This document shows, one piece after another, positions 1 to 63,650 of a DNA stretch of 63,650 nt; positions within the stretch are counted from its first letter, which is position 1; every line of letters starts with the position of its first letter. Origin of the DNA: Niabella drilacis (lineage in GTDB: Bacteria; Bacteroidota; Bacteroidia; Chitinophagales; Chitinophagaceae); NCBI RefSeq assembly GCF_900101395.1, contig NZ_FMZO01000012.1, forward strand, positions 1 to 63,650, in the 5' to 3' direction. Under the pieces are notes generated by a model that saw nothing but the letters and a program-made list of their open reading frames with translations, did not search any database and was not told the origin of the DNA. A program made the position numbers and the translations under genes.

Positions 1-300
1 TAAACATCATAGTGGAATTGGCAGGCAAGATCTCAAGTTCTATTGTAGCTATTGTACCCAACAGGTCTTTTGCCAGAAACCACAAGTTTAAACGAAAAAA
101 TCGCTTTAGTCCCATGTACAAATAAAGCACAATCAGCTGCTGAAAACAGGATCCGCTTTGCCAGAAAAGCCAGAAACCTTAAGGATCAGGCTCATGGTTG
201 TACTATGCCCATTACCTACAATAGTAGCAACCATCGCAGATGCCTGTCTCCCTGGAAGGACGATCCTGGATACAGACTTTTCTTATTTTAATAGCATTGG

Positions 301-348
301 TGAGGACACAAACCACGGCTCACGCCACGGTCAGTGTCCTCACTGACC
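301..348. repeat. Two competing hairpins sharing the same bases
   Basis: TGAGGACAC (301-309) pairs perfectly with GTGTCCTCA (335-343), while GGTCAGTG (329-336) pairs perfectly with CACTGACC (341-348). The right arm of the first overlaps both arms of the second, so only one can form at a time. This could be an attenuator-like switch or the end of a decayed mobile element. No linked gene decides between these. Confidence 0.45.
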
Positions 349-511
349 GAGAAAAGAAATAATTTTGATGCCGGCTTATTATAAGGAAGCGTTCCCGGGC
401 TAACGTTCAATGTTCCACATTGGTCCTGTGTGCCTGATGTTGCCCCGAAGTCTCGGGGTTCATTTTCATATTTCTACGTTTTCAAATTCTCCGGCCTTCG
501 GATGTTTCCGG

Positions 512-584
512 ATACCAGGTCTCCATGCAACCCATTTCCTGCCCGATTTTATGGAGCGCAAAACGCTGACTTAAGACCTGGTAT
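512..584. repeat. 11-bp perfect inverted repeat with nested stem
   Basis: ATACCAGGTCT at 512-522 is the exact reverse complement of AGACCTGGTAT at 574-584. Inside the loop CTCCAT (521-526) can pair with ATGGAG (551-556). The structure could be a folded RNA, but no known RNA family is recognised. Confidence 0.4.
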
Positions 585-671
585 TAGCTTTTTGTCCTAT
601 CTTTCTTGTATGGGATATAAAATAGTATATGTATTTCATAAGTAAATTATAACCAATAGATTAAAATTTAT

Positions 672-764
672 ATTATATACTATTCAAACATAATTGAATA
701 TCATTATTCTGGCACGCAAATTGCGTCAATATTATATACTATTAAGTATTTTATGATACTTAAT
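672..764. repeat. AT-rich direct repeat and hairpin upstream of 967
   Basis: ATTATATACTATT occurs twice, at 672-684 and 731-743, 59 bp apart start to start. The second copy runs into a hairpin formed by ATTAAGTAT (741-749) and ATACTTAAT (756-764). The block lies about 200 bp upstream of the lipoprotein gene at 967 and may bind a regulator; this is inference. Confidence 0.4.
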
Positions 765-966
765 AATATATTGCAGATTAATTAATTGTATAAAATTATA
801 TAATCTAATATATTTAGCTTTATTCTTTTACTCATGCTCAGGTCAAATACTAAAGAAAATAGTAGTGCTCCCGCATCTTTTCCCAGCCTTTTAACAGCGA
901 ATTTTTCTTTGCTTTTTGAAAAGCCCTTAATTTGCCGCTTATTCTCACATTAAATACAATTCCTGA

Positions 967-1431
967 ATGAAGCAATTTCTTATTATAGCAGTTACGGCCC
1001 TCCTCCTGTCCTCCTGTATGCGGTACCAGGACATAAAATTTGTAGGTATAGACCAGGTAAAAATGGGAAAGATCGGGATGAACGAAACGACCATGGAAAT
1101 GAACCTTATTTTCAACAATCCCAATAAACTGGGCGCCCTGCTCAATAGTGCGGGCGGAAAAGCCTGGATCCAGGATATTTATATTGGAGATTTCCTGCTC
1201 AATGAAGATGTCAAGATCCCTGCCCGGAGTGATTTTTCTGTTCCTGTCCGGTTAAAAGTGAACCTGAAGGAGCTGGTGAACAATTCACTCAACCTGATCA
1301 TGAGAGACTCGGTAACCATCAGGCTCGACGGCAATGCCCGTTTAAGCAAAGGCTCTATTATAAAAAATTTCCCGTTGCGGTACAACGGGAAAAAAGCTTC
1401 CAGCGAGCTGTTAAGCCAGTTTAAACTTTAA
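967..1431 (+). CDS. LEA-type-2-like lipoprotein
   Basis: 154-residue predicted lipoprotein. The N-terminus is a short hydrophobic signal ending in a lipobox LLSSC with the lipidated cysteine at residue 17. The rest resembles the LEA type 2 / WHy-like beta-sandwich seen in many small Bacteroidota lipoproteins (NLIFNNPNKLG segment, later SDFSVPVRLKVNL and DSVTIRLDGNAR). It is likely anchored in the outer or inner membrane facing the periplasm; no enzymatic role is visible. The last four bases overlap the end of the convergent pyrE. The preceding 300 bases are AT-rich. Family assignment is by pattern only and moderately certain; that it is a real exported lipoprotein is quite certain. Confidence 0.78.
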   Translation: MKQFLIIAVTALLLSSCMRYQDIKFVGIDQVKMGKIGMNETTMEMNLIFNNPNKLGALLNSAGGKAWIQDIYIGDFLLNEDVKIPARSDFSVPVRLKVNLKELVNNSLNLIMRDSVTIRLDGNARLSKGSIIKNFPLRYNGKKASSELLSQFKL

Positions 1432-2060
1432 ATGCCCTGCCAGTTAGCCGGGTCTTCGCGCCATTTCAACAGCAGTGCGGCGTCTTCTTCTTTTATAATA
1501 CCCTTTTCCTGCGCCAGCTCCAGCAGTACGGGATAGCTGGTCAGCGGGTGATATTTTATATTGCGCGCTGCAAAAGCGGCCTGGGCCACCGAAAAATCAT
1601 AGGTAAAAATAGACACCATCCCTACAACATTCAGCCCCGCGGCTTCCAGGGCATCAACAGCCTGCAGGCTGCTCTTGCCGGTGCTCACCAGGTCTTCAAC
1701 CACAGCGATCTTTTGCCCCTTTTCAAACAAACCTTCTACCTGGTTGCCCAGTCCGTGCTCCTTGGGTTTGGGCCGTACATAAATGAACGGCAGCTTTAGC
1801 TGATCGGCAGCAAGCGCCCCCCAGGCAATGGCCCCGGTGGCTACCCCGGCAATACAATCAGCATCACCGAACTGCTCAAACAGAACGTTGCACATTTCAC
1901 TTTTAATAAAATCACGTACAAACGGGAACGACAGAACGCTCCGGTTATCGCAATAGATCGGGCTCTTCCAGCCGCTGGCCCAGGTAAAAGGCGCCTCCGG
2001 TCTTAATTTAACCGCATTGACCTGCAGTAACTTTTCTGCAACTACTTTTGCATCGTTCAT
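1428..2060 (-). CDS. pyrE: Orotate phosphoribosyltransferase
   Basis: 210 residues, full length. It transfers a ribose-5-phosphate from PRPP to orotate to give orotidine monophosphate in cytoplasmic pyrimidine synthesis. The PRPP-binding signature is clear (VVEDLVSTGKSS, about residues 119-130), as are the substrate segment GVATGAIAWGAL and YVRPKPKEHG. The start at 2060 gives the usual N-terminus with the FTWASGWKSPIYCDNR motif near residue 25. It is divergent from the NUDIX gene at 2120 across 59 bases and overlaps the convergent lipoprotein end by four bases. On the minus strand a near-consensus -7 box (TAATTTCG, complement of 2084-2091) lies upstream. Confidence 0.95.
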   Translation of the reverse strand: MNDAKVVAEKLLQVNAVKLRPEAPFTWASGWKSPIYCDNRSVLSFPFVRDFIKSEMCNVLFEQFGDADCIAGVATGAIAWGALAADQLKLPFIYVRPKPKEHGLGNQVEGLFEKGQKIAVVEDLVSTGKSSLQAVDALEAAGLNVVGMVSIFTYDFSVAQAAFAARNIKYHPLTSYPVLLELAQEKGIIKEEDAALLLKWREDPANWQGI

Positions 2061-2068
2061 AATAGCTC

Positions 2069-2080
2069 CCTAAATTTAGG
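2069..2080. promoter_or_regulatory. 12-bp perfect palindrome between pyrE and NUDIX gene
   Basis: CCTAAATTTAGG is a perfect palindrome located in the 59-bp divergent spacer, next to the probable pyrE -7 box. Its position suits an operator, but a 12-bp palindrome could also arise by chance. Confidence 0.3.
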
Positions 2081-2119
2081 CTGCGAAATTAAGTGCATCT
2101 TTTATAAATCTGAAATTAT

Positions 2120-2749
2120 ATGCAAATTAAAATACACACCCATAACAAAGTACTTTATCTCTGCGACCAGCCCAATGACTATCTAAAGGAGCTGCTGCAC
2201 CATCCCGAAACGGTGCTGATCGATGAACTGGATATGCATTCGGTAAAAGCGATGCTGCGGGAACTGACCCTCCCGGAAATTAAAACAGGAATTTTTGTGC
2301 ACCCGGATTTCGAACAGCTTAAAAATGCTTTTTTCCGGAAGTTTGAGATCATCCGGGCCGGGGGCGGCCTGGTATTGAATGAAAGCCGGGAAGTACTGAT
2401 GATTCACCGGCGTGGCTTCTGGGACCTGCCCAAAGGAAAACTGGATGAAGGAGAAACCATTGAAGCCTGTGCCCTACGGGAAGTAAAAGAGGAAACCGGC
2501 CTATCGCAGCTTGAACTGGGAGCCCCTTTGCTGGTTACCTATCATACCTATGAACAGGGCACTCATCATATCCTCAAGGAGTCACACTGGTTTCAGATGA
2601 GAGGAACCGCTACCGAACAACTGGTTCCCCAAACCGAAGAAGACATTACCAACATCGGCTGGGTGGCACCTGTACAGATCGCCGTGTATAAGGAGCTGGC
2701 CTACCCTTCCATTGTAGACGTGCTGGATGCCTGGGCGCAAACCTCCTGA
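2120..2749 (+). CDS. NUDIX hydrolase
   Basis: 209 residues. NUDIX enzymes hydrolyse nucleoside diphosphates linked to another group, often house-cleaning damaged nucleotides; the substrate here cannot be told. The complete Nudix box is present at residues 106-128: G106, E112, then REVKEETGL from R120. About 80 residues precede the NUDIX fold (VLYLCDQPND, LIDELDMHSV), an N-terminal extension that I take as a family-specific domain of unknown role. It is divergently placed with pyrE. The start at 2120 has an AT-rich leader without a Shine-Dalgarno site, as for most genes in this window. Confidence 0.88.
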   Translation: MQIKIHTHNKVLYLCDQPNDYLKELLHHPETVLIDELDMHSVKAMLRELTLPEIKTGIFVHPDFEQLKNAFFRKFEIIRAGGGLVLNESREVLMIHRRGFWDLPKGKLDEGETIEACALREVKEETGLSQLELGAPLLVTYHTYEQGTHHILKESHWFQMRGTATEQLVPQTEEDITNIGWVAPVQIAVYKELAYPSIVDVLDAWAQTS

Positions 2750-3073
2750 GTTTATTAGCAACGTAAAAGTTATACGGTATAGGGTCATGCTTCCAGCAAG
2801 GCTCACTGCATCCTGCAGTTGATCTGACTGCAAAGTAGATGAAACCATCAGAGCCGTAAACAGTGGCTTTCTACTTTTAGTGCCGGGTTCGCTTTTTTAA
2901 ACGGATCCAACGGCAACGTGTAACAATATGTTATGCCCGGCTAACGGGAATGCTCCTGCCAATTCACCGTGTCCGACGCCGGTAACCAGGGAGCCCTCCG
3001 AAGAGAAAAATACCGATTCCCGCATTTTTTACCCTAAACCGATACAAAAACGATATACGAACACCGCAGCCAG

Positions 3074-3150
3074 GATACAGAACCGATACAGAACCGATAC
3101 AGAAAACATGCGTTTTGAGATCAGGAGGGATCACGAGGGATCAGGAGGGA
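3074..3150 (+). repeat. Two adjacent short tandem repeat blocks (11 bp x3 and 10 bp x3)
   Basis: GATACAGAACC is repeated at 3074-3084 and 3085-3095, with a third copy at 3096-3106 differing only at the end. Fourteen bases later TCAGGAGGGA is found at 3121-3130 and 3141-3150 with TCACGAGGGA between them. Degenerate GATACA copies occur upstream from about 3040. Such blocks can expand or shrink by slippage. Confidence 0.7.
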
Positions 3151-3583
3151 TCAAAAAGATAAACCGGCGGTTAAATGCGCCAACTTTATACAGGCAACAA
3201 GCATTTATTCATTTTGACAAATCAAAAGCAATGAAAAGCGTAGCAAACATTGGTTTAAGTAATGCGACCGGGAGAACAGCGTTCCGGGTTATGGACAGCA
3301 CCCCTGGCGTGGAGGTCAACCAGATACCGGACCGCAAAGCGCGGCGCTGTTATAGGGCGCAACAAACAGCAGCCGGCAGCCTGTTTCGCTTTGTAACCGG
3401 CGTGCGGTTAAGCCTTTTACCGGTGCTGCTTACCCCCTAAAAAAACGCCACACAGGCATATTAAACACAGCCCGCTACCTGAACCTGCGCTCCGTTTAAC
3501 CTTAGTAAATTATTAACGCTTGTGTTGCAGACCTTTTCTTAAGGACCTCGTCTATAGTATAGAACAACATTCATCAAAAAAAC

Positions 3584-3592
3584 AAAGGAGGT
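3584..3592 (+). promoter_or_regulatory. Strong Shine-Dalgarno site, unusual for this genome
   Basis: AAAGGAGGT, a near-perfect anti-16S complement, lies five bases (from the end of GGAGG) before the ATG at 3597. Almost every other gene in the window starts after an AT-rich leader with no such site, so this one is exceptional and fixes the start. Confidence 0.7.
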
Positions 3593-3596
3593 CAGT

Positions 3597-4079
3597 ATGA
3601 AAAAGTTATTTATTTTAATGATGCTGGCAGGCGGAATGGCCGCTACACAACCCATCAGTGCCCAGGTACATATTAGTGTGAATATTGGTAACCAGCCGCA
3701 ATGGGGCCCTTATGGCTATAACTATAACCAGGCTCGCTATTATTACCTGCCGGAGATCAATGTATACTATGATGTGTATAACAAGACCTATATTTACCAG
3801 GACCGCAGAAGCTGGGTTACCACACGCAGCCTGCCCCGTCAGTATGGCAATGTCAATCTTTACAACACCTATAAAGTAGTGATCAACAACAGGAACCCCT
3901 GGCGGGATAACGCTGTTCATCAAAACCGTTATAGCCGGTACAGGAACGATCATACACAGGTGTCAATAAGAGACTACGCTTACCGGAACAATAACAACAG
4001 GAAGGACAAAAACAGCTACAGGAACGATCCTCACAACCGGGATTATGCCCACGACCGGGATAACAGGAGACGTTACTGA
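3597..4079 (+). CDS. Secreted Tyr/Asn/Arg-rich protein of unknown function
   Basis: 160 residues. A clear signal peptide (MKKLFILMMLAGGMAA, cleavage probably after ISAQ near residue 23) shows export. The mature part is very rich in Tyr, Asn and Arg: a central segment with repeated YY and YYDVYNKTYIY, then a basic low-complexity tail of RN, DRDNRR and HNRDY runs from about residue 105. No enzymatic motif is visible. I do not recognise a named family; similar short exported proteins are common in Bacteroidota. It is a single-gene unit with an exceptionally strong ribosome binding site and its own terminator, suggesting high expression. Confidence 0.75.
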   Translation: MKKLFILMMLAGGMAATQPISAQVHISVNIGNQPQWGPYGYNYNQARYYYLPEINVYYDVYNKTYIYQDRRSWVTTRSLPRQYGNVNLYNTYKVVINNRNPWRDNAVHQNRYSRYRNDHTQVSIRDYAYRNNNNRKDKNSYRNDPHNRDYAHDRDNRRRY

Positions 4080-4114
4080 TAAGGCAGGATACACCTTCTG
4101 AAAAGGAATAACGG

Positions 4115-4146
4115 GCCGTATCGCAATTGCGATACGGCTTTTTTTA
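4115..4146 (+). terminator. Rho-independent terminator
   Basis: A perfect 24-bp palindrome (4115-4138, GCCGTATCGC arm) is followed by seven T residues. It ends transcription of the secreted protein gene at 3597-4079 and lies just before the convergent DUF2851 gene. Confidence 0.85.
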
Positions 4147-4159
4147 TGCGCCCGGCAGT

Positions 4160-5422
4160 TTATTTTTCCCTTTTGAGCAGGTAGTTCCCCGCAGCGCAAT
4201 ACAGGCACCTGCGCTCGTCGCAATACCGGGTCTTTAGCTCAATAAATGCCTGCGAGTCCATGGCCGACCGGTTGCTCAGCCCCAGGCACTCAAACCCTTT
4301 TGTAATGCTGTTCTTCTCGGGCTTTGTTTCCTCCAGCCAGCGGATGGCTTTTTCCTTTAACGTGTACTGTCCGTATACATTCCCGTAGGCAAAAAGCAAT
4401 GGAGCAATGGTGTTGATCACAATATTATCGATCATAGACGCCCCGATCGACTTTATCCGGTGTGTGCCCTGTACGGTAAGCGTATAATGATAGTGCCAGA
4501 AATCATTGGCATCTGCTTTAAACCACTCCCGCACCTTTTCCAGGGATTCTTCCTGTATGATCTTTGAGAACAGGTGGGTAGCGGATGCAATGACCGCGGC
4601 AAGCTGTGCCAGGCGTACGGTCGGAAAACTGCCCGGTCGCATGCGTAAGAAATGAACCGCATGGGCTACCGGCTGCAGGTTGTATTTTTTTTGAAGAAAC
4701 CGGTATTCCCGCTGCAGCAGCAATGGATAAGGATCTTCAAAAATGTCATTGAGCAGTCCTCCCTGCCCCAGCAGTAAGGCTTCCAGTTGCTGTATCTGCA
4801 GTTTATGTTTTGCCAGTAGCCGGAGGGGGATGCTCCTGGCAATCGCTTCAAACGCATCGCCATTAACGGGCAGCCCAAAATTCTTTGCCAGCAGCCACCA
4901 GAAACTTTCTTCCCAATGCCGGTGGTTGGCCTCAAGATAATCCTCCACTATCCCGCCCTTGCGGATGAGACGCTCTGCCACCAGGCGGCTTTTCCAGACA
5001 CTGAGTGTGATCTCCGGAACGGTGGCGATCAGCTTTTCACAGGGGATAAAGGACCGGGCATTGCACAGCTCTGCATACCGGCTTAGCAGGCTTCCCGACA
5101 CCCGTGTTTTGAGCTCCAGCACGGGAAGCGATCCGGGCGCAGGATCATCGTCTTCATATACAACGTGCAGGATCACTTTCCTGTAATTACGGTCATATTG
5201 ATGAAGATGGCGGTTCCAGTCAGAGGTCTTCAGATGCAATTCTACAGAGCCCGCCCATAAAGTATTGTCAATGCGGATACGGGCATGCTCAAAATCCGGT
5301 CCCTGGTTACGGTTGAGCATGCCTACATTCAGGACCTGTACGGGTATCCCTTCTGTGGTTGCTAAAGACCGGGTATTAAAATACTGGAACTGCCAAATGT
5401 ACTGGAGTAGCTGTTCGTTCAT
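4160..5422 (-). CDS. DUF2851 family protein
   Basis: 420 residues. The N-terminus (LLQYIWQFQYF, then QVLNVGMLNRNQGPDF and GSVELHLKTSDW, about residues 6-70) is the pattern I associate with DUF2851, a conserved Bacteroidota family of unknown function whose early part resembles a nuclease-like fold. The C-terminus carries a cysteine cluster (CDERRCLYCAAGNY) that could bind a metal. No signal peptide or membrane segment is seen, so it is cytoplasmic. It is transcribed in the same direction as, and 30 bases downstream of, maf and may be the last gene of that run. Confidence 0.8.
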   Translation of the reverse strand: MNEQLLQYIWQFQYFNTRSLATTEGIPVQVLNVGMLNRNQGPDFEHARIRIDNTLWAGSVELHLKTSDWNRHLHQYDRNYRKVILHVVYEDDDPAPGSLPVLELKTRVSGSLLSRYAELCNARSFIPCEKLIATVPEITLSVWKSRLVAERLIRKGGIVEDYLEANHRHWEESFWWLLAKNFGLPVNGDAFEAIARSIPLRLLAKHKLQIQQLEALLLGQGGLLNDIFEDPYPLLLQREYRFLQKKYNLQPVAHAVHFLRMRPGSFPTVRLAQLAAVIASATHLFSKIIQEESLEKVREWFKADANDFWHYHYTLTVQGTHRIKSIGASMIDNIVINTIAPLLFAYGNVYGQYTLKEKAIRWLEETKPEKNSITKGFECLGLSNRSAMDSQAFIELKTRYCDERRCLYCAAGNYLLKREK

Positions 5423-5452
5423 AGGTTGCTGTTTTTCGGGTTAAGCAAAAAC

Positions 5453-6043
5453 TCAGTCATCTCCGGCGAGCCGGTACCGCAATTTACGGATTTCCTGTAA
5501 GATTCTGCTCACCGGCAACCCCATTACGTTGTAAAAATCGCCGTTGATGTTTTTGATGCCCGTAACCCCGATCCATTCCTGGATCGCATAGGACCCGGCT
5601 TTATCAAAGGGCTGATAGCGGTCGATGTAATAGACGATCTGCCGGGGTGTAAGAGGGTAAAACGTTACTTCCGTTACATCGGAAAAAAGGATCTGCTGCT
5701 GGTCTTTTACCAGGGCTACCCCGGTAATTACCTGGTGCGTGGCATCCTGCAGCCGGGTCAGCATATGAATGGCCTCCTCCCTGCTTTTGGGCTTACCGAT
5801 CACCCAGTCGTTCAGCGCCACCACGGTATCGGCAGCCAGAACGATCCTTCCCTGTTCAACTTCGCCTATAACCGCATGTGCCTTTCTGAGGGCTACGTCG
5901 GCAACAGCTGCACGCAGATCCAGCTCCGGGTTAAAGCTTTCGTCAATTTCCCGTGTAAGGATATCAAACGGAACATCTGCCCATTCCAGTATCTGTTTAC
6001 GGCGCGGAGAGGAAGAGGCCAGGACAATGCGGTTGGCGGTCAT
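5453..6043 (-). CDS. maf: Maf-like nucleotide pyrophosphatase
   Basis: 196 residues. Maf proteins hydrolyse non-canonical or ordinary nucleoside triphosphates (dTTP/UTP type or modified pyrimidines) to monophosphates. The hallmark N-terminal loop VLASSSPRRK is at residues 7-16, followed by LAADTVVALND with the catalytic Asp, and the C-terminal segment DKAGSYAIQEWIG and NVMGLPVSRI. The frame extends upstream to 6340 inside the prenyltransferase gene, but the start at 6043 is chosen because the family begins just before the SSSPRRK loop. It sits five bases after the UbiA gene, so both are very probably cotranscribed. Confidence 0.9.
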   Translation of the reverse strand: MTANRIVLASSSPRRKQILEWADVPFDILTREIDESFNPELDLRAAVADVALRKAHAVIGEVEQGRIVLAADTVVALNDWVIGKPKSREEAIHMLTRLQDATHQVITGVALVKDQQQILFSDVTEVTFYPLTPRQIVYYIDRYQPFDKAGSYAIQEWIGVTGIKNINGDFYNVMGLPVSRILQEIRKLRYRLAGDD

Positions 6044-6048
6044 AAAAA

Positions 6049-6978
6049 TTACAGATAAAAATAAAAAATACCCATCGACAAAATACCTGTCAGCATTATA
6101 CCTTTGGTTACCGAACTCAGGTAGTGATACGCTTCCGGGGTATGGGCCGGTATCAGTTTCCGGAAAAGATAAGCTGCAGGGATAATGATCAGCGCCACGC
6201 AGTAAACCACTCCCGGCCACCAGCCCAGCTGAAGGATGTAAAACTGCACTACCAGCAAAAGCGCCATCAATAAGGTAAGCCAAACGGCAATATATACCTT
6301 GGTAGCGTTTACCCCCCATGCGATCGGCATCGTGTTGCACCCGTACTTCTGATCGCCGGCAATATCCTCCATATCCTTGATGGCCTCCCTTACCAGCGAG
6401 ATCATAAAGGCAAAACCGGCATACAGCACCGCAAAACGAAAAAGTTTCAGCTGGTTAACCTGTCCATTCCCAAAAGCATCTGAAAATGAAAATTTGGAAA
6501 GAAAGATGATCATGATCGTCCAGGCGGTTAACAGGGAGATCACAATATTGCCGATCAGGATCTCTTTTTTGAACTTTACGGAATAGAACCAAAGCAGCAA
6601 CACACATAAGATATTGGCCACCACCAGGTACCACCGCGAGAAGGGGTTTACAGCGATGGCGGTTAACACGATGCCCAGCACACTCAGCAACAGGTGCCAT
6701 ACCAGGGCCCACCTCCGGTTAATATATTTGCCAATGATCATTTTCTGCGGCTTATTGATCCGGTCGATATTCATATCGAAATAATCATTGATGATATTGC
6801 CGCCCGCAGCAATGAACACCGAAGCAAGCACAAGCAGGATAAACTGGAACAGGTCATTCCGGGGCACCTGTCCCCCGTAAATGGGATCATAAATGCAATA
6901 CTGGAACATTGCCTGGGTTAAGGCAATAAAGATCAGGTTAGGGTAACGTACCAATCTGAAAAATGCCGCTATCTTCAT
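6049..6978 (-). CDS. UbiA-family prenyltransferase
   Basis: 309 residues, integral membrane protein with about eight to nine hydrophobic helices. The two Asp-rich prenyl-diphosphate/Mg binding motifs are present: NDYFDMNID at residues 64-72 and DMEDIAGDQ near residue 205. UbiA enzymes attach isoprenoid chains to aromatic or glycerol-phosphate acceptors; members in this Bacteroidota neighbourhood are commonly annotated geranylgeranylglycerol-phosphate geranylgeranyltransferase-like, but the acceptor cannot be read from sequence. It lies between kdsC (16 bases upstream) and maf (5 bases downstream) in one minus-strand run. Confidence 0.88.
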   Translation of the reverse strand: MKIAAFFRLVRYPNLIFIALTQAMFQYCIYDPIYGGQVPRNDLFQFILLVLASVFIAAGGNIINDYFDMNIDRINKPQKMIIGKYINRRWALVWHLLLSVLGIVLTAIAVNPFSRWYLVVANILCVLLLWFYSVKFKKEILIGNIVISLLTAWTIMIIFLSKFSFSDAFGNGQVNQLKLFRFAVLYAGFAFMISLVREAIKDMEDIAGDQKYGCNTMPIAWGVNATKVYIAVWLTLLMALLLVVQFYILQLGWWPGVVYCVALIIIPAAYLFRKLIPAHTPEAYHYLSSVTKGIMLTGILSMGIFYFYL

Positions 6979-6994
6979 CCGGGTCTTTTAAAAT

Positions 6995-7516
6995 TTAAGT
7001 GGAAGCGATCCGGGAATCCGTTCCCCAATGACCGTTGCTGCGTAATACTTTTTCAATCACTTCACGTACACAGCCGCGGCCACCGCCGGAGCCGGAGATA
7101 AACCGTACTCTTTGCTGTACTTCACCAACCGCGTCTGCGGGGCAGGCAGACAGGCCTACGATGTCAAAAACCGGCAGATCCGGGAGATCGTCTCCCATAA
7201 ACAAAACAGCTTCCGCCCGCAGTTGTTTTTGCTCCATCAGTTGACCGATAAAGGCTTTTTTATCCTTTACGGCAAAATAAACTTCCCGGATGCCCAGCCT
7301 ATTAAGACGTTGCTGTACTGCAGAAGGCGCAGATCCCGAAACCACGATGATCTCATAATCCAGTTTGAGCGCCAGCTGCAATGCATACCCGTCTTTTACA
7401 TTCATAACACGGGCCATTTCGCCGCTTTCCAGCACCAGCAGGTCGCCGTTTGTAAGCACCCCATCCACATCAAAAATAAACGTCCTTATTTTCTGGAACC
7501 GCTGCAACAGATTCAT
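6995..7516 (-). CDS. kdsC: KdsC-like 3-deoxy-D-manno-octulosonate-8-phosphate phosphatase
   Basis: 173 residues, HAD superfamily without a cap domain, as in KdsC/YrbI. The nucleophile motif DVDGVLTNG has D16 and D18; motif II is VVSGSA; motif III/IV is KDKKAF followed later by MGDDLPDLPV. The reaction removes phosphate from KDO-8-phosphate during lipopolysaccharide core synthesis in the cytoplasm. The length is that expected of the family, with a slightly longer C-terminal tail. It precedes the UbiA gene by 16 bases. Another HAD phosphatase activity is possible, but the compact size and GVLT motif favour KdsC. Confidence 0.87.
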   Translation of the reverse strand: MNLLQRFQKIRTFIFDVDGVLTNGDLLVLESGEMARVMNVKDGYALQLALKLDYEIIVVSGSAPSAVQQRLNRLGIREVYFAVKDKKAFIGQLMEQKQLRAEAVLFMGDDLPDLPVFDIVGLSACPADAVGEVQQRVRFISGSGGGRGCVREVIEKVLRSNGHWGTDSRIAST

Positions 7517-7664
7517 GCTATTGTTGTTTTATTAAAGCTGATGCAAATGTATCGGATTCAGCCGAATCACGGGGTTTTCGGTGTTGAGTTTTCAGGTGCC
7601 GGCTATCAGCAGGCAGCAGCCAGGGTTTCCCTTTAGCGTATTACATCCGGTATTGTTCGTGAAC

Positions 7665-8423
7665 CTAATGTTTCATCAGCGCTTCCGTAAGGAAATTATA
7701 TACTGCAAGATGCTCGGGATAGGCTTTTAAGAGCTCCCGGTGCCGCCCGATGGTATCCATATCGCCCCGGATCGCAGGTCCCGTCTGCATCCGGGAAGGC
7801 AATTCATGTTCCAGCCGGTCCACGGTGTTGCGGATCAGGGGCAGCAGTTCCTGAAAATCGATGCCCTCTGTGCTGCAGAACGACGCTGCAAGGTCAAACA
7901 GGTAATTGGTAAAATTACTGGCAAAAACCGCCGCTACATGAAGCCGGGCCCGTTTATCCAGGTTGGCCGCATGAGCCGGCTTCCCGGTAACGGAAGCGGC
8001 CAGCTGATCCAGCACTTTTTGGGTAGGCTCGTTAGAAGCCTCGGTATAGATGCTAAGCTCCGGCAGCTTTTCCTGCTGCTTACGCATACTCTGCAGCGGG
8101 TAAAAGACCCCGTAGTTGTCTGTTACCTCTTTTAAAACCTCCATGGGCACAGCAGCCGCCGTATGTACGACCACTTTACCGTTCAGCCTCAGGTCCGCAG
8201 CCAGCGGAGCGATAGCCGCATCGCTTACTGCAACCAGGTAAACATCCCCCGCCCTGGATATAAGGCTGGTATAATTGGTCGATTCCGTATTCCACTCATA
8301 GGCCAGTTCGGAGGCTGCGCTGGCGTTGCGTCCATAAACCTGCAGGATCTCATGACCCGCATCCCGCAGTTTTCTTCCCAGTACAGCGGCCACATTCCCC
8401 GATCCGAGTATAACAATGTTCAT
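7665..8423 (-). CDS. Rossmann-fold protein with DUF2520 domain
   Basis: 252 residues. Begins with a dinucleotide-binding Rossmann motif GSGNVAAVLG at residues 7-16 (F420/NADP-oxidoreductase-like), followed from about residue 120 by the all-helical DUF2520 domain (ARLHVAAVFASNFTNYLFDLA, and the C-terminal GPAIRGD segment). The fold resembles 3-hydroxyacid or pyrroline-5-carboxylate reductases, but the substrate is unknown. It is the first gene of the minus-strand run that continues with kdsC, UbiA and maf, 148 bases upstream of kdsC. The ATG at 8423 is well placed just before the glycine motif. It is divergent from the hydrolase gene at 8452. Confidence 0.87.
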   Translation of the reverse strand: MNIVILGSGNVAAVLGRKLRDAGHEILQVYGRNASAASELAYEWNTESTNYTSLISRAGDVYLVAVSDAAIAPLAADLRLNGKVVVHTAAAVPMEVLKEVTDNYGVFYPLQSMRKQQEKLPELSIYTEASNEPTQKVLDQLAASVTGKPAHAANLDKRARLHVAAVFASNFTNYLFDLAASFCSTEGIDFQELLPLIRNTVDRLEHELPSRMQTGPAIRGDMDTIGRHRELLKAYPEHLAVYNFLTEALMKH

Positions 8424-8451
8424 AATATAGATACCTTTAAAAAAATTACGG

Positions 8452-9294
8452 ATGAAATTACAAAATTTTATAAAGGAACTTTACAAAGCCCGGATCCGGG
8501 CGCTGGCGCTCATCTCCAAAAAGCGGGCCGGCGATACCGCTTTCAGGATCTTCTGCACCCCGATTGGCAAGGGGAATTATACGCTTACCCCCCTTTTGCG
8601 ATCAGCCGGGCAGCTGTCCCTGCAATTCGGGCAGTATCATTTAAAGGGCTATCAATGGAACAAGGGCGCCGGGCGAAAGCTCCTGATCGCGCATGGCTTC
8701 CGCTCACACACCCAGCGTTTTGAGCACCTGGTGCCCCTGCTGATCGAAAAGGGCTACGAAGTGGTTGCCTTTGATGCGCCGGCCCACGGGTTAAGCAGCG
8801 GTAAACAGATCAACGCCATTGACTATACCCAATTGGTATCCGTGCTTGCCCACCTGTATGGGCCCTTCGATGCATACATCGGACACTCTTTTGGTGGCCT
8901 TGCTGTAACACTGGCCGTTTCGGAGCTGCCACAGCCGGGGCCTGTAAAAATTGTTTTATTTGCACCCGCTTCCGACACGGTTGGTCTGGCTGCAACCTTT
9001 TTAAAGCAGATGGAGATCACCGACCCGGAAGTGCACCGGCATTTCTACAATAATGTGATCCGGCTTTCGGGGAAGGACCTGGGCTGGTTTACGATCAGAA
9101 GGTGTTTACCCGCCCTTAACGGCGCGATCCTTTGGATCCACGACCAGGAGGACCGGATCACCCCCATACAGGAAGCACTCGAAATACAGCGCCTGGCGCC
9201 CCCCAACATCCGGTTCATTTTTACCAGGGGGCTGGGCCACAGTAAAATTTACCGGGATACCGCCGTTTTAAAGGAGGTCGCCGCTTTTCTTTAG
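8452..9294 (+). CDS. Alpha/beta hydrolase
   Basis: 280 residues, no signal peptide. The alpha/beta hydrolase core is complete: oxyanion region LLIAHGFRSH (residues 78-87), nucleophile elbow GHSFGG with S146, the acid in WIHDQEDRITP (D231 or D234) and the catalytic histidine in RGLGHSK (H263). Likely a cytoplasmic esterase or lipase-like hydrolase of unknown substrate. The first 70 residues form an N-terminal extension before the hydrolase fold. It starts 28 bases from the divergent DUF2520 gene and stands alone; a 20-bp inverted repeat follows at 9317-9336. Confidence 0.87.
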   Translation: MKLQNFIKELYKARIRALALISKKRAGDTAFRIFCTPIGKGNYTLTPLLRSAGQLSLQFGQYHLKGYQWNKGAGRKLLIAHGFRSHTQRFEHLVPLLIEKGYEVVAFDAPAHGLSSGKQINAIDYTQLVSVLAHLYGPFDAYIGHSFGGLAVTLAVSELPQPGPVKIVLFAPASDTVGLAATFLKQMEITDPEVHRHFYNNVIRLSGKDLGWFTIRRCLPALNGAILWIHDQEDRITPIQEALEIQRLAPPNIRFIFTRGLGHSKIYRDTAVLKEVAAFL

Positions 9295-9316
9295 AGGCCG
9301 CCAACAACCGGTCATT

Positions 9317-9336
9317 CGCTGTTTTGTAAAACAGCG
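9317..9336. repeat. Inverted repeat after the hydrolase gene
   Basis: CGCTGTTTT and AAAACAGCG form a 9-bp perfect stem around GT, 22 bases after the hydrolase stop. There is no following T-run, so a Rho-independent terminator is only possible, not clear. Confidence 0.4.
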
Positions 9337-9519
9337 CCGTCCTCTGCCGCCCCCGGTGGGGAAGGTATCACAGGCTCTTAATAATGCCATAATTCTATGG
9401 AAAACAGAAATCAGAACGAAAGAACGATCTTTGCCAGGGGGTAAAAATTAGAGCGATTTAAAAAAAAAATTCTAATCTTGCCCAAAATTTGGTAATAAAC
9501 GCGTTGTTCAGATAACATT

Positions 9520-12099
9520 ATGGCGAAGAATTTATTGATCGTTGAGAGCCCTGCAAAGGCAAAGACCATTGAGAAGTTTTTGGGCAAGGACTTTCAGGTA
9601 AAAAGCAGTTTCGGCCACATCCGTGATCTTGAAAAAGCAGGAATGGGCATCGATATCGAAAAACAATTCCACCCGCGCTATGTAGTGTCGGAAGGAAAAG
9701 AGAAAGTGGTGCGCGAGCTGAAAAACCTGGCCTCAAAAAGCGAAGAAGTATGGCTGGCAACGGATGAGGACCGTGAGGGGGAAGCCATCAGCTGGCATTT
9801 ATGCGAGGTTTTAGGCCTGGATCCCCGGACCACCAAACGCATCGTTTTTAATGAAATTACCAAACCCGCTATCCAGCAGGCCGTGGCAGCTCCCCGTCAT
9901 GTGGACATGCACCTGGTAGATGCCCAGCAGGCCCGCAGGATACTGGACCGTATTGTTGGGTTTGAACTGAGCCCCGTCCTCTGGAGGAAAATAAGTGTTA
10001 AGAACAACCTGAGCGCCGGAAGGGTTCAGAGTGTTGCGGTGCGCCTGATCGCCGAAAGAGAACGGGAGATCAATGCATTTGAAGCACAAAGCAGTTTTAA
10101 GATCGTTGCCATTTTTACCGCAACGGATATCCATGGCAAAAAAATATCCTTTAAGGCAGAGGGTGCAAAGTTCAATACAGCCGCAGACGCCGAAACATTC
10201 CTCCAATCCTGCCTGAATGCGGATTATACCGTTAAAGACATACAGGTAAAGCCGGGGAAACGCAGCCCTGCCCCTCCGTTTACCACCTCCACACTGCAGC
10301 AGGAGGCCAGCCGGAAATTCGGCTACAGTGTAAGCCGTACCATGCAGCTCGCCCAGCAGCTCTATGAGAACGGGCATATTACCTATATGCGTACGGATAG
10401 CGTGAACCTGAGCAATACGGCGCTTGGCGACCTTACCAATACCATTAAAAGCATGTATGGCGAGGCGTACCACCAGTTCCGCCGTTTTAAGAACAGGAAC
10501 GAGAGTGCACAGGAAGCGCACGAAGCCATCCGCCCCACCTACATGAGCAATACAACCGTTGAAAATGCAGACTGGAAACGGTTATATGATCTCATCTGGA
10601 AGCGCACGATGGCCTGCCAGATGGCCGATGCACAGCTGGAGAAAACAACCGCCAGAATAGAAATATCGACCAATAAAGAAGAACTGTCCGCAACCGGGGA
10701 AGTAGTAAAATTTGACGGGTTCCTGAAGCTCTACCGGGAAGACAGGGATGATGAGGATATCCAGGAAGACGAGGTACAGGAGGGCATGCTGCCCCCGCTG
10801 ACCATCGGGCAGCACCTGCCGCTGGTGGAAATGACGGGCACCGAAAAATTCACCCGCCCCTCTCCCCGTTATACGGAAGCATCCCTCGTAAAAAAACTGG
10901 AGGAGCTGGGCATCGGGCGTCCCTCTACCTATGCGCCTACCATTTCAACCATCCTGAAACGGGAGTACGTTGAAAAGCGCGACAAAGAGGGCATCGAACG
11001 CAAATACCGTACGATAATCTTAAAAGAAAACCAGCTTACCAAAAAGGAAAATACGGAGATCACGGGTGCTGAAAAATCAAAACTCTTCCCCACCGACCTG
11101 GGACTGGTGGTAACAGATTTCCTGAAGCAATACTTCGAGGATATCATGGATTATGGCTTTACGGCCAAAATTGAAGAAGAGTTTGACGAGATCGCTAACG
11201 GAAAGCTTCGCTGGAACAAACTTATTGATAATTTTTACCATCCTTTTAAGGAAGACGTAGACAATACGATTGAAACGGCAGAACGTATCAAAGGAGAACG
11301 GGAGCTGGGAACCGAGCCGGCTACGGGCAAACCGGTCATTGCCCGTATGGGCCGCTTTGGCCCGATGATCCAGATCGGGAACGCCGACGATGAAGAAAAA
11401 CCCCGCTTTGCAACACTGCGGAAAGGACAAAGTATTGAAACGATCACCTTCGATGAAGCTATGGACCTCTTTAAGCTGCCGGTAACGCTGGGCACTTATG
11501 AGGGAAAGGAGGTGTCTGTAAATGTAGGGCGTTTTGGTCCCTATGTTAAATGGGGAGAAGATTTTATCTCCATTCCCCGCACCGAAGATCCTTTATCGGT
11601 AAATATGGAACGCGCCATAGCCCTGATTACCGAAAAGCAGGTGGCAGATGCTCCTATCGCCCACTTTGAAGAAAAGCCGGTTACAAAAGGCAAGGGCCGT
11701 TTTGGCCCCTATATCAAATGGAACGACCTTTTCATCAATGTTCCCCGCCGTTATGATTTCGAGAACCTTTCGCAAAAGGATATCGATGAGCTGATCCGTA
11801 CAAAGATCGAAAAAGAATCCAACCGTTATATCCGGCAATGGCCGGAGGAAAAGATCGCCCTTGAAAACGGGCGCTGGGGTGCGTTTATCCGTTTTGGGAA
11901 AAAAATGGTGAAGCTCGGAAGAAAAGAGGACGGTTCCAAATACACACCGGAAGAAGTAGCACAGCTGGAGGTGGATACCGTTAAGAAAATGATCGAAGCC
12001 GAACTGCCCGGAGCATTTACAAAACCCGCTAAGAAAACCGCAGCAAAAAAAGCCCCCGCTAAAAAGAAGGCGGCTGCTAAAAAGACTGCAAAAAAATAA
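9520..12099 (+). CDS. topA: DNA topoisomerase I
   Basis: 859 residues. Type IA topoisomerase that relaxes negatively supercoiled DNA by single-strand passage. The TOPRIM domain opens the protein (LLIVESPAKAKTIEKFLG) with acidic motif TDEDREG at 81-87; the active-site tyrosine is Y289 in HITYMRTDS. The C-terminal part has four topoisomerase C-terminal repeats recognisable by GRFGPMIQIG, GRFGPYVKWG, GRFGPYIKWN and GRWGAFIRFG, and no CxxC zinc fingers. The final 30 residues are a Lys/Ala-rich, histone-like tail (repeats of PAKK and AAKK) that probably binds DNA non-specifically. A near-consensus -7 box (TAATCTTG, 9473-9480) lies upstream. Neighbours are unrelated single units. Confidence 0.97.
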   Translation: MAKNLLIVESPAKAKTIEKFLGKDFQVKSSFGHIRDLEKAGMGIDIEKQFHPRYVVSEGKEKVVRELKNLASKSEEVWLATDEDREGEAISWHLCEVLGLDPRTTKRIVFNEITKPAIQQAVAAPRHVDMHLVDAQQARRILDRIVGFELSPVLWRKISVKNNLSAGRVQSVAVRLIAEREREINAFEAQSSFKIVAIFTATDIHGKKISFKAEGAKFNTAADAETFLQSCLNADYTVKDIQVKPGKRSPAPPFTTSTLQQEASRKFGYSVSRTMQLAQQLYENGHITYMRTDSVNLSNTALGDLTNTIKSMYGEAYHQFRRFKNRNESAQEAHEAIRPTYMSNTTVENADWKRLYDLIWKRTMACQMADAQLEKTTARIEISTNKEELSATGEVVKFDGFLKLYREDRDDEDIQEDEVQEGMLPPLTIGQHLPLVEMTGTEKFTRPSPRYTEASLVKKLEELGIGRPSTYAPTISTILKREYVEKRDKEGIERKYRTIILKENQLTKKENTEITGAEKSKLFPTDLGLVVTDFLKQYFEDIMDYGFTAKIEEEFDEIANGKLRWNKLIDNFYHPFKEDVDNTIETAERIKGERELGTEPATGKPVIARMGRFGPMIQIGNADDEEKPRFATLRKGQSIETITFDEAMDLFKLPVTLGTYEGKEVSVNVGRFGPYVKWGEDFISIPRTEDPLSVNMERAIALITEKQVADAPIAHFEEKPVTKGKGRFGPYIKWNDLFINVPRRYDFENLSQKDIDELIRTKIEKESNRYIRQWPEEKIALENGRWGAFIRFGKKMVKLGRKEDGSKYTPEEVAQLEVDTVKKMIEAELPGAFTKPAKKTAAKKAPAKKKAAAKKTAKK

Positions 12100-12271
12100 A
12101 CAGATCCTTACATCCAGGCGTCCCGGTGTTTGCCACAAAGAGGCGGAGGCACAATGAGATTGGCCCGGTTCTTTTACGTCATTGCCTGAAATAAACCGTC
12201 ATGCGCCCTGTTAGCGTATGTTTCCTGGATAAACACTTAGGACCTCCTGGCAGCTTGGTACTTTCGCGGCA

Positions 12272-13204
12272 TCAGGCCGTTACGGCACCGTCCATCATTG
12301 TTTGCCGGATCCCATCACTATAGCCCGTGGGCTCAAATCCGAACGCCTTTACAAATTTCGAACTGTCAAAAAAATAATCCTGGCTGTTCTGGTATTGCAT
12401 TTCTCTAAGCTCATTTATAGTGCGGGAAAACAATCCGCCCAGCGCGAGCAACAGGGGCGACAGAACAAAATACCGGGGCTTTACCTGCATTTGCTGTGCC
12501 GCCAGTTCGATCAGCTGCTTTCCGGTAAGCTGTTCTGCCGAGGTAGGCAGGTGCCATACCTGGCCATAGGCCTCCGGAGTATTCCCCAGCAGGGCCGTGG
12601 CCTTTGCGGCATCGGGCGTATAGGTAAAGGAATGTATCTTATGAGCGTTGCTTTGCCAGTTAGCGCTGCGCCCCTTTTTAAAATTGTTCAGCACCAGCTG
12701 GTTCAGTATCCCGTTCCGTGCACCAGGACCGTAAAAATCAGCACTGCGTGCAATCAGATACTGCAGGCCCTGCGTTTCGGCCGCTGTTGCAAGCATCCGC
12801 AGGAGCTGCGCCCGCACCCTGCCTTTCCTGGAAGGCGGATCGATGCGGCTGGCTTCATTCATAAAAGGAATTTCCGTTTGAGCATAACTATACACGTTGT
12901 CGAAAAACACCAGCTTACAATGATGCTGTACACAGGCCGCAATCACGTTGCTCATGATCAGCGGCCATTGTTTTTCCCATATGGCTGCCTGGTAAGGCAG
13001 GCCAACGGTCAGGTAGGCTACGGTGCTCCCGCTAACGGCTGCGTTCACCAATGCAGGATCCTGCAGGTCTCCTGCCAGGAGCTCCTCATCCCCTTTTACT
13101 TTCTCCGGGTTTCGCCCGGCCAGTTGCACTTTGTTGGTATACGATCTTAATGCCGTGGCCAGCAATTTTCCGATATCGCCGCCGGCGCCCAAAATTGTTT
13201 GCAT
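12272..13204 (-). CDS. NAD(P)-dependent epimerase/atypical SDR
   Basis: 310 residues. N-terminal Rossmann motif ILGAGGDIGK (residues 4-13) identifies an extended or atypical short-chain dehydrogenase of the NmrA/epimerase type; LAGRNPEKV and GDLQDPALV follow in the expected order. A Tyr-rich stretch (DNVYSYAQTE) occupies the catalytic region but a canonical YxxxK is not evident, so dehydrogenase, epimerase or non-catalytic sensor roles all remain open. It lies 59 bases downstream of the Crp/Fnr regulator in the same direction, so that regulator may be cotranscribed with it. Confidence 0.8.
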   Translation of the reverse strand: MQTILGAGGDIGKLLATALRSYTNKVQLAGRNPEKVKGDEELLAGDLQDPALVNAAVSGSTVAYLTVGLPYQAAIWEKQWPLIMSNVIAACVQHHCKLVFFDNVYSYAQTEIPFMNEASRIDPPSRKGRVRAQLLRMLATAAETQGLQYLIARSADFYGPGARNGILNQLVLNNFKKGRSANWQSNAHKIHSFTYTPDAAKATALLGNTPEAYGQVWHLPTSAEQLTGKQLIELAAQQMQVKPRYFVLSPLLLALGGLFSRTINELREMQYQNSQDYFFDSSKFVKAFGFEPTGYSDGIRQTMMDGAVTA

Positions 13205-13263
13205 GATGGTTTGTTTTATACTGCAAACCTAGCCTGAGCCAGCCGGTCCAACGATGATCTGTG

Positions 13264-13851
13264 TTAAGATTTTTGAAGCCTCATCATCCTTTTGCGGATG
13301 CGGCTCAAACTTTCTGGAGCAATGCCCAGGTACTGGGCTATGTAGCGCTGGGGTACCCGCTGCAGTAACAGGGGCTTATCGCGGAGCAGGTCGTTAAACT
13401 GTTTTTCCGGCGAAAGCGATAACAATGCTTTGGTACGACGGATATTTTCGGCGGCTACGTTTTCCACCACCGCCCTGAAAAATTCAGCGGTTGCCGGAGA
13501 CTTCCCCAGGGCCGTTACCAGGTCCGTACAGGTAATCACCATACAGCTGGTGGGTTCAAGTGCGGCAATAGATGATGCAGCCCTCGATTTCCTGGAAAAG
13601 CTTTCCAGGTCGGTAATAAACTCCTGCTCCATCGAAAAGTTACAGGTACGCTCCTGCCCTTCCCCGTTGAGAAAATATTGCCGGGTGGCCCCTTTCAGAA
13701 TAAAGAACACCTCATGTGCGATCTGTCCTTCTTCCAGCAGAACAGCTCCCCGTTTATACTTCCTTTCAGAAAAAAGGGACAGGAAATATTCAGCCTCCGC
13801 ATCCGGAAACACGGTGTACCTGCGTACTGTGGCGATGAGAGGATGCAACAT
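13264..13851 (-). CDS. Crp/Fnr-family transcriptional regulator
   Basis: 195 residues. N-terminal cyclic-nucleotide-binding-type beta barrel (AVLLEEGQIAHEVFFILKGATRQYF) and a C-terminal helix-turn-helix (PQRYIAQYLGIAPESLSRIRKRM). Typical of the Bacteroidota Crp/Fnr group that has lost obvious effector residues. The frame opens at 13896, but that would place the serC terminator hairpin (13863-13891) inside codons 2-12; starting at 13851 gives MLHPLIATVRRY, the usual family N-terminus, and is preferred. It probably controls the SDR gene 59 bases downstream; this is inference from adjacency. Confidence 0.87.
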   Translation of the reverse strand: MLHPLIATVRRYTVFPDAEAEYFLSLFSERKYKRGAVLLEEGQIAHEVFFILKGATRQYFLNGEGQERTCNFSMEQEFITDLESFSRKSRAASSIAALEPTSCMVITCTDLVTALGKSPATAEFFRAVVENVAAENIRRTKALLSLSPEKQFNDLLRDKPLLLQRVPQRYIAQYLGIAPESLSRIRKRMMRLQKS

Positions 13852-13862
13852 GCCGTAAAGAT

Positions 13863-13891
13863 AAAGCCTTTGGCGTAGTTCCAAAGGCTTT
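13863..13891 (-). terminator. serC terminator hairpin
   Basis: AAAGCCTTTGG (13863-13873) and CCAAAGGCTTT (13881-13891) form a perfect 11-bp stem with a 7-base loop. On the minus strand it lies 23 bases after the serC stop and is followed by a weak T-rich stretch (TTTATCTTTA). It also overlaps the first codons of an alternative, longer start of the downstream regulator. Confidence 0.65.
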
Positions 13892-13913
13892 AACATAGGG
13901 ACAGAATGCCTGT

Positions 13914-14996
13914 TTATACGTGTGCCTGCTCAAACTGTTTCATAAAGTCGACCAGCTTCTGAACGGTCTCCAATGAAGTAGCGTTATAAATGCTGGCCCG
14001 CATGCCGCCGGTAGTACGGTGGCCCTTCAGGTTCACAAACCCGCTGGCTGCCGCGTCCTTTAAGAACTGGTCATCCAATGCATGATCCTTTGTGATAAAG
14101 GGTACATTCATAATAGAACGGTCCTCCGTTGCAGCAGTACCGCTGAATAATGATGAATTATCGATAAACTCGTATAACACTCTTGCCTTTTCAATATTAA
14201 TTGCTGCTATTGCATCCACACCGCCCTGCTCCTTCAGCCATTCATAAACCAGCTTGCAGATATAAATACCATATGTGGGAGGTGTATTGAACATCGATCC
14301 GTTATCCGCATGGTTCTTATAATTCATCATGGATGGCGTAAACTCCAGGGCATTGCCTAAAAGGTCTTCCCGCACAACGACCACGCAAACCCCCGCTGCG
14401 CCCATATTCTTCTGTGCGCCGGCGTAGATCAATCCAAACTTTCGTACGTCGTAGTATTTAGACAGGATGTCGGAAGACATATCCCCTACCAGCGTTACAC
14501 TGCCGGTATCCGGCAATTCGTTGAACCGGGTTCCGTAAATGGTATTATTGGTGGTAATATGAAAATAATCAGCATCCGGCGTAAAAGAAGCCGGATCCAG
14601 TTTCGGAATATAGTTGAACGTCTGATCTTTGGAGCTGGCCACTACCTTTACGCTTCCATAACGGGAAGCTTCTTTGATCGCTTTATCGGACCATACCCCT
14701 GTATTGACATAATCAGCCTTCTTATTCCGGCTCATCAGGTTCAGCGGCACCATGGCAAACTGGCTTGAGGCCCCTCCCTGCAGGAACAACACCTTATAGT
14801 TATCCGGTACCTGCATCAGCTCCCGGAACAATTGCTCTGTGGACTCGATAATGGCCATATAATCCTTCGATCGGTGACTCATTTCCATTACGGACATCCC
14901 GGTATTGTTATAGTTCAATAACTCCTTTTGCGCTTTTAATAACACCGGTTCCGGTAATGCACAGGGCCCGGCCGAAAAATTGTAGACTCTTTCCAT
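13914..14996 (-). CDS. serC: Phosphoserine aminotransferase
   Basis: 360 residues, full length. Transfers an amino group from glutamate to 3-phosphohydroxypyruvate in cytoplasmic serine synthesis, and can serve pyridoxal phosphate synthesis. The N-terminus YNFSAGPCALPEPVL, the HRSKDY segment and the PLP-binding lysine K196 in YAGAQKNMG are diagnostic. A -7 box (TAATTTTG, complement of 15026-15033) precedes the start by about 30 bases and a hairpin terminator follows. serA is not adjacent. The start agrees with family length. Confidence 0.96.
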   Translation of the reverse strand: MERVYNFSAGPCALPEPVLLKAQKELLNYNNTGMSVMEMSHRSKDYMAIIESTEQLFRELMQVPDNYKVLFLQGGASSQFAMVPLNLMSRNKKADYVNTGVWSDKAIKEASRYGSVKVVASSKDQTFNYIPKLDPASFTPDADYFHITTNNTIYGTRFNELPDTGSVTLVGDMSSDILSKYYDVRKFGLIYAGAQKNMGAAGVCVVVVREDLLGNALEFTPSMMNYKNHADNGSMFNTPPTYGIYICKLVYEWLKEQGGVDAIAAINIEKARVLYEFIDNSSLFSGTAATEDRSIMNVPFITKDHALDDQFLKDAAASGFVNLKGHRTTGGMRASIYNATSLETVQKLVDFMKQFEQAHV

Positions 14997-15025
14997 TCTG
15001 AAAACTGATTTTAATAAATGAAGTG

Positions 15026-15033
15026 CAAAATTA
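15026..15033 (-). promoter_or_regulatory. serC -7 promoter box
   Basis: Minus-strand TAATTTTG matches the Bacteroidota -7 consensus TAnnTTTG, 30 bases before the serC ATG. A clear -33 element at standard spacing was not seen. Confidence 0.45.
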
Positions 15034-15138
15034 ATAAGAACGCCGCACCTTGCTAAAAGCTTTAATCAAATTCTAATAATATCCCTTTCTGTTGATTTTT
15101 TTTCAACAAACCTGGTCGTTTCCCATATATCCGTTTGC

Positions 15139-15384
15139 TTAGCAGGAACAATCGGTTTTGAAGACCCCGTTCACTGCAACGATCTTCGCAATATCAAGGA
15201 TGCTTCCGTTATCCAGTACCAGGTAATCGGCACTTTCCCTATGAACAATTTCCCGGATCATTCCTTCCGCCCGCTCCCAGCCTCCAAGATCAGATAAAAC
15301 GGATACTTTCTGATGTTGTTCCTTGCATGCTTTCAGCTGGTCCAGGAAGCTGTCCGTGTTGTCCAGGGTACATTTATAGTCCAT
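15139..15384 (-). CDS. Small Rof-like protein, possible Rho-binding antiterminator
   Basis: 81 residues, cytoplasmic. The pattern of two short cysteine-bearing ends (DYKCTL, TDCSC) around a small beta-barrel-like core, with AEGMIREIVHRESADYLVLDNGS and DIAKIVAVNGV, resembles the Rof/Sm-like fold of Rho-binding antiterminators, where a segment like SDLVxxxxEYLVL followed by LDKIxSV is typical. The resemblance is weak and partly structural, so the function is only suggested. It is a single gene divergent from the SufE gene at 15546 and not obviously cotranscribed with serC. Confidence 0.6.
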   Translation of the reverse strand: MDYKCTLDNTDSFLDQLKACKEQHQKVSVLSDLGGWERAEGMIREIVHRESADYLVLDNGSILDIAKIVAVNGVFKTDCSC

Positions 15385-15545
15385 ATCCTTCGTTTATCCA
15401 CAAAGGTAATCAATTTCGAACTCATTCATATCCAATCAGTTTTATTACAATTAGTAATTTTTTTGCACACATATACTATTTTGGACGGTTTCAACGTTTT
15501 ACGTATAGCCAAACATATTATCTATATCACTAAACTACCTCTCGT

Positions 15546-15986
15546 ATGGATATAAACAGGATGCAGGACAAAATAATCGCCGAATTTGAAAACCTGGCCA
15601 CCGCGGTTAACAAGTTTTCTTATTTCAGGCATTTAAAAAAAATATCCAATGGCTCTCAACCGATGGACCCTGAGGACAAAAATGACCGCAACCTGGTAAC
15701 CGGCTGCAGCAGGAAAGTATGGGTAACGGCTTATAAAGAAGATGGCCGGATCTTTTTTAAGGCGGACAGTGAACATAGCATCACCCGCGGACTGGTCAAC
15801 CTGCTGTTAAAAGTATACTCCGGGCATACCGTTTCAACGATTACCAATACCGATCTCTATTTTCTTCATGAGATCAAATTATTCAATTACCTGTCTGCTT
15901 CCTGGATGCGGGACTTCCTTTCCGTGATACAGCGTATTAAGTCGCTGGCCATCGTACAGCACCTGGATGCAGCACCACGGTCATAA
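15546..15986 (+). CDS. sufE: SufE-family Fe-S assembly sulfur acceptor
   Basis: 146 residues. SufE accepts persulfide sulfur from the cysteine desulfurase SufS and passes it to the SufBCD scaffold in the cytoplasm. The conserved acceptor cysteine is C54 in LVTGCSRKVWV, followed by the family segment RIFFKADSEHSITRGLVNLLLKVYSG and a final helix. Other suf genes are not adjacent, which is common for sufE in this phylum. The upstream spacer is AT-rich; the start at 15546 gives the expected length. Confidence 0.9.
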   Translation: MDINRMQDKIIAEFENLATAVNKFSYFRHLKKISNGSQPMDPEDKNDRNLVTGCSRKVWVTAYKEDGRIFFKADSEHSITRGLVNLLLKVYSGHTVSTITNTDLYFLHEIKLFNYLSASWMRDFLSVIQRIKSLAIVQHLDAAPRS

Positions 15987-16181
15987 GGCAGGCCAGGGCT
16001 GCAGTTCAGCGATCATCTTTTTTATTGGCCTCTTTCCTTACGCATCGCCGGAGCTGCTTCGTCATACGAAAGCTACAAAGGGGTGCGATCCAGGTTAAAC
16101 AGGTCGCATGCCTGTACGCGCCGGGATATAAATGCTACACCGCCCATGCTATTAAAACGAAATACACCAGGCGGCTTTTCA

Positions 16182-16189
16182 TATATTTG
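16182..16189 (+). promoter_or_regulatory. -7 promoter box of the serine hydrolase gene
   Basis: TATATTTG matches TAnnTTTG exactly, 16 bases before the ATG at 16205. It supports that start over the upstream in-frame start at 16025, which would be transcribed only from farther upstream. Confidence 0.5.
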
Positions 16190-16204
16190 CCAAAAGCTGT
16201 TTCC

Positions 16205-17104
16205 ATGTCAAAATACGTCCTGTTTGCAAGCCTGCTTTTTATATACACATCAGGCAACGCCCAAAAAGAAGATAAAAAATTAAAAGTACTTATTGAAAAG
16301 GCGGTCAGCGACTTTCACGGAGATATTGGTGTGTACGTGCACCATTTGAAAAAAAACAAGTCGGTAGCCCTAAATGCAGATACGGTATTTCCTACCGCCA
16401 GTATTGTGAAAGTGCCCATCCTGGCAGGTGTATTTAATAAGATTGCAAAAAGCGAGCTGAAGTTGTCGCAGGAATTTGTGTATGATGCAAAGCGGGAATA
16501 TGGAGGTTCCGGGTTGATGCAGTTTTATAAAGACAGCGCCCGCACGGATCTTTCTACCATGATCTCCCTGATGCTCACCTACAGCGATAATGTGGCTTCC
16601 ATCTGGCTGCAGGAACTGGCGGGCGGCGGTGTGGCGATCAATACCATAATGGATCAGCTGGGACTGACCAATACAAAAGTGAATTCCCGCACTACAGGCC
16701 GGCAGGATATATGGAAAAAATACGGCTGGGGACAAACCACGCCGAAGGAAATGGCCCAATTGTTTACGCTGATCCGCCAGGGCAAGGTAGTTAACGCCCG
16801 GTATTCCGATAAAATGTACCGGTATTTAAAGAACCAGTTTTATAATGGCCGCTCTTTATCACAGATACCCGCAACAGTAAACACCATCTGCAAGACCGGT
16901 TCGGTAGACGATGCCCGTGGTGAAGTGGTGCTGGTCAACGCCCCCGGTGGCGATATTGTTTTTTGCATCCTCACTAAGAATAATAAAGATCAAAGCTGGA
17001 CGGATGATAATGAAGCGGAGATATTAACACGTAAGCTGGCCCATATCATCTGGAACTACTACGAGCCCAAACATCCGTTCACAGCTTTTGAAAAGATCGA
17101 TTAA
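16205..17104 (+). CDS. Beta-lactamase-fold serine hydrolase lacking Glu166
   Basis: 299 residues with a signal peptide (MSKYVLFASLLFIYTSGNAQ), so periplasmic. Class A motifs are present: SxxK as S66-I-V-K69, SDN at 127-129, and KTG at 230-232. The omega-loop ExxLN motif that supplies the deacylating Glu166 should lie near residues 160-170, but that stretch reads NSRTTGRQDIW and holds no glutamate. The enzyme can therefore be expected to acylate on serine but may deacylate poorly; a D,D-peptidase-like, esterase-like or penicillin-binding role is as likely as true beta-lactamase activity. The start is chosen from the signal peptide and promoter box. It stands alone. Confidence 0.86.
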   Translation: MSKYVLFASLLFIYTSGNAQKEDKKLKVLIEKAVSDFHGDIGVYVHHLKKNKSVALNADTVFPTASIVKVPILAGVFNKIAKSELKLSQEFVYDAKREYGGSGLMQFYKDSARTDLSTMISLMLTYSDNVASIWLQELAGGGVAINTIMDQLGLTNTKVNSRTTGRQDIWKKYGWGQTTPKEMAQLFTLIRQGKVVNARYSDKMYRYLKNQFYNGRSLSQIPATVNTICKTGSVDDARGEVVLVNAPGGDIVFCILTKNNKDQSWTDDNEAEILTRKLAHIIWNYYEPKHPFTAFEKID

Positions 17105-17342
17105 GCTATAACTTGCCGCTAAGGTGCTCCAACACTGGTTTTTTTAACCTCCCGGGGTAAAGGCTGCTGAGGCTCAGAAACACTGAGATTTTTTTGTTGC
17201 GTATCAAAAAAAATCAGTGCCTCTCTGCCGGTTATGGTTGTCACAACAGCGCTGACACAAGGAATACCTTGAGTTTCTGCTCCGCCGCGGCTATGGATGC
17301 GGGGAAAAATCCGGTGTTTCAGTGGCAATATAAAAAAGCAAT

Positions 17343-17468
17343 ATGTTTAACAAACTGGAAGAGCGCATAAAAAAGCTAAAGCGGGAGATCGTTCCCGTTT
17401 ACTATACCGTGGCAGCCTTGTATGCATACCTCCTGTTCCTGGTCCTGCGGTATTTCTTTCATCGTTGA
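17343..17468 (+). CDS. Small membrane protein, 41 residues
   Basis: A short open frame from ATG 17343 to TGA 17466-17468. The N-terminus is a charged amphipathic segment (NKLEERIKKLKRE), followed by one hydrophobic stretch of about 22 residues (residues 17-39, VYYTVAALYAYLLFLVL and RYFF) and a basic end (HR). This is the layout of a single-pass inner membrane microprotein with the N-terminus inside. The AT-rich leader (AAAAAAGCAAT) fits genes in this genome. No family is recognised. It lies alone in a 546-base interval, so a regulatory or stress role cannot be guessed from neighbours. Confidence 0.5.
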   Translation: MFNKLEERIKKLKREIVPVYYTVAALYAYLLFLVLRYFFHR

Positions 17469-17564
17469 ACTATACCACCTGCTTACGTATCGCTGGCCTG
17501 GATCTGTCTCAAATCCCCCGCTCAAATGCCGCGTTTGCACTGCAAAGCGGTGCCTGCCGTTCAG

Positions 17565-17572
17565 TAGCTTTG
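17565..17572 (+). promoter_or_regulatory. Candidate -7 box upstream of the VOC gene
   Basis: TAGCTTTG matches TAnnTTTG, 79 bases before the ATG at 17651. A TTTG at 17534-17537 is too far for the usual -33 spacing. Confidence 0.35.
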
Positions 17573-17650
17573 TAAAAGTAATTTGCTAATAATCATGATG
17601 GATTGCGGGGGCCCTGGGCTGCCGGCCAATTTCATAAAAAAATCAAACTG

Positions 17651-18049
17651 ATGGATCCAAAAATGATATGGGCCAATCTGGCCGTGGAAGACCTGGAGCG
17701 AACCACAAAATTTTACACGGAGCTGGGCTTTAAACCCAATGGTGCTCCTAACAATGAGCTGACAAGTTTTCTTGCAGGCGAAGGGCGTTTTGTGCTTCAT
17801 TTTTTCTTAAAGGATGTGCTCAAACCGGCCATGAAGGGCGAAATAACGGATGGTCATGCCGCAAACGAGATCATATTCACGCTTTCCGCAAAAAGCAGGG
17901 ACCAGGTAAATGCATGGGCAAAAGAAGTAACACAGGCAGGCGGCAAACTTGTTTCAGCTCCCGAAACATTTGGTAACGATTATTATGGTTTTGTTTTTGC
18001 CGATCCGGATGGGCACCGGTTTAATGTTTTTTATATGGAAGGTTTTTAG
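17651..18049 (+). CDS. VOC / glyoxalase-superfamily protein
   Basis: 132 residues, cytoplasmic. Pattern of a vicinal-oxygen-chelate domain of the lactoylglutathione lyase/bleomycin-resistance type: MIWANLAVEDLERTTKFYTELGF at the start, then LHFFLKD, and the closing GFVFADPDGHRFNVFYMEGF typical of the second beta-alpha-beta-beta-beta unit. Metal-binding residues are incomplete, so enzyme versus binding protein is open. The frame reaches upstream to 17603, but the ATG at 17651 matches family N-termini and has an AT-rich leader. Confidence 0.85.
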   Translation: MDPKMIWANLAVEDLERTTKFYTELGFKPNGAPNNELTSFLAGEGRFVLHFFLKDVLKPAMKGEITDGHAANEIIFTLSAKSRDQVNAWAKEVTQAGGKLVSAPETFGNDYYGFVFADPDGHRFNVFYMEGF

Positions 18050-18284
18050 ACAACGGATACGTTTTTAAACGGTATTCCAGCCTTCCCGCAGCGTGCATTC
18101 CGGATTGTTGCACGCCCATAAACGCAATGTCAGCCCGGAGCCTGTTTCAGGGTCTGTTGAACGGCAATATGCATGGATGCTGAAATAAACCCAGCAGGAC
18201 AGCGACAATTTGGACAGGGCAAACGCATCTAAATTGGGTGAAAAGAGCGCACCGGAAGCATTTGCAGGCACTGTGAGTGCCTCA

Positions 18285-18425
18285 TGTTTATAGCAAGGTA
18301 TTCAAGAGGGAACCCCGGCTCCTGCAGGAGCCGCGTAAAATTTCAGGCCAAACAAACACGCGGCTCCGAAGGAGCCGGGTTGATCAAAACAGCACATTGC
18401 TATAAACACGCTGCTCCTCCGGAGC
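18285..18425. repeat. Palindromic intergenic repeat cluster
   Basis: Three GC palindromes occur in 110 bases: CGGCTCC/GGAGCCG at 18316-18333 and 18361-18377, and GCTCC/GGAGC at 18413-18425. The first two are enclosed by a 12-bp perfect inverted repeat, TGTTTATAGCAA at 18285-18296 and TTGCTATAAACA at 18397-18408. The layout resembles the dispersed GCTCC-nn-GGAGC plus TGTTTrTAG repeats of many Bacteroidota genomes; that link is from memory and not tested here. Confidence 0.65.
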
Positions 18426-18492
18426 TGAACAATGCTGAAATCAGATTCGTTTGCCCTGACAATCTGGAATGTATCCTGCCACGTAGTGCACC

Positions 18493-18767
18493 AATACCTT
18501 TGATGCGTTTGCCGTACCCGAATCCCGGGAGGCACCGTTAAACAATTTGCAAAGACCGATTTCAAAAAGCCACACGTCCCTTTACTGTTTATTGCCGGGG
18601 AAAAAGACCCTATCATTCCCCACGGTCTGAACAAAAAGAATTTCAAAGCCTATAAAGACGCCGACAGCATAAAGGAATTTAAACGCTTTGAAAACAGGGG
18701 GCATTTTATCTGTGGCGACAAAAACCGGGAGAAGATAGCCAGCTATGTATACAATTGGATACAATAA
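18493..18767 (+). pseudogene. Decayed alpha/beta hydrolase, C-terminal remnant
   Basis: Two frames together read as the end of an alpha/beta hydrolase. Bases 18493-18540 encode NTFDAFAVPESREAPLNNL; after a frame change near 18540 the second frame reads PHVPLLFIAGEKDPIIPHG, then FENRGHFICGD and a final helix IASYVYNWIQ to the TAA at 18765-18767. The acid (GEKDPIIP) and histidine (RGHF) of the catalytic triad are visible, but the nucleophile elbow and the whole N-terminus are missing and stops occur upstream. No start is present. This is a frameshifted, truncated gene beside a repeat cluster that may have mediated its loss. Confidence 0.7.
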
Positions 18768-18879
18768 ATGCGGGCCGGTATTTAAAGTAAATGCCTTTCT
18801 AAAAATTGCTTTTCCGGGGGAACAGGCAAAGCGGAACGGTTTATATCAAACATACAGCCGGTATAACAATCGCTTATGT

Positions 18880-19167
18880 CTAATCGAAGTCAAAAAAATC
18901 CGACAGAAATGATTTTTTCTTGCGTGGGTACGGCTGATCATATTTTTTTCCCTGCTGGTGATCGCCATAGCGGTCAGTTCGGGGTTCATTATAATCTTTC
19001 TCTTTTGTTGAAGACCCCGCTGCACTTTTCTGATCAGAGGCAAACTGCAATAGCTTATCAAGCTCACCCCTGTCCAGCCATACACCCCGGCAGTTCGGGC
19101 AATAATCAATTTCCACCATATGCCGCTCGGTCATCAGCAGGGTTTCATTACAATTCGGACATTTCAT
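18880..19167 (-). CDS. zf-TFIIB-type zinc-ribbon protein
   Basis: 95 residues. Two CxxC knuckles, C3-C6 (MKCPNC) and C23-C26 (CPNCRGVWLDRGELDKL), form the zf-TFIIB ribbon found in small bacterial proteins of unknown role. After residue 45 the chain is polar and basic and ends in an aromatic-acidic tail (FLSDFFDFD). No catalytic motif. Single gene; the function is unknown, metal binding is a safe inference. Confidence 0.83.
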   Translation of the reverse strand: MKCPNCNETLLMTERHMVEIDYCPNCRGVWLDRGELDKLLQFASDQKSAAGSSTKEKDYNEPRTDRYGDHQQGKKYDQPYPRKKKSFLSDFFDFD

Positions 19168-19471
19168 TTTATAACAGGTTTAATTTTCATTCAATACTTC
19201 CCGGCAATATAAGGAAATAAGACCTCCTGTTGAAGCAGGCATTTCATTTATATGGCCCTTGAGCAGGCATTCCTTCCCGTTTTAACAATTTATTGCCATT
19301 TAATGAAGTCCATATAGCCCGTATCACCATTGGTTATGATGCAGTGGGCGGCCGTCCTCCGGCAGATCGTTTTAGTCCGCTCCCTGTGAACTTGTATTAT
19401 TTATGTAACTTTGAGCCGCTGGTTGAATGCGGCTGTTGCCAACCCAATCGTAATCATTAATATGCGCTGAT
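19168..19471. other. Intergenic interval with a candidate promoter
   Basis: 304 bases with no gene. Near its end TAACTTTG at 19406-19413 matches the -7 consensus and could start transcription of the DUF2200 gene at 19472. Nothing else is evident. Confidence 0.4.
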
Positions 19472-19831
19472 ATGAACAATGCAAACAATGCCCGGGTTTA
19501 TAAAATGTCGTTTGCCGGTGTTTATCCGCATTACATTCAGAAAGCGGAGAAAAAGGGCCGTACAAAAGAAGAAGTGGATACGGTGATTTGCTGGCTGACC
19601 GGGTACGACCTCAAAACATTGCAACACCAGATCGACAGCAAAACCAATATTGAAACTTTTTTTGCCGAAGCCCCGCAATTAAATCCGAACGTATCAAAGA
19701 TCACCGGCGTCATCTGCGGTTACCGGGTGGAGGAAATAGAAGATCCGCTGATGCAAAAGGTCCGCTACCTCGATAAACTGATTGATGAGCTGGCAAAGGG
19801 AAAGACAATGGATAAGATCCTGAGAAAATAA
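19472..19831 (+). CDS. DUF2200 family protein
   Basis: 119 residues, cytoplasmic. The order [35 protein letters not shown], then [42 protein letters not shown] is the pattern of the DUF2200 family. The function is not known; DUF2200 proteins are short and often occur alone in accessory regions. Here it is followed after 87 bases by a 2H-phosphoesterase gene in the same direction. Confidence 0.87.
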
Positions 19832-19918
19832 GATACCGGTTGAGGCCGGTCTTCTTCCATTTGAAGACTTCATGCCGGCCGTCTGTAAAATAACCAGAAC
19901 AAATCATCATTATATTCT

Positions 19919-20422
19919 GTGCAGATAAGAAGACAACTGACGCTTTTTGTAAATGCCGGCGAAGCCCGGGAACTGGAGCAGGTCCGTAAAGAATTTAACC
20001 CCGCACAGTACCGGTTGATAAAAAGTCATGTAACATTCTGCAGGGAAGATGAGATTGAGGACCTGCCTCTTGTTTTAAGCAATCTGCAGCAAATTCATCC
20101 TTCTGGAATCGCTGTTCATTTTGGACCACCCGTAAGGTTTGATCATGGTCTTGGCGTGATGCTGCCGGCATCGGGTAGCAATGCGCCATTTCACCAGTTG
20201 CGGCTGCAGGTTTTGTCCGGTGTTGCCGTCCCGGTAAAGCGGCGCCAACCCCATATTACCTTAATGCATCCCCGGAATGCAACCTGCACCAACCAAATAT
20301 TCTATGTAATTCAAAAGACGCCTTTGCCCACAACGTTAAAGTTTGACAATATCTGTTTGATCGAACAGGTTGACGGGGAACCATGGCGTGTATTGGAAAA
20401 ATATGAATTAAGCAACCCCTGA
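19919..20422 (+). CDS. 2H phosphoesterase / 2'-5' RNA ligase-like protein
   Basis: 167 residues beginning at a GTG codon. Two HxT motifs mark the 2H superfamily: H37-V-T39 (SHVTFCRE) and H112-I-T114 (PHITLMHP). Members hydrolyse or join 2'-5' or cyclic phosphodiester bonds in RNA or nucleotides; the substrate is unknown here. The GTG start is accepted because the first strand (IRRQLTLFVNA) begins at once and no ATG fits. It follows the DUF2200 gene and may share its transcript. Confidence 0.82.
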   Translation: MQIRRQLTLFVNAGEARELEQVRKEFNPAQYRLIKSHVTFCREDEIEDLPLVLSNLQQIHPSGIAVHFGPPVRFDHGLGVMLPASGSNAPFHQLRLQVLSGVAVPVKRRQPHITLMHPRNATCTNQIFYVIQKTPLPTTLKFDNICLIEQVDGEPWRVLEKYELSNP

Positions 20423-20527
20423 AACAAGACCCGCCGGCTTGCTGTTATAGGATTTGCTGGAGAAATGCAATACCTTTATGGTTTAAGGCCTTTACCTGAA
20501 GGCGCCCGAAAAACAAAATCAATAGCT

Positions 20528-21007
20528 ATGAAAAAGTTCTGGTGGTTTTGCAGCCTGATCCTTGTCATGCTGGTTACCGGGGTATTCTGGGGAACCTGGT
20601 TCACACTTACACGCAGCCTGGAAACCTTTCCCCCCGATCATTTTATACGGATCGGCCAAACGATCATTGATAACGTGGCCACTCCCATGCGGATACTGAT
20701 GCCCGCTACCCTGCTGCTGCAGTTATTGCTCTGCATCAGCTTTTGGAAGCAGCGGCCGGTCTTCTATTTTTTTGCTGTTTCTTTTATTTTTATGATCATC
20801 AGCCTGCTGATCACATTGATCGTTGAAGTACCCATCGACAACCAGATCCGAACCTGGACTGCGGCCACGATCCCGGATAGCTGGACTGCGTTGCGGGCTA
20901 CCTGGAAGCAGTTTCATTGCTTCAGAACGCTGACCAGTATCCTTAGTTTTGTTTCCCTTGCTGTGCCGGTTTTGTTCCGGCACCGAAGCCGGTCGGCATA
21001 CCGGTAG
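20528..21007 (+). CDS. DUF1772-like membrane protein
   Basis: 159 residues with four predicted hydrophobic segments (residues 5-25, 50-70, 78-100 and about 130-150). The placement of the opening helix (VTGVFWGTWFTLTRSLETF) and the ExPINxxI-like segment (VEVPIDNQIRTW) fit the DUF1772/anthrone-oxygenase-like family. The catalytic role is unproven. The frame extends upstream to 20465, but the ATG at 20528 follows an AT-rich leader and gives a clean membrane N-terminus, so it is chosen. Confidence 0.75.
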   Translation: MKKFWWFCSLILVMLVTGVFWGTWFTLTRSLETFPPDHFIRIGQTIIDNVATPMRILMPATLLLQLLLCISFWKQRPVFYFFAVSFIFMIISLLITLIVEVPIDNQIRTWTAATIPDSWTALRATWKQFHCFRTLTSILSFVSLAVPVLFRHRSRSAYR

Positions 21008-21204
21008 CAGGATCTGAGGAAATTTACCTCTGAATGCCACAGAGCAGGCGCTGATAAATACCCGGCAGCCACCGGCGCCGGCGCAATGATCGCAATAGCA
21101 TACTCCGACGGAATGTTTTTCCCCGCGGGGGCCCGGCATTTACAAATAGGCCACTATTGCCCGGTTTCCCTGCATGAAAAAACATTGATCCGCCCGAAAC
21201 CGTT

Positions 21205-21212
21205 TAATTTTG
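21205..21212 (+). promoter_or_regulatory. -7 box almost touching the methyltransferase start
   Basis: TAATTTTG matches TAnnTTTG and ends five bases before the ATG at 21217. Transcription would begin at or near the start codon, suggesting a leaderless mRNA. Confidence 0.4.
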
Positions 21213-21216
21213 AACG

Positions 21217-22065
21217 ATGAACACAGATCCCAGGCCTGATAATACAGCGGTACGCACTGCTTTGTGGCGGGCGCTGCACATACAGACAGACGCCCTGCCC
21301 CATATTATTGAAGATGCCGTAGGGCTGCAGCTGATTGCCCCCGAACCGGGCTGGCAGCAGCGCCCGGATATGCACCCGGAGTTTACCAAACGCCTGCGGG
21401 CCTCCATGGTAGCCCGGGCACGTTTCATCGAGGACCTGATCCTTGGGCAAAGTGGCAACGGCATTGGCCAGTATGTGCTCCTGGGCGCAGGACTGGACAG
21501 CTTTGCACAACGCCGGCCGGATGTGGCTGCCCGATTGCAGGTCTATGAAATAGACCAGCCGGATACGCAGCTGTGGAAACAGCAACGGCTGCAGGCGCTG
21601 GATTTTGGCCTGCCGGAATGGTTGCATTTTGTTTCGGTGGACTTTGAAAAAAGCTCCTGGTGGCAGGAACTATTAAAAGCCGGTTTTAACCTGGCTGAAC
21701 CCGCGGTAGCAGCGTGTACCGGTGTAACGCTTTACCTTACTGAAAATGCGATCCGGGACACGTTAAGACAACTGGCCACACTGGCACCGGGCTCTGCATT
21801 GGCGATTGCGTTTTACCTGCCCCTGCACCTTATGGCCCCGGAAGACCGGCCCTTACAGGAAATAGCAACCAAAGGCGCCCGGGAGGCGGGCACACCGTTC
21901 GTCAGTTTTTTTGCACCGGCCGACGTGCTGCAACTGGCCGAAGATGCCGGTTTTAAAAATTCAAAGATCATTACTACAAAAGAACTTGAGCTGTTGTATT
22001 TTGCCAACCGAACGGATGGACTGCTTCCTGCCAGTGGCGAAATATTTTTGCTGGCGGAGACTTAA
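21217..22065 (+). CDS. SAM-dependent methyltransferase, leucine-carboxyl-methyltransferase type
   Basis: 282 residues, cytoplasmic. The SAM-binding segment VLLGAGLDSFAQR (residues 88-100) and the acidic strand end YEIDQPD are typical of the LCMT/TIGR00027 group that methylates small molecules or carboxylates. The conserved early motif RASMVARARFIEDLI lies just before it and VTLYLTENAIRDTL follows. Substrate unknown. It is a single gene next to the ANT(6)-like gene, which lies on the opposite strand. A -7 box sits directly before the ATG. Confidence 0.88.
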   Translation: MNTDPRPDNTAVRTALWRALHIQTDALPHIIEDAVGLQLIAPEPGWQQRPDMHPEFTKRLRASMVARARFIEDLILGQSGNGIGQYVLLGAGLDSFAQRRPDVAARLQVYEIDQPDTQLWKQQRLQALDFGLPEWLHFVSVDFEKSSWWQELLKAGFNLAEPAVAACTGVTLYLTENAIRDTLRQLATLAPGSALAIAFYLPLHLMAPEDRPLQEIATKGAREAGTPFVSFFAPADVLQLAEDAGFKNSKIITTKELELLYFANRTDGLLPASGEIFLLAET

Positions 22066-22240
22066 GAAACGTTCAAATACCCTGTATACTATCGGGGCAT
22101 GCAATCCTGTAAAAGCAGAACGGCGGTGCACGTTCCCGCATCTTGGTTGTCGGCTCTTTTGAAACCGGCCGCCTGCCATTGGAGCATTACCCTATCCGGA
22201 GTTTATCGCTTGCCCTGAAGCATATGCGAACGATCGTTGT

Positions 22241-23125
22241 TCAATAGATCCGTGAAGCATTTTTTGGCAGTTGCTGCACATGCTGCATATAAGCCGTTAC
22301 GTTTTTATCCCAGTCTTCCGGGTAGGTATAACCCAGTTCTGCCGCAATGAACTGTGCCGCCTTCCTGAAAAGCTCCTGGGCCATGTATACCGATCGCCAT
22401 ACCTGCTGCAGATCTGCTGCCGGGTATGTAGCCAATAGTTTTTGATACATTTCCGGTTCCAGATAGCGTTGATAATTCCTGCCCCATTTACCGGTGTTTA
22501 CACTAAATTCATGGCGGCAGCCGATATACCAGTTCATCATTTGCAGCAGCGCTGCCCGGATCACCTGGTTGATCAATTCCTGGGCCGGTACCACTTCTTC
22601 TCTCCACAGTCCCTTCGCCAGGCCTGCATTGGTATACCAAAACTCATTACAGCAATCGGTGAACGAGCGCTCCGAAGGTCTTTGTACAATATAACTGGCA
22701 TCACTGGCAGGGGGCAGCGGGTGAGCTTTAAAGATCCCGGCCTTATCCCAGATTACCTTGCAAAGACTGTCACTGATCAATTGTCCCAATCGCGCGACAG
22801 GTACCATTGTCAGGTCGATCCGGTTGCCATCTTTAAACTGTAACAGGTAGGAAAAAGCACCTTCCAGTTCCGGTGTGGGCGGGTACAGTTCCATCGCCTC
22901 CGGCAGCTGCAGGATCATTTGCTCGCCAAATACCTGCACCCAATTATGATCCTTCAAAAAAGAGGACAATTCGTTTACCACGTAGATGATGTCAAAATCC
23001 TGGAAAATATCCGGCCTTACCCCCGGATTGGAGCGCGATCCGTCCTGCAATACCGCCTGTATCCGGGGATCTTTTGCTACCTCCAGTATCAATTCCATCA
23101 TTTCAGCTTCGCTCCTGCTTATCAT
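22241..23125 (-). CDS. Aminoglycoside 6-adenylyltransferase-like protein
   Basis: 294 residues. Matches the ANT(6)/AadE pattern: MISRSEAEMMELILEVAKDPRIQAVLQDGSRSNP at the start, then the nucleotidyltransferase signature DIFQDFDIIYVV with the catalytic Asp pair, and the C-terminal helical domain with WHxxMLxW-like MMNWYIGC. ANT(6) enzymes adenylate streptomycin in the cytoplasm. Whether this one gives resistance is unknown; chromosomal homologues are common in soil bacteria. The frame extends upstream to 23245, but residue 41 (ATG at 23125) begins the conserved MISRSE motif. Confidence 0.87.
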   Translation of the reverse strand: MISRSEAEMMELILEVAKDPRIQAVLQDGSRSNPGVRPDIFQDFDIIYVVNELSSFLKDHNWVQVFGEQMILQLPEAMELYPPTPELEGAFSYLLQFKDGNRIDLTMVPVARLGQLISDSLCKVIWDKAGIFKAHPLPPASDASYIVQRPSERSFTDCCNEFWYTNAGLAKGLWREEVVPAQELINQVIRAALLQMMNWYIGCRHEFSVNTGKWGRNYQRYLEPEMYQKLLATYPAADLQQVWRSVYMAQELFRKAAQFIAAELGYTYPEDWDKNVTAYMQHVQQLPKNASRIY

Positions 23126-23371
23126 AGTATAATGGGTTTGGTCAAATTTAAGGATAATTTTCGCTGGCATGGGACGGTGCGCCACACCGTTTAGCGGCTC
23201 TTCAAGACCCGATATTTTTTTACTACTTTTCCGATTCAGATGCATTTGCCCTGAAGGTTGTTATACGCACCTCCTCTGTCTATCGGGAATATCGTAAATT
23301 TATAAAGGCTAGTCCGGGCACAAGGGCCCATCTGAGACTACTGCAACTTAAACCATTCAACAGGCAGCAAC

Positions 23372-23935
23372 ATGAAATGCAATTATTTTATTTCTACCGT
23401 ACTCGGGGCTATCCCCTTGTTTACGTGGCTGAAAACAAGAGGAACTAATGCCCTGCAAACAACAACCGGTTTTAAAGTGCCTGCCGGACAGGCACGCTTT
23501 GGTATCCATTATAAGATGAAGGGGGTTACGCTTAATATGCTTGATATTAAAATATCCGGGAAAGATACCAACGGCGGGCTGGCTGTTTTTGAGCAAACAA
23601 GTCTGACCTATAAGGGCGGGCCTCCCCTGCACATACACCTGAACCAGGATGAATGGTTTTATGTGCTCGAAGGAAAATACCGTTTCCGGGTTGGAGACGA
23701 TCTTTATGATATGGCCCCGGGAGATACTATTTTTCTTCCCCGCCGGGTACCTCATGCCTTTATTCAGCTTACTGAAAAAGCCAGGGTCATTGTTTCTTAT
23801 TGCCCCGCCGGCAGCATGGAGGACTTTTTTGCCGTAACCAGCCAGTGGACAACTCCACCAACCAAAGAAACCATTGCCGGTGTTTTTGCTGATCATGAAA
23901 TGAAAGTGGTAGGTCCCCCGTTAAAAGCAGATTGA
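23372..23935 (+). CDS. Cupin-domain protein
   Basis: 187 residues. A single cupin barrel occupies about residues 60-150: motif 1 reads PPLHIHLNQDEWFYVLEGKYRF with metal-ligand His, His and Glu, and motif 2 is PGDTIFLPRRVPHAF with the last His. Such proteins bind a metal and may be oxygenases, isomerases or sensors. A short hydrophobic N-terminus (YFISTVLGAIPLFTWL) could be a weak signal or anchor. It is a single gene; no substrate can be given. Confidence 0.84.
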   Translation: MKCNYFISTVLGAIPLFTWLKTRGTNALQTTTGFKVPAGQARFGIHYKMKGVTLNMLDIKISGKDTNGGLAVFEQTSLTYKGGPPLHIHLNQDEWFYVLEGKYRFRVGDDLYDMAPGDTIFLPRRVPHAFIQLTEKARVIVSYCPAGSMEDFFAVTSQWTTPPTKETIAGVFADHEMKVVGPPLKAD

Positions 23936-24139
23936 ACTTTACCCCTGTGATCCCTGTCTGCAGGGCCGGATCGGCGAAGCCGGATGCATCAAATTATGGC
24001 CGGCCGGCTGTGTTATACAGTAACTGTATACCGGCATGAAAGAGTGTTCAACAGTAGCGTATACGATGCGCCCGCTCAGAAGCACTGCTGAAATACCAGC
24101 ATTTTTATTAAGATATGATGCTAAAAACATTGATTTGTT

Positions 24140-24147
24140 TACATTTG
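24140..24147 (+). promoter_or_regulatory. -7 box upstream of a small membrane protein gene
   Basis: TACATTTG matches TAnnTTTG and lies 27 bases before the ATG at 24174. It supports the short form of the protein over the longer frame starting at 24036. Confidence 0.4.
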
Positions 24148-24173
24148 AAGTCAGAGACTTAAAATCTATGTTT

Positions 24174-24428
24174 ATGGCACAAAAACCGCTTTCGGAATCT
24201 ACTATCGAAGAGCTGAATAAACAACGCTCCACTATTAAAGGCCTGATGATCGCCTTCGGGCTCCTGTGGGTTTTATTGTTAGCACTCAATGTTTACCTGT
24301 TGGTGTCCGGAAAAACAAACTTCGGGCTTTTGGCAGTTTTATCGGCATTATTCCCAATCATGATACCCATGCTGATCTCATTGAATAAAATAAACGAAGA
24401 ATTAAAACTGCGGAGGGTAAATAAATAA
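24174..24428 (+). CDS. Small two-helix membrane protein
   Basis: 84 residues. A charged N-terminus (PLSESTIEELNKQRSTIK) is followed by two hydrophobic helices (about residues 24-48 and 53-72) separated by a short GKTNFG turn and ends in a charged helix (NKINEELKLRRVNK). Both ends are predicted inside the cell. The frame is open upstream to 24036, but a promoter box at 24140 and the sudden change to membrane-protein composition favour a start at 24174 (24168 is also possible). No named family is recognised. It converges with the heparinase-like gene. Confidence 0.65.
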   Translation: MAQKPLSESTIEELNKQRSTIKGLMIAFGLLWVLLLALNVYLLVSGKTNFGLLAVLSALFPIMIPMLISLNKINEELKLRRVNK

Positions 24429-24463
24429 AGAACCGGCAGCCTCCGTACGTCTTTGTAGCCCTT

Positions 24464-26341
24464 CTACTTCCAGTCCCTAAGCGGCACTGTCTTCGCATCC
24501 ACCTTTGAGGCGTTATTTTCCGGAACCAACCGTACCACAAAGCGTTTGCTGCTGGCTGCAGGCAGTTGAGCTTCAAAACCTACCAGCACCGTACCCGGGT
24601 TGGGCGCATCGTAATCGTTAACAGGTGCTGTGCTCCAGGTCTTCAGGGTAACCGGCTGATCGGCCAGGATCTGCATCCGCAGCGTTTTGCCATTCTTTTT
24701 TAACAGTACCTCGTTGGATGATGTTATTTCCACGGTTGCCGAAGTGAGCATACGCCACTGCATATGTACCGGGTGATCGCCGGTTTCAATCTCGTCCTGT
24801 ATCAGCCCATAAGCCTTATCCTTCAGCGCTACCCCTCGTACTGCACGTTTTACCTGTCCTTTATAAACAGGCGAAAGGTCCGATTGGGCAAAACTAAATT
24901 CCGGACGGTCCCCATATTGCGTAATGGCTGTTACGCCCTCCATACGCTGTAAGCTATCATCAAACGTAAGAGTATTGTGCGCATAATTGGTATACCGGAA
25001 AACCGTCCAGCGCTGGGAATTTTGTGTACGCTGCCAGATATTCAGCCCTTTTGATTCCAGCGATTCGTAGTTCTGCATACCAAAATCCATGGCCCAGCGA
25101 ACGCCTTCGGCTTCAAACACGAAGGAACCTTCATCCATATGAGCGTGATTTACAAATGGAGATCCTGCTTTAAAACCCATAAACAGTGCATCCGGGTTGG
25201 TCCAGCCGGTACGCATCATGACCACCGGGCTGGCACCACGGCCTTCCCAGAACGTTTTTTCCGGCGGTGTAACACCCGCTTCCGCCAGCTGTTTGCCCCA
25301 TAAAAGGAGCGTTGGCAAAAAGCGATCGCCTTCCAGTGCCCTCCTGTTTTTATCACTGTGCAGGAATTGCAGCTCATTCCATGCCAGCGAGGGCCGTTTT
25401 AGTTTTTTTGCAAACCAAAGCATTGCGCCGTTGGATTCTGCACCGGGACCGGAATCTGCATAGTTAAACGGCAACCCACTGGGTGCAATCATGTGTTGAA
25501 AATAATCCGCTGTTTTGAGGAAGCCCGGCAGCGCGCTCAGCCCCTGGTCTCCCCCGGTCAATTGTTCCAGTGCATCCAGGAAAAATACATTATACGTGGT
25601 TCCATAGCTCCAGTACCCGTATCCTTCCGGGTAAGCGCCGTCCGGCGCATATTGCTTCATGGGTATCCTGATCGATTCAACAGCACGGCTGATCACCGCG
25701 CCGCATAGCTGCGGATCCGATTCAAAAACAGCAAATGCCCCATAAGCCAGGCCGGCATTGCAAACCTGGTTCCAGTTATTTTCTACCTTGAGCCAGTAAT
25801 TATATTTAGTATCAAAGGAAGTCCGGATTCCCTTCTCCAGGATCGCGTCTTTGATCTTCTTTCTTGAATCCGGGGACAGTTCGTTGTATAACCAGTCGTA
25901 CCCAATGGCCGCGGCCATGGTCATTTCCGCCACATCCAGGTAATGTGTGGGGTTCCAGTCAGCAAAAGAGCTGATCGTTAACAATTGCTGTTCCGCCGCA
26001 TCCCGGTACTTTTTATTTCCGGTCATGCGCCAGGCATAGGAAAGAAAAAAGATCCTGCGGATCGCCTCCCTCGAAACCGAGAGCAGCCGCTTCCCTGTTT
26101 TTTTATGCTCCAGCGGTGCCGCTGCACAGATCCGGTCCGATGCCTCCAGCAGCAACCCGTGCACCCGTTCCAGATCCGGGTTTTTACCGATCGCCGATTG
26201 CACCTGCGCTTCCTCCCCTTTTGCAAGCAGCAACCGCGGATGCGCCTTTCCCGCTATCCCATCCGTTAAGCCTTCCTGTGAAAAAGCAGTAGTACACAAT
26301 AAAAGCAATAACCAGCAAACCAGGCGCGCAATCGGTTTCAT
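24464..26341 (-). CDS. Heparinase II/III-like polysaccharide lyase
   Basis: 625 residues with a signal peptide (residues 1-22, ending TAFSQ). An alpha/alpha toroid domain (about 60-330; YDWLYNELSPDSRKKI, NNWNQVCNAGLAYGA) leads to a beta-sandwich with the heparinase II/III-type segment FVNHAHMDEGSFVFEAEGVRWAMDFG near residue 395, where HAHMDEGSF supplies the active-site histidine region. It should act in the periplasm or outside, eliminating a uronic acid from an acidic polysaccharide and leaving an unsaturated end. It is divergent from the GH88 gene at 26448, whose product acts on exactly such ends. The substrate (glycosaminoglycan, alginate or other uronan) cannot be told. Confidence 0.87.
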   Translation of the reverse strand: MKPIARLVCWLLLLLCTTAFSQEGLTDGIAGKAHPRLLLAKGEEAQVQSAIGKNPDLERVHGLLLEASDRICAAAPLEHKKTGKRLLSVSREAIRRIFFLSYAWRMTGNKKYRDAAEQQLLTISSFADWNPTHYLDVAEMTMAAAIGYDWLYNELSPDSRKKIKDAILEKGIRTSFDTKYNYWLKVENNWNQVCNAGLAYGAFAVFESDPQLCGAVISRAVESIRIPMKQYAPDGAYPEGYGYWSYGTTYNVFFLDALEQLTGGDQGLSALPGFLKTADYFQHMIAPSGLPFNYADSGPGAESNGAMLWFAKKLKRPSLAWNELQFLHSDKNRRALEGDRFLPTLLLWGKQLAEAGVTPPEKTFWEGRGASPVVMMRTGWTNPDALFMGFKAGSPFVNHAHMDEGSFVFEAEGVRWAMDFGMQNYESLESKGLNIWQRTQNSQRWTVFRYTNYAHNTLTFDDSLQRMEGVTAITQYGDRPEFSFAQSDLSPVYKGQVKRAVRGVALKDKAYGLIQDEIETGDHPVHMQWRMLTSATVEITSSNEVLLKKNGKTLRMQILADQPVTLKTWSTAPVNDYDAPNPGTVLVGFEAQLPAASSKRFVVRLVPENNASKVDAKTVPLRDWK

Positions 26342-26447
26342 AACTTATATTTTGGACTAAAAATACTTAAGTAATCAGGATTATTACCGGAACCTCATAT
26401 TTTTTATTATTTTGCCCGTTGATCACTTAACTTTTAAACTTCTGTAG

Positions 26448-27635
26448 ATGAAACGTTTTTTTCAATCGGGAATTGTTGCGGGGCTGATGTGCTGCTTTTT
26501 AAACGCGGGGGCCCAAAAAGATATGCGGGCGCTGATCAGAAAGGATGAGGCGTTTGCGGCCAGCCAGTACAAACTGCTGATGAAAAACGTGCCGGCGGAT
26601 AAAATGCCCCAGAACTATGACCCTGCCAAAGATCAGCTGGTGGCTTCTGCTACCGATTGGTGGACCAGTGGTTTTTATCCCGGTACCTTATGGCTGATCT
26701 ATAAGGCAACTAAAGACCCGCAGATCCTGGCTGAAGCAAAGAAACGGCTGGTATTGGAGGAACCAATCCAATATTATACAGGGAATCATGATATCGGATT
26801 TATGATCTTTTGCAGCTTTGGCAATGCCTATGCAATCACCAAAGATCCTCGTTACAAAAAAGTGATCCTTACCGCCGCCGAAACCGCTACCAAACGGTAC
26901 AAGCCGGGAATGAAAGCGATCCAGTCATGGAATAAAAGCAAAAAATTCAATGCGCCCGTGATCATCGATAATATGATGAACCTCGAATTGCTGGAATGGG
27001 CTTCCCGTAACGGCGGCAGTAAACGACTGGCCGAAATTGCGGAGAACCATGCCAACACTACATTGAAAAATCATTTCCGCCCGGATGGCAGCAGCTATCA
27101 TGCCGTGGATTATGACACCGCCACCGGAGCCGTTCTAAAGAAGGTAACCCACCAGGGATACGCAGACGAATCGGCATGGGCACGCGGACAGGCATGGGGG
27201 CTCTATGGCTATACCATGATGTACCGCTTTACCAAAAAGCCCGAATACCTGGCGCAGGCGCATAAGATCGCTGCATTTATCCTGAATCATCCCAACCTGC
27301 CGAAGGACAAAGTTCCGTATTGGGATTTTAATGCCCCGGATATCCCCGATGCGCCGCGGGATGTATCGGCAGCAGCGGTAATGGCATCTGCCCTTTTGGA
27401 ATTAGCCCAATACAGCAATCAAAAGCAAAAAGCCGCTTATATTGCGGACGCTGCTATCATGATCCGGTCGATGTCTGCCAGGTACAAATCACAGCCGGGC
27501 GGCAGCAAAGGCTTTATCCTTACCCAAAGTGTAGGGCATTTGCCAGGAAAATCAGAAGTGAACGTATCCTTATCTTATGCCGACTATTATTATATGGAGG
27601 CCCTGGAACGGTATAAGGAGTGGATATTGAAATAA
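26448..27635 (+). CDS. GH88 unsaturated glucuronyl hydrolase
   Basis: 395 residues with a signal peptide (MKRFFQSGIVAGLMCCFLNAGAQ). The alpha6/alpha6 barrel of glycoside hydrolase family 88 is recognised by D115 in GNHDIGFMIF, D174 in IIDNMMNLELL and the later segment GYADESAWARGQAWGLYGY. The enzyme hydrates and releases the unsaturated 4,5-uronyl residue left by polysaccharide lyases, in the periplasm. It is paired head to head with the heparinase-like lyase across 106 bases, so both probably respond to one regulator. No SusC/SusD pair is in the window. Confidence 0.92.
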   Translation: MKRFFQSGIVAGLMCCFLNAGAQKDMRALIRKDEAFAASQYKLLMKNVPADKMPQNYDPAKDQLVASATDWWTSGFYPGTLWLIYKATKDPQILAEAKKRLVLEEPIQYYTGNHDIGFMIFCSFGNAYAITKDPRYKKVILTAAETATKRYKPGMKAIQSWNKSKKFNAPVIIDNMMNLELLEWASRNGGSKRLAEIAENHANTTLKNHFRPDGSSYHAVDYDTATGAVLKKVTHQGYADESAWARGQAWGLYGYTMMYRFTKKPEYLAQAHKIAAFILNHPNLPKDKVPYWDFNAPDIPDAPRDVSAAAVMASALLELAQYSNQKQKAAYIADAAIMIRSMSARYKSQPGGSKGFILTQSVGHLPGKSEVNVSLSYADYYYMEALERYKEWILK

Positions 27636-27709
27636 CTTTTTTTGCATATATTTATGTTGCTAATTCAGGTTGATCGGCTACCAGGTAATGAAAATATACC
27701 CAGCAACTA

Positions 27710-27872
27710 AGAGCCTGTTTAAATTTTATTGATAGAATTTATTATGAAGCTATTTTGGAGCGAAACAAGGAAAATTTTGCAGGCATAGTAGGCCACTATG
27801 GCGAAAAATTTAACGCAGTTGCAGCCCAAAACAGCCATAATAAAGCCATTGAATGAATTTTAAACAGGCTCT
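27710..27872. mobile_element. 163-bp palindromic MITE
   Basis: The ends are inverted repeats, AGAGCCTGTTTAAA at 27710-27723 and TTTAAACAGGCTCT at 27859-27872. The similarity continues inward: comparing the left half with the reverse complement of the right half gives matches almost to the centre (TTTATTATG, then CTATTTTGG/CTGTTTTGG, AAATTTT, CATAGT around AGGCC). The whole unit can fold into one long hairpin and has no coding capacity, as expected of a miniature inverted-repeat transposable element. TA dinucleotides flank the ends, hinting at a TA target, but a target duplication is not certain. Confidence 0.8.
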
Positions 27873-27986
27873 ACAATGCAGCGCCACTTACAAATATTAA
27901 GTTCCGCAAGTTTACAGCTGACATGAAAACACCGGGCAATACTGAAATTATCGATTTATAACTTTTAAGCGAACCTTTCAATTGGG

Positions 27987-28015
27987 TTTAAAATACTAAA
28001 AATCAGTATTTTAAA
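27987..28015. promoter_or_regulatory. Perfect 11-bp inverted repeat, candidate operator of the TAC operon
   Basis: TTTAAAATACT (27987-27997) and AGTATTTTAAA (28005-28015) are exact reverse complements around AAAAATC. It lies 59 bases before the ATG of the first gene, the expected place for binding by a dimeric XRE antitoxin such as the one encoded at 28616. It may also overlap the promoter. Binding is inferred. Confidence 0.55.
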
Positions 28016-28074
28016 ATCCTTTCTGAAATTATTTAACTTAAAAGTGAAATAGAATGTCAATAATTCAGTTATAA

Positions 28075-28611
28075 ATGAATACATTTGTGATAGGTATATG
28101 GTATGATGAAGGAAGGCTTTGCACGTTCTATACAGTTAGCTGGGTTTTAGATAATGATCCGGCACTTCCTGAAACAGACAGGTTTTTTGACAAATATGCT
28201 GTGCCCGGGCATCCACTCGAAGAAAAAGCCATGCAATTGTTCCGGCTGATAACCGAAAGCATTGGCAACAGGTATGGAGCTGTTGACGATTTTTTTGACC
28301 GGCTTGTAAATAAGGCACAGGAATTGCCGCCAAAACCCAAAAGATGGGTGGAAGAAATAAAGGACTTAGGCATTAACTTCCCGCTCAGGTTATTTTGTTA
28401 CCGGATAACTGAGCAAATCGTAGTTCTTTTTAACGGAGGCATTAAAGAATCAACAACAACCCAGGAAAGCAAAGATTTAAGTATGAAGTTTTATGAGGCC
28501 CAAACCTTTGCTAAAAAAATTGAGGAAGCCCTTCAGGCGGGGCTGATTGAAATTTCAAAAGACAAAAGATATTTACAAAACTTTGACGGAACACCCCACA
28601 TAATATTATAA
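28075..28611 (+). CDS. Putative HigB/RelE-like toxin of a TAC system
   Basis: 178 residues, cytoplasmic. Residues 101-125 read NFPLRLFCYRITEQIVVLFNGGIKE: two beta-strands resembling the RelE/HigB core pattern (RLxY-x-I-x-IVLLxGFxKK), preceded by a helical stretch (VDDFFDRLVNKAQELPPK). The N-terminal 70 residues are an unusual extension not found in small HigB toxins. RelE/HigB toxins cleave mRNA on the ribosome; the basic residues of the usual active site are only partly recognisable, so activity is not proven. It is the first of three tightly linked genes, four bases before the XRE antitoxin gene. I assign the role mainly from context plus this core; a different toxin fold is possible. Confidence 0.62.
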   Translation: MNTFVIGIWYDEGRLCTFYTVSWVLDNDPALPETDRFFDKYAVPGHPLEEKAMQLFRLITESIGNRYGAVDDFFDRLVNKAQELPPKPKRWVEEIKDLGINFPLRLFCYRITEQIVVLFNGGIKESTTTQESKDLSMKFYEAQTFAKKIEEALQAGLIEISKDKRYLQNFDGTPHIIL

Positions 28612-28615
28612 AACA

Positions 28616-29029
28616 ATGAGAAGCAAAACCGTAGATAGATTGCTAAAAAGCACGCCCAAAGATGTGGAGATCTTTGTAGATTGGTATGCCGATCTGGTTG
28701 TTCGTATTAACCAACTATTGAAAGACCAGGGCATCAACAAAAAAAAACTGGCTGAAAAGCTGGACAAGAAGCCTTCTGAAATTTCAAAATGGTTAGGCGG
28801 TGGGCACAACTTTACATTGCGTTCACTGGCAAAATTGTCGGCCGAACTGGGAACGCCGCTACTGGAAGTGCCTAAACAAAAAGCCCATATGGAATTTACA
28901 GAAGATGGATTCATATGCAGGGTGCACACTTTTGTGAGCTACACCAAGTTCAATAAAAAAGCCGGCGAGAATACCTGGCAGTTTGCGGAAAAGGCAGAAC
29001 TATATAATGAAGCTACCAATGTCGGATAA
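28616..29029 (+). CDS. XRE-type antitoxin with long C-terminal tail
   Basis: 137 residues. A helix-turn-helix of the XRE/HigA type covers residues 28-85 (VVRINQLLKDQGINKKKLAEKL, KPSEISKWLGG, TLRSLAKLSAELGTPLLEV). It should bind operator DNA and repress its operon. Beyond it a tail of about 50 residues (90-137) is rich in exposed aromatics (F94, F99, F106, Y109, F112, W121, F123); in HigA-type antitoxins of known TAC systems such a tail is a chaperone-addiction segment. The gene is four bases after the toxin gene and overlaps the SecB-like gene by 11 bases, indicating cotranslation. Confidence 0.8.
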   Translation: MRSKTVDRLLKSTPKDVEIFVDWYADLVVRINQLLKDQGINKKKLAEKLDKKPSEISKWLGGGHNFTLRSLAKLSAELGTPLLEVPKQKAHMEFTEDGFICRVHTFVSYTKFNKKAGENTWQFAEKAELYNEATNVG

Positions 29030-29501
29030 GCACCTGTTTGACCCTGAAAAAACTGTTTTTCTCGATTTCAAAATGATCAAGGGGCAGGCCGATACTCCTG
29101 AAAACTTTGACATCAGTAAAGTATTGGGCTATCAGTTAGACAATTCACTGCAATTAGGATTTAATCTTAATGACAAATTAGCCAAAGTTGATTTTTTTAT
29201 AAGCGTCAAAACTGACAGTAAAGGGAAAAACAAAAATGAGGCATCCGGCATTTTTCACCTGGTATTTATCTATCAAATTGAAAATTTAGAAGCACTTGCC
29301 ATACCAGATAAAAATAAACTTCTGAAGATAAATTCAGGATTGGCAAACGCACTTTCCTCCGTTACCTATTCCACTTCAAGGGGAATTTTATTGACAAGGC
29401 TGCAAGGAACAGCGTTCCAAAATTTTGTGTTGCCCATTATAAACCCCAATAAGTTGCTGCATAGTGAAAGAGCGGGATCAACATTTTTAGAATCGCGCTG
29501 A
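29019..29501 (+). CDS. SecB-like chaperone of the TAC operon
   Basis: 160 residues from ATG 29019. The second half follows the SecB pattern: a strand (FHLVFIYQIENLEALAI), a helical stretch where housekeeping SecB has NxLFPYARExI (here ANALSSVTYSTSRGILLTRL), then TAFQNFVLPIINPNKLL corresponding to GTFPxLxLxPVNFDALF. The first half has beta-strand segments (TVFLDFKMIKG, SLQLGFNLND, KVDFFISVKT). SecB is a cytosolic holdase; SecB-like proteins next to HigBA stabilise the antitoxin. In-frame ATGs at 28983 and 29007 are possible starts, but 29019 gives a short overlap and no odd N-terminus. This is not the housekeeping secB by context. Confidence 0.72.
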   Translation: MSDKHLFDPEKTVFLDFKMIKGQADTPENFDISKVLGYQLDNSLQLGFNLNDKLAKVDFFISVKTDSKGKNKNEASGIFHLVFIYQIENLEALAIPDKNKLLKINSGLANALSSVTYSTSRGILLTRLQGTAFQNFVLPIINPNKLLHSERAGSTFLESR

Positions 29502-29580
29502 GTATTCCTTTTGTGAGCCGATACGTTATATCCGTTTATGGCTATCCCGGGCCATGGTGCCTCATGAATCAATGTATTTT

Positions 29581-30741
29581 TTATACTAACGTATGCACCC
29601 CTTCTGCGATCACCGAAGAGAATACGCCCGGCTTGTAGCCGATCTTTGCTTCATACGCCGCGGTTACCTTTTCTGCAAAATCATCAAAGCACTCCTGTTT
29701 GATCAGCGCAATAGCGCAGCCGCCAAAGCCGGCGCCCGTCATCCTTGCCCCAATGCAATCCTTATAGGTTCTGCAAAAATCAACAATGGTATCCAGCTCT
29801 ATCCCGGATACTTCATACAGTTGCTGCAGGGAATCATGCGAAGCATACATCAATTTTCCAAATCTTTCGATATCACCGCTGGTAAGCGCATCCTTTGCTT
29901 TTTTTACCCGGTCGTTCTCTGCAATCACATGCAGGGCCCGCTTTTCCAGTACCGGATCATTCAGCAGGGCTTTGTTCTGTTCAAAGTCTTCAACACGGAT
30001 CTCTACCAGGTGCTGCACCGGAAATTTTTCCCGGAACCGCTTTAAGGCTTCCCGGCATTCGCTGAACCGCTCATTGTATTTAGACTCCACGAGTTTACGG
30101 GGTTTATTGCTGTTGATGATCGCCAGCACATAATCGCCGATCTCAAAAGGCAGGTATTCATATTCCAGCGTACCGGTATTGAGTAAAACGGCATGGGCTT
30201 CCTTCCCCATGGCTACAGCGAACTGATCCATGATGCCGCTGTTGAGCCCCATAAAATCGTTCTCTACGCTTTTGCCCAGTACCGCCAGGTCCACTTTAGA
30301 AAGTCCTCCTTCAAACAATTCATTCAATGCAAAAGCAGTCAATACCTCAATGGATGCGCTGGAAGATAACCCGGATCCGACGGGCAGGTTACCCGAAAAC
30401 AGGAAATCAAGACCGGTGATCTCTTTCCCTTTTTTCTGGAACTCATGGATCACCCCCAACGGGTAGTTGAACCATTCCGGCCCCTGTTTGCTATACCCAT
30501 CCTGGCTAAAAGCAATAGCTGCAGTTTCGGGGAAATCCAGTGCACGAAAACGGAACTGCCGGTCTTCATTTTTAGCTACCAGTAAAGTAGTGCCTAAAGA
30601 AATGGCACAGGGCATCACCTGTCCGCCGTTGTAATCAATATGCTCCCCGATCAGGTTTACCCGGCCCGGACAAAAGAAAATATGTGCCGCCGGCTTATGG
30701 TAAATTTTTTCAAATTCTTTTTGCAAATCTCCGATGGTCAT
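29581..30741 (-). CDS. galK: Galactokinase
   Basis: 386 residues, full length. Phosphorylates galactose at C1 with ATP in the cytoplasmic Leloir pathway. The GHMP kinase motifs are clear: the galactokinase signature PGRVNLIGEHIDYNGG (residues 25-40), the ATP loop PVGSGLSSSAS and the C-terminal motif GARMTGAGFGGCAIAL. Divergent from galM at 30777 across 35 bases, so both likely share control. galT and galE are not in the window. Confidence 0.96.
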   Translation of the reverse strand: MTIGDLQKEFEKIYHKPAAHIFFCPGRVNLIGEHIDYNGGQVMPCAISLGTTLLVAKNEDRQFRFRALDFPETAAIAFSQDGYSKQGPEWFNYPLGVIHEFQKKGKEITGLDFLFSGNLPVGSGLSSSASIEVLTAFALNELFEGGLSKVDLAVLGKSVENDFMGLNSGIMDQFAVAMGKEAHAVLLNTGTLEYEYLPFEIGDYVLAIINSNKPRKLVESKYNERFSECREALKRFREKFPVQHLVEIRVEDFEQNKALLNDPVLEKRALHVIAENDRVKKAKDALTSGDIERFGKLMYASHDSLQQLYEVSGIELDTIVDFCRTYKDCIGARMTGAGFGGCAIALIKQECFDDFAEKVTAAYEAKIGYKPGVFSSVIAEGVHTLV

Positions 30742-30776
30742 AACAATTATATTATTTTTATCAAAATTAAACGTTC

Positions 30777-31817
30777 ATGATTGAAATAACTGAGCAGCTT
30801 GCCACGCAGCATCCCAATGGAAAAAATGTGTATGTGTTCACCCTCAAAAACGGTTCCGGTACAGAAGCAACGGTTACGAATTACGGCGCGATTATCATGT
30901 CGATAAAAGTACGGAAATCGGATGGAACTTTTAATGATATTGTTTTAGGATTTGATACTCCCGCAGAATACTGGTCCGGGGAATACCTTAAGAATTATCC
31001 CTATTATGGGGCTGCCATCGGGCGGTATGCCAACCGGATCAATCATGCCGCCATTACCATCGATGAAAAGAATTATCCCTTAAACAGTACGAATCCCGGT
31101 TATCAATTACATGGTGGCGTTGAAGGATTTGATAAGAAAGTCTGGGATAAGATGTCCGCAACAGACGGCCATGTGGTATTGCAATATAAAAGCCCGGATG
31201 GTGAAGAAGGATATCCCGGCAACCTTACCGTGCAGATCATTTTTTCGTTGAATGAAGACAATGAATTCAGCTATGAATACCGGGCTACAACGGATCAGCC
31301 CACCGCTGTAAATATTACCCACCACAGCTATTTCAACCTGAACAACGGCAAGGGCCGTATCGATCAGCAGCACCTGCGCATTCACGCATCGCATTACCTG
31401 GAACAGGATGCCAACTATTGCACCACCGGCAATGTGCTTCCGGTAAAGGGCACCCGGAACGACTTTAGCAACTGGAATGAAACCGGTAATATTGAAAACC
31501 CGGAGCAGGGCATTGATATCAGCTATCCCCTGGACAACCCGGGAATACACCAGGTAGCAGCAGAGGCCTGGTGCGATGAAGAAGCTGTAAAACTGGAGGT
31601 ATATACCACCGAGCCGCTGGTACATCTGTACAATAGTTACGGCTCCCCGGAGATCAAAGGAAAGAACGGGCAGCAATACACCGCCTTTTCTGCATTCTGT
31701 TTCGAAACACAGGTGCATCCCAATGCGATCAACATTCCCTCCTTTCCTAATACGATCCTGCATCCGGGCGAAGTATACCAGACAAAGACGACGTACAGAC
31801 TTACGGAGAAAGACTGA
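30777..31817 (+). CDS. galM: Aldose 1-epimerase (mutarotase)
   Basis: 346 residues, no signal peptide. Interconverts alpha and beta galactose or glucose. The family motifs are present: GRYANRINHAAITID, the histidine loops NITHHSYFNLN (catalytic His) and YQLHGGVEGFDKK, and the catalytic Glu in SAFCFETQVHPNAIN. It forms a divergent pair with galK, consistent with galactose use. It ends before the alcohol dehydrogenase gene, with an inverted repeat between them at 31829-31865. Confidence 0.94.
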   Translation: MIEITEQLATQHPNGKNVYVFTLKNGSGTEATVTNYGAIIMSIKVRKSDGTFNDIVLGFDTPAEYWSGEYLKNYPYYGAAIGRYANRINHAAITIDEKNYPLNSTNPGYQLHGGVEGFDKKVWDKMSATDGHVVLQYKSPDGEEGYPGNLTVQIIFSLNEDNEFSYEYRATTDQPTAVNITHHSYFNLNNGKGRIDQQHLRIHASHYLEQDANYCTTGNVLPVKGTRNDFSNWNETGNIENPEQGIDISYPLDNPGIHQVAAEAWCDEEAVKLEVYTTEPLVHLYNSYGSPEIKGKNGQQYTAFSAFCFETQVHPNAINIPSFPNTILHPGEVYQTKTTYRLTEKD

Positions 31818-31828
31818 GCCATTAGCTT

Positions 31829-31865
31829 TCAGCAATCAGCCTTTAGCTTTTAAGCTGATCGCTGA
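31829..31865. terminator. Inverted repeat between convergent galM and the alcohol dehydrogenase gene
   Basis: TCAGCAATCAGC (31829-31840) and GCTGATCGCTGA (31854-31865) form a stem with 11 of 12 pairs and a T-rich 13-base loop. Position between two convergent genes suggests a bidirectional terminator, though no long T-run follows. Confidence 0.45.
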
Positions 31866-31868
31866 TAA

Positions 31869-32912
31869 CTAAAGCGTAGCCAGGTCGATCACAAACCGGT
31901 ACTTTACATCGCTTTTTAATACGCGTTCGTAAGCCGTATTTACATCTTTGATATCGATCAGCTCGATATCACTTGTGATATTATGCTCCGCACAATAATC
32001 CAGCATCTCCTGCGTTTCGGGAATACCGCCGATGGATGATGCGGTCAGTACCCGGTTACCCCGCATTAAACTGTTCCCTGCAATGCTTAAAGGCTCCGGT
32101 GGTAATCCCACGCAGATCTGCACGCCATCTGTTTTAAGCATTTGCAGGTACCGATTATAATCATGCGGAGCGGAAACGGTGTCGATGATAAAGTCAAAAT
32201 AACGGTCAAGGCTTTTTACCTGTTCCGGGTCTTTTGTCAGCACAAATTTATGTGCCCCCAGGCGTTTGGCATCGGCCTCCTTGGAAGGAGAAGTGCTCAG
32301 CATGGTGACTTCGGCACCAAAGGAAACGGCAAATTTTACGGCCATATGCCCAAGGCCGCCCAGCCCCAGCACACCTACTTTATGTCCTTTTCCTACTTTC
32401 CACTTACGCAGTGGTGAATAAGTGGTGATTCCCGCACAAAGCAGCGGCGCCACTCCTTTCAGATCCAGTTTATCGGAAACATGCAGTACAAAATGCTGGT
32501 CGCAAACGATCTTATTGGAATACCCGCCGTAGGTAACCGACCCGTCTTTATCGCGTGAATTGTAGGTCCATACGGTTTGCTTATTATCGCAGAACTGCTC
32601 CTGGCCATGATCACAGCTATCGCAATGCTGACAGGAATTGACCATACAGCCAATACCCGCCAGTTCGCCTACCTTAAATTTAGAAACGTTTGCACCCACG
32701 GCTGTGATGCGGCCAACAATCTCATGTCCCGGTACAATGGGATAGATGGCCGGTCCCCATTCGCTGCGTACCTGGTGAATATCCGAATGGCAGATACCAC
32801 AGTATAAAATATCGATCAGCACATCATCCGCACCAACTTCCCGGCGTTCAAACTCCCAGGGCTGCAGGGCATCGGTTTTGCTATGAGCGGCATATCCTTT
32901 TGCGTTTATCAT
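31869..32912 (-). CDS. Zinc-dependent alcohol dehydrogenase (CAD/YahK type)
   Basis: 347 residues, cytoplasmic medium-chain dehydrogenase using NADP(H) or NAD(H). Catalytic zinc ligands are C41 (CGICHSD) and H63 (GHEIVG); the structural zinc cysteines are C94, C97, C100 and C108. The Rossmann motif GLGGLGHMAVKFA follows. The closest pattern is the cinnamyl-alcohol-dehydrogenase group (YahK, YjgB), which reduces aldehydes. It is a single gene whose upstream region is five 21-bp tandem repeats, so its control may be unusual. Confidence 0.92.
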   Translation of the reverse strand: MINAKGYAAHSKTDALQPWEFERREVGADDVLIDILYCGICHSDIHQVRSEWGPAIYPIVPGHEIVGRITAVGANVSKFKVGELAGIGCMVNSCQHCDSCDHGQEQFCDNKQTVWTYNSRDKDGSVTYGGYSNKIVCDQHFVLHVSDKLDLKGVAPLLCAGITTYSPLRKWKVGKGHKVGVLGLGGLGHMAVKFAVSFGAEVTMLSTSPSKEADAKRLGAHKFVLTKDPEQVKSLDRYFDFIIDTVSAPHDYNRYLQMLKTDGVQICVGLPPEPLSIAGNSLMRGNRVLTASSIGGIPETQEMLDYCAEHNITSDIELIDIKDVNTAYERVLKSDVKYRFVIDLATL

Positions 32913-32920
32913 TCTTTTGT

Positions 32921-33025
32921 TTTTTTGTGAGATGTAATTAGGTTTATAGTGAGATGTAATTTGTTTATAGTGAGAAGTGATTTGGTCGTAGTGAAATGTA
33001 ATTTGTTTATAGTGAGAAGTGGTTT
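32921..33025. repeat. Five 21-bp tandem repeats upstream of the alcohol dehydrogenase gene
   Basis: Units begin at 32921, 32942, 32963, 32984 and 33005, each 21 bp, with core TATAGTGAGA(A/T)GT followed by AATTT or GATTT/GGTTT; the first and fourth are the most diverged. A partial sixth follows. The period equals two helix turns, so all units face the same side of the DNA. The block begins eight bases upstream of the ATG at 32912, inside the expected promoter or leader. Confidence 0.85.
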
Positions 33026-33313
33026 GTTTGTATATGCCTGTCTGAATTCAGCGGCTGTCCTGCATCACAAGGTTCAGGTTGCCCCGTTTTCATTTTTAGT
33101 ATATAAAGGTAACAGGAATTCAGATTCCAATATCGGGATCGGGAAAAATCCGGTTGGCACTCTGACTCTGAAACACTGAATCTTTTACACATGAATAGTT
33201 CTTTTGCGCAAGACCACCAGCTGTTGAACCTGTGCTTAAACGGCATAATACTGAAAAAACAAATAATGGCAGTACACGGGTTTGACAAAAGCGTAAAAGC
33301 GGTTTTCTCATTT
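33026..33313. other. Intergenic interval, nothing recognised
   Basis: Together with the repeats this forms the 401-base gap 32913-33313. A plus-strand frame at 33191-33391 runs into the GSCFA gene and has no coding character. No terminator or RNA gene is seen. Confidence 0.4.
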
Positions 33314-34327
33314 TCAAATTCCCATATTGTTCCCCTGGCCAAAATAGGCCATCTCTTCTTTAAGATCCAGGAAGGGGTATTGCTCCGTTAGCCGCCGGGC
33401 TTTTTCATACTGCGCTTTCAGAAATTGCCGGTGCACCTTTGTTTCGGGATGAAAAGGTTTATGTCTCCGGGCGATCATCAGGGGCCGGATCTCTTTCATG
33501 AGTTGCCGGGATGCCTCATCAACACAGTTTTCCGTAAATTTTTCCAGTACAAATTCTGTAGCCGGATAGTTCGGATGTGCCAGATCTACGTCATAGAACC
33601 GGTAATCCCGCAGGACATCGATGACCAGCTCATAGGCCGGGAAATAATACAAACGGTCAAACTTCTGCACCATATGATGCACTGCCTCAATCAGCCGGGC
33701 CTTGCTCCGGTTATTGGCCACTACCCCATCCCGCAGGTGCCGCACCGGGCTGATGGTGAACAACAATTTTGCATCGGGGTTAAAGATGCGGAGCCGGTGG
33801 TACAGGTTATCCAGCAGGGAAACGGTTTCTTCAATCTCCAGCATCTTTTTATCAAACCATTGCCCGGGCGCCCGGTGGCAATTGGCTACCTTCAAACCGG
33901 AATGTTCTGCCTGCGGATTGTTTGCATTCAGCCGGTAAGAGAACGAGGACCCGAGGGTGATGATCACCCATCCGGCCTGCTTTAAAAACCGGTGCGCCGT
34001 TTCCAGCGTGCTGTTCATCTGCGCTAAAACGGCGTGTTTATCCGTACCGGAAAAGCGTGAGTGATGATGCCAGGATTGCCATACTTCATTTAAGTAAAAC
34101 AGATCTGCTTCTGTGTACGGCTTCTGCTCTATATAACGGATAAGGCTGTGGTACACACTGGCCGGATCAAACAGGATCCCATGCGGGTTCTGAAATGTCT
34201 CAAACTTATGTTCTGCCAATGCATTGCCGATATGTTCCGTAAAACAGGAGCCGATCAGCAAAATCTTATCCCCGTACCGGATCGGAGGTAACAGGGGTTC
34301 CATCTGTATGGGAGCCATAAAATCCAT
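33314..34327 (-). CDS. GSCFA-domain protein
   Basis: 337 residues, cytoplasmic. Named for the motif GSCFTEHIGN (residues 26-35); the following NPHGILFDPASVYHSL, the WQSWHHHSRFSG block and the later FTISPVRHLRDG motif are all typical. The fold is related to SGNH/GDSL esterases, with Ser27 as possible nucleophile and a late Asp-His pair, but no reaction is established for the family. It is 18 bases downstream of the sirtuin gene on the same strand, so a common transcript is probable. The end overlaps no other gene. Confidence 0.9.
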   Translation of the reverse strand: MDFMAPIQMEPLLPPIRYGDKILLIGSCFTEHIGNALAEHKFETFQNPHGILFDPASVYHSLIRYIEQKPYTEADLFYLNEVWQSWHHHSRFSGTDKHAVLAQMNSTLETAHRFLKQAGWVIITLGSSFSYRLNANNPQAEHSGLKVANCHRAPGQWFDKKMLEIEETVSLLDNLYHRLRIFNPDAKLLFTISPVRHLRDGVVANNRSKARLIEAVHHMVQKFDRLYYFPAYELVIDVLRDYRFYDVDLAHPNYPATEFVLEKFTENCVDEASRQLMKEIRPLMIARRHKPFHPETKVHRQFLKAQYEKARRLTEQYPFLDLKEEMAYFGQGNNMGI

Positions 34328-34345
34328 TGGGCAAATATCCGGAAT

Positions 34346-35038
34346 TTACCGCGTAACGCTTAGTAATTCCTGCAGCTCCCTTACCCCCTCCGTAGCGGGC
34401 TTTTCGATCGTATAAAGATTGGCAGACCGGCCGATCGCCGGTATGGATTTATCGATAATATATTTGGGCGTACCCGCGCCGACATAATCGATCAGGCCGG
34501 CGGCAGGATATACCAGCATGGAGGTACCGATGACCACGAAAATATCGGCCGCTGCCGCAAGCTTTGATGCGGGAACGATCATAGGCACGGTTTCGCCAAA
34601 CCAGACAATATCCGGCCTTAGCTGGCCGCCATCGGGCGCCTTATCTCCCAGCCGGATATCGCCCCGGATGGTATAGGATGGAAGTGCCGACCGGTCGCTC
34701 CGCATTTTAAAGATCTCTCCGTGCAGGTGCAGCACTTTAGAGGAACCGGCCCGTTCGTGCAGGTCATCAATATTCTGTGTAATGATATGTACCTCGTAGT
34801 CCGCTTCCAGTGCAGCCAGGCCCAGGTGCGCTGCATTAGGGATAACCTCCAGCGCCTGCCTGCGCCGCATGTTGTAAAAATCCAGCACCAGGGCCGGGTT
34901 GCTGGCCCAGCCCTCCGGTGATGCTACTTCCATCACATCGTATCCTTCCCAAAGGCCGTCACTATCCCTGAACGTTTTGATACCACTTTCGGCGCTGACA
35001 CCGGCGCCTGTTAGCACCACCAGTTTCTTTTTATCCAT
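34346..35038 (-). CDS. cobB: Sir2-family NAD-dependent deacylase without zinc cysteines
   Basis: 230 residues. NAD-dependent protein deacylase, cytoplasmic. NAD-binding motifs are LTGAGVSAESGIKTFRD (9-25) and TQNIDDLH (87-94); the catalytic histidine is H106 in HLHGEI; then LRPDIVWFGE and VIGTSMLVYPAAGL. The Y55-x-x-R58 pair (FYNMRRRQ) marks the SIRT5/CobB class that removes succinyl and other acyl groups. The four zinc-ligand cysteines of ordinary sirtuins are absent: between HGE and LRPD no cysteine occurs. This Zn-less form seems usual in Bacteroidota. Upstream of the GSCFA gene by 18 bases. Confidence 0.93.
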   Translation of the reverse strand: MDKKKLVVLTGAGVSAESGIKTFRDSDGLWEGYDVMEVASPEGWASNPALVLDFYNMRRRQALEVIPNAAHLGLAALEADYEVHIITQNIDDLHERAGSSKVLHLHGEIFKMRSDRSALPSYTIRGDIRLGDKAPDGGQLRPDIVWFGETVPMIVPASKLAAAADIFVVIGTSMLVYPAAGLIDYVGAGTPKYIIDKSIPAIGRSANLYTIEKPATEGVRELQELLSVTR

Positions 35039-35134
35039 ACTCCCACACTTTTAACGTTTGCAATATACAGCCAATTGCAGGAATAAGAAGGACAAGCAGG
35101 ATGCTGCGCAATTGCCATGATGAGGAAACACCCC

Positions 35135-36718
35135 TTAGTCCGCCGATGCAATGCCGGTTTCCGGCAGCGCTGCGCCTTTCCTGACCAGGCTGATAAAGGC
35201 CTCCCGGTAGCCGTTTTTATCAATGCCCATGGCCCCTTTTGCAAGCTCCAGCACCTGCTCATAGTTAGACTGTTGCCTGAATGCTGAATTCCGAAGCAGC
35301 AGGCCAAACTCTGCCACCGCCGCGGCAAAGCGGAAATTATCCGTGGTCTTATTTATGGCTATGGAACGATCTGCAACGGGAACAGTGATGAGCTGACTGT
35401 GATCTGCCTCCGGGTTTTTATAGCGCAGTTTCAGCGTAAACAGCTCATCTGATGTTGTTGTACCGGCCGGCCGCTGATATTTCAGCTCATCAACCGGTTT
35501 TTCAAATTCATTTTTTATACCAACGGGTATTACTTCATATAATGCTGTAACAGTATGCCCGCTGCCTATTTCGCCGGCATCTTTTCCGTCATCATTAAAA
35601 TCTTCCTTATTCAATACCCGGTTTTCATATCCGATCAGGCGGTATGCCTGTACCCTGCCCGCATTGAACTCCACCTGTATCTTCACATCTTTGGCTATTG
35701 TAAACAGTGTTCCTCCAAATTCGTTCACCAGCACTTTTTGCGCTTCGCTGATATCATCGATGTAGGAATGGTTCCCGTTGCCCTTATCTGCCAGTTGCTG
35801 CATTTTGTTATCCTGGTAGTTGCCCCTCCCGAATCCCAGAATTGAAAGGAAGATACCTGTTTTTCGTTTTTCTTCTATCAATTGAACCAGGGCGTCATCG
35901 CTACTGGCACCTACATTAAAATCCCCGTCGGTGGCCAGCAAAACCCTGTTATTCCCGTTTGTTATAAAATTTTTTTCAGCTACCTCATAAGCCAGCTGTA
36001 TCCCCGCTCCACCCGCCGTAGCGCCTCCTGCTTCCAGCCCTGTAATGGCCTCCCGTATGGCGGACTTATTTTCTCCCCCCGTAGAAGGCAGCACCAGGCC
36101 TGCATTTCCTGCATATGCAACAATTGCCACGCGATCTTCGGGCCGCAGGTTATCGGTAAGCAGCAACATGGATCTCTTTAAAAGCGGTAGTTTATCCTCA
36201 TCAAGCATTGAGCCCGAAACATCGACCAGGAAAACGAGATTGGATGGAGGCAGCGATCCCCGGGGGATCTCCTTTCCCCTGATCCCGATATGTACCAACC
36301 GGTGTTGGGTATTCCAGGGGCATTCAGCAATTTCTGTAATTACATTGAATGCATCTTTGTTCCGGGGAAGCTCATAATCGTAGTCAAAATAATTGATCAT
36401 CTCTTCAATGCGGACCGCCCCGGCCGGTGGACGCCGCCCTTCGTTAAGGAAACGCCGTACATTACTGTAGGCGGCCTTATCGACATCCACTGAAAAAGTA
36501 GATAACGGATGCTGTACGGTGGAGCGGAATTCATTTTCCACGATAGCTGCGTATCCTTCGGTATTCATACTGATTTCAGCCGGGGCTGTTTTCTCTGGTA
36601 ACACGGCGTCTGCAGCTACTGTTTCAGAACTGGTATAATTGGCGGCTCGCTGATGGGCTCCCTGGCAGGCAAACAGTATCCAGGGCAATATGGCTATTGC
36701 AAAAAAAAGGCGTTTCAT
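35135..36718 (-). CDS. VWA-domain lipoprotein, YfbK-like
   Basis: 527 residues. Lipoprotein signal with lipobox ILFAC and lipid-bearing C18. An N-terminal segment (NTEGYAAIVENEFRSTVQHPLSTFSVDVDKAAYSNVRRFL) precedes a von Willebrand factor A domain whose MIDAS motif is DVSGSM at residues 166-171; a DUF3520-type C-terminal domain with FTLKLRYKNPEAD completes the YfbK layout. It is probably a membrane-anchored periplasmic protein mediating metal-dependent protein contacts. The role is unknown. It is transcribed alone and in the same direction as the sirtuin gene 96 bases downstream. Confidence 0.92.
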   Translation of the reverse strand: MKRLFFAIAILPWILFACQGAHQRAANYTSSETVAADAVLPEKTAPAEISMNTEGYAAIVENEFRSTVQHPLSTFSVDVDKAAYSNVRRFLNEGRRPPAGAVRIEEMINYFDYDYELPRNKDAFNVITEIAECPWNTQHRLVHIGIRGKEIPRGSLPPSNLVFLVDVSGSMLDEDKLPLLKRSMLLLTDNLRPEDRVAIVAYAGNAGLVLPSTGGENKSAIREAITGLEAGGATAGGAGIQLAYEVAEKNFITNGNNRVLLATDGDFNVGASSDDALVQLIEEKRKTGIFLSILGFGRGNYQDNKMQQLADKGNGNHSYIDDISEAQKVLVNEFGGTLFTIAKDVKIQVEFNAGRVQAYRLIGYENRVLNKEDFNDDGKDAGEIGSGHTVTALYEVIPVGIKNEFEKPVDELKYQRPAGTTTSDELFTLKLRYKNPEADHSQLITVPVADRSIAINKTTDNFRFAAAVAEFGLLLRNSAFRQQSNYEQVLELAKGAMGIDKNGYREAFISLVRKGAALPETGIASAD

Positions 36719-37287
36719 AAAACTGTTTTTTAGGTAATGAGTGATTTTTATTTTCCAATCCGAAACGGACCAAAAGCAATCATAGAGCAGGTTCCCGGGT
36801 ACGCTGCCGTAAATTTTCTTTGGTGTTGCGTATACGCTGTTTAACGGTTAATACAATAACCACCTCAAAGGTAACCGGCCGCTCGTTGTTAATAAATATA
36901 AAAAGCTCCCGATAGTTACCGCATGTGCGTCAAGCTAATGTTGGCCCATAGGAGATTGTGGGAAACCAGGGCATAGGATGGGTAGCGCTCCTATATATAA
37001 ATGACCGCCCAACCGCTGTTTTTTCCCGGCTGCTGCCCTGGTAAACCCGTAAGGAATTTTCTTTGATGAACCGCGCGTGAAACGCCTGGTGAATGATCCG
37101 GATCCTGGTTGAACCCCGGCCGGGGTTCAAGGCAAATGAATCGCCCATAAACCGACGGTTACACCGCCGGCTATCCGGCATAACCCCATTCAGGATTTTA
37201 CCGCTTACCTTGACGTATATGCGATCGTTACCGGGAGTTGGGAGTTCCTGCCTGCATGCATCATACAGGCATCAAAAATACCAGGTC
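36719..37287. other. Geneless interval with a perfect 22-bp palindrome
   Basis: 569 bases between two minus-strand genes. No frame has coding character. At 37109-37130 lies a perfect 22-bp palindrome (arm TTGAACCCCGG), preceded by a smaller CCGGATCC symmetry. The first 200 bases upstream of the VWA gene are AT-rich and should hold its promoter. Confidence 0.5.
37109..37130. repeat. Perfect 22-bp palindrome
   Basis: The arm TTGAACCCCGG is followed directly by its exact reverse complement, with no loop. On the minus strand it lies 158 bases after the stop of the gene at 37288-38094 and could end its transcript or bind a regulator. Confidence 0.6.
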
Positions 37288-38094
37288 CTAAACCCGCACG
37301 GTAACACCGGCCGTCTTTGTTTTTTTCTTAAAATAATGATGGTATTTTTCACTTACGTCCCAGGGTTGCTTTTCTCCGTTTATGAAAAGCGCTCCATCCC
37401 TGAATTGTATCCGGTTGTTAGGGCCCTTCTCCATCAAACCGTCGCGCTCCATTTCCTGGTAGGCATCTTTTAATTGTTGCAGCTGCCTCCGGGTATCGCG
37501 CAATTCAGCACTGATGCCGGGATGCAGCTGGTCCATTTGCCGGCTCAGGTTTTTTTGCTGAAGCCGGAGATCCCTGCGGACATTTTCGAGTTGCCCTTTT
37601 AGCTGGTCCAGCCGTACCTCGCCCAGGGCATTGCAGCGTTCGTTCTTTAATTTTTCCCCATCCATCTTTGGAAGAGCGGTAAGTGCGCAGGCAATATTTT
37701 TTTCGAGCTGTGCCTTACTCACGCTGGCCATGGCACGATCGATATCGCGGTTGATCTTTTCAAAATCGATCTTTTTGATTGCAGCCCTCGCTTCCGACTG
37801 GATCTTCTCAAAGTCGATGACGCCGGCGGCCTCGCCAGCCTGCTTCGTGCCCCGGCCCTTATTCATTGCACGCATTTCACCAGCCGTTTCCCGGATCTGT
37901 TCATCAACATAGTTCAGGGCCTCATCCAGACGCCCCGTTTCAAATTCTGTAATAGCAGGAACCGTATCCGCATTAAAGGGAAAAGCAACCGGTTTGCAGG
38001 GTGTTTCTGGTACCGGAATAAAAGATAGAGAGGCAAGGCTTGCAGCAGACAATGAAGTCCAGAGCGCTACGCTCAAAACTGTTCTCCTTTTCAT
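37288..38094 (-). CDS. Exported coiled-coil protein of unknown function
   Basis: 268 residues from ATG 38094. A signal peptide or anchor (MKRRTVLSVALWTSLSAASLASLSF) is followed by a long helical region rich in Glu, Lys, Arg and Leu, predicted coiled coil from about 45 to 215 (EALNYVDEQIRETAGEMR, LKGQLENVRRDLRLQQKNLSRQM, RRQLQQLKDAYQEMERDGLM). The end (RIQFRDGALFINGEKQPWDVSEKYHHYFKKK) resembles the C-terminal tails of anti-sigma or sensor-type membrane proteins of this phylum. No enzymatic motif. The longer frame to 38235 is rejected because the signal begins at 38094. A single gene. Confidence 0.75.
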   Translation of the reverse strand: MKRRTVLSVALWTSLSAASLASLSFIPVPETPCKPVAFPFNADTVPAITEFETGRLDEALNYVDEQIRETAGEMRAMNKGRGTKQAGEAAGVIDFEKIQSEARAAIKKIDFEKINRDIDRAMASVSKAQLEKNIACALTALPKMDGEKLKNERCNALGEVRLDQLKGQLENVRRDLRLQQKNLSRQMDQLHPGISAELRDTRRQLQQLKDAYQEMERDGLMEKGPNNRIQFRDGALFINGEKQPWDVSEKYHHYFKKKTKTAGVTVRV

Positions 38095-38256
38095 TAGTTG
38101 GGTTTTAAAGTAAGATAATAACGAATATCTTCGTAGTAAAAATACGTACAGAGGGGAATGGCTGGTGTTAATAAAATGATAATTTGCCGGACTCCCCAAC
38201 CCCTGCATCCTGGTCGCCCGTGTAAAGGCATGCAAACCGTATCCCCCAATCTTTTT

Positions 38257-39123
38257 TTAAGCGGTAAGCAGCACCTGCCAGGCATCATGCAGGCGGCCGC
38301 CTTCCAGCAAGGTTTTTGCATACCGATGAATGGCAAGCATCCGCTCTTCCCCGGCAAGCCCGGTTACCAGCTGCCCCAGCTGATCATCGGCAAACCCCGG
38401 TGCAATTGACGGCAATTCCGTAACGTTTGCCAATTGTCCCAGGTCGTTACCACTAAGCACTTTACTATTGCGGATCAATGCGGGGAGGGCATCAATACCC
38501 ATCCCCAATTGTGTATTGGGCTTTTCAATTTCGAAAAGATGTTTTGTACTGCAATACCAATTCCCCCCCAAACGGGCTACCAGCTGCAGTTTACGCTGGT
38601 CTACCCTGTTATTATCGTTCAGGATCGCAGCATCCAGGTGCAGCCGCAGTACTTCACAGATCACCAGGTTGCCTGCCCCGCCCCCGGTTCCCAGGGATTT
38701 CACTTCCAGCACCCGGCACTCCATTTTTGCCTTGCTTTCTTTTACCATCGGCGGCTGTACCAGCGTGGCGGGCTCCATAGTGAAGCCTGCTTTTAAAAAT
38801 TCGTTTGTTCCTTTCGGGTACTCACAACTGGCCAGCGATACCTGTTGTACCATTTCAATATCGACCATATTGATAACGACCTCGGGCAGTTCCAGCACGT
38901 TCTGCAGCGTATGTTTGGTTGTGTTATCACGCACCCTTCTTGACGGGCTGAAAACAACCACTGGCGGGTTGGTGGAAAATAAATTAAAAAAACTGAACGG
39001 GCTCAGGTTTACATTCCCTTCCCGGTCAACGGTACTTGCAAAGCAGATAGGCCTTGGCGCAATAATATGCTGCAGGTAATGTTGTTTGTCTATTGGTGTA
39101 AGTGTTGCCAGATCTATTGTCAT
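38257..39123 (-). CDS. Flavin reductase-family FMN-binding protein
   Basis: 288 residues, cytoplasmic. The flavin reductase-like split barrel occupies residues 15-190: RPICFASTVDREGNVNLSPFSFFNLFSTNPPVVVFSPS binds FMN, followed by ELPEVVINMVD and CEVLRLHLDAAIL. An additional C-terminal helical part of about 90 residues is found in Bacteroidota members. It may be an FMN-dependent reductase or oxygenase partner. It lies 82 bases downstream of a fumarylacetoacetase-family gene on the same strand, an association often seen in aromatic amino acid degradation clusters; that pathway is inferred. Confidence 0.87.
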   Translation of the reverse strand: MTIDLATLTPIDKQHYLQHIIAPRPICFASTVDREGNVNLSPFSFFNLFSTNPPVVVFSPSRRVRDNTTKHTLQNVLELPEVVINMVDIEMVQQVSLASCEYPKGTNEFLKAGFTMEPATLVQPPMVKESKAKMECRVLEVKSLGTGGGAGNLVICEVLRLHLDAAILNDNNRVDQRKLQLVARLGGNWYCSTKHLFEIEKPNTQLGMGIDALPALIRNSKVLSGNDLGQLANVTELPSIAPGFADDQLGQLVTGLAGEERMLAIHRYAKTLLEGGRLHDAWQVLLTA

Positions 39124-39205
39124 ATATAACCGTAACGGCGCCGGGCGCCAGGTTTGCTAAAAATTTTACTCCCCGGGTATTCCGGTTCTTTCATCTCCTT
39201 CCGGT

Positions 39206-40207
39206 TCACCGCTTCAGCCCGAGGATACTCCATTCGGGGTCTTCTTTTTCAATTTTATTCTCCAGGATCCCCAGCCCGTCTATCTCCATCCGGACGCTGT
39301 CGCCCGGCTGCAGCCATTGTTCCCTGTAGTGCGGGTCCTCCAGCTTCCCGGTACCATTCAGTTCCAGGAAACAGCCGGTTCCCACCGTGCCGCTGCCGAT
39401 CACATCCCCGGGATAAAGATCTGCACCATATGAAGCCCGTTCGATAAGCTCTGCAAACGTCCAGTCCATCTCGCTTACATTACCGCTGCTCACCTGTTTT
39501 CCATTTACAAAACAGCGCATGGCCAGGTTCCAGCTTTTACCGGTATGCCCTGTTTTGGGCGCCGTTTCATAAGAAGCCAGCTCATCCTGTGTTACCAGCC
39601 ATGGGCCAATGACCGTTGAAAAATCCTTACCCTTTGCCGGCCCCAGGTTCAGCAGCATTTCCTCCATCTGGAGTGTACGGGCGCTCAGGTCGTTCATGAT
39701 CATAAGGCCCCCGATATAGGTATCGGCGTCTGCGGCCCTGATATTGCGCCCCTTCCGGCAGATCACGATCGCAACTTCCAGTTCAAAATCCAGCTTCCGG
39801 AAATGATCGGGCATGCATTTTACGACACCGGGTCCCTGTATGCTGTTGTGGTTGGTAAAATAGAAAACGGGGTACTGGTCAAACTCCGGGATCATAGGCG
39901 CTTTACGGTTCCGCCGGGCTGCGGCCACATGCTGCCGGAAGGCGTAACCATCCCTGCAGGATACAGGATGCGGCACAGGCGCCAGCAATACCACGCCGGA
40001 AAGCGGCTGTTTTTCCATACCGGTATCCCGGCCTGCAAGGATCTTCTTCCCGGCTTCCTTCAACAGCGGGTAGTAAGATCCCCAGTCGTTCAGCAGCAGG
40101 TTCATTGTAACAGGAAATGTTGAAGAAACGGTGTATACATAGTCTTCTACCAGCAATCCCACCTGTTCTTTTCCTTCATTTAAGAAAGATATCAACCTCA
40201 TTGACAA
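39206..40207 (-). CDS. Fumarylacetoacetate hydrolase-family protein
   Basis: 333 residues, cytoplasmic. The FAH metal-binding core is complete: DFELEVAIVIC with two acidic ligands, the loop MIMNDLSARTLQ, SSGNVSEMDWTFAELIERAS, and the closing GDVIGSGTVGTGC. FAH-family enzymes cleave C-C bonds in acylpyruvates such as fumarylacetoacetate at the end of tyrosine breakdown. The exact substrate is not determined. It heads a two-gene run with the flavin reductase gene. The upstream spacer contains a small stem-loop with a GCAA loop at 40348-40361. Confidence 0.88.
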   Translation of the reverse strand: MSMRLISFLNEGKEQVGLLVEDYVYTVSSTFPVTMNLLLNDWGSYYPLLKEAGKKILAGRDTGMEKQPLSGVVLLAPVPHPVSCRDGYAFRQHVAAARRNRKAPMIPEFDQYPVFYFTNHNSIQGPGVVKCMPDHFRKLDFELEVAIVICRKGRNIRAADADTYIGGLMIMNDLSARTLQMEEMLLNLGPAKGKDFSTVIGPWLVTQDELASYETAPKTGHTGKSWNLAMRCFVNGKQVSSGNVSEMDWTFAELIERASYGADLYPGDVIGSGTVGTGCFLELNGTGKLEDPHYREQWLQPGDSVRMEIDGLGILENKIEKEDPEWSILGLKR

Positions 40208-40403
40208 ATATTTAAAATATATTTAGTGAAATATTTATTTTTATAGACCTCAGGAGGCTGGTGAGGTGCGCAATAACTTGTTCGCAGACCTAACACTTCA
40301 AACCACTTTTAAACCAGGAACCTCCGCTCCTCCCGCTCTATAAAAACCTAACGCAAGTTAGTTAATTAATATCATTCTGCTACGGCCTTTACGAAAACAG
40401 CAA

Positions 40404-40431
40404 TAAAAAAACGGCCGGGTAACCCCGGCCG
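40404..40431 (-). terminator. Rho-independent terminator of the TPR gene
   Basis: CGGCCGGG (40412-40419) and CCCGGCCG (40424-40431) form a perfect 8-bp GC stem with a 4-base loop, followed on the minus strand by seven T residues. It lies 28 bases after the TPR gene stop. Confidence 0.87.
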
Positions 40432-40458
40432 CTCGTTGCAATTTAAAAAAACTGTAGT

Positions 40459-41772
40459 TTATTTCATGCTTTTATAAAGCGTATCGTATTTTTTCTCTAA
40501 CCCGTTATACTTCGTTTTATTGGCGCCTGTAGCATCCTGTCCGATAAAGAAGTAGTACTGGGCCAGGTTACCGGCAATTACCCGGTACTGCCGTTTTTGT
40601 ACATTATCGAGCTGGGGCAGTTTGCCCAATGCATCTGCGGCTTTTTCAAAATTTTCCACTGCCAGGGCATATTCAGCTATATAGGCTTTTTTAGCATCTG
40701 CAGATTTTTGTTTATCGGCCGCTGTTGCCTTGGTACCTTTTGCATCCACTTCCTTTTCCGCATTGCGCATTTCTTCCTCTTTTATGCTGGCTTTAGCCAT
40801 AAAATGATCCCCCAGCAGTAAAACAGGCTGCAGTTCCGCTGCATTCAGTGATTCTGCCTTTTTTAATGCACCCAGCATTTTGGTTTCCAGTTCTACTGCA
40901 TTCGCTGGTTTCTCCTCACCATCTTTTGCCCGGTTCAGGCGCTCAAAGATCGCCTCACCCAATGCAAGATTTGCCTTATAGTCATCAGGAGTTGCCGTTA
41001 CGATCTTCTCCAGCGCCGCTACTTTTTCGTCAAAATTGCTGCTGCCGCCTATGGCAAATTCGAGTTTACTGTAATTGAAGAATTCGCTTTGAGGATACAG
41101 TTCCTTGCCCAGCTTACGATACTTTTCAAAATTGGCATCGTCGTTTTTGCCGGCGTAGTACCGTACCAGGCTCTGGTATACCTGCTCAAAGTTATGGCCG
41201 GTGATCTTCAGATCTGCCAAACGTGTATTGTATTTTACGGCATCCTCTATCTGTTTGTTGGTTTCCGCCAGCACCCCCGCGTAATACACCGCGTTGGTAT
41301 CAATAGGCCCGGGGAGATTGATCTTTTTTGCGATCAGCAGGTCCGACAGATCCACCACATTTTTGAACTTGGCATAGGCCGCTTCATAATTTTTGGCATT
41401 AATATCTGCAACGCCACTGTTAAAATAAGACGCATACAACTGGTACGGCGCATTTTTATAGGTATCCAGGTCCTTCATTGAAGGATCCATCTCCTTATAC
41501 TTGTTAAATGCGGCAAGCGCGGCTTCCCTGTTTTTTTCCGCATCGCCCGCCTTCGCGCTGTCCAGGGCATCAAAAGCAAGAATATACGACTTAATAATGT
41601 ACCCCTCGGGTTTGGAGAAGAACTTTTCATTGGAAGACTCTTTATCATAGAGTTTGTGCGCTTCTGCTAAATTGTTTGCTAACAATACACCTTTGATAGG
41701 ATCGTATTTCTGCGCGTACGCTGCTGATCCGAGCAGCAATACTGACGCAAAAAGTGTCGTTTTCTTCATCAT
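40459..41772 (-). CDS. Periplasmic TPR-type protein
   Basis: 437 residues. Signal peptide MMKKTTLFASVLLLGSAAYAQ. The mature chain is almost all helical with TPR-like helix pairs (FNSGVADINAKNYEAAYAKFKNVVDL; EAIFERLNRAKDGEEK; YALAVENFEKAADALGK) and a charged central linker with KEVDAKGTKATAADK. TPR proteins assemble complexes; no partner is shown. The frame extends upstream to 41826, but the signal peptide fixes the start at 41772 (or 41769). It lies 84 bases downstream of gyrA in the same direction and ends at a strong terminator. Confidence 0.85.
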   Translation of the reverse strand: MMKKTTLFASVLLLGSAAYAQKYDPIKGVLLANNLAEAHKLYDKESSNEKFFSKPEGYIIKSYILAFDALDSAKAGDAEKNREAALAAFNKYKEMDPSMKDLDTYKNAPYQLYASYFNSGVADINAKNYEAAYAKFKNVVDLSDLLIAKKINLPGPIDTNAVYYAGVLAETNKQIEDAVKYNTRLADLKITGHNFEQVYQSLVRYYAGKNDDANFEKYRKLGKELYPQSEFFNYSKLEFAIGGSSNFDEKVAALEKIVTATPDDYKANLALGEAIFERLNRAKDGEEKPANAVELETKMLGALKKAESLNAAELQPVLLLGDHFMAKASIKEEEMRNAEKEVDAKGTKATAADKQKSADAKKAYIAEYALAVENFEKAADALGKLPQLDNVQKRQYRVIAGNLAQYYFFIGQDATGANKTKYNGLEKKYDTLYKSMK

Positions 41773-41856
41773 ATTCTTTTTTAAGTTTTTTGAGTTCAAA
41801 ATTGTTCCCGGCTGTAAGAACGGCAATTTTCGTTCCGAACTAATAACGCAGAACCG

Positions 41857-44481
41857 TTAATTTTCTGATGCCGGTCCTTCATTATTTTTTTCTGTGCCCG
41901 GATCGTCCCCTGAAGTTACATCTTTTTCTCCGGTTGACGTACCTGCTTCCGATTCCGTTGCGTTGGCTGTTGCTGCATTTTCTGCCTCGGCTTCTTCCGC
42001 CATTTCCTGTTCTTCCACCTGGCTGATCGCCGCGATCTGGTCATCTTCTTCCAGGCGGATCAGTTTTACCCCCTGTGTGGCGCGCCCCAGCTCGCTGATA
42101 TCCCGCACCCGCATCCGGATAGTGATCCCGCTTTTACAGGTGATCAGGAGGTCCTGGGTCTCATCCACATCCAGCAGTCCTACCAGGGCTCCGGTCTTTT
42201 CGGTTACGTTGATCGTTTTAACGCCTTTTCCTCCCCGGTTGGTAAACCGGTATTCATCAATCTTTGTCCGTTTGCCATACCCCTTTTCGCTTACCACTAA
42301 CACAGACTTGGGGCTTTCGGCAGACAGGCAGATCATCCCGATCACTTCATCATTTTCATCATCTACTTCAATACCTCCAACACCAATGGCGCCGCGACCT
42401 GTTGCCCGTACTTTTTCTTCGGAAAAGCGGATGGCCCGGCCGCTCTTAACAGCCATCATGATCTCGGATTTGCCGTCCGTTAAACGCGCTTCCAGCAAAC
42501 GGTCGCCCTCATTGATGGTAATCGCGTTAACGCCCGTCTGGCGGGGGCGGCTGAAATCTTCCAGGGCTGTTTTCTTGATGATGCCTTTCTGTGTACACAG
42601 CACAATATTATGGGTACTTACAAACTCCTCGTTTTTCAGATCCTTTACATCGATAATGGCGCGGATCTTATCATCCGGCGGAAGCTGCATCAGGTTCTGG
42701 ATCGCTCTTCCCTTACCGGTCTTTTCTCCTTCCGGGATCTCATATACATTCAGCCAGTAACACCGCCCTTTTTCTGTAAAGAACAAAAGAGTGTGATGGG
42801 TAGAGGCTACAAATAAATGCTCAATAAAATCTTCCTCGCGGGTTTTACCACCCATTACCCCTCTTCCACCTCTCCGCTGTGCGCGGAATTCATCTACCGG
42901 TGTTCGTTTGATATATCCCAGGTGCGAGATGGTGATCACCACATCCTCTTCCTTGATCAGGTCTTTTATAGAAACTTCATCGTTCAGGTAGGTGATCTCT
43001 GTTTTACGGCCATCACCGTATTTTTCTTTTATTTCCAGCAACTCCGTTGTAATGATCTCGTACCGGAGTCCTTCATTGGCGAGCACTTCTTTCAGGTGCG
43101 TGATCAGCTTCATGAGTTCATCAAACTCTTCTTTGATCTTTTCCCGCTCCATACCGGTCAGCCGCTGCAGCCGCAGTTCCAGGATCGCCTTGGCCTGTAT
43201 CTCATCCAGCCCCCATCCCGCGTTGATCAGGTTTTCCTTTGCCACTTCCGGTGTGGGCGAGTTCCGGATCAGCCGGATCACTTCATCCAGGTGATCCAGG
43301 GCAATCAGGTATCCCTGCAGAATATGCGCCCGCTTTTCAGCCTCCTTCAGTTCAAATTTCGTCCGGCGCACCACTACCTCGTGCCGGAAGGCCACAAACT
43401 CACTAATCAGGTCTTTCAGGTTCAGGATCCTGGGACGTCCCTGGGTAATAGCTACGTTGTTAATACCATAGGAGGTCTGCAGGTCGGTATTTTTGTACAG
43501 CTGGTTGATCACCACATTGGCGATCGCATCCCGCTTCAGATCGATAACGATACGGGTTCCTTCCTTTTTATTGGATTCATTATTAACGTGGGCTATGCCA
43601 TCGATGATTTTGTTATTTACCAGGTCCCCGATACGGCTGGTAAGCGCATCCCGGTTTACCTGGTAGGGCACTTCGGAGATAACGATCTGCTCTCTTCCGC
43701 TGGGTTTGGTGTCTACACGAACCTTTCCCCTCAATACCACACGGCCACGGCCGGTATGCATACCAGCCCGGATGCCCTCCATTCCGTAAATGATGCCCCC
43801 CGTTGGAAAATCGGGCGCTTTTACATATTGCATCAGTTCATCTATGGTAATCTCCTTGTTCTCTATATACGCCACACATCCGTCGATCACTTCCGAAAGG
43901 TTATGCGGCATTACATTGGTGGCCATCCCCACAGCGATACCGCTGGATCCGTTGACCAGCAGCTGCGGGATGCGCGTTGGCAGCACCACCGGCTCTTCCC
44001 TGGAGTCATCGTAGTTCGGCTGAAAGTCTACCGTTTCTTTTTCGATATCGTCCAGCATATGCTCTGCAATGCTTTCCAGCTTTACCTCTGTATAACGCAT
44101 GGCCGCCGGTCCGTCGCCATCCTGCGTACCAAAGTTACCCTGGCCGTTTACCATGGTATAACGCATGCTCCAGTCCTGTGCCATACGCACCATGGCATCG
44201 TACACGGAGCTATCGCCGTGCGGGTGGTATTTACCCAGCACCTCACCCACGACAAGGGCCGATTTCCGGTGCGGGCGGTTCGACCTCAGGTTCAGGTCAT
44301 TCATGGCATAAAGGATGCGGCGGTGCACGGGTTTTAAACCGTCCCTTACATCGGGCAGGGCACGTCCAACGATCACCGACATCGAATAATCGATGTAGGC
44401 CGTTTTCATTTGTTCTTCGATATTTACGGGGATGATACGATTACCGTCCTGTGTTGCTTGCGGGTCTAAATTTTCTTCCAT
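41857..44481 (-). CDS. gyrA: DNA gyrase subunit A
   Basis: 874 residues. The A subunit of gyrase cuts and rejoins DNA to add negative supercoils. The catalytic tyrosine is Y130 in AAMRYTEVKL. The quinolone-resistance region KYHPHGDSSVYD has Ser91 and Asp95 at the positions equivalent to E. coli Ser83 and Asp87, so the common resistance changes are absent. The GyrA box QRRGGRG and six beta-pinwheel blades follow; the last 60 residues are an acidic low-complexity tail. A -7 box (TAAATTTG, complement of 44528-44535) lies 46 bases upstream. The long antisense frames over this gene are spurious. Confidence 0.97.
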   Translation of the reverse strand: MEENLDPQATQDGNRIIPVNIEEQMKTAYIDYSMSVIVGRALPDVRDGLKPVHRRILYAMNDLNLRSNRPHRKSALVVGEVLGKYHPHGDSSVYDAMVRMAQDWSMRYTMVNGQGNFGTQDGDGPAAMRYTEVKLESIAEHMLDDIEKETVDFQPNYDDSREEPVVLPTRIPQLLVNGSSGIAVGMATNVMPHNLSEVIDGCVAYIENKEITIDELMQYVKAPDFPTGGIIYGMEGIRAGMHTGRGRVVLRGKVRVDTKPSGREQIVISEVPYQVNRDALTSRIGDLVNNKIIDGIAHVNNESNKKEGTRIVIDLKRDAIANVVINQLYKNTDLQTSYGINNVAITQGRPRILNLKDLISEFVAFRHEVVVRRTKFELKEAEKRAHILQGYLIALDHLDEVIRLIRNSPTPEVAKENLINAGWGLDEIQAKAILELRLQRLTGMEREKIKEEFDELMKLITHLKEVLANEGLRYEIITTELLEIKEKYGDGRKTEITYLNDEVSIKDLIKEEDVVITISHLGYIKRTPVDEFRAQRRGGRGVMGGKTREEDFIEHLFVASTHHTLLFFTEKGRCYWLNVYEIPEGEKTGKGRAIQNLMQLPPDDKIRAIIDVKDLKNEEFVSTHNIVLCTQKGIIKKTALEDFSRPRQTGVNAITINEGDRLLEARLTDGKSEIMMAVKSGRAIRFSEEKVRATGRGAIGVGGIEVDDENDEVIGMICLSAESPKSVLVVSEKGYGKRTKIDEYRFTNRGGKGVKTINVTEKTGALVGLLDVDETQDLLITCKSGITIRMRVRDISELGRATQGVKLIRLEEDDQIAAISQVEEQEMAEEAEAENAATANATESEAGTSTGEKDVTSGDDPGTEKNNEGPASEN

Positions 44482-44527
44482 CTAATTTATTCTAAATCAT
44501 TCTGAATGCTGCAAAATGCGCTATGTG

Positions 44528-44535
44528 CAAATTTA
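44528..44535 (-). promoter_or_regulatory. gyrA -7 promoter box
   Basis: Minus-strand TAAATTTG matches TAnnTTTG, 46 bases before the gyrA ATG at 44481. No clear -33 box was found. Confidence 0.45.
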
Positions 44536-44842
44536 ACTTTTCCGGATCGTATTTCCGCTTCTGAACGCTTGTTTTTTGATGGAAATTTGGGAAATTAAAA
44601 ATGTGGAAACCGGGGAATTTGAAAATTGAAACAGGCCCCGGGGGATACTTTTGAAGGGCCTGAAAAGGAGCCTGTCAGTCGTCTGTGCACAATGGGGCAT
44701 CGGGCATAAAACGGGGCTGGCCGGGAACGCTGCGCTTTAAACCCGGAAGCGACAGGGTCCCGGGCAACCTTCAACCGTTTTCCACCTTAACGCCCATGAC
44801 CTGTGAGCAATGAAATACGGATCCGGCAGGGTACTTTAAACA

Positions 44843-44874
44843 ATAAAAAGAGCCGCCCTTTACGGAGCAGCTCT
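44843..44874 (-). terminator. Rho-independent terminator of metK
   Basis: On the minus strand a 9-bp stem with some G-T pairs (GAGCTGCTC with GGGCGGCTC) is followed by TTTTTATTG. It lies 23 bases after the metK stop. Confidence 0.75.
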
Positions 44875-44896
44875 CGCAAATTTTTAAGTTCCTGAT

Positions 44897-46150
44897 CTAT
44901 TTCAGACCAAATGCCTTTTTTACCCGGGGCACATAGTCCAGCTTTTCCCAGGTAAACAGCTCTACTTTTTTGGTTACTTTTTTACCATCAGGGGCAACAA
45001 ATATTTTCTCCACAATGCGGTTCTCCCTTCCCATATGCCCGTATGCCGCAGTTTCGCTATAGATCGGGTTACGGAGCTTCAGGCGTTGTTCAATAAAGTA
45101 AGGGCGCATATCAAAGAGCTTTTCCACTACCTGGCTGATCTGGCCGTCATTCAGGTCTACCTTTGCTGTACCGTAGGTGTTTACGTTAATGCTGGTAGGC
45201 TGTGCCACTCCAATGGCGTAGGATACCTGTACCAACACTTCATCACACAAGCCTGCCGCTACCAGGTTCTTTGCGATATGGCGGGTTGCATAAGCTGCAG
45301 AACGGTCTACCTTACTGGGATCTTTACCGCTGAAAGCGCCACCGCCATGGGCCCCCTTGCCACCGTAGGTATCTACAATGATCTTTCTGCCGGTTAAACC
45401 CGTATCTCCATGCGGTCCGCCGATCACAAAGTTCCCGGTTGGGTTGATGTGGTATTTGATCTTATTATTAAAGAGGTGTTTATACTGCGGGTATTTTTTG
45501 ATAACGCGGGGGATCAGGATCTCTTTGATATCCTTTCCGATCTGGGCCTGCATTTTGGCTTCTGTGTCAAAATCATCATGCTGTGTGGAGATCACGATCG
45601 CTTCAATGCGGACAGGTTTATTATTATCATTGTACTCCAGTGTTACCTGGCTTTTGGAATCGGGGCGCAGGTACTGGATCTTTTTATTTTCACGGCGGAT
45701 GGCTGCCAGTTCAATCAACAGGGTATGTGCCAGGTCCAGGGCCAGCGGCATATAATTCGCCGTTTCATTGGTTGCATAACCAAACATCATTCCCTGGTCG
45801 CCGGCGCCCTGGTCTTCTTTTTTCTTGCGCACTACCCCCTGGTTGATGTCGGCCGACTGCTCATGAATGGCCGAAAGCACGCCACAGGAGCGGGCTTCAA
45901 ACATATATTCGCTTTTGGTATATCCGATCTTGCTCACCACGCCCCTGGCAATCTCCTGCACATCCAGGTAGGCCTTCGATTTTACTTCGCCGGCTAAAAC
46001 AACCTGCCCGGTTGTTACCAGTGTTTCGCAGGCAACCTTCGACTGCGGATCAAATGCTAAAAAATTATCGATAAGTGCATCAGAGATCTGGTCTGCTACT
46101 TTATCCGGGTGTCCTTCAGAAACACTTTCAGAAGTAAATAAATACGGCAT
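44897..46150 (-). CDS. metK: S-adenosylmethionine synthetase
   Basis: 417 residues. Makes S-adenosylmethionine from methionine and ATP in the cytoplasm. The N-terminal motif [21 protein letters not shown], the [12 protein letters not shown] signature, the loop [19 protein letters not shown] and the C-terminal segment are all complete. The protein is slightly longer than the E. coli enzyme because of an insert around [13 protein letters not shown]. The promoter lies within a 23-bp interrupted palindrome at 46184-46206, and a terminator follows. Confidence 0.97.
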
Positions 46151-46183
46151 AAACGATGGGTTATTAAGAAATAATTAAAATTT

Positions 46184-46206
46184 ACGGGTGCAAATATAGC
46201 ACCCGT
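46184..46206. promoter_or_regulatory. metK promoter -7 box inside a perfect inverted repeat
   Basis: ACGGGTGC (46184-46191) and GCACCCGT (46199-46206) are exact reverse complements. The seven bases between them complete the minus-strand -7 box TATATTTG (complement of 46191-46198), 41 bases before the ATG. A dimeric repressor bound here would block RNA polymerase, so this is a candidate operator; no known regulator site is recognised. Confidence 0.55.
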
Positions 46207-46236
46207 TCGTATTTAAATAAAAAATATCAATTAAGG

Positions 46237-47814
46237 TCAAAGCTTTGAATAAACGATCCGCAACTTCATTTTCTGGCCCTGGTGATTACCGCCGCCCAAA
46301 CGGACGCGGCCTACAGCAGACATACCAAAAAGATTGCCGGATTGCGGAACGCTGAACTTGCTCTCGCCCGTAACGGGATTGCGGTCGCCCAGGGGCAGCC
46401 CCACACCCGCCGGAGCATACAGCCGGAAGTCAAAAAGCGGAACTTTTTCCAGGGCAATTTTTTGCGCGTAACCGGTAATATTAAAGCGCCATTGCCGCAC
46501 CAGGTGGCCCTGCGGGTCCTTTTTAAAATAATAGTTATGGCCTCCGTTGCCGGAGCTGTTGACACTGTAAAATGCCGGGAAGTTTGTAATCGCATACCCG
46601 CTGGAATAGGTAAGACCAAAAACGTAGGGAACCAGCTTATATTTATGATCAGTAGAATCGAGCACATCCAGGAACATATTTTCCGGGCTGGTAAAGGTCG
46701 TATCCGAATTGTCAAATACCGATTCCATCTGCAGTTCCGCCAGGTGGATCACTGAATTGGGGAATGTTGCCAGTCCGGGTATTTTGACGGTTGCATAAGT
46801 ACCCGGTGTATTTGCAATATATACCAGGGGATCTGCTATCGCATCCCCGCCGGTGGCCTCTATCTGCGTACCGCCGAAATCCCGCGCTATATAATTGGAG
46901 GATCCGTTCTCATTTCCGGTAAGCGTTACACTTGAAGCTTTCTGGAAATTAAAAAAGGTGGTAGCCGTATCCATATCGCCGGCCGTGGTCTTATTTTCAT
47001 ACCGGTAATAGACCTGCAGCTGTGCGTTCAGCATACTGATCCCCAATAATGTGTTTGCCGCCCCGGCCGATTCAAGCGCAAAGCCTTTGAATTTTGACCG
47101 GAACACCGAATCCGTGGAATAACCATCATTTGCCCCGGCAGAATCGTAAGCCAGCAGGCGCCGGCCAAATGCGTCATCCAACCGAACCCGGAGCTGGTTT
47201 GCCACTTTTGTCGTATCAGCTGTACCGTCCTTAAAGTCAATCACGGTTACCGAATCCTTAAGGGTATGCGGAACGATGGTCCTGGAACCCAGCAGACCCG
47301 CGGTGGTCATCTGTTTGGATAATAAATACATGGTGTCTCCCTGAAAATCGTTACTCCCTGCAATTTCAGAGATATTGATCGTTTGCGGCATTGCCGTATC
47401 ACCATATATGAATGTATTGTTCAGTACCAGCACTACCGAATCGAGCTGCAGCTTGGACGGCTCATTCAGAAAGGGCGTCTTGGTTTGCGGGCTTACCTGG
47501 AAATAAAGGCGGGCATCTGTTTTCCCAAAGATGGGATCATTGTCGATCTTGCCCAGTATCTGGGGGAATTCAAACGAGGAACGGAAGCTGTCATTAGCCG
47601 CCGTAAAGATCCCGTTAAATGTTTCCACTTCCAGTGTTGTATCAAACGTATGAATATTATCTACCTCCGGTATCAGCCCCTGCCCCAGCTCTGTTGCCAG
47701 GTTGATCTTACTGCAGGAAACAATAAATCCGGTTGCCAGGAGGAACAGACCGAGTGCAAAAAAATGCCTTTTTCTCACAAAAAAAATTGAATTTAATAAG
47801 CGTAAACGATTCAT
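46237..47814 (-). CDS. DUF4270 family lipoprotein
   Basis: 525 residues. A positively charged N-terminus and hydrophobic signal end in lipobox IVSC with C34. The mature protein starts SKINLATELGQGLIPEVDNIHTFDT and continues with SFEFPQILGKIDNDPIFGKTDARLYFQ, the typical opening of DUF4270. It is mostly beta-strand and ends GGGNHQGQKMKLRIVYSKL. Expected to be an outer-membrane or surface lipoprotein of unknown role. Its ATG overlaps the stop of the upstream GT5-like gene by one base (TGATG), so the two are translationally coupled. Confidence 0.92.
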   Translation of the reverse strand: MNRLRLLNSIFFVRKRHFFALGLFLLATGFIVSCSKINLATELGQGLIPEVDNIHTFDTTLEVETFNGIFTAANDSFRSSFEFPQILGKIDNDPIFGKTDARLYFQVSPQTKTPFLNEPSKLQLDSVVLVLNNTFIYGDTAMPQTINISEIAGSNDFQGDTMYLLSKQMTTAGLLGSRTIVPHTLKDSVTVIDFKDGTADTTKVANQLRVRLDDAFGRRLLAYDSAGANDGYSTDSVFRSKFKGFALESAGAANTLLGISMLNAQLQVYYRYENKTTAGDMDTATTFFNFQKASSVTLTGNENGSSNYIARDFGGTQIEATGGDAIADPLVYIANTPGTYATVKIPGLATFPNSVIHLAELQMESVFDNSDTTFTSPENMFLDVLDSTDHKYKLVPYVFGLTYSSGYAITNFPAFYSVNSSGNGGHNYYFKKDPQGHLVRQWRFNITGYAQKIALEKVPLFDFRLYAPAGVGLPLGDRNPVTGESKFSVPQSGNLFGMSAVGRVRLGGGNHQGQKMKLRIVYSKL

Positions 47815-48626
47815 CAGCTTGCAAGATCGTGATACAGTTGTAAATACTCTGTTAAATCAGAATCTTCTTTGAACAACAGGGTCTTTTTACCCCGCACTTT
47901 GGAGAACTCCGATACCAGTTTTTTATCCACATCCGGCGAGCCGAAACTGATCGCATCTGAGAAAGCGGCCCCACCCCGCATCAGGGCAATATTGGTACCG
48001 TCCTTATACAGCTCGAGGTCCTTTTCTTTCAGCGATGGATGGATGAGGGCCTTTTGAATAAACCCTTTGCCCAGTTTTTCTTTAAACGTGCTTTCCCCGA
48101 TCGTATATACGATCTTGCTGTGTGCGAACACCGGTTCTTTCTTGTACACGGTTTTGAGATACGCCGGGATCAACCCGGTCATCCAGCCACTGCAATGGAT
48201 GATATCGGGCGACCAGCCAAACTTTTTAACGGTCTCCAGGGCTCCTTTGCAATAAAAAACCGTTCTCAGGTCATTGTCCTCAAACCACTGCTCATTTTCG
48301 TCGTGAAAAAGTGTTTTACGTTTAAACAATTCTTCATTTTCCAGAAAATAGACCTGTAAACGGGCGCTGGGCAAAGAAGCAACCTTTATTTGTAAAGGCA
48401 TGTCGTCATTGTCTACCGTAACATTGATTCCCGAAAGCCGCACCACTTCGTGCAGCCGGTGCCGGCGCTCATTAATACTGCCAAAACGCGGCATAATGCA
48501 ACGCACTTCAAAACCATTATCGTTGGCTTTTATCGCAAGTTTGTTAACTGTTTCGGAAAATTCTGTCAATTCGAGGTAGGGCGACATTTCATTGGCTATA
48601 AATAAAATTCTTTTCTTTACTGACAT
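47814..48626 (-). CDS. Truncated GT5 glycogen/starch synthase-like protein
   Basis: 270 residues, about half a normal glycogen synthase. It has the N-terminal Rossmann-like catalytic domain of GT5 (RILFIANEMSPYLELTEFSETVNKLA, GFEVRCIMPRFGSI, then DIIHCSGWMTGLIPAYLKTV and KIVYTIGESTF), but the C-terminal ADP-glucose-binding domain with its GGL and KTGG-type motifs is missing. The first motif also reads EFSE instead of the usual KTGGL, so catalysis is doubtful. The pairing with a downstream DUF4270 lipoprotein and divergent panC suggests a conserved role other than glycogen synthesis; this is inference. Confidence 0.87.
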   Translation of the reverse strand: MSVKKRILFIANEMSPYLELTEFSETVNKLAIKANDNGFEVRCIMPRFGSINERRHRLHEVVRLSGINVTVDNDDMPLQIKVASLPSARLQVYFLENEELFKRKTLFHDENEQWFEDNDLRTVFYCKGALETVKKFGWSPDIIHCSGWMTGLIPAYLKTVYKKEPVFAHSKIVYTIGESTFKEKLGKGFIQKALIHPSLKEKDLELYKDGTNIALMRGGAAFSDAISFGSPDVDKKLVSEFSKVRGKKTLLFKEDSDLTEYLQLYHDLAS

Positions 48627-48648
48627 GTTTTACAAACTTTAAAGGCTG

Positions 48649-48656
48649 CAAAGGTA
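48649..48656 (-). promoter_or_regulatory. -7 box of the GT5-like/DUF4270 operon
   Basis: Minus-strand TACCTTTG matches TAnnTTTG, 22 bases before the ATG at 48626. It lies in the 73-base spacer shared with divergent panC, whose own start is preceded by TATTTTG. Confidence 0.5.
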
Positions 48657-48699
48657 CATTATTATAGCCAAAATTGGCGCGAATATTCTATTTTGCAGG

Positions 48700-49551
48700 A
48701 TGCGTTTGTATAAAAAGAGGAATGATATTCAGGGTTTTATTACTCATTTACAGGATAAAAAACAGGAAATCGGCTTTGTGCCGACAATGGGAGCCCTGCA
48801 TGCCGGGCATATCAGTTTGATCCGGACAGCCCGCCAACAGTCCGATTTTACGGTCTGCAGCATCTTTGTAAACCCTACCCAGTTTAACGACCCGAAGGAC
48901 CTGCAGAAATATCCCCGGACCATTGAGAAGGACCTTTACCTGCTGGAACAGCATGGCTGTGATGCCGTTTTTTACCCGGAGGTTGCGGAAGTTTATCCTC
49001 CTGGCTCCGGCCCTGCCCCGCATTATGACCTGGGCCGCCTGGAGTCGATCCTGGAGGGGGCCTACCGCCCCGGCCATTTCCAGGGGGTAGCCGATGTAGT
49101 GAGCCGGCTTTTTTACACGATTCACCCGGATAAGGTATTTTTTGGTCAAAAGGATCTGCAGCAATGCCGGGTTATTGAGCGGCTGATTGCAGGAAACCCG
49201 GATTTTGATAAGATCCGGATGAATATCGTGCCTACCCTGCGTGAGCCGGACGGTCTGGCCATGAGCAGCAGGAATACCCGTTTAAGCCCTGAGGAGCTCC
49301 GGAAGGCACCGGAAATTTACCAGACACTGTTATACCTGAAGGAGCAGCTTGCCCCGGGCGATCTTGCCCCCCTGCAGGAAACGGCAAAAACCCGCCTGAC
49401 CCGGGAGGGCTTCCGCCCGGACTATGTATCTATTGTTGATACCCAAACACTGGAAACATGCGGGTCATGGAACGGGCATACCCCCCTGACCGGCCTTGTT
49501 GCGGCTTACCTGGGGGAGGTAAGGCTTATTGATAACCTGGAACTTGTTTAG
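48700..49551 (+). CDS. panC: Pantothenate synthetase
   Basis: 283 residues. Joins pantoate and beta-alanine with ATP to make pantothenate (vitamin B5) in the cytoplasm. The HIGH-type nucleotide motif is HAGHISLI in FVPTMGALHAGHISL (residues 25-39); FVNPTQFND, GRLESILEGAYRPGHFQGVADVV, KVFFGQKDLQQC and MSSRNTRLSPEE follow in family order. panD, which supplies beta-alanine and often follows panC, is not adjacent. It is divergent from the GT5-like gene. Confidence 0.96.
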   Translation: MRLYKKRNDIQGFITHLQDKKQEIGFVPTMGALHAGHISLIRTARQQSDFTVCSIFVNPTQFNDPKDLQKYPRTIEKDLYLLEQHGCDAVFYPEVAEVYPPGSGPAPHYDLGRLESILEGAYRPGHFQGVADVVSRLFYTIHPDKVFFGQKDLQQCRVIERLIAGNPDFDKIRMNIVPTLREPDGLAMSSRNTRLSPEELRKAPEIYQTLLYLKEQLAPGDLAPLQETAKTRLTREGFRPDYVSIVDTQTLETCGSWNGHTPLTGLVAAYLGEVRLIDNLELV

Positions 49552-49708
49552 TTTAAGGTTTCACGTTTAAAATGGGGGTAAAACCCGGTTCCCTGCCGGA
49601 TTCCCGGATGTTTAAGATGGTCCGGCCAGGTTGAATGTTGCTGCACCCGGTGCACCGGGTAGTTTCCATTTTCACATCCTCAAATTTTCCCGTTACCAAA
49701 TTTTCAAA

Positions 49709-49716
49709 TAATTTTG
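49709..49716 (+). promoter_or_regulatory. -7 box of the OsmC-like gene
   Basis: TAATTTTG matches TAnnTTTG, 21 bases before the ATG at 49737. A clear -33 box is not seen. Confidence 0.45.
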
Positions 49717-49736
49717 CGGCCTAAACAAAAGAGCAC

Positions 49737-50165
49737 ATGGCTAAAGTTGTATTAAAAAGAGTGAGCGGCGATTATGGTTTTGACACCATTAACGAGAACG
49801 GAACTGTTATTAAAATGGATAGTAATCCTGATATGGGTGGTACCGAGTACGGCGCCCGCCCGATGCAGGTACTGTTAAATGCGCTTGCAGGCTGTGCCAG
49901 TATCGACGTGATCAGCATCCTTAAAAAGCAACGCCAGGAGATAAAAGATTATACAGTAACGGTGACCGGCGAACGGGAAGCAGGAGTTGAGCCTTCTTTA
50001 TGGAAAGAGATCGACCTGGTATTTGAAATCACGGGCAACGTAGACGAAGGCAAGGCGCAGCGGGCGGTTGATATTTCTATGAATAAATATTGCTCCGTTG
50101 CCATCACGCTTACAAAAGCCGGGGCAGCGATCCGCACAAAAGTGATCGTGCACCCCACCGTTTAA
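49737..50165 (+). CDS. OsmC/Ohr-family protein
   Basis: 142 residues, cytoplasmic. OsmC-family proteins are thiol peroxidases that reduce organic hydroperoxides. The second cysteine region (GARPMQVLLNALAGCASIDVISILKKQRQE) and the C-terminal KYCSVAITLTKAG are as expected of the OsmC/YhfA branch, with Cys51 and Cys114 the probable active pair. It has its own promoter box and lies 54 bases before metZ, possibly on one transcript. Confidence 0.9.
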   Translation: MAKVVLKRVSGDYGFDTINENGTVIKMDSNPDMGGTEYGARPMQVLLNALAGCASIDVISILKKQRQEIKDYTVTVTGEREAGVEPSLWKEIDLVFEITGNVDEGKAQRAVDISMNKYCSVAITLTKAGAAIRTKVIVHPTV

Positions 50166-50219
50166 TTTTTCACTATTAACCATTCACTATTCATTTCTAA
50201 CTATCCACGATCCACCTCA

Positions 50220-51398
50220 ATGAGCAATAGAAAGTTACATCCTGCTACCCTGGCTGTTCGCGCACAAATGGAGCGCAGCGCACAAATGGAACATTCCGCC
50301 CCGCTTTATCTTACCAGCAGCTTCGCATTTGAATCAGCAGAAAATATGCGTGCTGCTTTTGCAGATGAGATCGAAGCCAATATTTACAGCCGTTACAGCA
50401 ATCCCAATGTAGATGAGTTTGCCAACAAAATGGCGTTACTCGAAAAGGCAGAGGCCGGTTTTGCTGTGGCCAGCGGTATGGCTGCCGTGTCCATGTCGTT
50501 CTTTGCCCTGCTGAAGGCCGGAGACCACCTGTTGTGCTGCCGTTCTATGTTTGGCGGTACCAATACTGTAGTTACAAAATTCCTGCCCCGCTTTGGTATT
50601 GAATATACGCTGGTTCCGGCTGATGATCTTTCGGCCTGGGAAGCCGCGATACGCCCCAATACCCGCATGATTTACCTGGAAACGCCAACCAATCCCCAGC
50701 TGGAGCTGATTGACCTGGAAGCCGTTGGCCGGCTGGCCCGCAAACATGGGATCATCTACAATGTCGATAACTGTTTTGCCACACCGGTTCTGCAAACGCC
50801 TGTTGATTTTGGTGCCGACCTGGTGATCCATTCTGCCACCAAATGGCTGGATGGGCAGGGCCGCGTTCTGGGAGGTGTTGTCGTTGGTAAAAAAGAGCTG
50901 ATCCACGATATCTATCTTTTTTGCCGCAATACCGGGCCTGCGCTCTCGCCCTTTAATTCATGGGTACTTTCCAAAAGCCTGGAAACATTGGATGTGCGGA
51001 TCCAGCGGCATTCCGAAAATGCCCTGGCCGTGGCCAGGCATTTCGAAAATCATCCCAAATTAAAATGGGTAAAATACCCCTTCCTTTCCTCCCATCCTCA
51101 ATATGAAATTGCCATAAAGCAAATGAAGGCCGGCGGCGGTATCGTTTGTTTTGAACTGAGCGGCGGCCTGGAAAGCGGGCGGAAGTTTATGGATGCCCTG
51201 GAACTCCTGTCCCTGACCCCTAACCTGGGCGATTCACGGAGTATTGCCTCTCACCCGGCCAGTACCACCCACTCCAAAGTGCCACCGGCAGACCAGCTTG
51301 CAGTGGGCATTACCCCCGGGCTGATCCGGATTTCTGTAGGACTGGAACATGTGGATGATATCATTTACGATATACAACAGGCGCTGGAGCAGGCGTAG
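50220..51398 (+). CDS. metZ: O-succinylhomoserine sulfhydrylase-like PLP enzyme
   Basis: 392 residues. Cys/Met metabolism PLP enzyme. The PLP lysine is K208 in [46 protein letters not shown], the [14 protein letters not shown] motif and SHPASTTHS are in family order. The DGQGR sequence after the lysine favours MetZ (sulfide addition to O-succinyl- or O-acetylhomoserine to give homocysteine) over cystathionine gamma-synthase. It therefore feeds methionine synthesis. The gene is followed by a long inverted repeat and the convergent holA. Confidence 0.9.
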
Positions 51399-51418
51399 TT
51401 TTTTGTTCCAGGTTTGAA

Positions 51419-51460
51419 GGTTCAAGGTTTCACGCCAGACCCAACGCGAAACCTTGAACC
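51419..51460. terminator. 13-bp inverted repeat between convergent metZ and holA
   Basis: GGTTCAAGGTTTC (51419-51431) pairs perfectly with GAAACCTTGAACC (51448-51460) around a 16-base loop. It lies between the two stop codons and probably ends one or both transcripts. There is no T-run, so a dispersed repeat is an alternative. Confidence 0.5.
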
Positions 51461-51482
51461 TGAAACAGCCCGCACAGCGGAC

Positions 51483-52478
51483 TTACATCATCATCTTCAC
51501 CACCATTTCCTTTAGCAGGGCTTCATCGGCCACCCTTGTGGCATTGACCCCGATGCTTTTCAGGTTATACTGATGCAGCAGCAGCAATACTTTTTCAACC
51601 CCCTCGTATCCATACATGCGGGAGGCCTGCGAATAACTTTTGAAAAAAAAGCTGTTAACCCCAACCTGCTTTGCAATAGCATCCTCTGATCCGGAAGCAC
51701 CAAAGATCATAAAGACCTTGCTGAAAAAAGCATACAGCGAAGGCAGTACCAGCTGGATGGGCGCCGCCTTGGGATTATCACCAAAATACCGGATCACCCG
51801 GATGGCTTTTGCCAGGTCCTTGGTAGCCACCGCCGTCTGTAATTCAAAAATGTTAAAATCCTTGCTGATCCCCACAAAACGCTCTATATCCTCTTCGGTG
51901 ATTGCCGTCCTGTTTTTCAGGTTGATGAGGATCTTCTGGATCTCGTTTTCGATGCGCGCCAGGTCGTTCCCGATATGATCTACCAGCAGCATGGTTGCCT
52001 TTGGCGAAATGGTGTATCCCAGCCTGGATACATAGGTATTTACCCATTCCGGCAAAGCGCTGTCATAGATCTTTTTTGTACTCAGGAATTCTGAACGATC
52101 CTTTACCAGCTTTGCAAACTTTGTACGGGAATCCAGTTTTTTTTCCTTGTAGGCTACTATAAAAACCGTGGAACCCAGTGGCTGATTAAAATAGGCTTCC
52201 AGTTTTTCCATCTCCTTCAATTGCTGGGCCTCTTTGAGAATGACCACCTGCCTGTCTGAGAACATCGGGTACTTCCTGCAGGCATTTACAATATCCGCCC
52301 AGGCCGCATCCCTTCCGTAAAAAATGGTCAGGTTAAAGGAAGCTTCACTCTCGGTAAGGATGTTGGACTCTGCATAATTAACCAGCTGATCAATATAATA
52401 ATCTTCTTCTCCTTCAAGCCAATAAATTGGTTTGTAACTCTTTTTCTTCCAATCTCCGAGGATTTTTTCCACGCTCAT
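51483..52478 (-). CDS. holA: DNA polymerase III subunit delta
   Basis: 331 residues from ATG 52478. The delta subunit opens the sliding clamp in the clamp loader. N-terminal motif KPIYWLEGEEDYYIDQLV, then FSDRQVVILKEAQQLKEMEKL, the GNDLARIENEIQKI motif and VGISKDFNIFELQTAVATKD are typical of HolA; the C-terminal helical collar follows. A start at 52487 is also possible (three extra residues). It is convergent with metZ and divergent from the coiled-coil gene. Confidence 0.95.
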   Translation of the reverse strand: MSVEKILGDWKKKSYKPIYWLEGEEDYYIDQLVNYAESNILTESEASFNLTIFYGRDAAWADIVNACRKYPMFSDRQVVILKEAQQLKEMEKLEAYFNQPLGSTVFIVAYKEKKLDSRTKFAKLVKDRSEFLSTKKIYDSALPEWVNTYVSRLGYTISPKATMLLVDHIGNDLARIENEIQKILINLKNRTAITEEDIERFVGISKDFNIFELQTAVATKDLAKAIRVIRYFGDNPKAAPIQLVLPSLYAFFSKVFMIFGASGSEDAIAKQVGVNSFFFKSYSQASRMYGYEGVEKVLLLLHQYNLKSIGVNATRVADEALLKEMVVKMMM

Positions 52479-52668
52479 AAGTTGCAAGATAGCGTTTTTA
52501 ACAATTTGTAAATATTATATAAATGCGCATATGTTTTTAGCAAAAAAGTCGTTTGGCATAATTTGTGTTTAAAATCATAATTGACGTCCAATACATATTT
52601 ATTTTACCTATATATTGTTGGTTGTTTTATTCTTACACGATAAAAAACTATTTAAAATTTAGATGATT

Positions 52669-53670
52669 ATGGCAAATACGAATTACCCTTCAGCTTCTTC
52701 TCAAACAACAGGTTCATCATCCGGCGCTCCCAACGGCAATAACACCGGGCGGAACGTGTTAATCGGGCTACTGGTTGCAGCATTGCTGGGAACCTGGGGC
52801 TATATTTTATGGAGCAAGAACGCTCCCGGCGGCTCTGGTGCTACACAACCCAGTAACACAGAAGTAGCCACTGCAATGTCTGAATCAGATTCCCTGCGGC
52901 AAATGTTCAATCTTGCAGAAATGCGCCTGGACTCTATTACCGGGGCAAACAATAGTTTACAAGGTGAAAAGACCGCACTTCAAAAAGAAATTGATGATCG
53001 TAAATCAGAGATCACCCGTATCCTTAACGACAAAAAAGCAACCACTTCTGATCTTCAGAGGGCCCGTCATTTAATTGGTGAACTGAATGGTCAGATAGGC
53101 CGGCTGGAAGCACAGGTATCGCAGCTGAAAGGCGAAAACATGGAGCTGACTGCGAAGAACACACACCTGACCGCAGAGAAAGATATCCTGAGCCAGAACC
53201 TTGATACAAGAAGCAAGGAAAATGATGAACTGGCTAATACCGTTGATGTGGGCAGCACCTTATCAGCATCCGGTATGTCGATCACCCCTTTAAAAGAAAA
53301 ACGGAACGGGAAAGAAAAACAAACCAACTTTGCCCGCAAAGTTGATATGCTGCGGGTGGCTTTCAATGTTGAAAACAGGATCACAACTTCCGGTCCCGCC
53401 GACCTTTATGTAGTAGTTACAGACCCGAAAGGAACAGTAGTTCAAAATACACAACTGTCCTCCGGTTCTATGACCACCCGCCAGGACGGTGACCGTAATT
53501 TTACCGCAAAAGTACCTGTTGAATATGAGCAGGGAACCCGCAAAGGTGTAGCGTTCCCGATCCGCAACCCGGATGGATTCTTACACGGCGACTATAAAAT
53601 TGAAGTATATCATAATGGTTTTAAAATTGGTGAAGGGATCCGTAACCTGAGAAAAGGGATCTTTGGTTAA
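52669..53670 (+). CDS. Membrane-anchored coiled-coil protein
   Basis: 333 residues. A polar Ser/Thr-rich N-terminus (about 28 residues), one membrane segment (VLIGLLVAALLGTWGYILW, about 30-48), then a long coiled coil of roughly residues 72-190 (SLRQMFNLAEMRLDSITG, LQGEKTALQKEIDDRKSEI, ENMELTAKNTHLTAEKD) and a beta-rich globular end (PADLYVVVTDPKGTVVQN, FLHGDYKIEVYHNGFKIGEG). Topology is N-in, with the coiled coil outside. This layout is common in Bacteroidota, with no known role. ATG at 52669 is preferred over 52663. A terminator follows. Confidence 0.83.
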   Translation: MANTNYPSASSQTTGSSSGAPNGNNTGRNVLIGLLVAALLGTWGYILWSKNAPGGSGATQPSNTEVATAMSESDSLRQMFNLAEMRLDSITGANNSLQGEKTALQKEIDDRKSEITRILNDKKATTSDLQRARHLIGELNGQIGRLEAQVSQLKGENMELTAKNTHLTAEKDILSQNLDTRSKENDELANTVDVGSTLSASGMSITPLKEKRNGKEKQTNFARKVDMLRVAFNVENRITTSGPADLYVVVTDPKGTVVQNTQLSSGSMTTRQDGDRNFTAKVPVEYEQGTRKGVAFPIRNPDGFLHGDYKIEVYHNGFKIGEGIRNLRKGIFG

Positions 53671-54030
53671 TTATTACCCACCCGCCAAGATCAGGAAAAG
53701 CTGCCCGGCTCCCGGGCAGCTTTTCTATTATATCCTGTTACCATACACCCCTACCCATTTCAAAAGGCAGCACCTTCATCATAGTACCCTTTGTACATCA
53801 GCTGTGGCAGTTCTTTACCACAGCATACACGGAGAACGCTTTCCTGGCTGGACCGATTGATATACCGCCTCTTTGTGATGCAACCACTCAGATACATTTA
53901 TCCCTGCCACCCGGCAGGCAGTTCGGATATTTATAAGTTTTTTTCTTTTTTTTATAACTGCTGTTCCTCCGTCATTTAGGATATTTAACTCCAATGCGGC
54001 AAATCCGTTCCGCAACAGAACAAGACCGTT
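53671..54030. other. Intergenic interval after the coiled-coil gene
   Basis: 360 bases containing a strong terminator at 53695-53728 and otherwise no gene. The part just before 54031 is AT-rich and probably carries the AraC gene promoter. Confidence 0.5.
53695..53728 (+). terminator. Rho-independent terminator
   Basis: GAAAAGCTGCCCGG (53695-53708) and CCGGGCAGCTTTTC (53712-53725) form a perfect 14-bp stem with a 3-base loop; T residues are part of the 3' arm. It ends the coiled-coil gene transcript. Confidence 0.87.
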
Positions 54031-54888
54031 ATGACCAGCAGTACCGTCTACCCCCACCGGCGTTTTACAGATATACAGAAAATGCTTGGCCAGCACAGTG
54101 AAATCATCTACCGGCAACTCCCGGAAGCGGCAGGGCTGTTTCCTGTTCCTGAAAGGCGCGATTGCTTCATACTGATGCTGTTTGAGGACGGCAAAGGGGT
54201 CAATGTCATCGATCATGCCGATCACAAAGTAGCCCCCTTGCAGATGCATCTTTGTTTTCCCGGCCAGGTACATCACTGGCATCTTGACAAAACAACCAGC
54301 GGGCATATAATGATCCTGTCTGAAGATATGTATGATACCCTGGCCAGCTATTTTAAATTTCCGATCAGCTTTTATAAAAAGAAACCCCAGGCCCCGCTCA
54401 CCCGGGACATCTTTAACACCCTCGTTCATGAGATACAATACATCCAGGCGGAGCTGTACACCGTGCACCGGTTGCTGGCCGTTGTTTACTCAAGGATCCG
54501 GATCATTTCGCTGGTGATCGAAAGAGCTGTTTACCAGGCCAGCGAAAACCCCATCGGCCTTGACTCCCGGCCGGTCCTGGAGCAATTTCAATCGCTGATC
54601 CGCACGCATTTTGAAAAGCACCGGGCAGTGCAGTTTTATGCAGACCGGTTGTTCATTACCGCCAATTATCTCAACATCCTTTGCAGGCGGCACTATGGTA
54701 AATCGTCTGCCGATCTTATCAACAGTGAAGTGATCCGCGAAATAAAATTGCTGCTGACCACCTCATCAAAATCCATCAAGGAGATCGCAGGCCGGTTACA
54801 TTTTAATGAAGTATCCTATTTTTCAACGTTCTTTAAACGTTATACCGGCCTGACGCCAATGCAATACAGGAACCGGTTCAAACGCTGA
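54031..54888 (+). CDS. AraC-family transcriptional regulator (first paralogue)
   Basis: 285 residues. An N-terminal cupin-like sensor domain (FILMLFEDGKGVNVIDHADHKVAPLQMHLCFPGQVHHWHLD) and a C-terminal AraC DNA-binding domain of two helix-turn-helices (HRAVQFYADRLFITANYLNILCRRHYGKSSADLI, then SSKSIKEIAGRLHFNEVSYFSTFFKRYTGLTPMQYRN). It is a paralogue of the regulator at 55449, matching it along the whole length. The effector is not shown. The downstream remnant at 54887 separates the two. Confidence 0.9.
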   Translation: MTSSTVYPHRRFTDIQKMLGQHSEIIYRQLPEAAGLFPVPERRDCFILMLFEDGKGVNVIDHADHKVAPLQMHLCFPGQVHHWHLDKTTSGHIMILSEDMYDTLASYFKFPISFYKKKPQAPLTRDIFNTLVHEIQYIQAELYTVHRLLAVVYSRIRIISLVIERAVYQASENPIGLDSRPVLEQFQSLIRTHFEKHRAVQFYADRLFITANYLNILCRRHYGKSSADLINSEVIREIKLLLTTSSKSIKEIAGRLHFNEVSYFSTFFKRYTGLTPMQYRNRFKR

Positions 54889-55252
54889 CAATTCCACAGA
54901 AAAGGTCCTTCCGGATTACACATATTATCATAAGTACTTTGAAATTTATAACGCAGGTTCCCTGCACGGGTACGGCCCCGTGAAAGCCATTAAATTTGCC
55001 GCCATTAAAAGCTTCCGGTCGGAAAATATAAAATATACCCATTCATACAAGTAAACAACGGGGTCAAGATCCATCGCCCTTTACACCGGGGGAAAAGGTA
55101 ATGATCTTATTGAAGTGAGAAGGGCCGCGGATGGGGAACTATTTACAGTGCCGCTTATTATAGTAACCGGCAACTGTCAAAACCTGCTATATAAGAAGCT
55201 CAGCCAACCGGCTGGCAGTAAAAGAGCGCATCTGTATAGAGCTCAGAGATAA
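54887..55252 (+). pseudogene. Possible gene remnant between the two AraC genes
   Basis: One frame stays open over 54887-55252 apart from a TAA at 55052-55054, and reads protein-like on both sides: YYHKYFEIYNAGSLHGYG then KAIKFAAIKSF, and after the stop TGGKGNDLIEVRRAADGELF then TVPLIIVTGNC. No start codon is visible. I do not recognise the family. Either this is a decayed gene or chance openness; the first half is the more convincing. Confidence 0.3.
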
Positions 55253-55448
55253 GCGGGCCGGCAGACAAAACCGGGAAGCGGAACATTTCAAAAACAATAA
55301 AGGATCTCAAAAGATCCCGGTCAATAACAACAGGAACTCCTCAAAAAGTGTACGCCCAAACTACTTTATTTACAGAACAGGATTTTGCGCACATCTTTTG
55401 GGCGAACGTCCCGGTACTAAAAAAAACGCTTCTTTCTATTACTTGCAT

Positions 55449-56297
55449 ATGAACCCCAAAAACCCATACCCGGTATTAAATGAGCTCCGGCCGGATACCG
55501 GCCAGGAACAAAAGGTCCGCTGCTTTCCGTTTAACAGTGCTGACAGCGCCTCCCATCCCCATACACCGGATCACTTTGTCCTTATTTTGTTTAAAGAAGG
55601 CAATGGCACGCACACTATCGATGGAACAGACTACATTGTGCGCCCGCGCCAGCTTCATTTCCTGTTTCCCGGCCAGGAGCACCAGTGGCACCTGGCACCC
55701 GAAACCCGCGGGAAAAAACTGATCATCACCCGGCTCCAGTTCGAAAAATTTTCACCGGGGCTTCCTCACCCTATTGCCCGGTATAACCAGCAACCCGTTA
55801 TTGACCTGGCTTCGGAAGTCTTTCAAAACATAGCGACGGAGTTTTCACTGATCCAGAAGGAACTTGCTTCAGCACCTCCTTCCTGGGAAGTAATAGGCCT
55901 GCGTACCGGCCTTATCGCCACGCTGGCCAGCCAGCAGGCAGAGCGCGGCCTGATCGATAGAGCGCTGCCCAACAGCTATACCAATACCCTGTTACTGAAA
56001 TTTAACGACCTGGTAGCACTACATTTTCGTAAGCAGAAATCGGTGGCATTTTACGCAATGCAATTAAACGTTACCCCTAACTACCTGACCATCCTTTGCA
56101 AAAAAAAGTTCCGGGCACCGGCCATATCCCTGATCCAGCAAAAGGTGCTACAGGAGGCAAAAAAACTGATACGCACTTCCGGGATGACGATAAAAGAAAT
56201 AGCATACGAACTTGGATTCAATGAAATCGCCTATTTCTCCTACTACTTTAAATCAAAAACGGGACTATCCCCCAGGCAATACCGCAACCAGGTATAG
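55449..56297 (+). CDS. AraC-family transcriptional regulator (second paralogue)
   Basis: 282 residues from ATG 55449. Same layout as the regulator at 54031: a cupin-like N-terminal half (FVLILFKEGNGTHTIDGTDYIVRPRQLHFLFPGQEHQWHL) and an AraC DNA-binding half (KSVAFYAMQLNVTPNYLTILCKKKFR, then TIKEIAYELGFNEIAYFSYYFKSKTGLSPRQYRN). An upstream in-frame ATG at 55398 exists, but it adds residues not found in the paralogue. It converges with the TonB receptor gene; regulation of that receptor is a guess. Confidence 0.9.
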   Translation: MNPKNPYPVLNELRPDTGQEQKVRCFPFNSADSASHPHTPDHFVLILFKEGNGTHTIDGTDYIVRPRQLHFLFPGQEHQWHLAPETRGKKLIITRLQFEKFSPGLPHPIARYNQQPVIDLASEVFQNIATEFSLIQKELASAPPSWEVIGLRTGLIATLASQQAERGLIDRALPNSYTNTLLLKFNDLVALHFRKQKSVAFYAMQLNVTPNYLTILCKKKFRAPAISLIQQKVLQEAKKLIRTSGMTIKEIAYELGFNEIAYFSYYFKSKTGLSPRQYRNQV

Positions 56298-56701
56298 GTC
56301 AAGGACCGATTCCGGATTAAAGGTTGGTGACACCGACGGCAGATTACTGACGGCTAACCATCCACCATGGACAGCGGAAGGATTGATTAACGCAATTCAT
56401 AAGTTTTGACAGGATTCCTGTAACTTATTTGTGATCCGCGAAACTACCTTTGCTTCCCCTTCGGAAAAGGCTCATCCCCCGCCACGAGCGGGCAGCACAG
56501 GAAGGGCAAAGCAAACGCACACATCGCAAATCCAATAGGAGCCTTGAAAAATGCCCCATTTAAGTTAAGAGGTAGATGGAAACAGAGCCCCCTCCAGGGG
56601 CTTTGTTTATTGACCGGGCATTGTAGCCCGGCGGCGTTTAAAACGCCCTTTACAGCAACATCGACTTTTCCCGGCTCCGGCAGCCTATTTGATAATATGT
56701 T
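56298..56701. other. Intergenic interval with a terminator-like hairpin
   Basis: 404 bases with no gene. At 56586-56602 AGCCCC and GGGGCT pair around a 5-base loop and are followed by TTGTTTATT, a likely plus-strand terminator, though 289 bases after the AraC gene stop. A second small GC symmetry (CCGGGC/GCCCGG) lies at about 56614-56631. Confidence 0.45.
56586..56610 (+). terminator. Terminator-like hairpin
   Basis: AGCCCC (56586-56591) and GGGGCT (56597-56602) form a 6-bp stem followed by TTGTTTAT. A GC-rich stem before a T-rich tail is consistent with Rho-independent termination on the plus strand. Confidence 0.4.
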
Positions 56702-59605
56702 TTAAAGATTATAACCCAGGCTTATATAATATAAGCCGCCCACCATTGGATTTCCAAACGCACTGGAATAATATTTGTTCAGCAAATTAGATGCGCCAAG
56801 CTTGATGCTTGTTTTGATGGTGCTCATTCTATAGGACACCTGGCCATCTAAAGTACCATAGGCAGGCACGGGCCCCGATCCGAAAGTACCTTCCCAATTT
56901 ACTTTATCCTGCCAGCGATAGACCAGGTTAAAGCCGATATTTTTTACTACGTTCTCGTTAGCCACGCTCATATTAAACCGGTATTTGGGTGTATTAAAGA
57001 AAGAGATAAACCCCGCGGGCACATCCTTTAAGAGATCGCTGGAAAAATTCCCGCCCAAAACATATCCCCTGCTAAAACGGTACTCTAACCCCAGCCCCCA
57101 TCCGTAAGAGGTGACCGCCACATCCGTATTGGTAACAAAAGAATAATTCGTGGAAGTGAACGGGCTGGCAAGATCCACTGCCGCTCTTTCCGGATCACCG
57201 CTGCTGCCCCTTGCTACGGCTACCCTGGCAATAAAATCTTTGAACTCACTCCGGTACCCATAAATGTCGATCAATAACGCTTTGGTCAGCAAACCCCGGT
57301 ACCCCAGCTCGAAGGAATTCATCCGTTCGGGTTTTACCGAGGAGAACTGTGCCCTTTTTAACAGAGAAGGGTCCGGTGTACCGGATGCAACAGAACCCCG
57401 GTAAGCGGCCACACTCTCCGAGGTATAAACCGGGTTCGTATCAAACCCAAAATAATTTATAAAGCTGGGATCCCCGCCTATAAGACGGCTGCCCGGTGTA
57501 TTCAGGTTGATCCACTGATCCTGTGTTGAGGGGAACCGGTAGGCCGTCTGGAAAGAAAGGCGGATATTATTATCCTGCGCTACACGTATCACGGCACTGG
57601 CCCTCGGGGTAAACCGTTCTTTATAGCCATCCCGCTTATCAAAGCGCACGGAGCCCGTGAGTTTCAGTACATCATCCAGCAATCTTTTCTGCAGCTGCAG
57701 GTAACCGCCATATTCGTTTATCTTTATGCGGCCTGTTGTATCGGCAAAAATGGTACCGGCCGAGTTTAGCGAATATACCCGGTAAGAAGCGCCCAGTACG
57801 GCTTCTACAAACTTTATTTGTTCTGAAAGATTCAGCTGTCCCTCATAATGGAACAGGTCCGATTTGTCGGCAAACTTTGCCCCCCCATCCTTAATACTCG
57901 TATTCCTGGCCTTTACCAGGGCGCTGTCAAAAGCCGGTGTACCTGGCAGGTACCGGCCGGCATCTGCCGCTGTTCTTGCCGCTGCATGGGCAGCCTCCTC
58001 TGAAGCGCCCTGCAGCCGGGCTGCTGAATACGTTCCGGAATACAATCCAAACCAATCGGCATCAGAGCGCCATTGCCGGTTAACAAACAGGGCAGCCGTT
58101 GTTGCCGTGTACGAATCACCCGAGTTTTCCTGGGTGGTATAAGCCCTCAGGAACCAGTTCTTTCCTTTTAACTCGGCCTTATATTGCCCGATCTTAAAGT
58201 TCAGCAGGGAGTAGCGGTCCGCCCCCGTATACACCGTGGTACCCAGCCCCCAGTAGCCCAGCAGTGAGGCTTCAATATGATCGGTTATCTTATAGTACAG
58301 CCCGCCGGATGTCTTAAAACTATATGCATCATAATTTACCAGCTCTTTTTCATTATAGCCCGTACGGCTCACCAGCTGTCCTCCGTAAACATTATTCCTT
58401 AATCCAAAATAAAAAGGCACAAGGTTGGTTGCCGCCGGTTGCAAAGCCCCGGGCAAACCGGCGATCAATCCCCCGATCTGCGCAGGCGAGGCATCTGCAG
58501 GAAGGGTATTAAACAGGTTCACAATATCCACGGCACCGCCGGTAGCCTGCAGTATTCCAGCCCTTGTCTGCGCCTGGTAAACCTGTGCAATGCCCGCCAT
58601 GCTGGCGCTTGCCTCATCACCAAAAACATTTACGCCGTCATAGTTCGGATCATTCACCCTGGTTCCGCCCGGCTTCAGGGAGCTGATCACATTATTACGG
58701 TTCAGGTCCCGGGTATCATTTGCCACCCAGTCCTGTGCTTTCATATACGAGGCAGACAATTTAAAGGCAAACTTCTGACCAATTTGCTGCCCCCACCGGA
58801 GCGACCAATCGTAAAACGGCTTTGCCTTGCTTTCCGGATCGGCAATATGCATAACCCCCTGTTTAATGTTTATGCTCAGCCCCTGGTATTTGAACGGGTT
58901 CTTGCTTGTCATCAGCAGCGTGCCATTCATTCCCCCCGATCCATAAAGTGCGGAGGAGGCCCCGGACAACAATTCTACATTATCCACGTCCATCTCCGTC
59001 ATCCCTACCACATTGCCCACAGAAAAGTTCAAAGCGGGCGCCTGGTTATCCATCCCATCAACCAGCTGGTTAAACCTCAGGTTCCCGCTGCCATTAAATC
59101 CCCTGGTGCTGATGGTCCTGAAGGTCAAACTGGAAGTGGTCAGGTCTACGCCCTTTACATTAGACAGGGCCTCATAAAAATTAGGGGCCGCCATATTCCT
59201 GATGGCCGTGTTACTGATCCGGTCGATCGTAACGGGCGATTCCAGGATCCGCTCCGCCACCCGGCTGGCGGCAACCACTACTTCCTGGCCCAGATCGCCA
59301 CCCGGCTCCAGGGATATAGCTACCGGTTCCGCCGCTCCAACCGTAACCTCCCGGGTTTTATAGCCAACTGAAGAAACAAGAAGTGTAACAGGATAGCCGG
59401 TAATCTTTAATTCAAAGCTGCCGTTGGGTTTGGAGTACGTACCGGTTGCCGTACCGGCAACCATTACTGAAGCAGCATTGACAGCTTCCCCCGTTTCACT
59501 GTTTTTAATAGTACCGGATACTGTAACAGAGGTCTGAGCCATAATCCCGGATGTACATAAGAATGACAGGGACATAACTATGAACAGGTGAATTGTGTGT
59601 CTCAT
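56702..59605 (-). CDS. TonB-dependent outer membrane receptor
   Basis: 967 residues. Signal peptide to about residue 24. A CarboxypepD_reg-like beta-sandwich follows (VSGTIKNSETGEAVNAASVMVAG ... VTLLVSSVGYKTREV, about 28-110), then the plug domain (SPVTIDRISNTAIRN, LTFRTISTRGFNGSGN, VELLSGASSALYGSGGMNGTL) and a large 22-strand barrel ending GGLYYISLGYNL. TonB receptors import siderophores, vitamins or oligosaccharides. No SusD partner is adjacent, so a siderophore or cofactor receptor is somewhat more likely than a glycan porter. It converges with the AraC pair and is divergent from purC. Confidence 0.94.
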   Translation of the reverse strand: MRHTIHLFIVMSLSFLCTSGIMAQTSVTVSGTIKNSETGEAVNAASVMVAGTATGTYSKPNGSFELKITGYPVTLLVSSVGYKTREVTVGAAEPVAISLEPGGDLGQEVVVAASRVAERILESPVTIDRISNTAIRNMAAPNFYEALSNVKGVDLTTSSLTFRTISTRGFNGSGNLRFNQLVDGMDNQAPALNFSVGNVVGMTEMDVDNVELLSGASSALYGSGGMNGTLLMTSKNPFKYQGLSINIKQGVMHIADPESKAKPFYDWSLRWGQQIGQKFAFKLSASYMKAQDWVANDTRDLNRNNVISSLKPGGTRVNDPNYDGVNVFGDEASASMAGIAQVYQAQTRAGILQATGGAVDIVNLFNTLPADASPAQIGGLIAGLPGALQPAATNLVPFYFGLRNNVYGGQLVSRTGYNEKELVNYDAYSFKTSGGLYYKITDHIEASLLGYWGLGTTVYTGADRYSLLNFKIGQYKAELKGKNWFLRAYTTQENSGDSYTATTAALFVNRQWRSDADWFGLYSGTYSAARLQGASEEAAHAAARTAADAGRYLPGTPAFDSALVKARNTSIKDGGAKFADKSDLFHYEGQLNLSEQIKFVEAVLGASYRVYSLNSAGTIFADTTGRIKINEYGGYLQLQKRLLDDVLKLTGSVRFDKRDGYKERFTPRASAVIRVAQDNNIRLSFQTAYRFPSTQDQWINLNTPGSRLIGGDPSFINYFGFDTNPVYTSESVAAYRGSVASGTPDPSLLKRAQFSSVKPERMNSFELGYRGLLTKALLIDIYGYRSEFKDFIARVAVARGSSGDPERAAVDLASPFTSTNYSFVTNTDVAVTSYGWGLGLEYRFSRGYVLGGNFSSDLLKDVPAGFISFFNTPKYRFNMSVANENVVKNIGFNLVYRWQDKVNWEGTFGSGPVPAYGTLDGQVSYRMSTIKTSIKLGASNLLNKYYSSAFGNPMVGGLYYISLGYNL

Positions 59606-59748
59606 AAATTTCGAGGTTTAGTGATTTCCATGTTAAAATAACACTTGTTAGTTGAAAATAAAAATATAATTTTCCCCCGCGGCCGGTGATCCCGAATTTT
59701 TTCGAGCCGGCTGGTTGTTCATAACCAAAGGCGGAGTATTTTCGCAGC

Positions 59749-60669
59749 ATGTCAAATTTTAGTTTTCCAGGCCAAACCTCTTTTTATAAGGGTAAAGTAA
59801 GAGATGTATATACCATTAATGACGACCTGCTGGTCATGGTCGCTTCGGATCGTATTTCCGCTTTCGACGTGATCCTTCCCCGCCCTATTCCCTTTAAGGG
59901 GCAGGTGCTCAACCAGATCGCTGCATATATGCTGAATGCAACCCGGGATATCTGTAGTAACTGGTTACAAAAAGTACCCGCTCCCAATGCGTCTATTGGT
60001 ATCAAATGCATTCCCTTTAAGATTGAAATGGTGGTACGGGGGCATTTGACCGGTCATGCGTGGCGTACCTACGCCTCGGGGAAACGGGAACTGTGCGGCG
60101 TAGCTTTGCCGGAGGGCATGACGGAAAACCAGGCGTTTCCATCCCCCATTATTACCCCCAGCACCAAGGCCGATGAGGGACATGATGAGGACATCAGTAA
60201 AGAAGCGATCATTGCCCAGGGCCTGGCTACGGAAGCTGAGTGGAACAAGCTGGAACAGCTGGCGCTGGCGCTTTTCAGACGCGGGCAGGAACTGGCCGCT
60301 AAACAGGGGCTTATCCTGGTAGATACCAAGTATGAATTTGGGAAGAAGGACGGAGCAATCATCCTGATGGATGAGATCCATACACCGGACAGCTCCCGGT
60401 ATTTTTATGCAGATGGCTTTGAAGAACGCCTGGCAGCTGGTGAAAAGCAGAAGCAACTCAGCAAAGAGTTTGTACGGGAGTGGCTGATCGCCAATAATTT
60501 TATGGGAAAGGAAGGGCAAACCGTTCCGGAAATGAGCGATGAATGGATCCGGACCATCTCCAACCGTTATATAGAGCTTTACGAAAAAGTGATCGGCGCT
60601 GCATTTCAGCCGGAGCCGGTTAGCGACGAAGCTTTATATAGCCGTATCGTAAAGGCGTTGGAGGCCTAA
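59749..60669 (+). CDS. purC: Phosphoribosylaminoimidazole-succinocarboxamide synthase
   Basis: 306 residues. SAICAR synthetase of cytoplasmic purine synthesis, joining CAIR and aspartate with ATP. The N-terminal strand [32 protein letters not shown], the motif [20 protein letters not shown], the substrate loop [15 protein letters not shown] and [11 protein letters not shown] are in order. The longer form with a C-terminal extension is the eukaryote-like SAICAR synthetase type common in Bacteroidota. It is followed by a repeat-rich gap and then convergent purM. Confidence 0.96.
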
Positions 60670-61194
60670 AAACACGCGGCAGTGATTGCCACGGTTCCGA
60701 ATACCCGGAACGGTGAAACACAGAAATTTTTAACTTTTGAATGAGGGAAGGCTTTTGCGGGAGCGCGTATCAAATGATCGGCATTCCTGTGCCTTCTGTG
60801 TTTGCTGCTAAAGGCATGGGCTCCCGGACCCTGCAGCCGGTAAAGTATTTGCTAAAGAGGATCAAAATCTGTGTCTCAGTATCCCGGTGGTATCTCCTCT
60901 ATTTGCACAGCGCTAAAGCACAGAGAGTGTCAGATCGTTGAAAGGCTAATGAGATGCTCAGACCGCGTGCATCCTTGTTGGAAGAGAGCAAAAAAACCTG
61001 AGTTTCTGTGCCTCAGTGGCAAAAAAAGCTGAGTCTTTGTGTATTCGGTGGCTCCGTGCCTCCTATGTTTGCCACTGAGATTCTGAGGGCATGGATTACC
61101 GCATCCGTCAGTCAGTAAAGGCATTTGCTAAAGGAGATCAAAAATCTGTGTTTCAGGATCTCAGTCGCAAAAACCTTGCCGGCAGATCACTTCA
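60670..61194. repeat. Gap with imperfect long direct repeats
   Basis: 525 bases without a gene between convergent purC and purM. Two imperfect copies about 100 bp long lie at roughly 60790-60888 and 61055-61164: both run GTGCCTxCTxTGTTTG, then GGCATGG, then GTAAAG(G)xATTTGCTAAAG, then GATCAAAA(A)TCTGTGT and CAG. CTGTGCCTCAGTGG-like segments recur between them. The origin is unknown. Confidence 0.6.
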
Positions 61195-62364
61195 TTAAAA
61201 CAGGATGGTTTCGCCAGCTGTGTGGATCTCCAGCGATTGTTTTTCGCCGGCTTCCACCCTCCCGATCACCCGGGCATCCACGCCCAGTGCTGTGGCCACA
61301 CTTATAATGGTATCTGCATCTTTTTCATTGGTATAGATCTCCAGCCGGGTACCCATATTAAATACCTGGTACATTTCCCGGGCATCGGCCCCGCTTGCTT
61401 TCTGGATGATATCAAAGATCACCGGTGGGGTAAACAGGTTGTTCTTAATGATCTTCACCTGGTCGGGCACATATTTCATACACTTGGTTTGCCCGCCACC
61501 GCTGCAATGGATCAGCCCGTTGATGGCATCGGAATACTCCTCGAGCAGCACTTTCATTACAGGTGCAAAAGTACGGGTGGGGCTTAGCAGCAGCTTCCCG
61601 ATCGTTGTCTCAACGCCGTCCACCTCTATGGCATCGGTAAGCCCGTGCGGCCCGATGTACACCACTTCCTCAGGCAAACCGGGTTCAAAGGTCTCCGGGT
61701 ATTTTTTCCCATATTCTTTTTTAAGCACATCATGCCGGGCACTGGTAAGGCCGTTGCTGGCCAGCCCGCTGTTATATTCCTGCTCATAGCCTGTTTTGCC
61801 AAAGGAGGCTAATCCCACGATCACATTTCCCGGCGCTATTTTTTCATTGGTAACCAGTTTTTTCCGGGGCCAGCGGGCCGTCATGGTGCCATTAACGGCA
61901 ATAGTACGTACCACATCTCCCACATCCGCCGTTTCGCCGCCCATATAGGTAATATTGATGCCAAATGCGCGCATGGTATCAAAAAACTCCTGGCTCCCGT
62001 TGATCACTTCCGACAGTACTTCTGCGGGGATCACCGTTTTATTCCGGTCAATGGTAGAAGAAAAGGCCAATTGATCATAAATACCCACACACAGCAGATC
62101 ATCCAGGTTCATAACGATGGCGTCCTGCGCAATCCCGCGCCATACGCGGGCATCGCCGGTTTCTTTCCAGTACAGGTAAGCCAGTATGCTCTTGGTACCG
62201 GCGCCATCTGCGTGCATCACATTTGCCCAGTCTGCATCTCCAACGAGCACATCCGGGTAAATCTTACAAAAAGCTTTTCCGTAAAGGCCTTTATCCAGTT
62301 TTTGGGTGGCGGCATGTACTTCTTCCTTTTGCGCAGAAACACCTCTTTTGGAATATAACGACAT
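61195..62364 (-). CDS. purM: Phosphoribosylformylglycinamidine cyclo-ligase
   Basis: 389 residues. AIR synthetase; makes aminoimidazole ribotide from FGAM and ATP in purine synthesis. Motifs seen: VMHADGAGTKSILAY, AQDAIVMNLDDLLCVG, GGETADVGDVVRT, GLASFGKTGYEQEYNSGL, and HCSGGGQTKCMKYV. The protein is longer than E. coli PurM (345), as in the Bacteroidota form. It converges with purC and is divergent from ribF with 102 bases between. Confidence 0.94.
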   Translation of the reverse strand: MSLYSKRGVSAQKEEVHAATQKLDKGLYGKAFCKIYPDVLVGDADWANVMHADGAGTKSILAYLYWKETGDARVWRGIAQDAIVMNLDDLLCVGIYDQLAFSSTIDRNKTVIPAEVLSEVINGSQEFFDTMRAFGINITYMGGETADVGDVVRTIAVNGTMTARWPRKKLVTNEKIAPGNVIVGLASFGKTGYEQEYNSGLASNGLTSARHDVLKKEYGKKYPETFEPGLPEEVVYIGPHGLTDAIEVDGVETTIGKLLLSPTRTFAPVMKVLLEEYSDAINGLIHCSGGGQTKCMKYVPDQVKIIKNNLFTPPVIFDIIQKASGADAREMYQVFNMGTRLEIYTNEKDADTIISVATALGVDARVIGRVEAGEKQSLEIHTAGETILF

Positions 62365-62452
62365 CAGTTGATCTTATTTTGTTAAGGCTGCTAAGATAAG
62401 ACAGGATTTGATATTTGTCCCGATTATCGGGAGAACTTTGAGCTTTGACTGC

Positions 62453-62460
62453 TAATTTTG
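62453..62460 (+). promoter_or_regulatory. ribF -7 box close to the start codon
   Basis: TAATTTTG matches TAnnTTTG and ends seven bases before the ATG at 62467, so transcription should begin at or beside the start codon. The promoter is compatible with a leaderless mRNA. Confidence 0.45.
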
Positions 62461-62466
62461 CGCTTT

Positions 62467-63396
62467 ATGCAAATTCACAGGAATATTGAGGCCCTGCCCG
62501 GGTTTAAAAACGCAGTCATTACCATTGGAACATTTGATGGAGTACATGAGGGGCACCGCAAAGTGATCCGGCAGCTGACCGCCAGGGCGCGTGCTGCAAA
62601 CGGTGAATCGGTCATCATCACCTTTCATCCCCACCCCCGTAAGATTGTGAACTCTTCCATCCTGGGGCTTCGCCTGATCAATACCCTCGATGAGCGGATC
62701 GAATTGCTGGAAGCGCTTGATGTAGATCACCTGGTCATCATCCCCTTCACCGAGGTATTTGCCAACCAGCTTCCGGAAGATTACCTGTGCAACTTCCTGA
62801 TCGCAAAATTTAAGCCGCATACGATCATTATCGGTTATGACCACCGGTTTGGGCGCAACCGCACGGGTGATTATAAGCTGCTGGAGCTCCTGCAGCAGAA
62901 ATACCATTATGAACTGGAGGAAATACCCAAACATATCCTCGACAATATTTCCATCAGCTCCACGAAGATCCGGGAAGCCATCCTGAAAGGCGATACCGCT
63001 ACCACCAACCACCTGCTGGGCTACGATTTCTTTTTTGAAGGCGAAGTGGTCCATGGCGATAAACTGGGGCGTGAGCTAGGCTACCCCACCGCCAATTTAA
63101 AGGTCACAGACGAGGAGAAGATCATCCCCGGCAACGGTATCTACGCAGTATATGCCAGCCTTACCGGCGATCCGCAGCGCTTTAAAGGAATGATGAGCAT
63201 TGGACTGCGCCCAACTGTAAACGGTACCAAACGAACTGTGGAAGTGAATATCTTTGATTTCGATACGGCTATTTACGGCCAAACATTACGGGTATATGTT
63301 AAACAATTCCTCCGGGAAGAAGTCAGGTTCGATTCGCTGGAGGCGATGGTGCAGCAGATCGACCGGGATAAGATCGATAGCCTGGCGGTATTGTAG
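62467..63396 (+). CDS. ribF: Bifunctional riboflavin kinase / FAD synthetase
   Basis: 309 residues. Makes FMN from riboflavin and then FAD. The N-terminal nucleotidyltransferase half has TIGTFDGVHEGHRKVI (residues 19-34) and IIGYDHRFGRNRTGDYKLL; the linking ISSTKIREAI motif follows; the C-terminal riboflavin kinase half has GRELGYPTANL and GIYAVYASL. The ATG at 62467 is chosen: an in-frame TTG at 62458 overlaps the promoter box. Confidence 0.95.
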   Translation: MQIHRNIEALPGFKNAVITIGTFDGVHEGHRKVIRQLTARARAANGESVIITFHPHPRKIVNSSILGLRLINTLDERIELLEALDVDHLVIIPFTEVFANQLPEDYLCNFLIAKFKPHTIIIGYDHRFGRNRTGDYKLLELLQQKYHYELEEIPKHILDNISISSTKIREAILKGDTATTNHLLGYDFFFEGEVVHGDKLGRELGYPTANLKVTDEEKIIPGNGIYAVYASLTGDPQRFKGMMSIGLRPTVNGTKRTVEVNIFDFDTAIYGQTLRVYVKQFLREEVRFDSLEAMVQQIDRDKIDSLAVL

Positions 63397-63521
63397 CGGG
63401 CAGTTTACCAGTTATCAAATGCATTTACAATCAGTCTCCAGGTTTCCCCGTCCTCCTGCTCATATCTGCATATTCCTTCCATGCCGGCGCCGCAGCTACA
63501 CTTTTGCATCACAGCTGGAAG

Positions 63522-63650
63522 CTATTGCCCCCATTTTTTTCTCAGCCATTTGCGGACGGGTTCATCATACCATTTCAAACAGGCATACGCCAAAACTATG
63601 CTGCCGGTCAGGATCAGCAATGCATAGGGCCAGGCCTGCGCAAGGGTTAC
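63522..63650 (-). CDS. Acyltransferase family 3 (OafA-like), C-terminal part
   Basis: The window ends inside this gene. The last 42 residues and stop (TAG, complement of 63522-63524) are visible: a hydrophobic helix (WPYALLILTGSIVLAYACL) followed by the ending KWYDEPVRKWLRKKWGQ. The final helix plus (Y/F)xExPxRKWL motif is the usual end of acyltransferase-3 membrane proteins that add acyl groups to sugars. The rest of the gene lies beyond the right edge. Confidence 0.7.
   Translation of the reverse strand, partial: VTLAQAWPYALLILTGSIVLAYACLKWYDEPVRKWLRKKWGQ

Follow-up and report, generated by a model that had tools for sequence, protein, structure and literature searches.

Toxin-antitoxin-chaperone (TAC) modules, in which a SecB-like chaperone controls the antitoxin, are known with HigBA, MqsRA and HicAB pairs (PMC5105189), and a survey of SecB genes found 52 out of 688 to be associated with toxin-antitoxin (TA) genes (PMC4257090). 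In Mycobacterium tuberculosis, the chaperone-addiction (ChAD) region of the antitoxin HigA1 holds both the chaperone site and a ClpX degron (PMC8165232), and the toxicity of HigB-TAC was abolished by the K95A substitution and inhibited by R77A (PMC9098466). Without its chaperone, the CmdTAC antitoxin CmdA undergoes degradation by ClpP (PMC11618068). CmdTAC and MqsRAC protect Escherichia coli from phages (PMC9519451, PMC11618068), and the trigger of higBAC from E. coli C496 is the major tail protein of phage lambda (told in PMC11980606, citing Mets et al. 2024). The TACs tested in these papers cover a few toxin families and model systems.

Organization and genomic setting of the operon

The operon considered here lies on the forward (+) strand of the window, i.e. 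the whole stretch of 63 650 nucleotides that was analysed. A first-pass annotation of the window had noticed three tightly packed genes and interpreted them as a candidate TAC; the observation was confirmed and the interpretation is supported by the present analysis. The toxin gene T (28075..28611, 178 aa) is followed after a gap of 4 bases by the antitoxin gene A (28616..29029, 137 aa), which overlaps by 11 bases the gene C (29019..29501, 160 aa) coding for a SecB-like chaperone. All three reading frames are open. The A-C overlap is a family trait: of the 76 three-gene rows in the non-redundant set, to which the window belongs, 26 have exactly 11 bases. C might also begin further upstream, at an in-frame ATG at 29007. 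The XRE helix-turn-helix (HTH) of the middle gene, annotated at residues 28-85, was placed by Pfam at residues 32-84 (HTH_3, E 7.6e-8). It is the only Pfam match of the three proteins, T and C having none. Searches of NCBIfam and PHROGs gave nothing beyond chance for T or C, and PDB searches with the single sequences of T and C and with profiles of C, T and the related toxin branch T2 returned chance matches only, with no SecB or RelE chain among them.

The PADLOC library, in contrast, has models for all three proteins: T (PDC-M64B, E 2.2e-45), A (PDC-M64C, E 4e-32) and C (PDC-M64C, E 6.8e-24) match models belonging to PDC-M64, a candidate defence system that carries no name and for which the library gives no description. 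Neither the name PDC-M64 nor a description of this TAC family was found in the mostly open-access literature searched. The annotation had called a Bacteroidota version of TAC with an enlarged toxin little described; the family is in fact large and, rather than being an isolated oddity, is listed without a name in PADLOC. By gene layout and homology, the locus is an operon of toxin, antitoxin and SecB-like gene, and the proposed toxin-antitoxin-SecB order is upheld in content and order by the homologues. The operon is, as judged from its anatomy, a TAC whose toxin and chaperone fall outside the named families.

Relatives are numerous. The scan of named genomes yielded 68 loci, nearly all hosts with names being Bacteroidota. 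Among 395 genomes searched within the class, 38 match the T profile, counting weak matches of T2 type; among 395 searched within the phylum, 83 match the C profile, including C copies without T and A. T2 is a second branch of the T family that was reached through weak matches; the profiles of T1, the branch of the window toxin, and T2 align with an E-value of 3.5e-11 and a probability of 97%. Two further T-A-C sets are present in the same genome, one on contig C25 (L040) and another, more distantly related, on contig C16 (L044). No T relative was found in phage and plasmid collections by tblastn at E 0.01. Among viral sequences, a first scan gave none and a second, alignment-based scan gave one match, a viral contig on which the operon immediately precedes genes read as terminase genes. 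For the comparisons below, 104 rows were kept from 130 toxin-antitoxin rows after dropping toxin pieces shorter than 120 aa and rows sharing more than 90% identity with one already retained. The retained set still contains fragments of interrupted toxins (e.g. L014, L028, L041), and no antitoxin was paired automatically with L029 or L179, nor with one piece of L175 and one of L034. L029, unpaired in the row set, has both the tail and the SecB, and the fusion L034 lies outside the 104 rows. The loci were collected with this toxin or its chaperone as query and the sample is not random.

The operon is located in a stretch (27636..29578) between genes at 26448-27635 and 29581-30741 that is missing in genus-mates. 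The flanking genes adjoin in all five genus-mates compared, i.e. the nearest five of the 16 with a flanking gene, with 90-375 bases between them versus 1944 in the window. The G+C content is 38% in the stretch versus 48% in the window. Since the stretch is missing from the five genus-mates, the operon looks recently gained. The stretch also contains a 163-base repeat (27710-27872) present in at least 40 copies in the genome. The genes on either side are presumably those of a glycoside hydrolase and a galactokinase. By reading of its neighbours, the window copy stands outside any defence island and has no recognised defence gene beside it.

The locus might alternatively be a decayed or harmless copy retained as a regulator. 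M. tuberculosis HigB2 and HigB3 are thought possibly to be such copies, suggesting that toxins of this kind may become inactive (PMC9098466), and interrupted toxin genes do occur among the relatives of T, e.g. in L014, L034 and L123. Such a fate is nonetheless improbable for the window copy, in which all three genes are open and T retains the invariant residues of its family, and whose stretch, missing in five genus-mates, points to recent gain. The window operon is intact and a member of a widespread family.

Upstream of T, the annotation had proposed an inverted repeat as a natural operator. The repeat is present, perfect, with 11-base arms and a 7-base loop (27987..28015), and lies 59 bases before the ATG of T; when upstream regions were shuffled by mononucleotides, not one of 515 shuffles had 11-base arms. 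Its role as operator is doubtful because it is missing in the ten close relatives whose upstream sequence could be used; one of them, L121, has a different 11-base repeat at another place. Most of these ten have instead the motif ACTTWWAAGT shortly before T. This motif, derived from the relatives first and then counted, occurs exactly within 150 nt upstream in 41/103 loci versus 0.34% of dinucleotide shuffles, and with at most one mismatch in 59/103 loci versus 7.7% of shuffles. It is not universal, being exact in 2/23 two-gene T1 rows. The inverted repeat is probably no conserved operator, and the near-palindrome ACTTAAAAGT (28036..28045), which is operator-like and found 39 bases before the start of T, is the better operator candidate.

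Remote relationships of the toxin and the chaperone

Toxins of the T family are about 155-195 aa long. The 100-residue lead of T, described in the annotation as unusual, turned out to be common to 30 aligned toxins of the family. A HigB/RelE-like nature of T is suggested by weak profile similarity and by residue conservation, and found no support in Pfam. Among 30 T relatives, none matched a model of the RelE clan and one had a weak HepT-like match (E 0.0082); the gathering score of PF05973 was reached by neither T nor these relatives. Compared with a profile of 24 Gp49 (PF05973) toxins, from 24 of 30 retrieved loci, the T profile gave an E-value of 7e-5 and a probability of 63% when built from 30 sequences, and 5.6e-4 and 30% when built from 83. 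The T2 profile gave 1.9e-4 and 48%. Reversed Gp49 scored 0.33 and 0.17, and the best of 60 shuffles 0.017 and 0.016. As a yardstick taken from two accepted families, Gp49 itself was compared to PF05015 HigB, and the similarity was of like strength, with an E-value of 2.5e-4 (43%), or 6e-4 (29%) without the wrong-frame row L196. Two other toxin families were tried and rejected for T1 and T2, namely PF05015 HigB (E 0.16-0.17) and MqsR (E 0.36-0.54, hhalign with seven MqsR sequences).

Three residues of T, R105 (codon 28387-28389), G121 and K124 (codon 28444-28446), are invariant in 83/83 non-redundant T1 rows and have counterparts in 19/19 named T2 rows, a count of 19 names in which three tandem copies share one name. 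The arginine and the lysine are 19 residues apart in both branches. In the Gp49 alignment, R105 falls on the Gp49 arginine and K124 on the first lysine of the GFxKKTQKTP-like motif. The lead is thus probably nothing more than the N-terminal half that Gp49/HigB toxins ordinarily have, its loops being longer. By reading, R105 and K124 would correspond to R77 and K95 of M. tuberculosis HigB-TAC, a match made outside the alignment from the residue numbers given in PMC9098466. K99, also required in HigB-TAC, has by eye no conserved counterpart in T.

The operon could still be a TAC whose toxin is not a RelE-type RNase, with another growth-blocking fold or activity like that of CmdT, an mRNA ADP-ribosyltransferase. 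The 0/30 RelE-clan matches agree with this reading, as does a Gp49 similarity of just E 7e-5 to 5.6e-4 (probability 30-63%), and unrelated toxins do occur in TACs. We regard it as unlikely, given that T1 and T2 separately match Gp49 in the same register and match neither reversed or shuffled Gp49 nor PF05015 or MqsR, and that the arginine and lysine are invariant at equal spacing. A CmdT-like toxin in particular was rejected, none of the PADLOC models of CmdTAC (PD-T4-9) matching T. The preferred assignment is that T remotely resembles Gp49-type HigB, as suggested by a weak profile similarity and conserved residues rather than by fold.

The third gene had been annotated as SecB-like, which was borne out by the family profile (probability 93-94% and E 2-4e-7 against SecB). 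With L010 excluded and seven solitary members included, the C-family profile aligned to 18 proteobacterial and Bacteroidota SecBs over 135 columns with an E-value of 2.1e-7 and a probability of 93.6% (hhalign), the best of 59 column shuffles reaching E 0.017; L252, a SecB row in a wrong frame with stops, was excluded from this set. This similarity was accepted once Bacteroidota SecBs had been added and some sequences removed in turn. The E-value was 3.5e-6 without the intermediate L249, 2.0e-4 (probability 47%, 97 columns) when L244, L246 and L251, which are SecBs found beside family toxins, were also removed, and 2.6e-4 when L050 and L051 were additionally left out. Against seven proteobacterial SecBs only, the similarity was weak (E 0.01-0.1). 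The C family is thus homologous to SecB by profile over most of its length, and C is assigned with good, if not final, confidence to a divergent branch of SecB-like proteins.

Among 33 C relatives, L010 alone passed the SecB model PF02556 (E 1.6e-9) and L011 was marginal (0.052); the window C did not reach the gathering score, and four solitary members of the chaperone family had no match to the Pfam SecB model. The PADLOC model PDLC04763 was matched by 32/33 chaperone relatives. In L010, a Pfam SecB occupies the C slot of the family operon. The profile of the other chaperones does not recover this canonical SecB, so that L010 reflects an exchange of the C gene and not a close relative. Overall, profile searches against the RelE/HigB, XRE and SecB families found the XRE domain with Pfam and the SecB and Gp49 similarities by profile-profile comparison, the Pfam RelE and SecB models missing T and C.

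Joint presence of the antitoxin tail and the chaperone

The tail of the window antitoxin (residues 87-137, 28874..29026) ends with ...EATNVG and is a putative chaperone-addiction sequence. It had been described as aromatic-rich and about 50 residues long; 8 of its 51 residues are aromatic, and tails are aromatic-enriched throughout the 76 three-gene rows, F/W/Y making up 9.9% of the tail residues versus 5.7% of those in the HTH part, and no tail lacking such a residue. When the tail is counted as the antitoxin residues past the HTH end, its length is 30-143 aa in 76/76 rows with C and 2-21 aa in 28/28 rows without C, and the two ranges are disjoint. The separation is seen in T1 (60 rows with C, 30-93 aa; 23 without, 2-20 aa) as well as in T2 (16 rows with C, 52-143 aa; five without, 9-21 aa). 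Under chaperone addiction, a tail is expected only with a chaperone, and a ChAD-like extension was counted exactly when the chaperone is present (76/76 with, 0/28 without). This rule is the best-supported result of the analysis.

The association was also examined along the toxin phylogeny. The tree of the 83 T1 rows has seven state changes, at least five of which are forced by well-supported branches. In independent pairs taken on well-supported branches, the tail tracks the chaperone in 5/5 cases for T1 and 3/3 for T2. Taken singly, neither set is large enough for the sign test, with p 0.06 for T1 and p 0.25 for T2; the pooled 8/8 gives a two-sided p of 0.008. At least 480 bases are available 3' of A in every two-gene row. 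A same-strand frame of 100-230 aa occupies the position of C in 3/28 of these rows and none is SecB-like by eye, so that an overlooked divergent chaperone is unlikely. Of four additional genus-mates carrying T, three could be assessed and all follow the rule: in L209 and L210 a short A stands without C, and in L211 a long A is accompanied by C. The fourth, L208, has a short A and a contig that ends 59 bases after it, and was left out of the judged set. In L034, HTH, tail and SecB-like part form a single open frame; this fusion may belong to a decaying locus since the adjoining toxin gene is interrupted.

These counts bear on another explanation, a plain two-gene TA pair with a co-transcribed SecB-like export chaperone that acts separately and without control of the antitoxin. 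Chaperones of the same family do occur without T or A nearby, in 7/30 loci, as would be expected of an independent function. This explanation is nevertheless very improbable in view of the joint change of tail and chaperone in 8/8 independent pairs, the disjoint tail lengths and the exact 11-base A-C overlap in 26/76 rows.

The extreme C-terminus of the antitoxins has a further regularity. A final [VAILM][AGS] was found in 54/76 antitoxins with C, 6/28 without C, 0/104 toxins and 1/76 chaperones; the pattern was defined after seeing the sequences, and kinship is not accounted for in the Fisher p of 1e-5. The KAS ends of the genus's three two-gene antitoxins fit the pattern as well. We take these ends to resemble ssrA-type ClpX degrons.

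Proposed mechanism and comparison with known systems

With high probability, in our judgement, the window operon is a tripartite TAC module working as follows. T would be a Gp49/HigB-like member of the RelE superfamily that most likely acts as a ribosome-dependent mRNA endonuclease and is kept inactive by the XRE antitoxin A, which would also repress the operon at ACTTAAAAGT. The 51-residue tail would destabilise A and carry the binding site of C, and the extreme C-terminus of A probably contains a degron of the ClpX type. C would bind the tail and shield A, as a tetramer if it resembles SecB. Diversion of C, most likely by a structural protein that the infecting phage produces in large amounts, would lead to degradation of A and release of T, and the infected cell would stop translation. 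For the window operon, toxicity, RNase activity, antitoxin degradation and the phage trigger are what we infer.

The neighbours of related loci differ between the two gene arrangements. Either hsdM or hsdR lies within 5 kb in 9/44 named three-gene loci and 0/23 two-gene loci, counts that are lower bounds because some contigs are short; the other 35/44 named TAC loci have neither gene within this distance. In the non-redundant set, the figures are 8/29 versus 0/17 (one-sided p 0.016, kinship ignored). In L113, L118, L126, L147 and L167, the hsdR frame starts at most 78 bases after the end of C. PADLOC searches of the three-gene flanks (92 ORFs, 23 loci) gave up to 11 matches to one type I methyltransferase model, and those of the two-gene flanks (68 ORFs, 17 loci) gave no type I restriction model among the 25 of 30 families listed.

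A broader proposal is put forward tentatively, as a possibility somewhat short of even. Tail and chaperone together may form a detachable sensor, gained or lost at least eight times on one TA core, that makes of it a tripwire for viral proteins. The tail would combine a client site for SecB with a ClpX degron at the C-terminus, and the chaperone would be exchangeable, with a canonical SecB as one possible substitute. The three-gene form, not the two-gene form, would settle in type I restriction operons and serve them as a fail-safe, in many cases from a position immediately ahead of hsdR. Since the three-gene form is linked to restriction genes, a role in defence can be tested directly. The family is widespread, is found mostly in Bacteroidota, and has a toxin of its own and a chaperone from a divergent branch; its related toxins exist with and without the tail-chaperone pair and therefore provide matched natural pairs for probing chaperone addiction.

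The HigBA-SecB TAC of M. tuberculosis (Rv1955-Rv1957) shares with the window operon the T-A-C order, a SecB-like chaperone and an antitoxin extension (ChAD) containing aromatic residues. Its toxin is termed Gp49-like in PMC9098466, and its antitoxin HigA1 ends with ...VEVA, as implied by a primer in PMC5105189, resembling the C-termini of the window-family antitoxins. In contrast, toxins of the window family are outside all Pfam models, measure about 155-195 aa and, by reading, conserve the counterparts of R77 and K95 alone. The family further differs by its divergent SecB branch, by hosts that are nearly all Bacteroidota and by a common two-gene sister form without tail and chaperone. CmdTAC of E. 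coli (PD-T4-9) is likewise a T-A-C operon with a SecB-like chaperone, and one of its PADLOC chaperone models matches 2/33 relatives of C; its toxin, however, is an ADP-ribosyltransferase and no PD-T4-9 model fits the window T, A or C. The higBAC and MqsRAC modules of E. coli are anti-phage TACs on which the phage acts via the chaperone, through the lambda tail protein in the case of higBAC, according to the papers cited above, whereas the window T has no profile similarity to MqsR or PF05015 HigB. Also among the closest systems is the PADLOC candidate PDC-M64, whose models the window T, A and C match and to which the TAC reading is a new addition.

Chaperone exchange and solitary chaperones

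The chaperone position of the toxin-antitoxin-chaperone operon is occupied by different proteins among the relatives of the window module. Behind a family toxin and its antitoxin, the third gene codes for a canonical Pfam SecB at three loci (L010, L246 and L251), the toxin being assigned to the family by profile in L010 and by eye in the two others. As judged from sequence, the SecB-like chaperone gene is swapped for canonical SecB at these loci. The window-type chaperone family is also found as a lone gene, with neither toxin nor antitoxin close by, at seven loci (L103, L104, L105, L107, L109, L110 and L112); no Pfam SecB match was found in the four of these solitary chaperones that were scanned. 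Even so, they are perhaps a housekeeping chaperone of the lineage that carries them.

Genomic surroundings

The window operon adjoins a 163-base element with inverted ends (27710-27872), present in at least 40 genome copies, its own included, at 98-100% identity (40 of 75 candidates scored). This element is a MITE-like repeat. On a viral contig, a three-gene set (L254:2793-4186) lies directly upstream of genes that, by eye, look like terminase subunits, and perhaps serves phage-borne superinfection exclusion. The toxins of L114, whose contig is assigned to an Acholeplasmataceae MAG, and of the Bacteroidales locus L115 are both 79% identical to the window toxin; the placement of L114 is probably a binning error.

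Fused, tandem and HEPN-containing arrangements

A single ORF (L034:1739-2626), adjoining an interrupted toxin gene, joins the antitoxin helix-turn-helix and tail to a SecB-like domain. Three tandem two-gene copies of a toxin-antitoxin pair from T2, the second branch of the toxin family, occupy L045:950-4004. The L243 and L250 operons combine genes for a HEPN protein (PF05168), for an uncharacterized protein whose last residues are QSAA or YALAA, and for a Pfam SecB. They possibly represent a further type of TAC, one in which the end of the antitoxin is ssrA-like.
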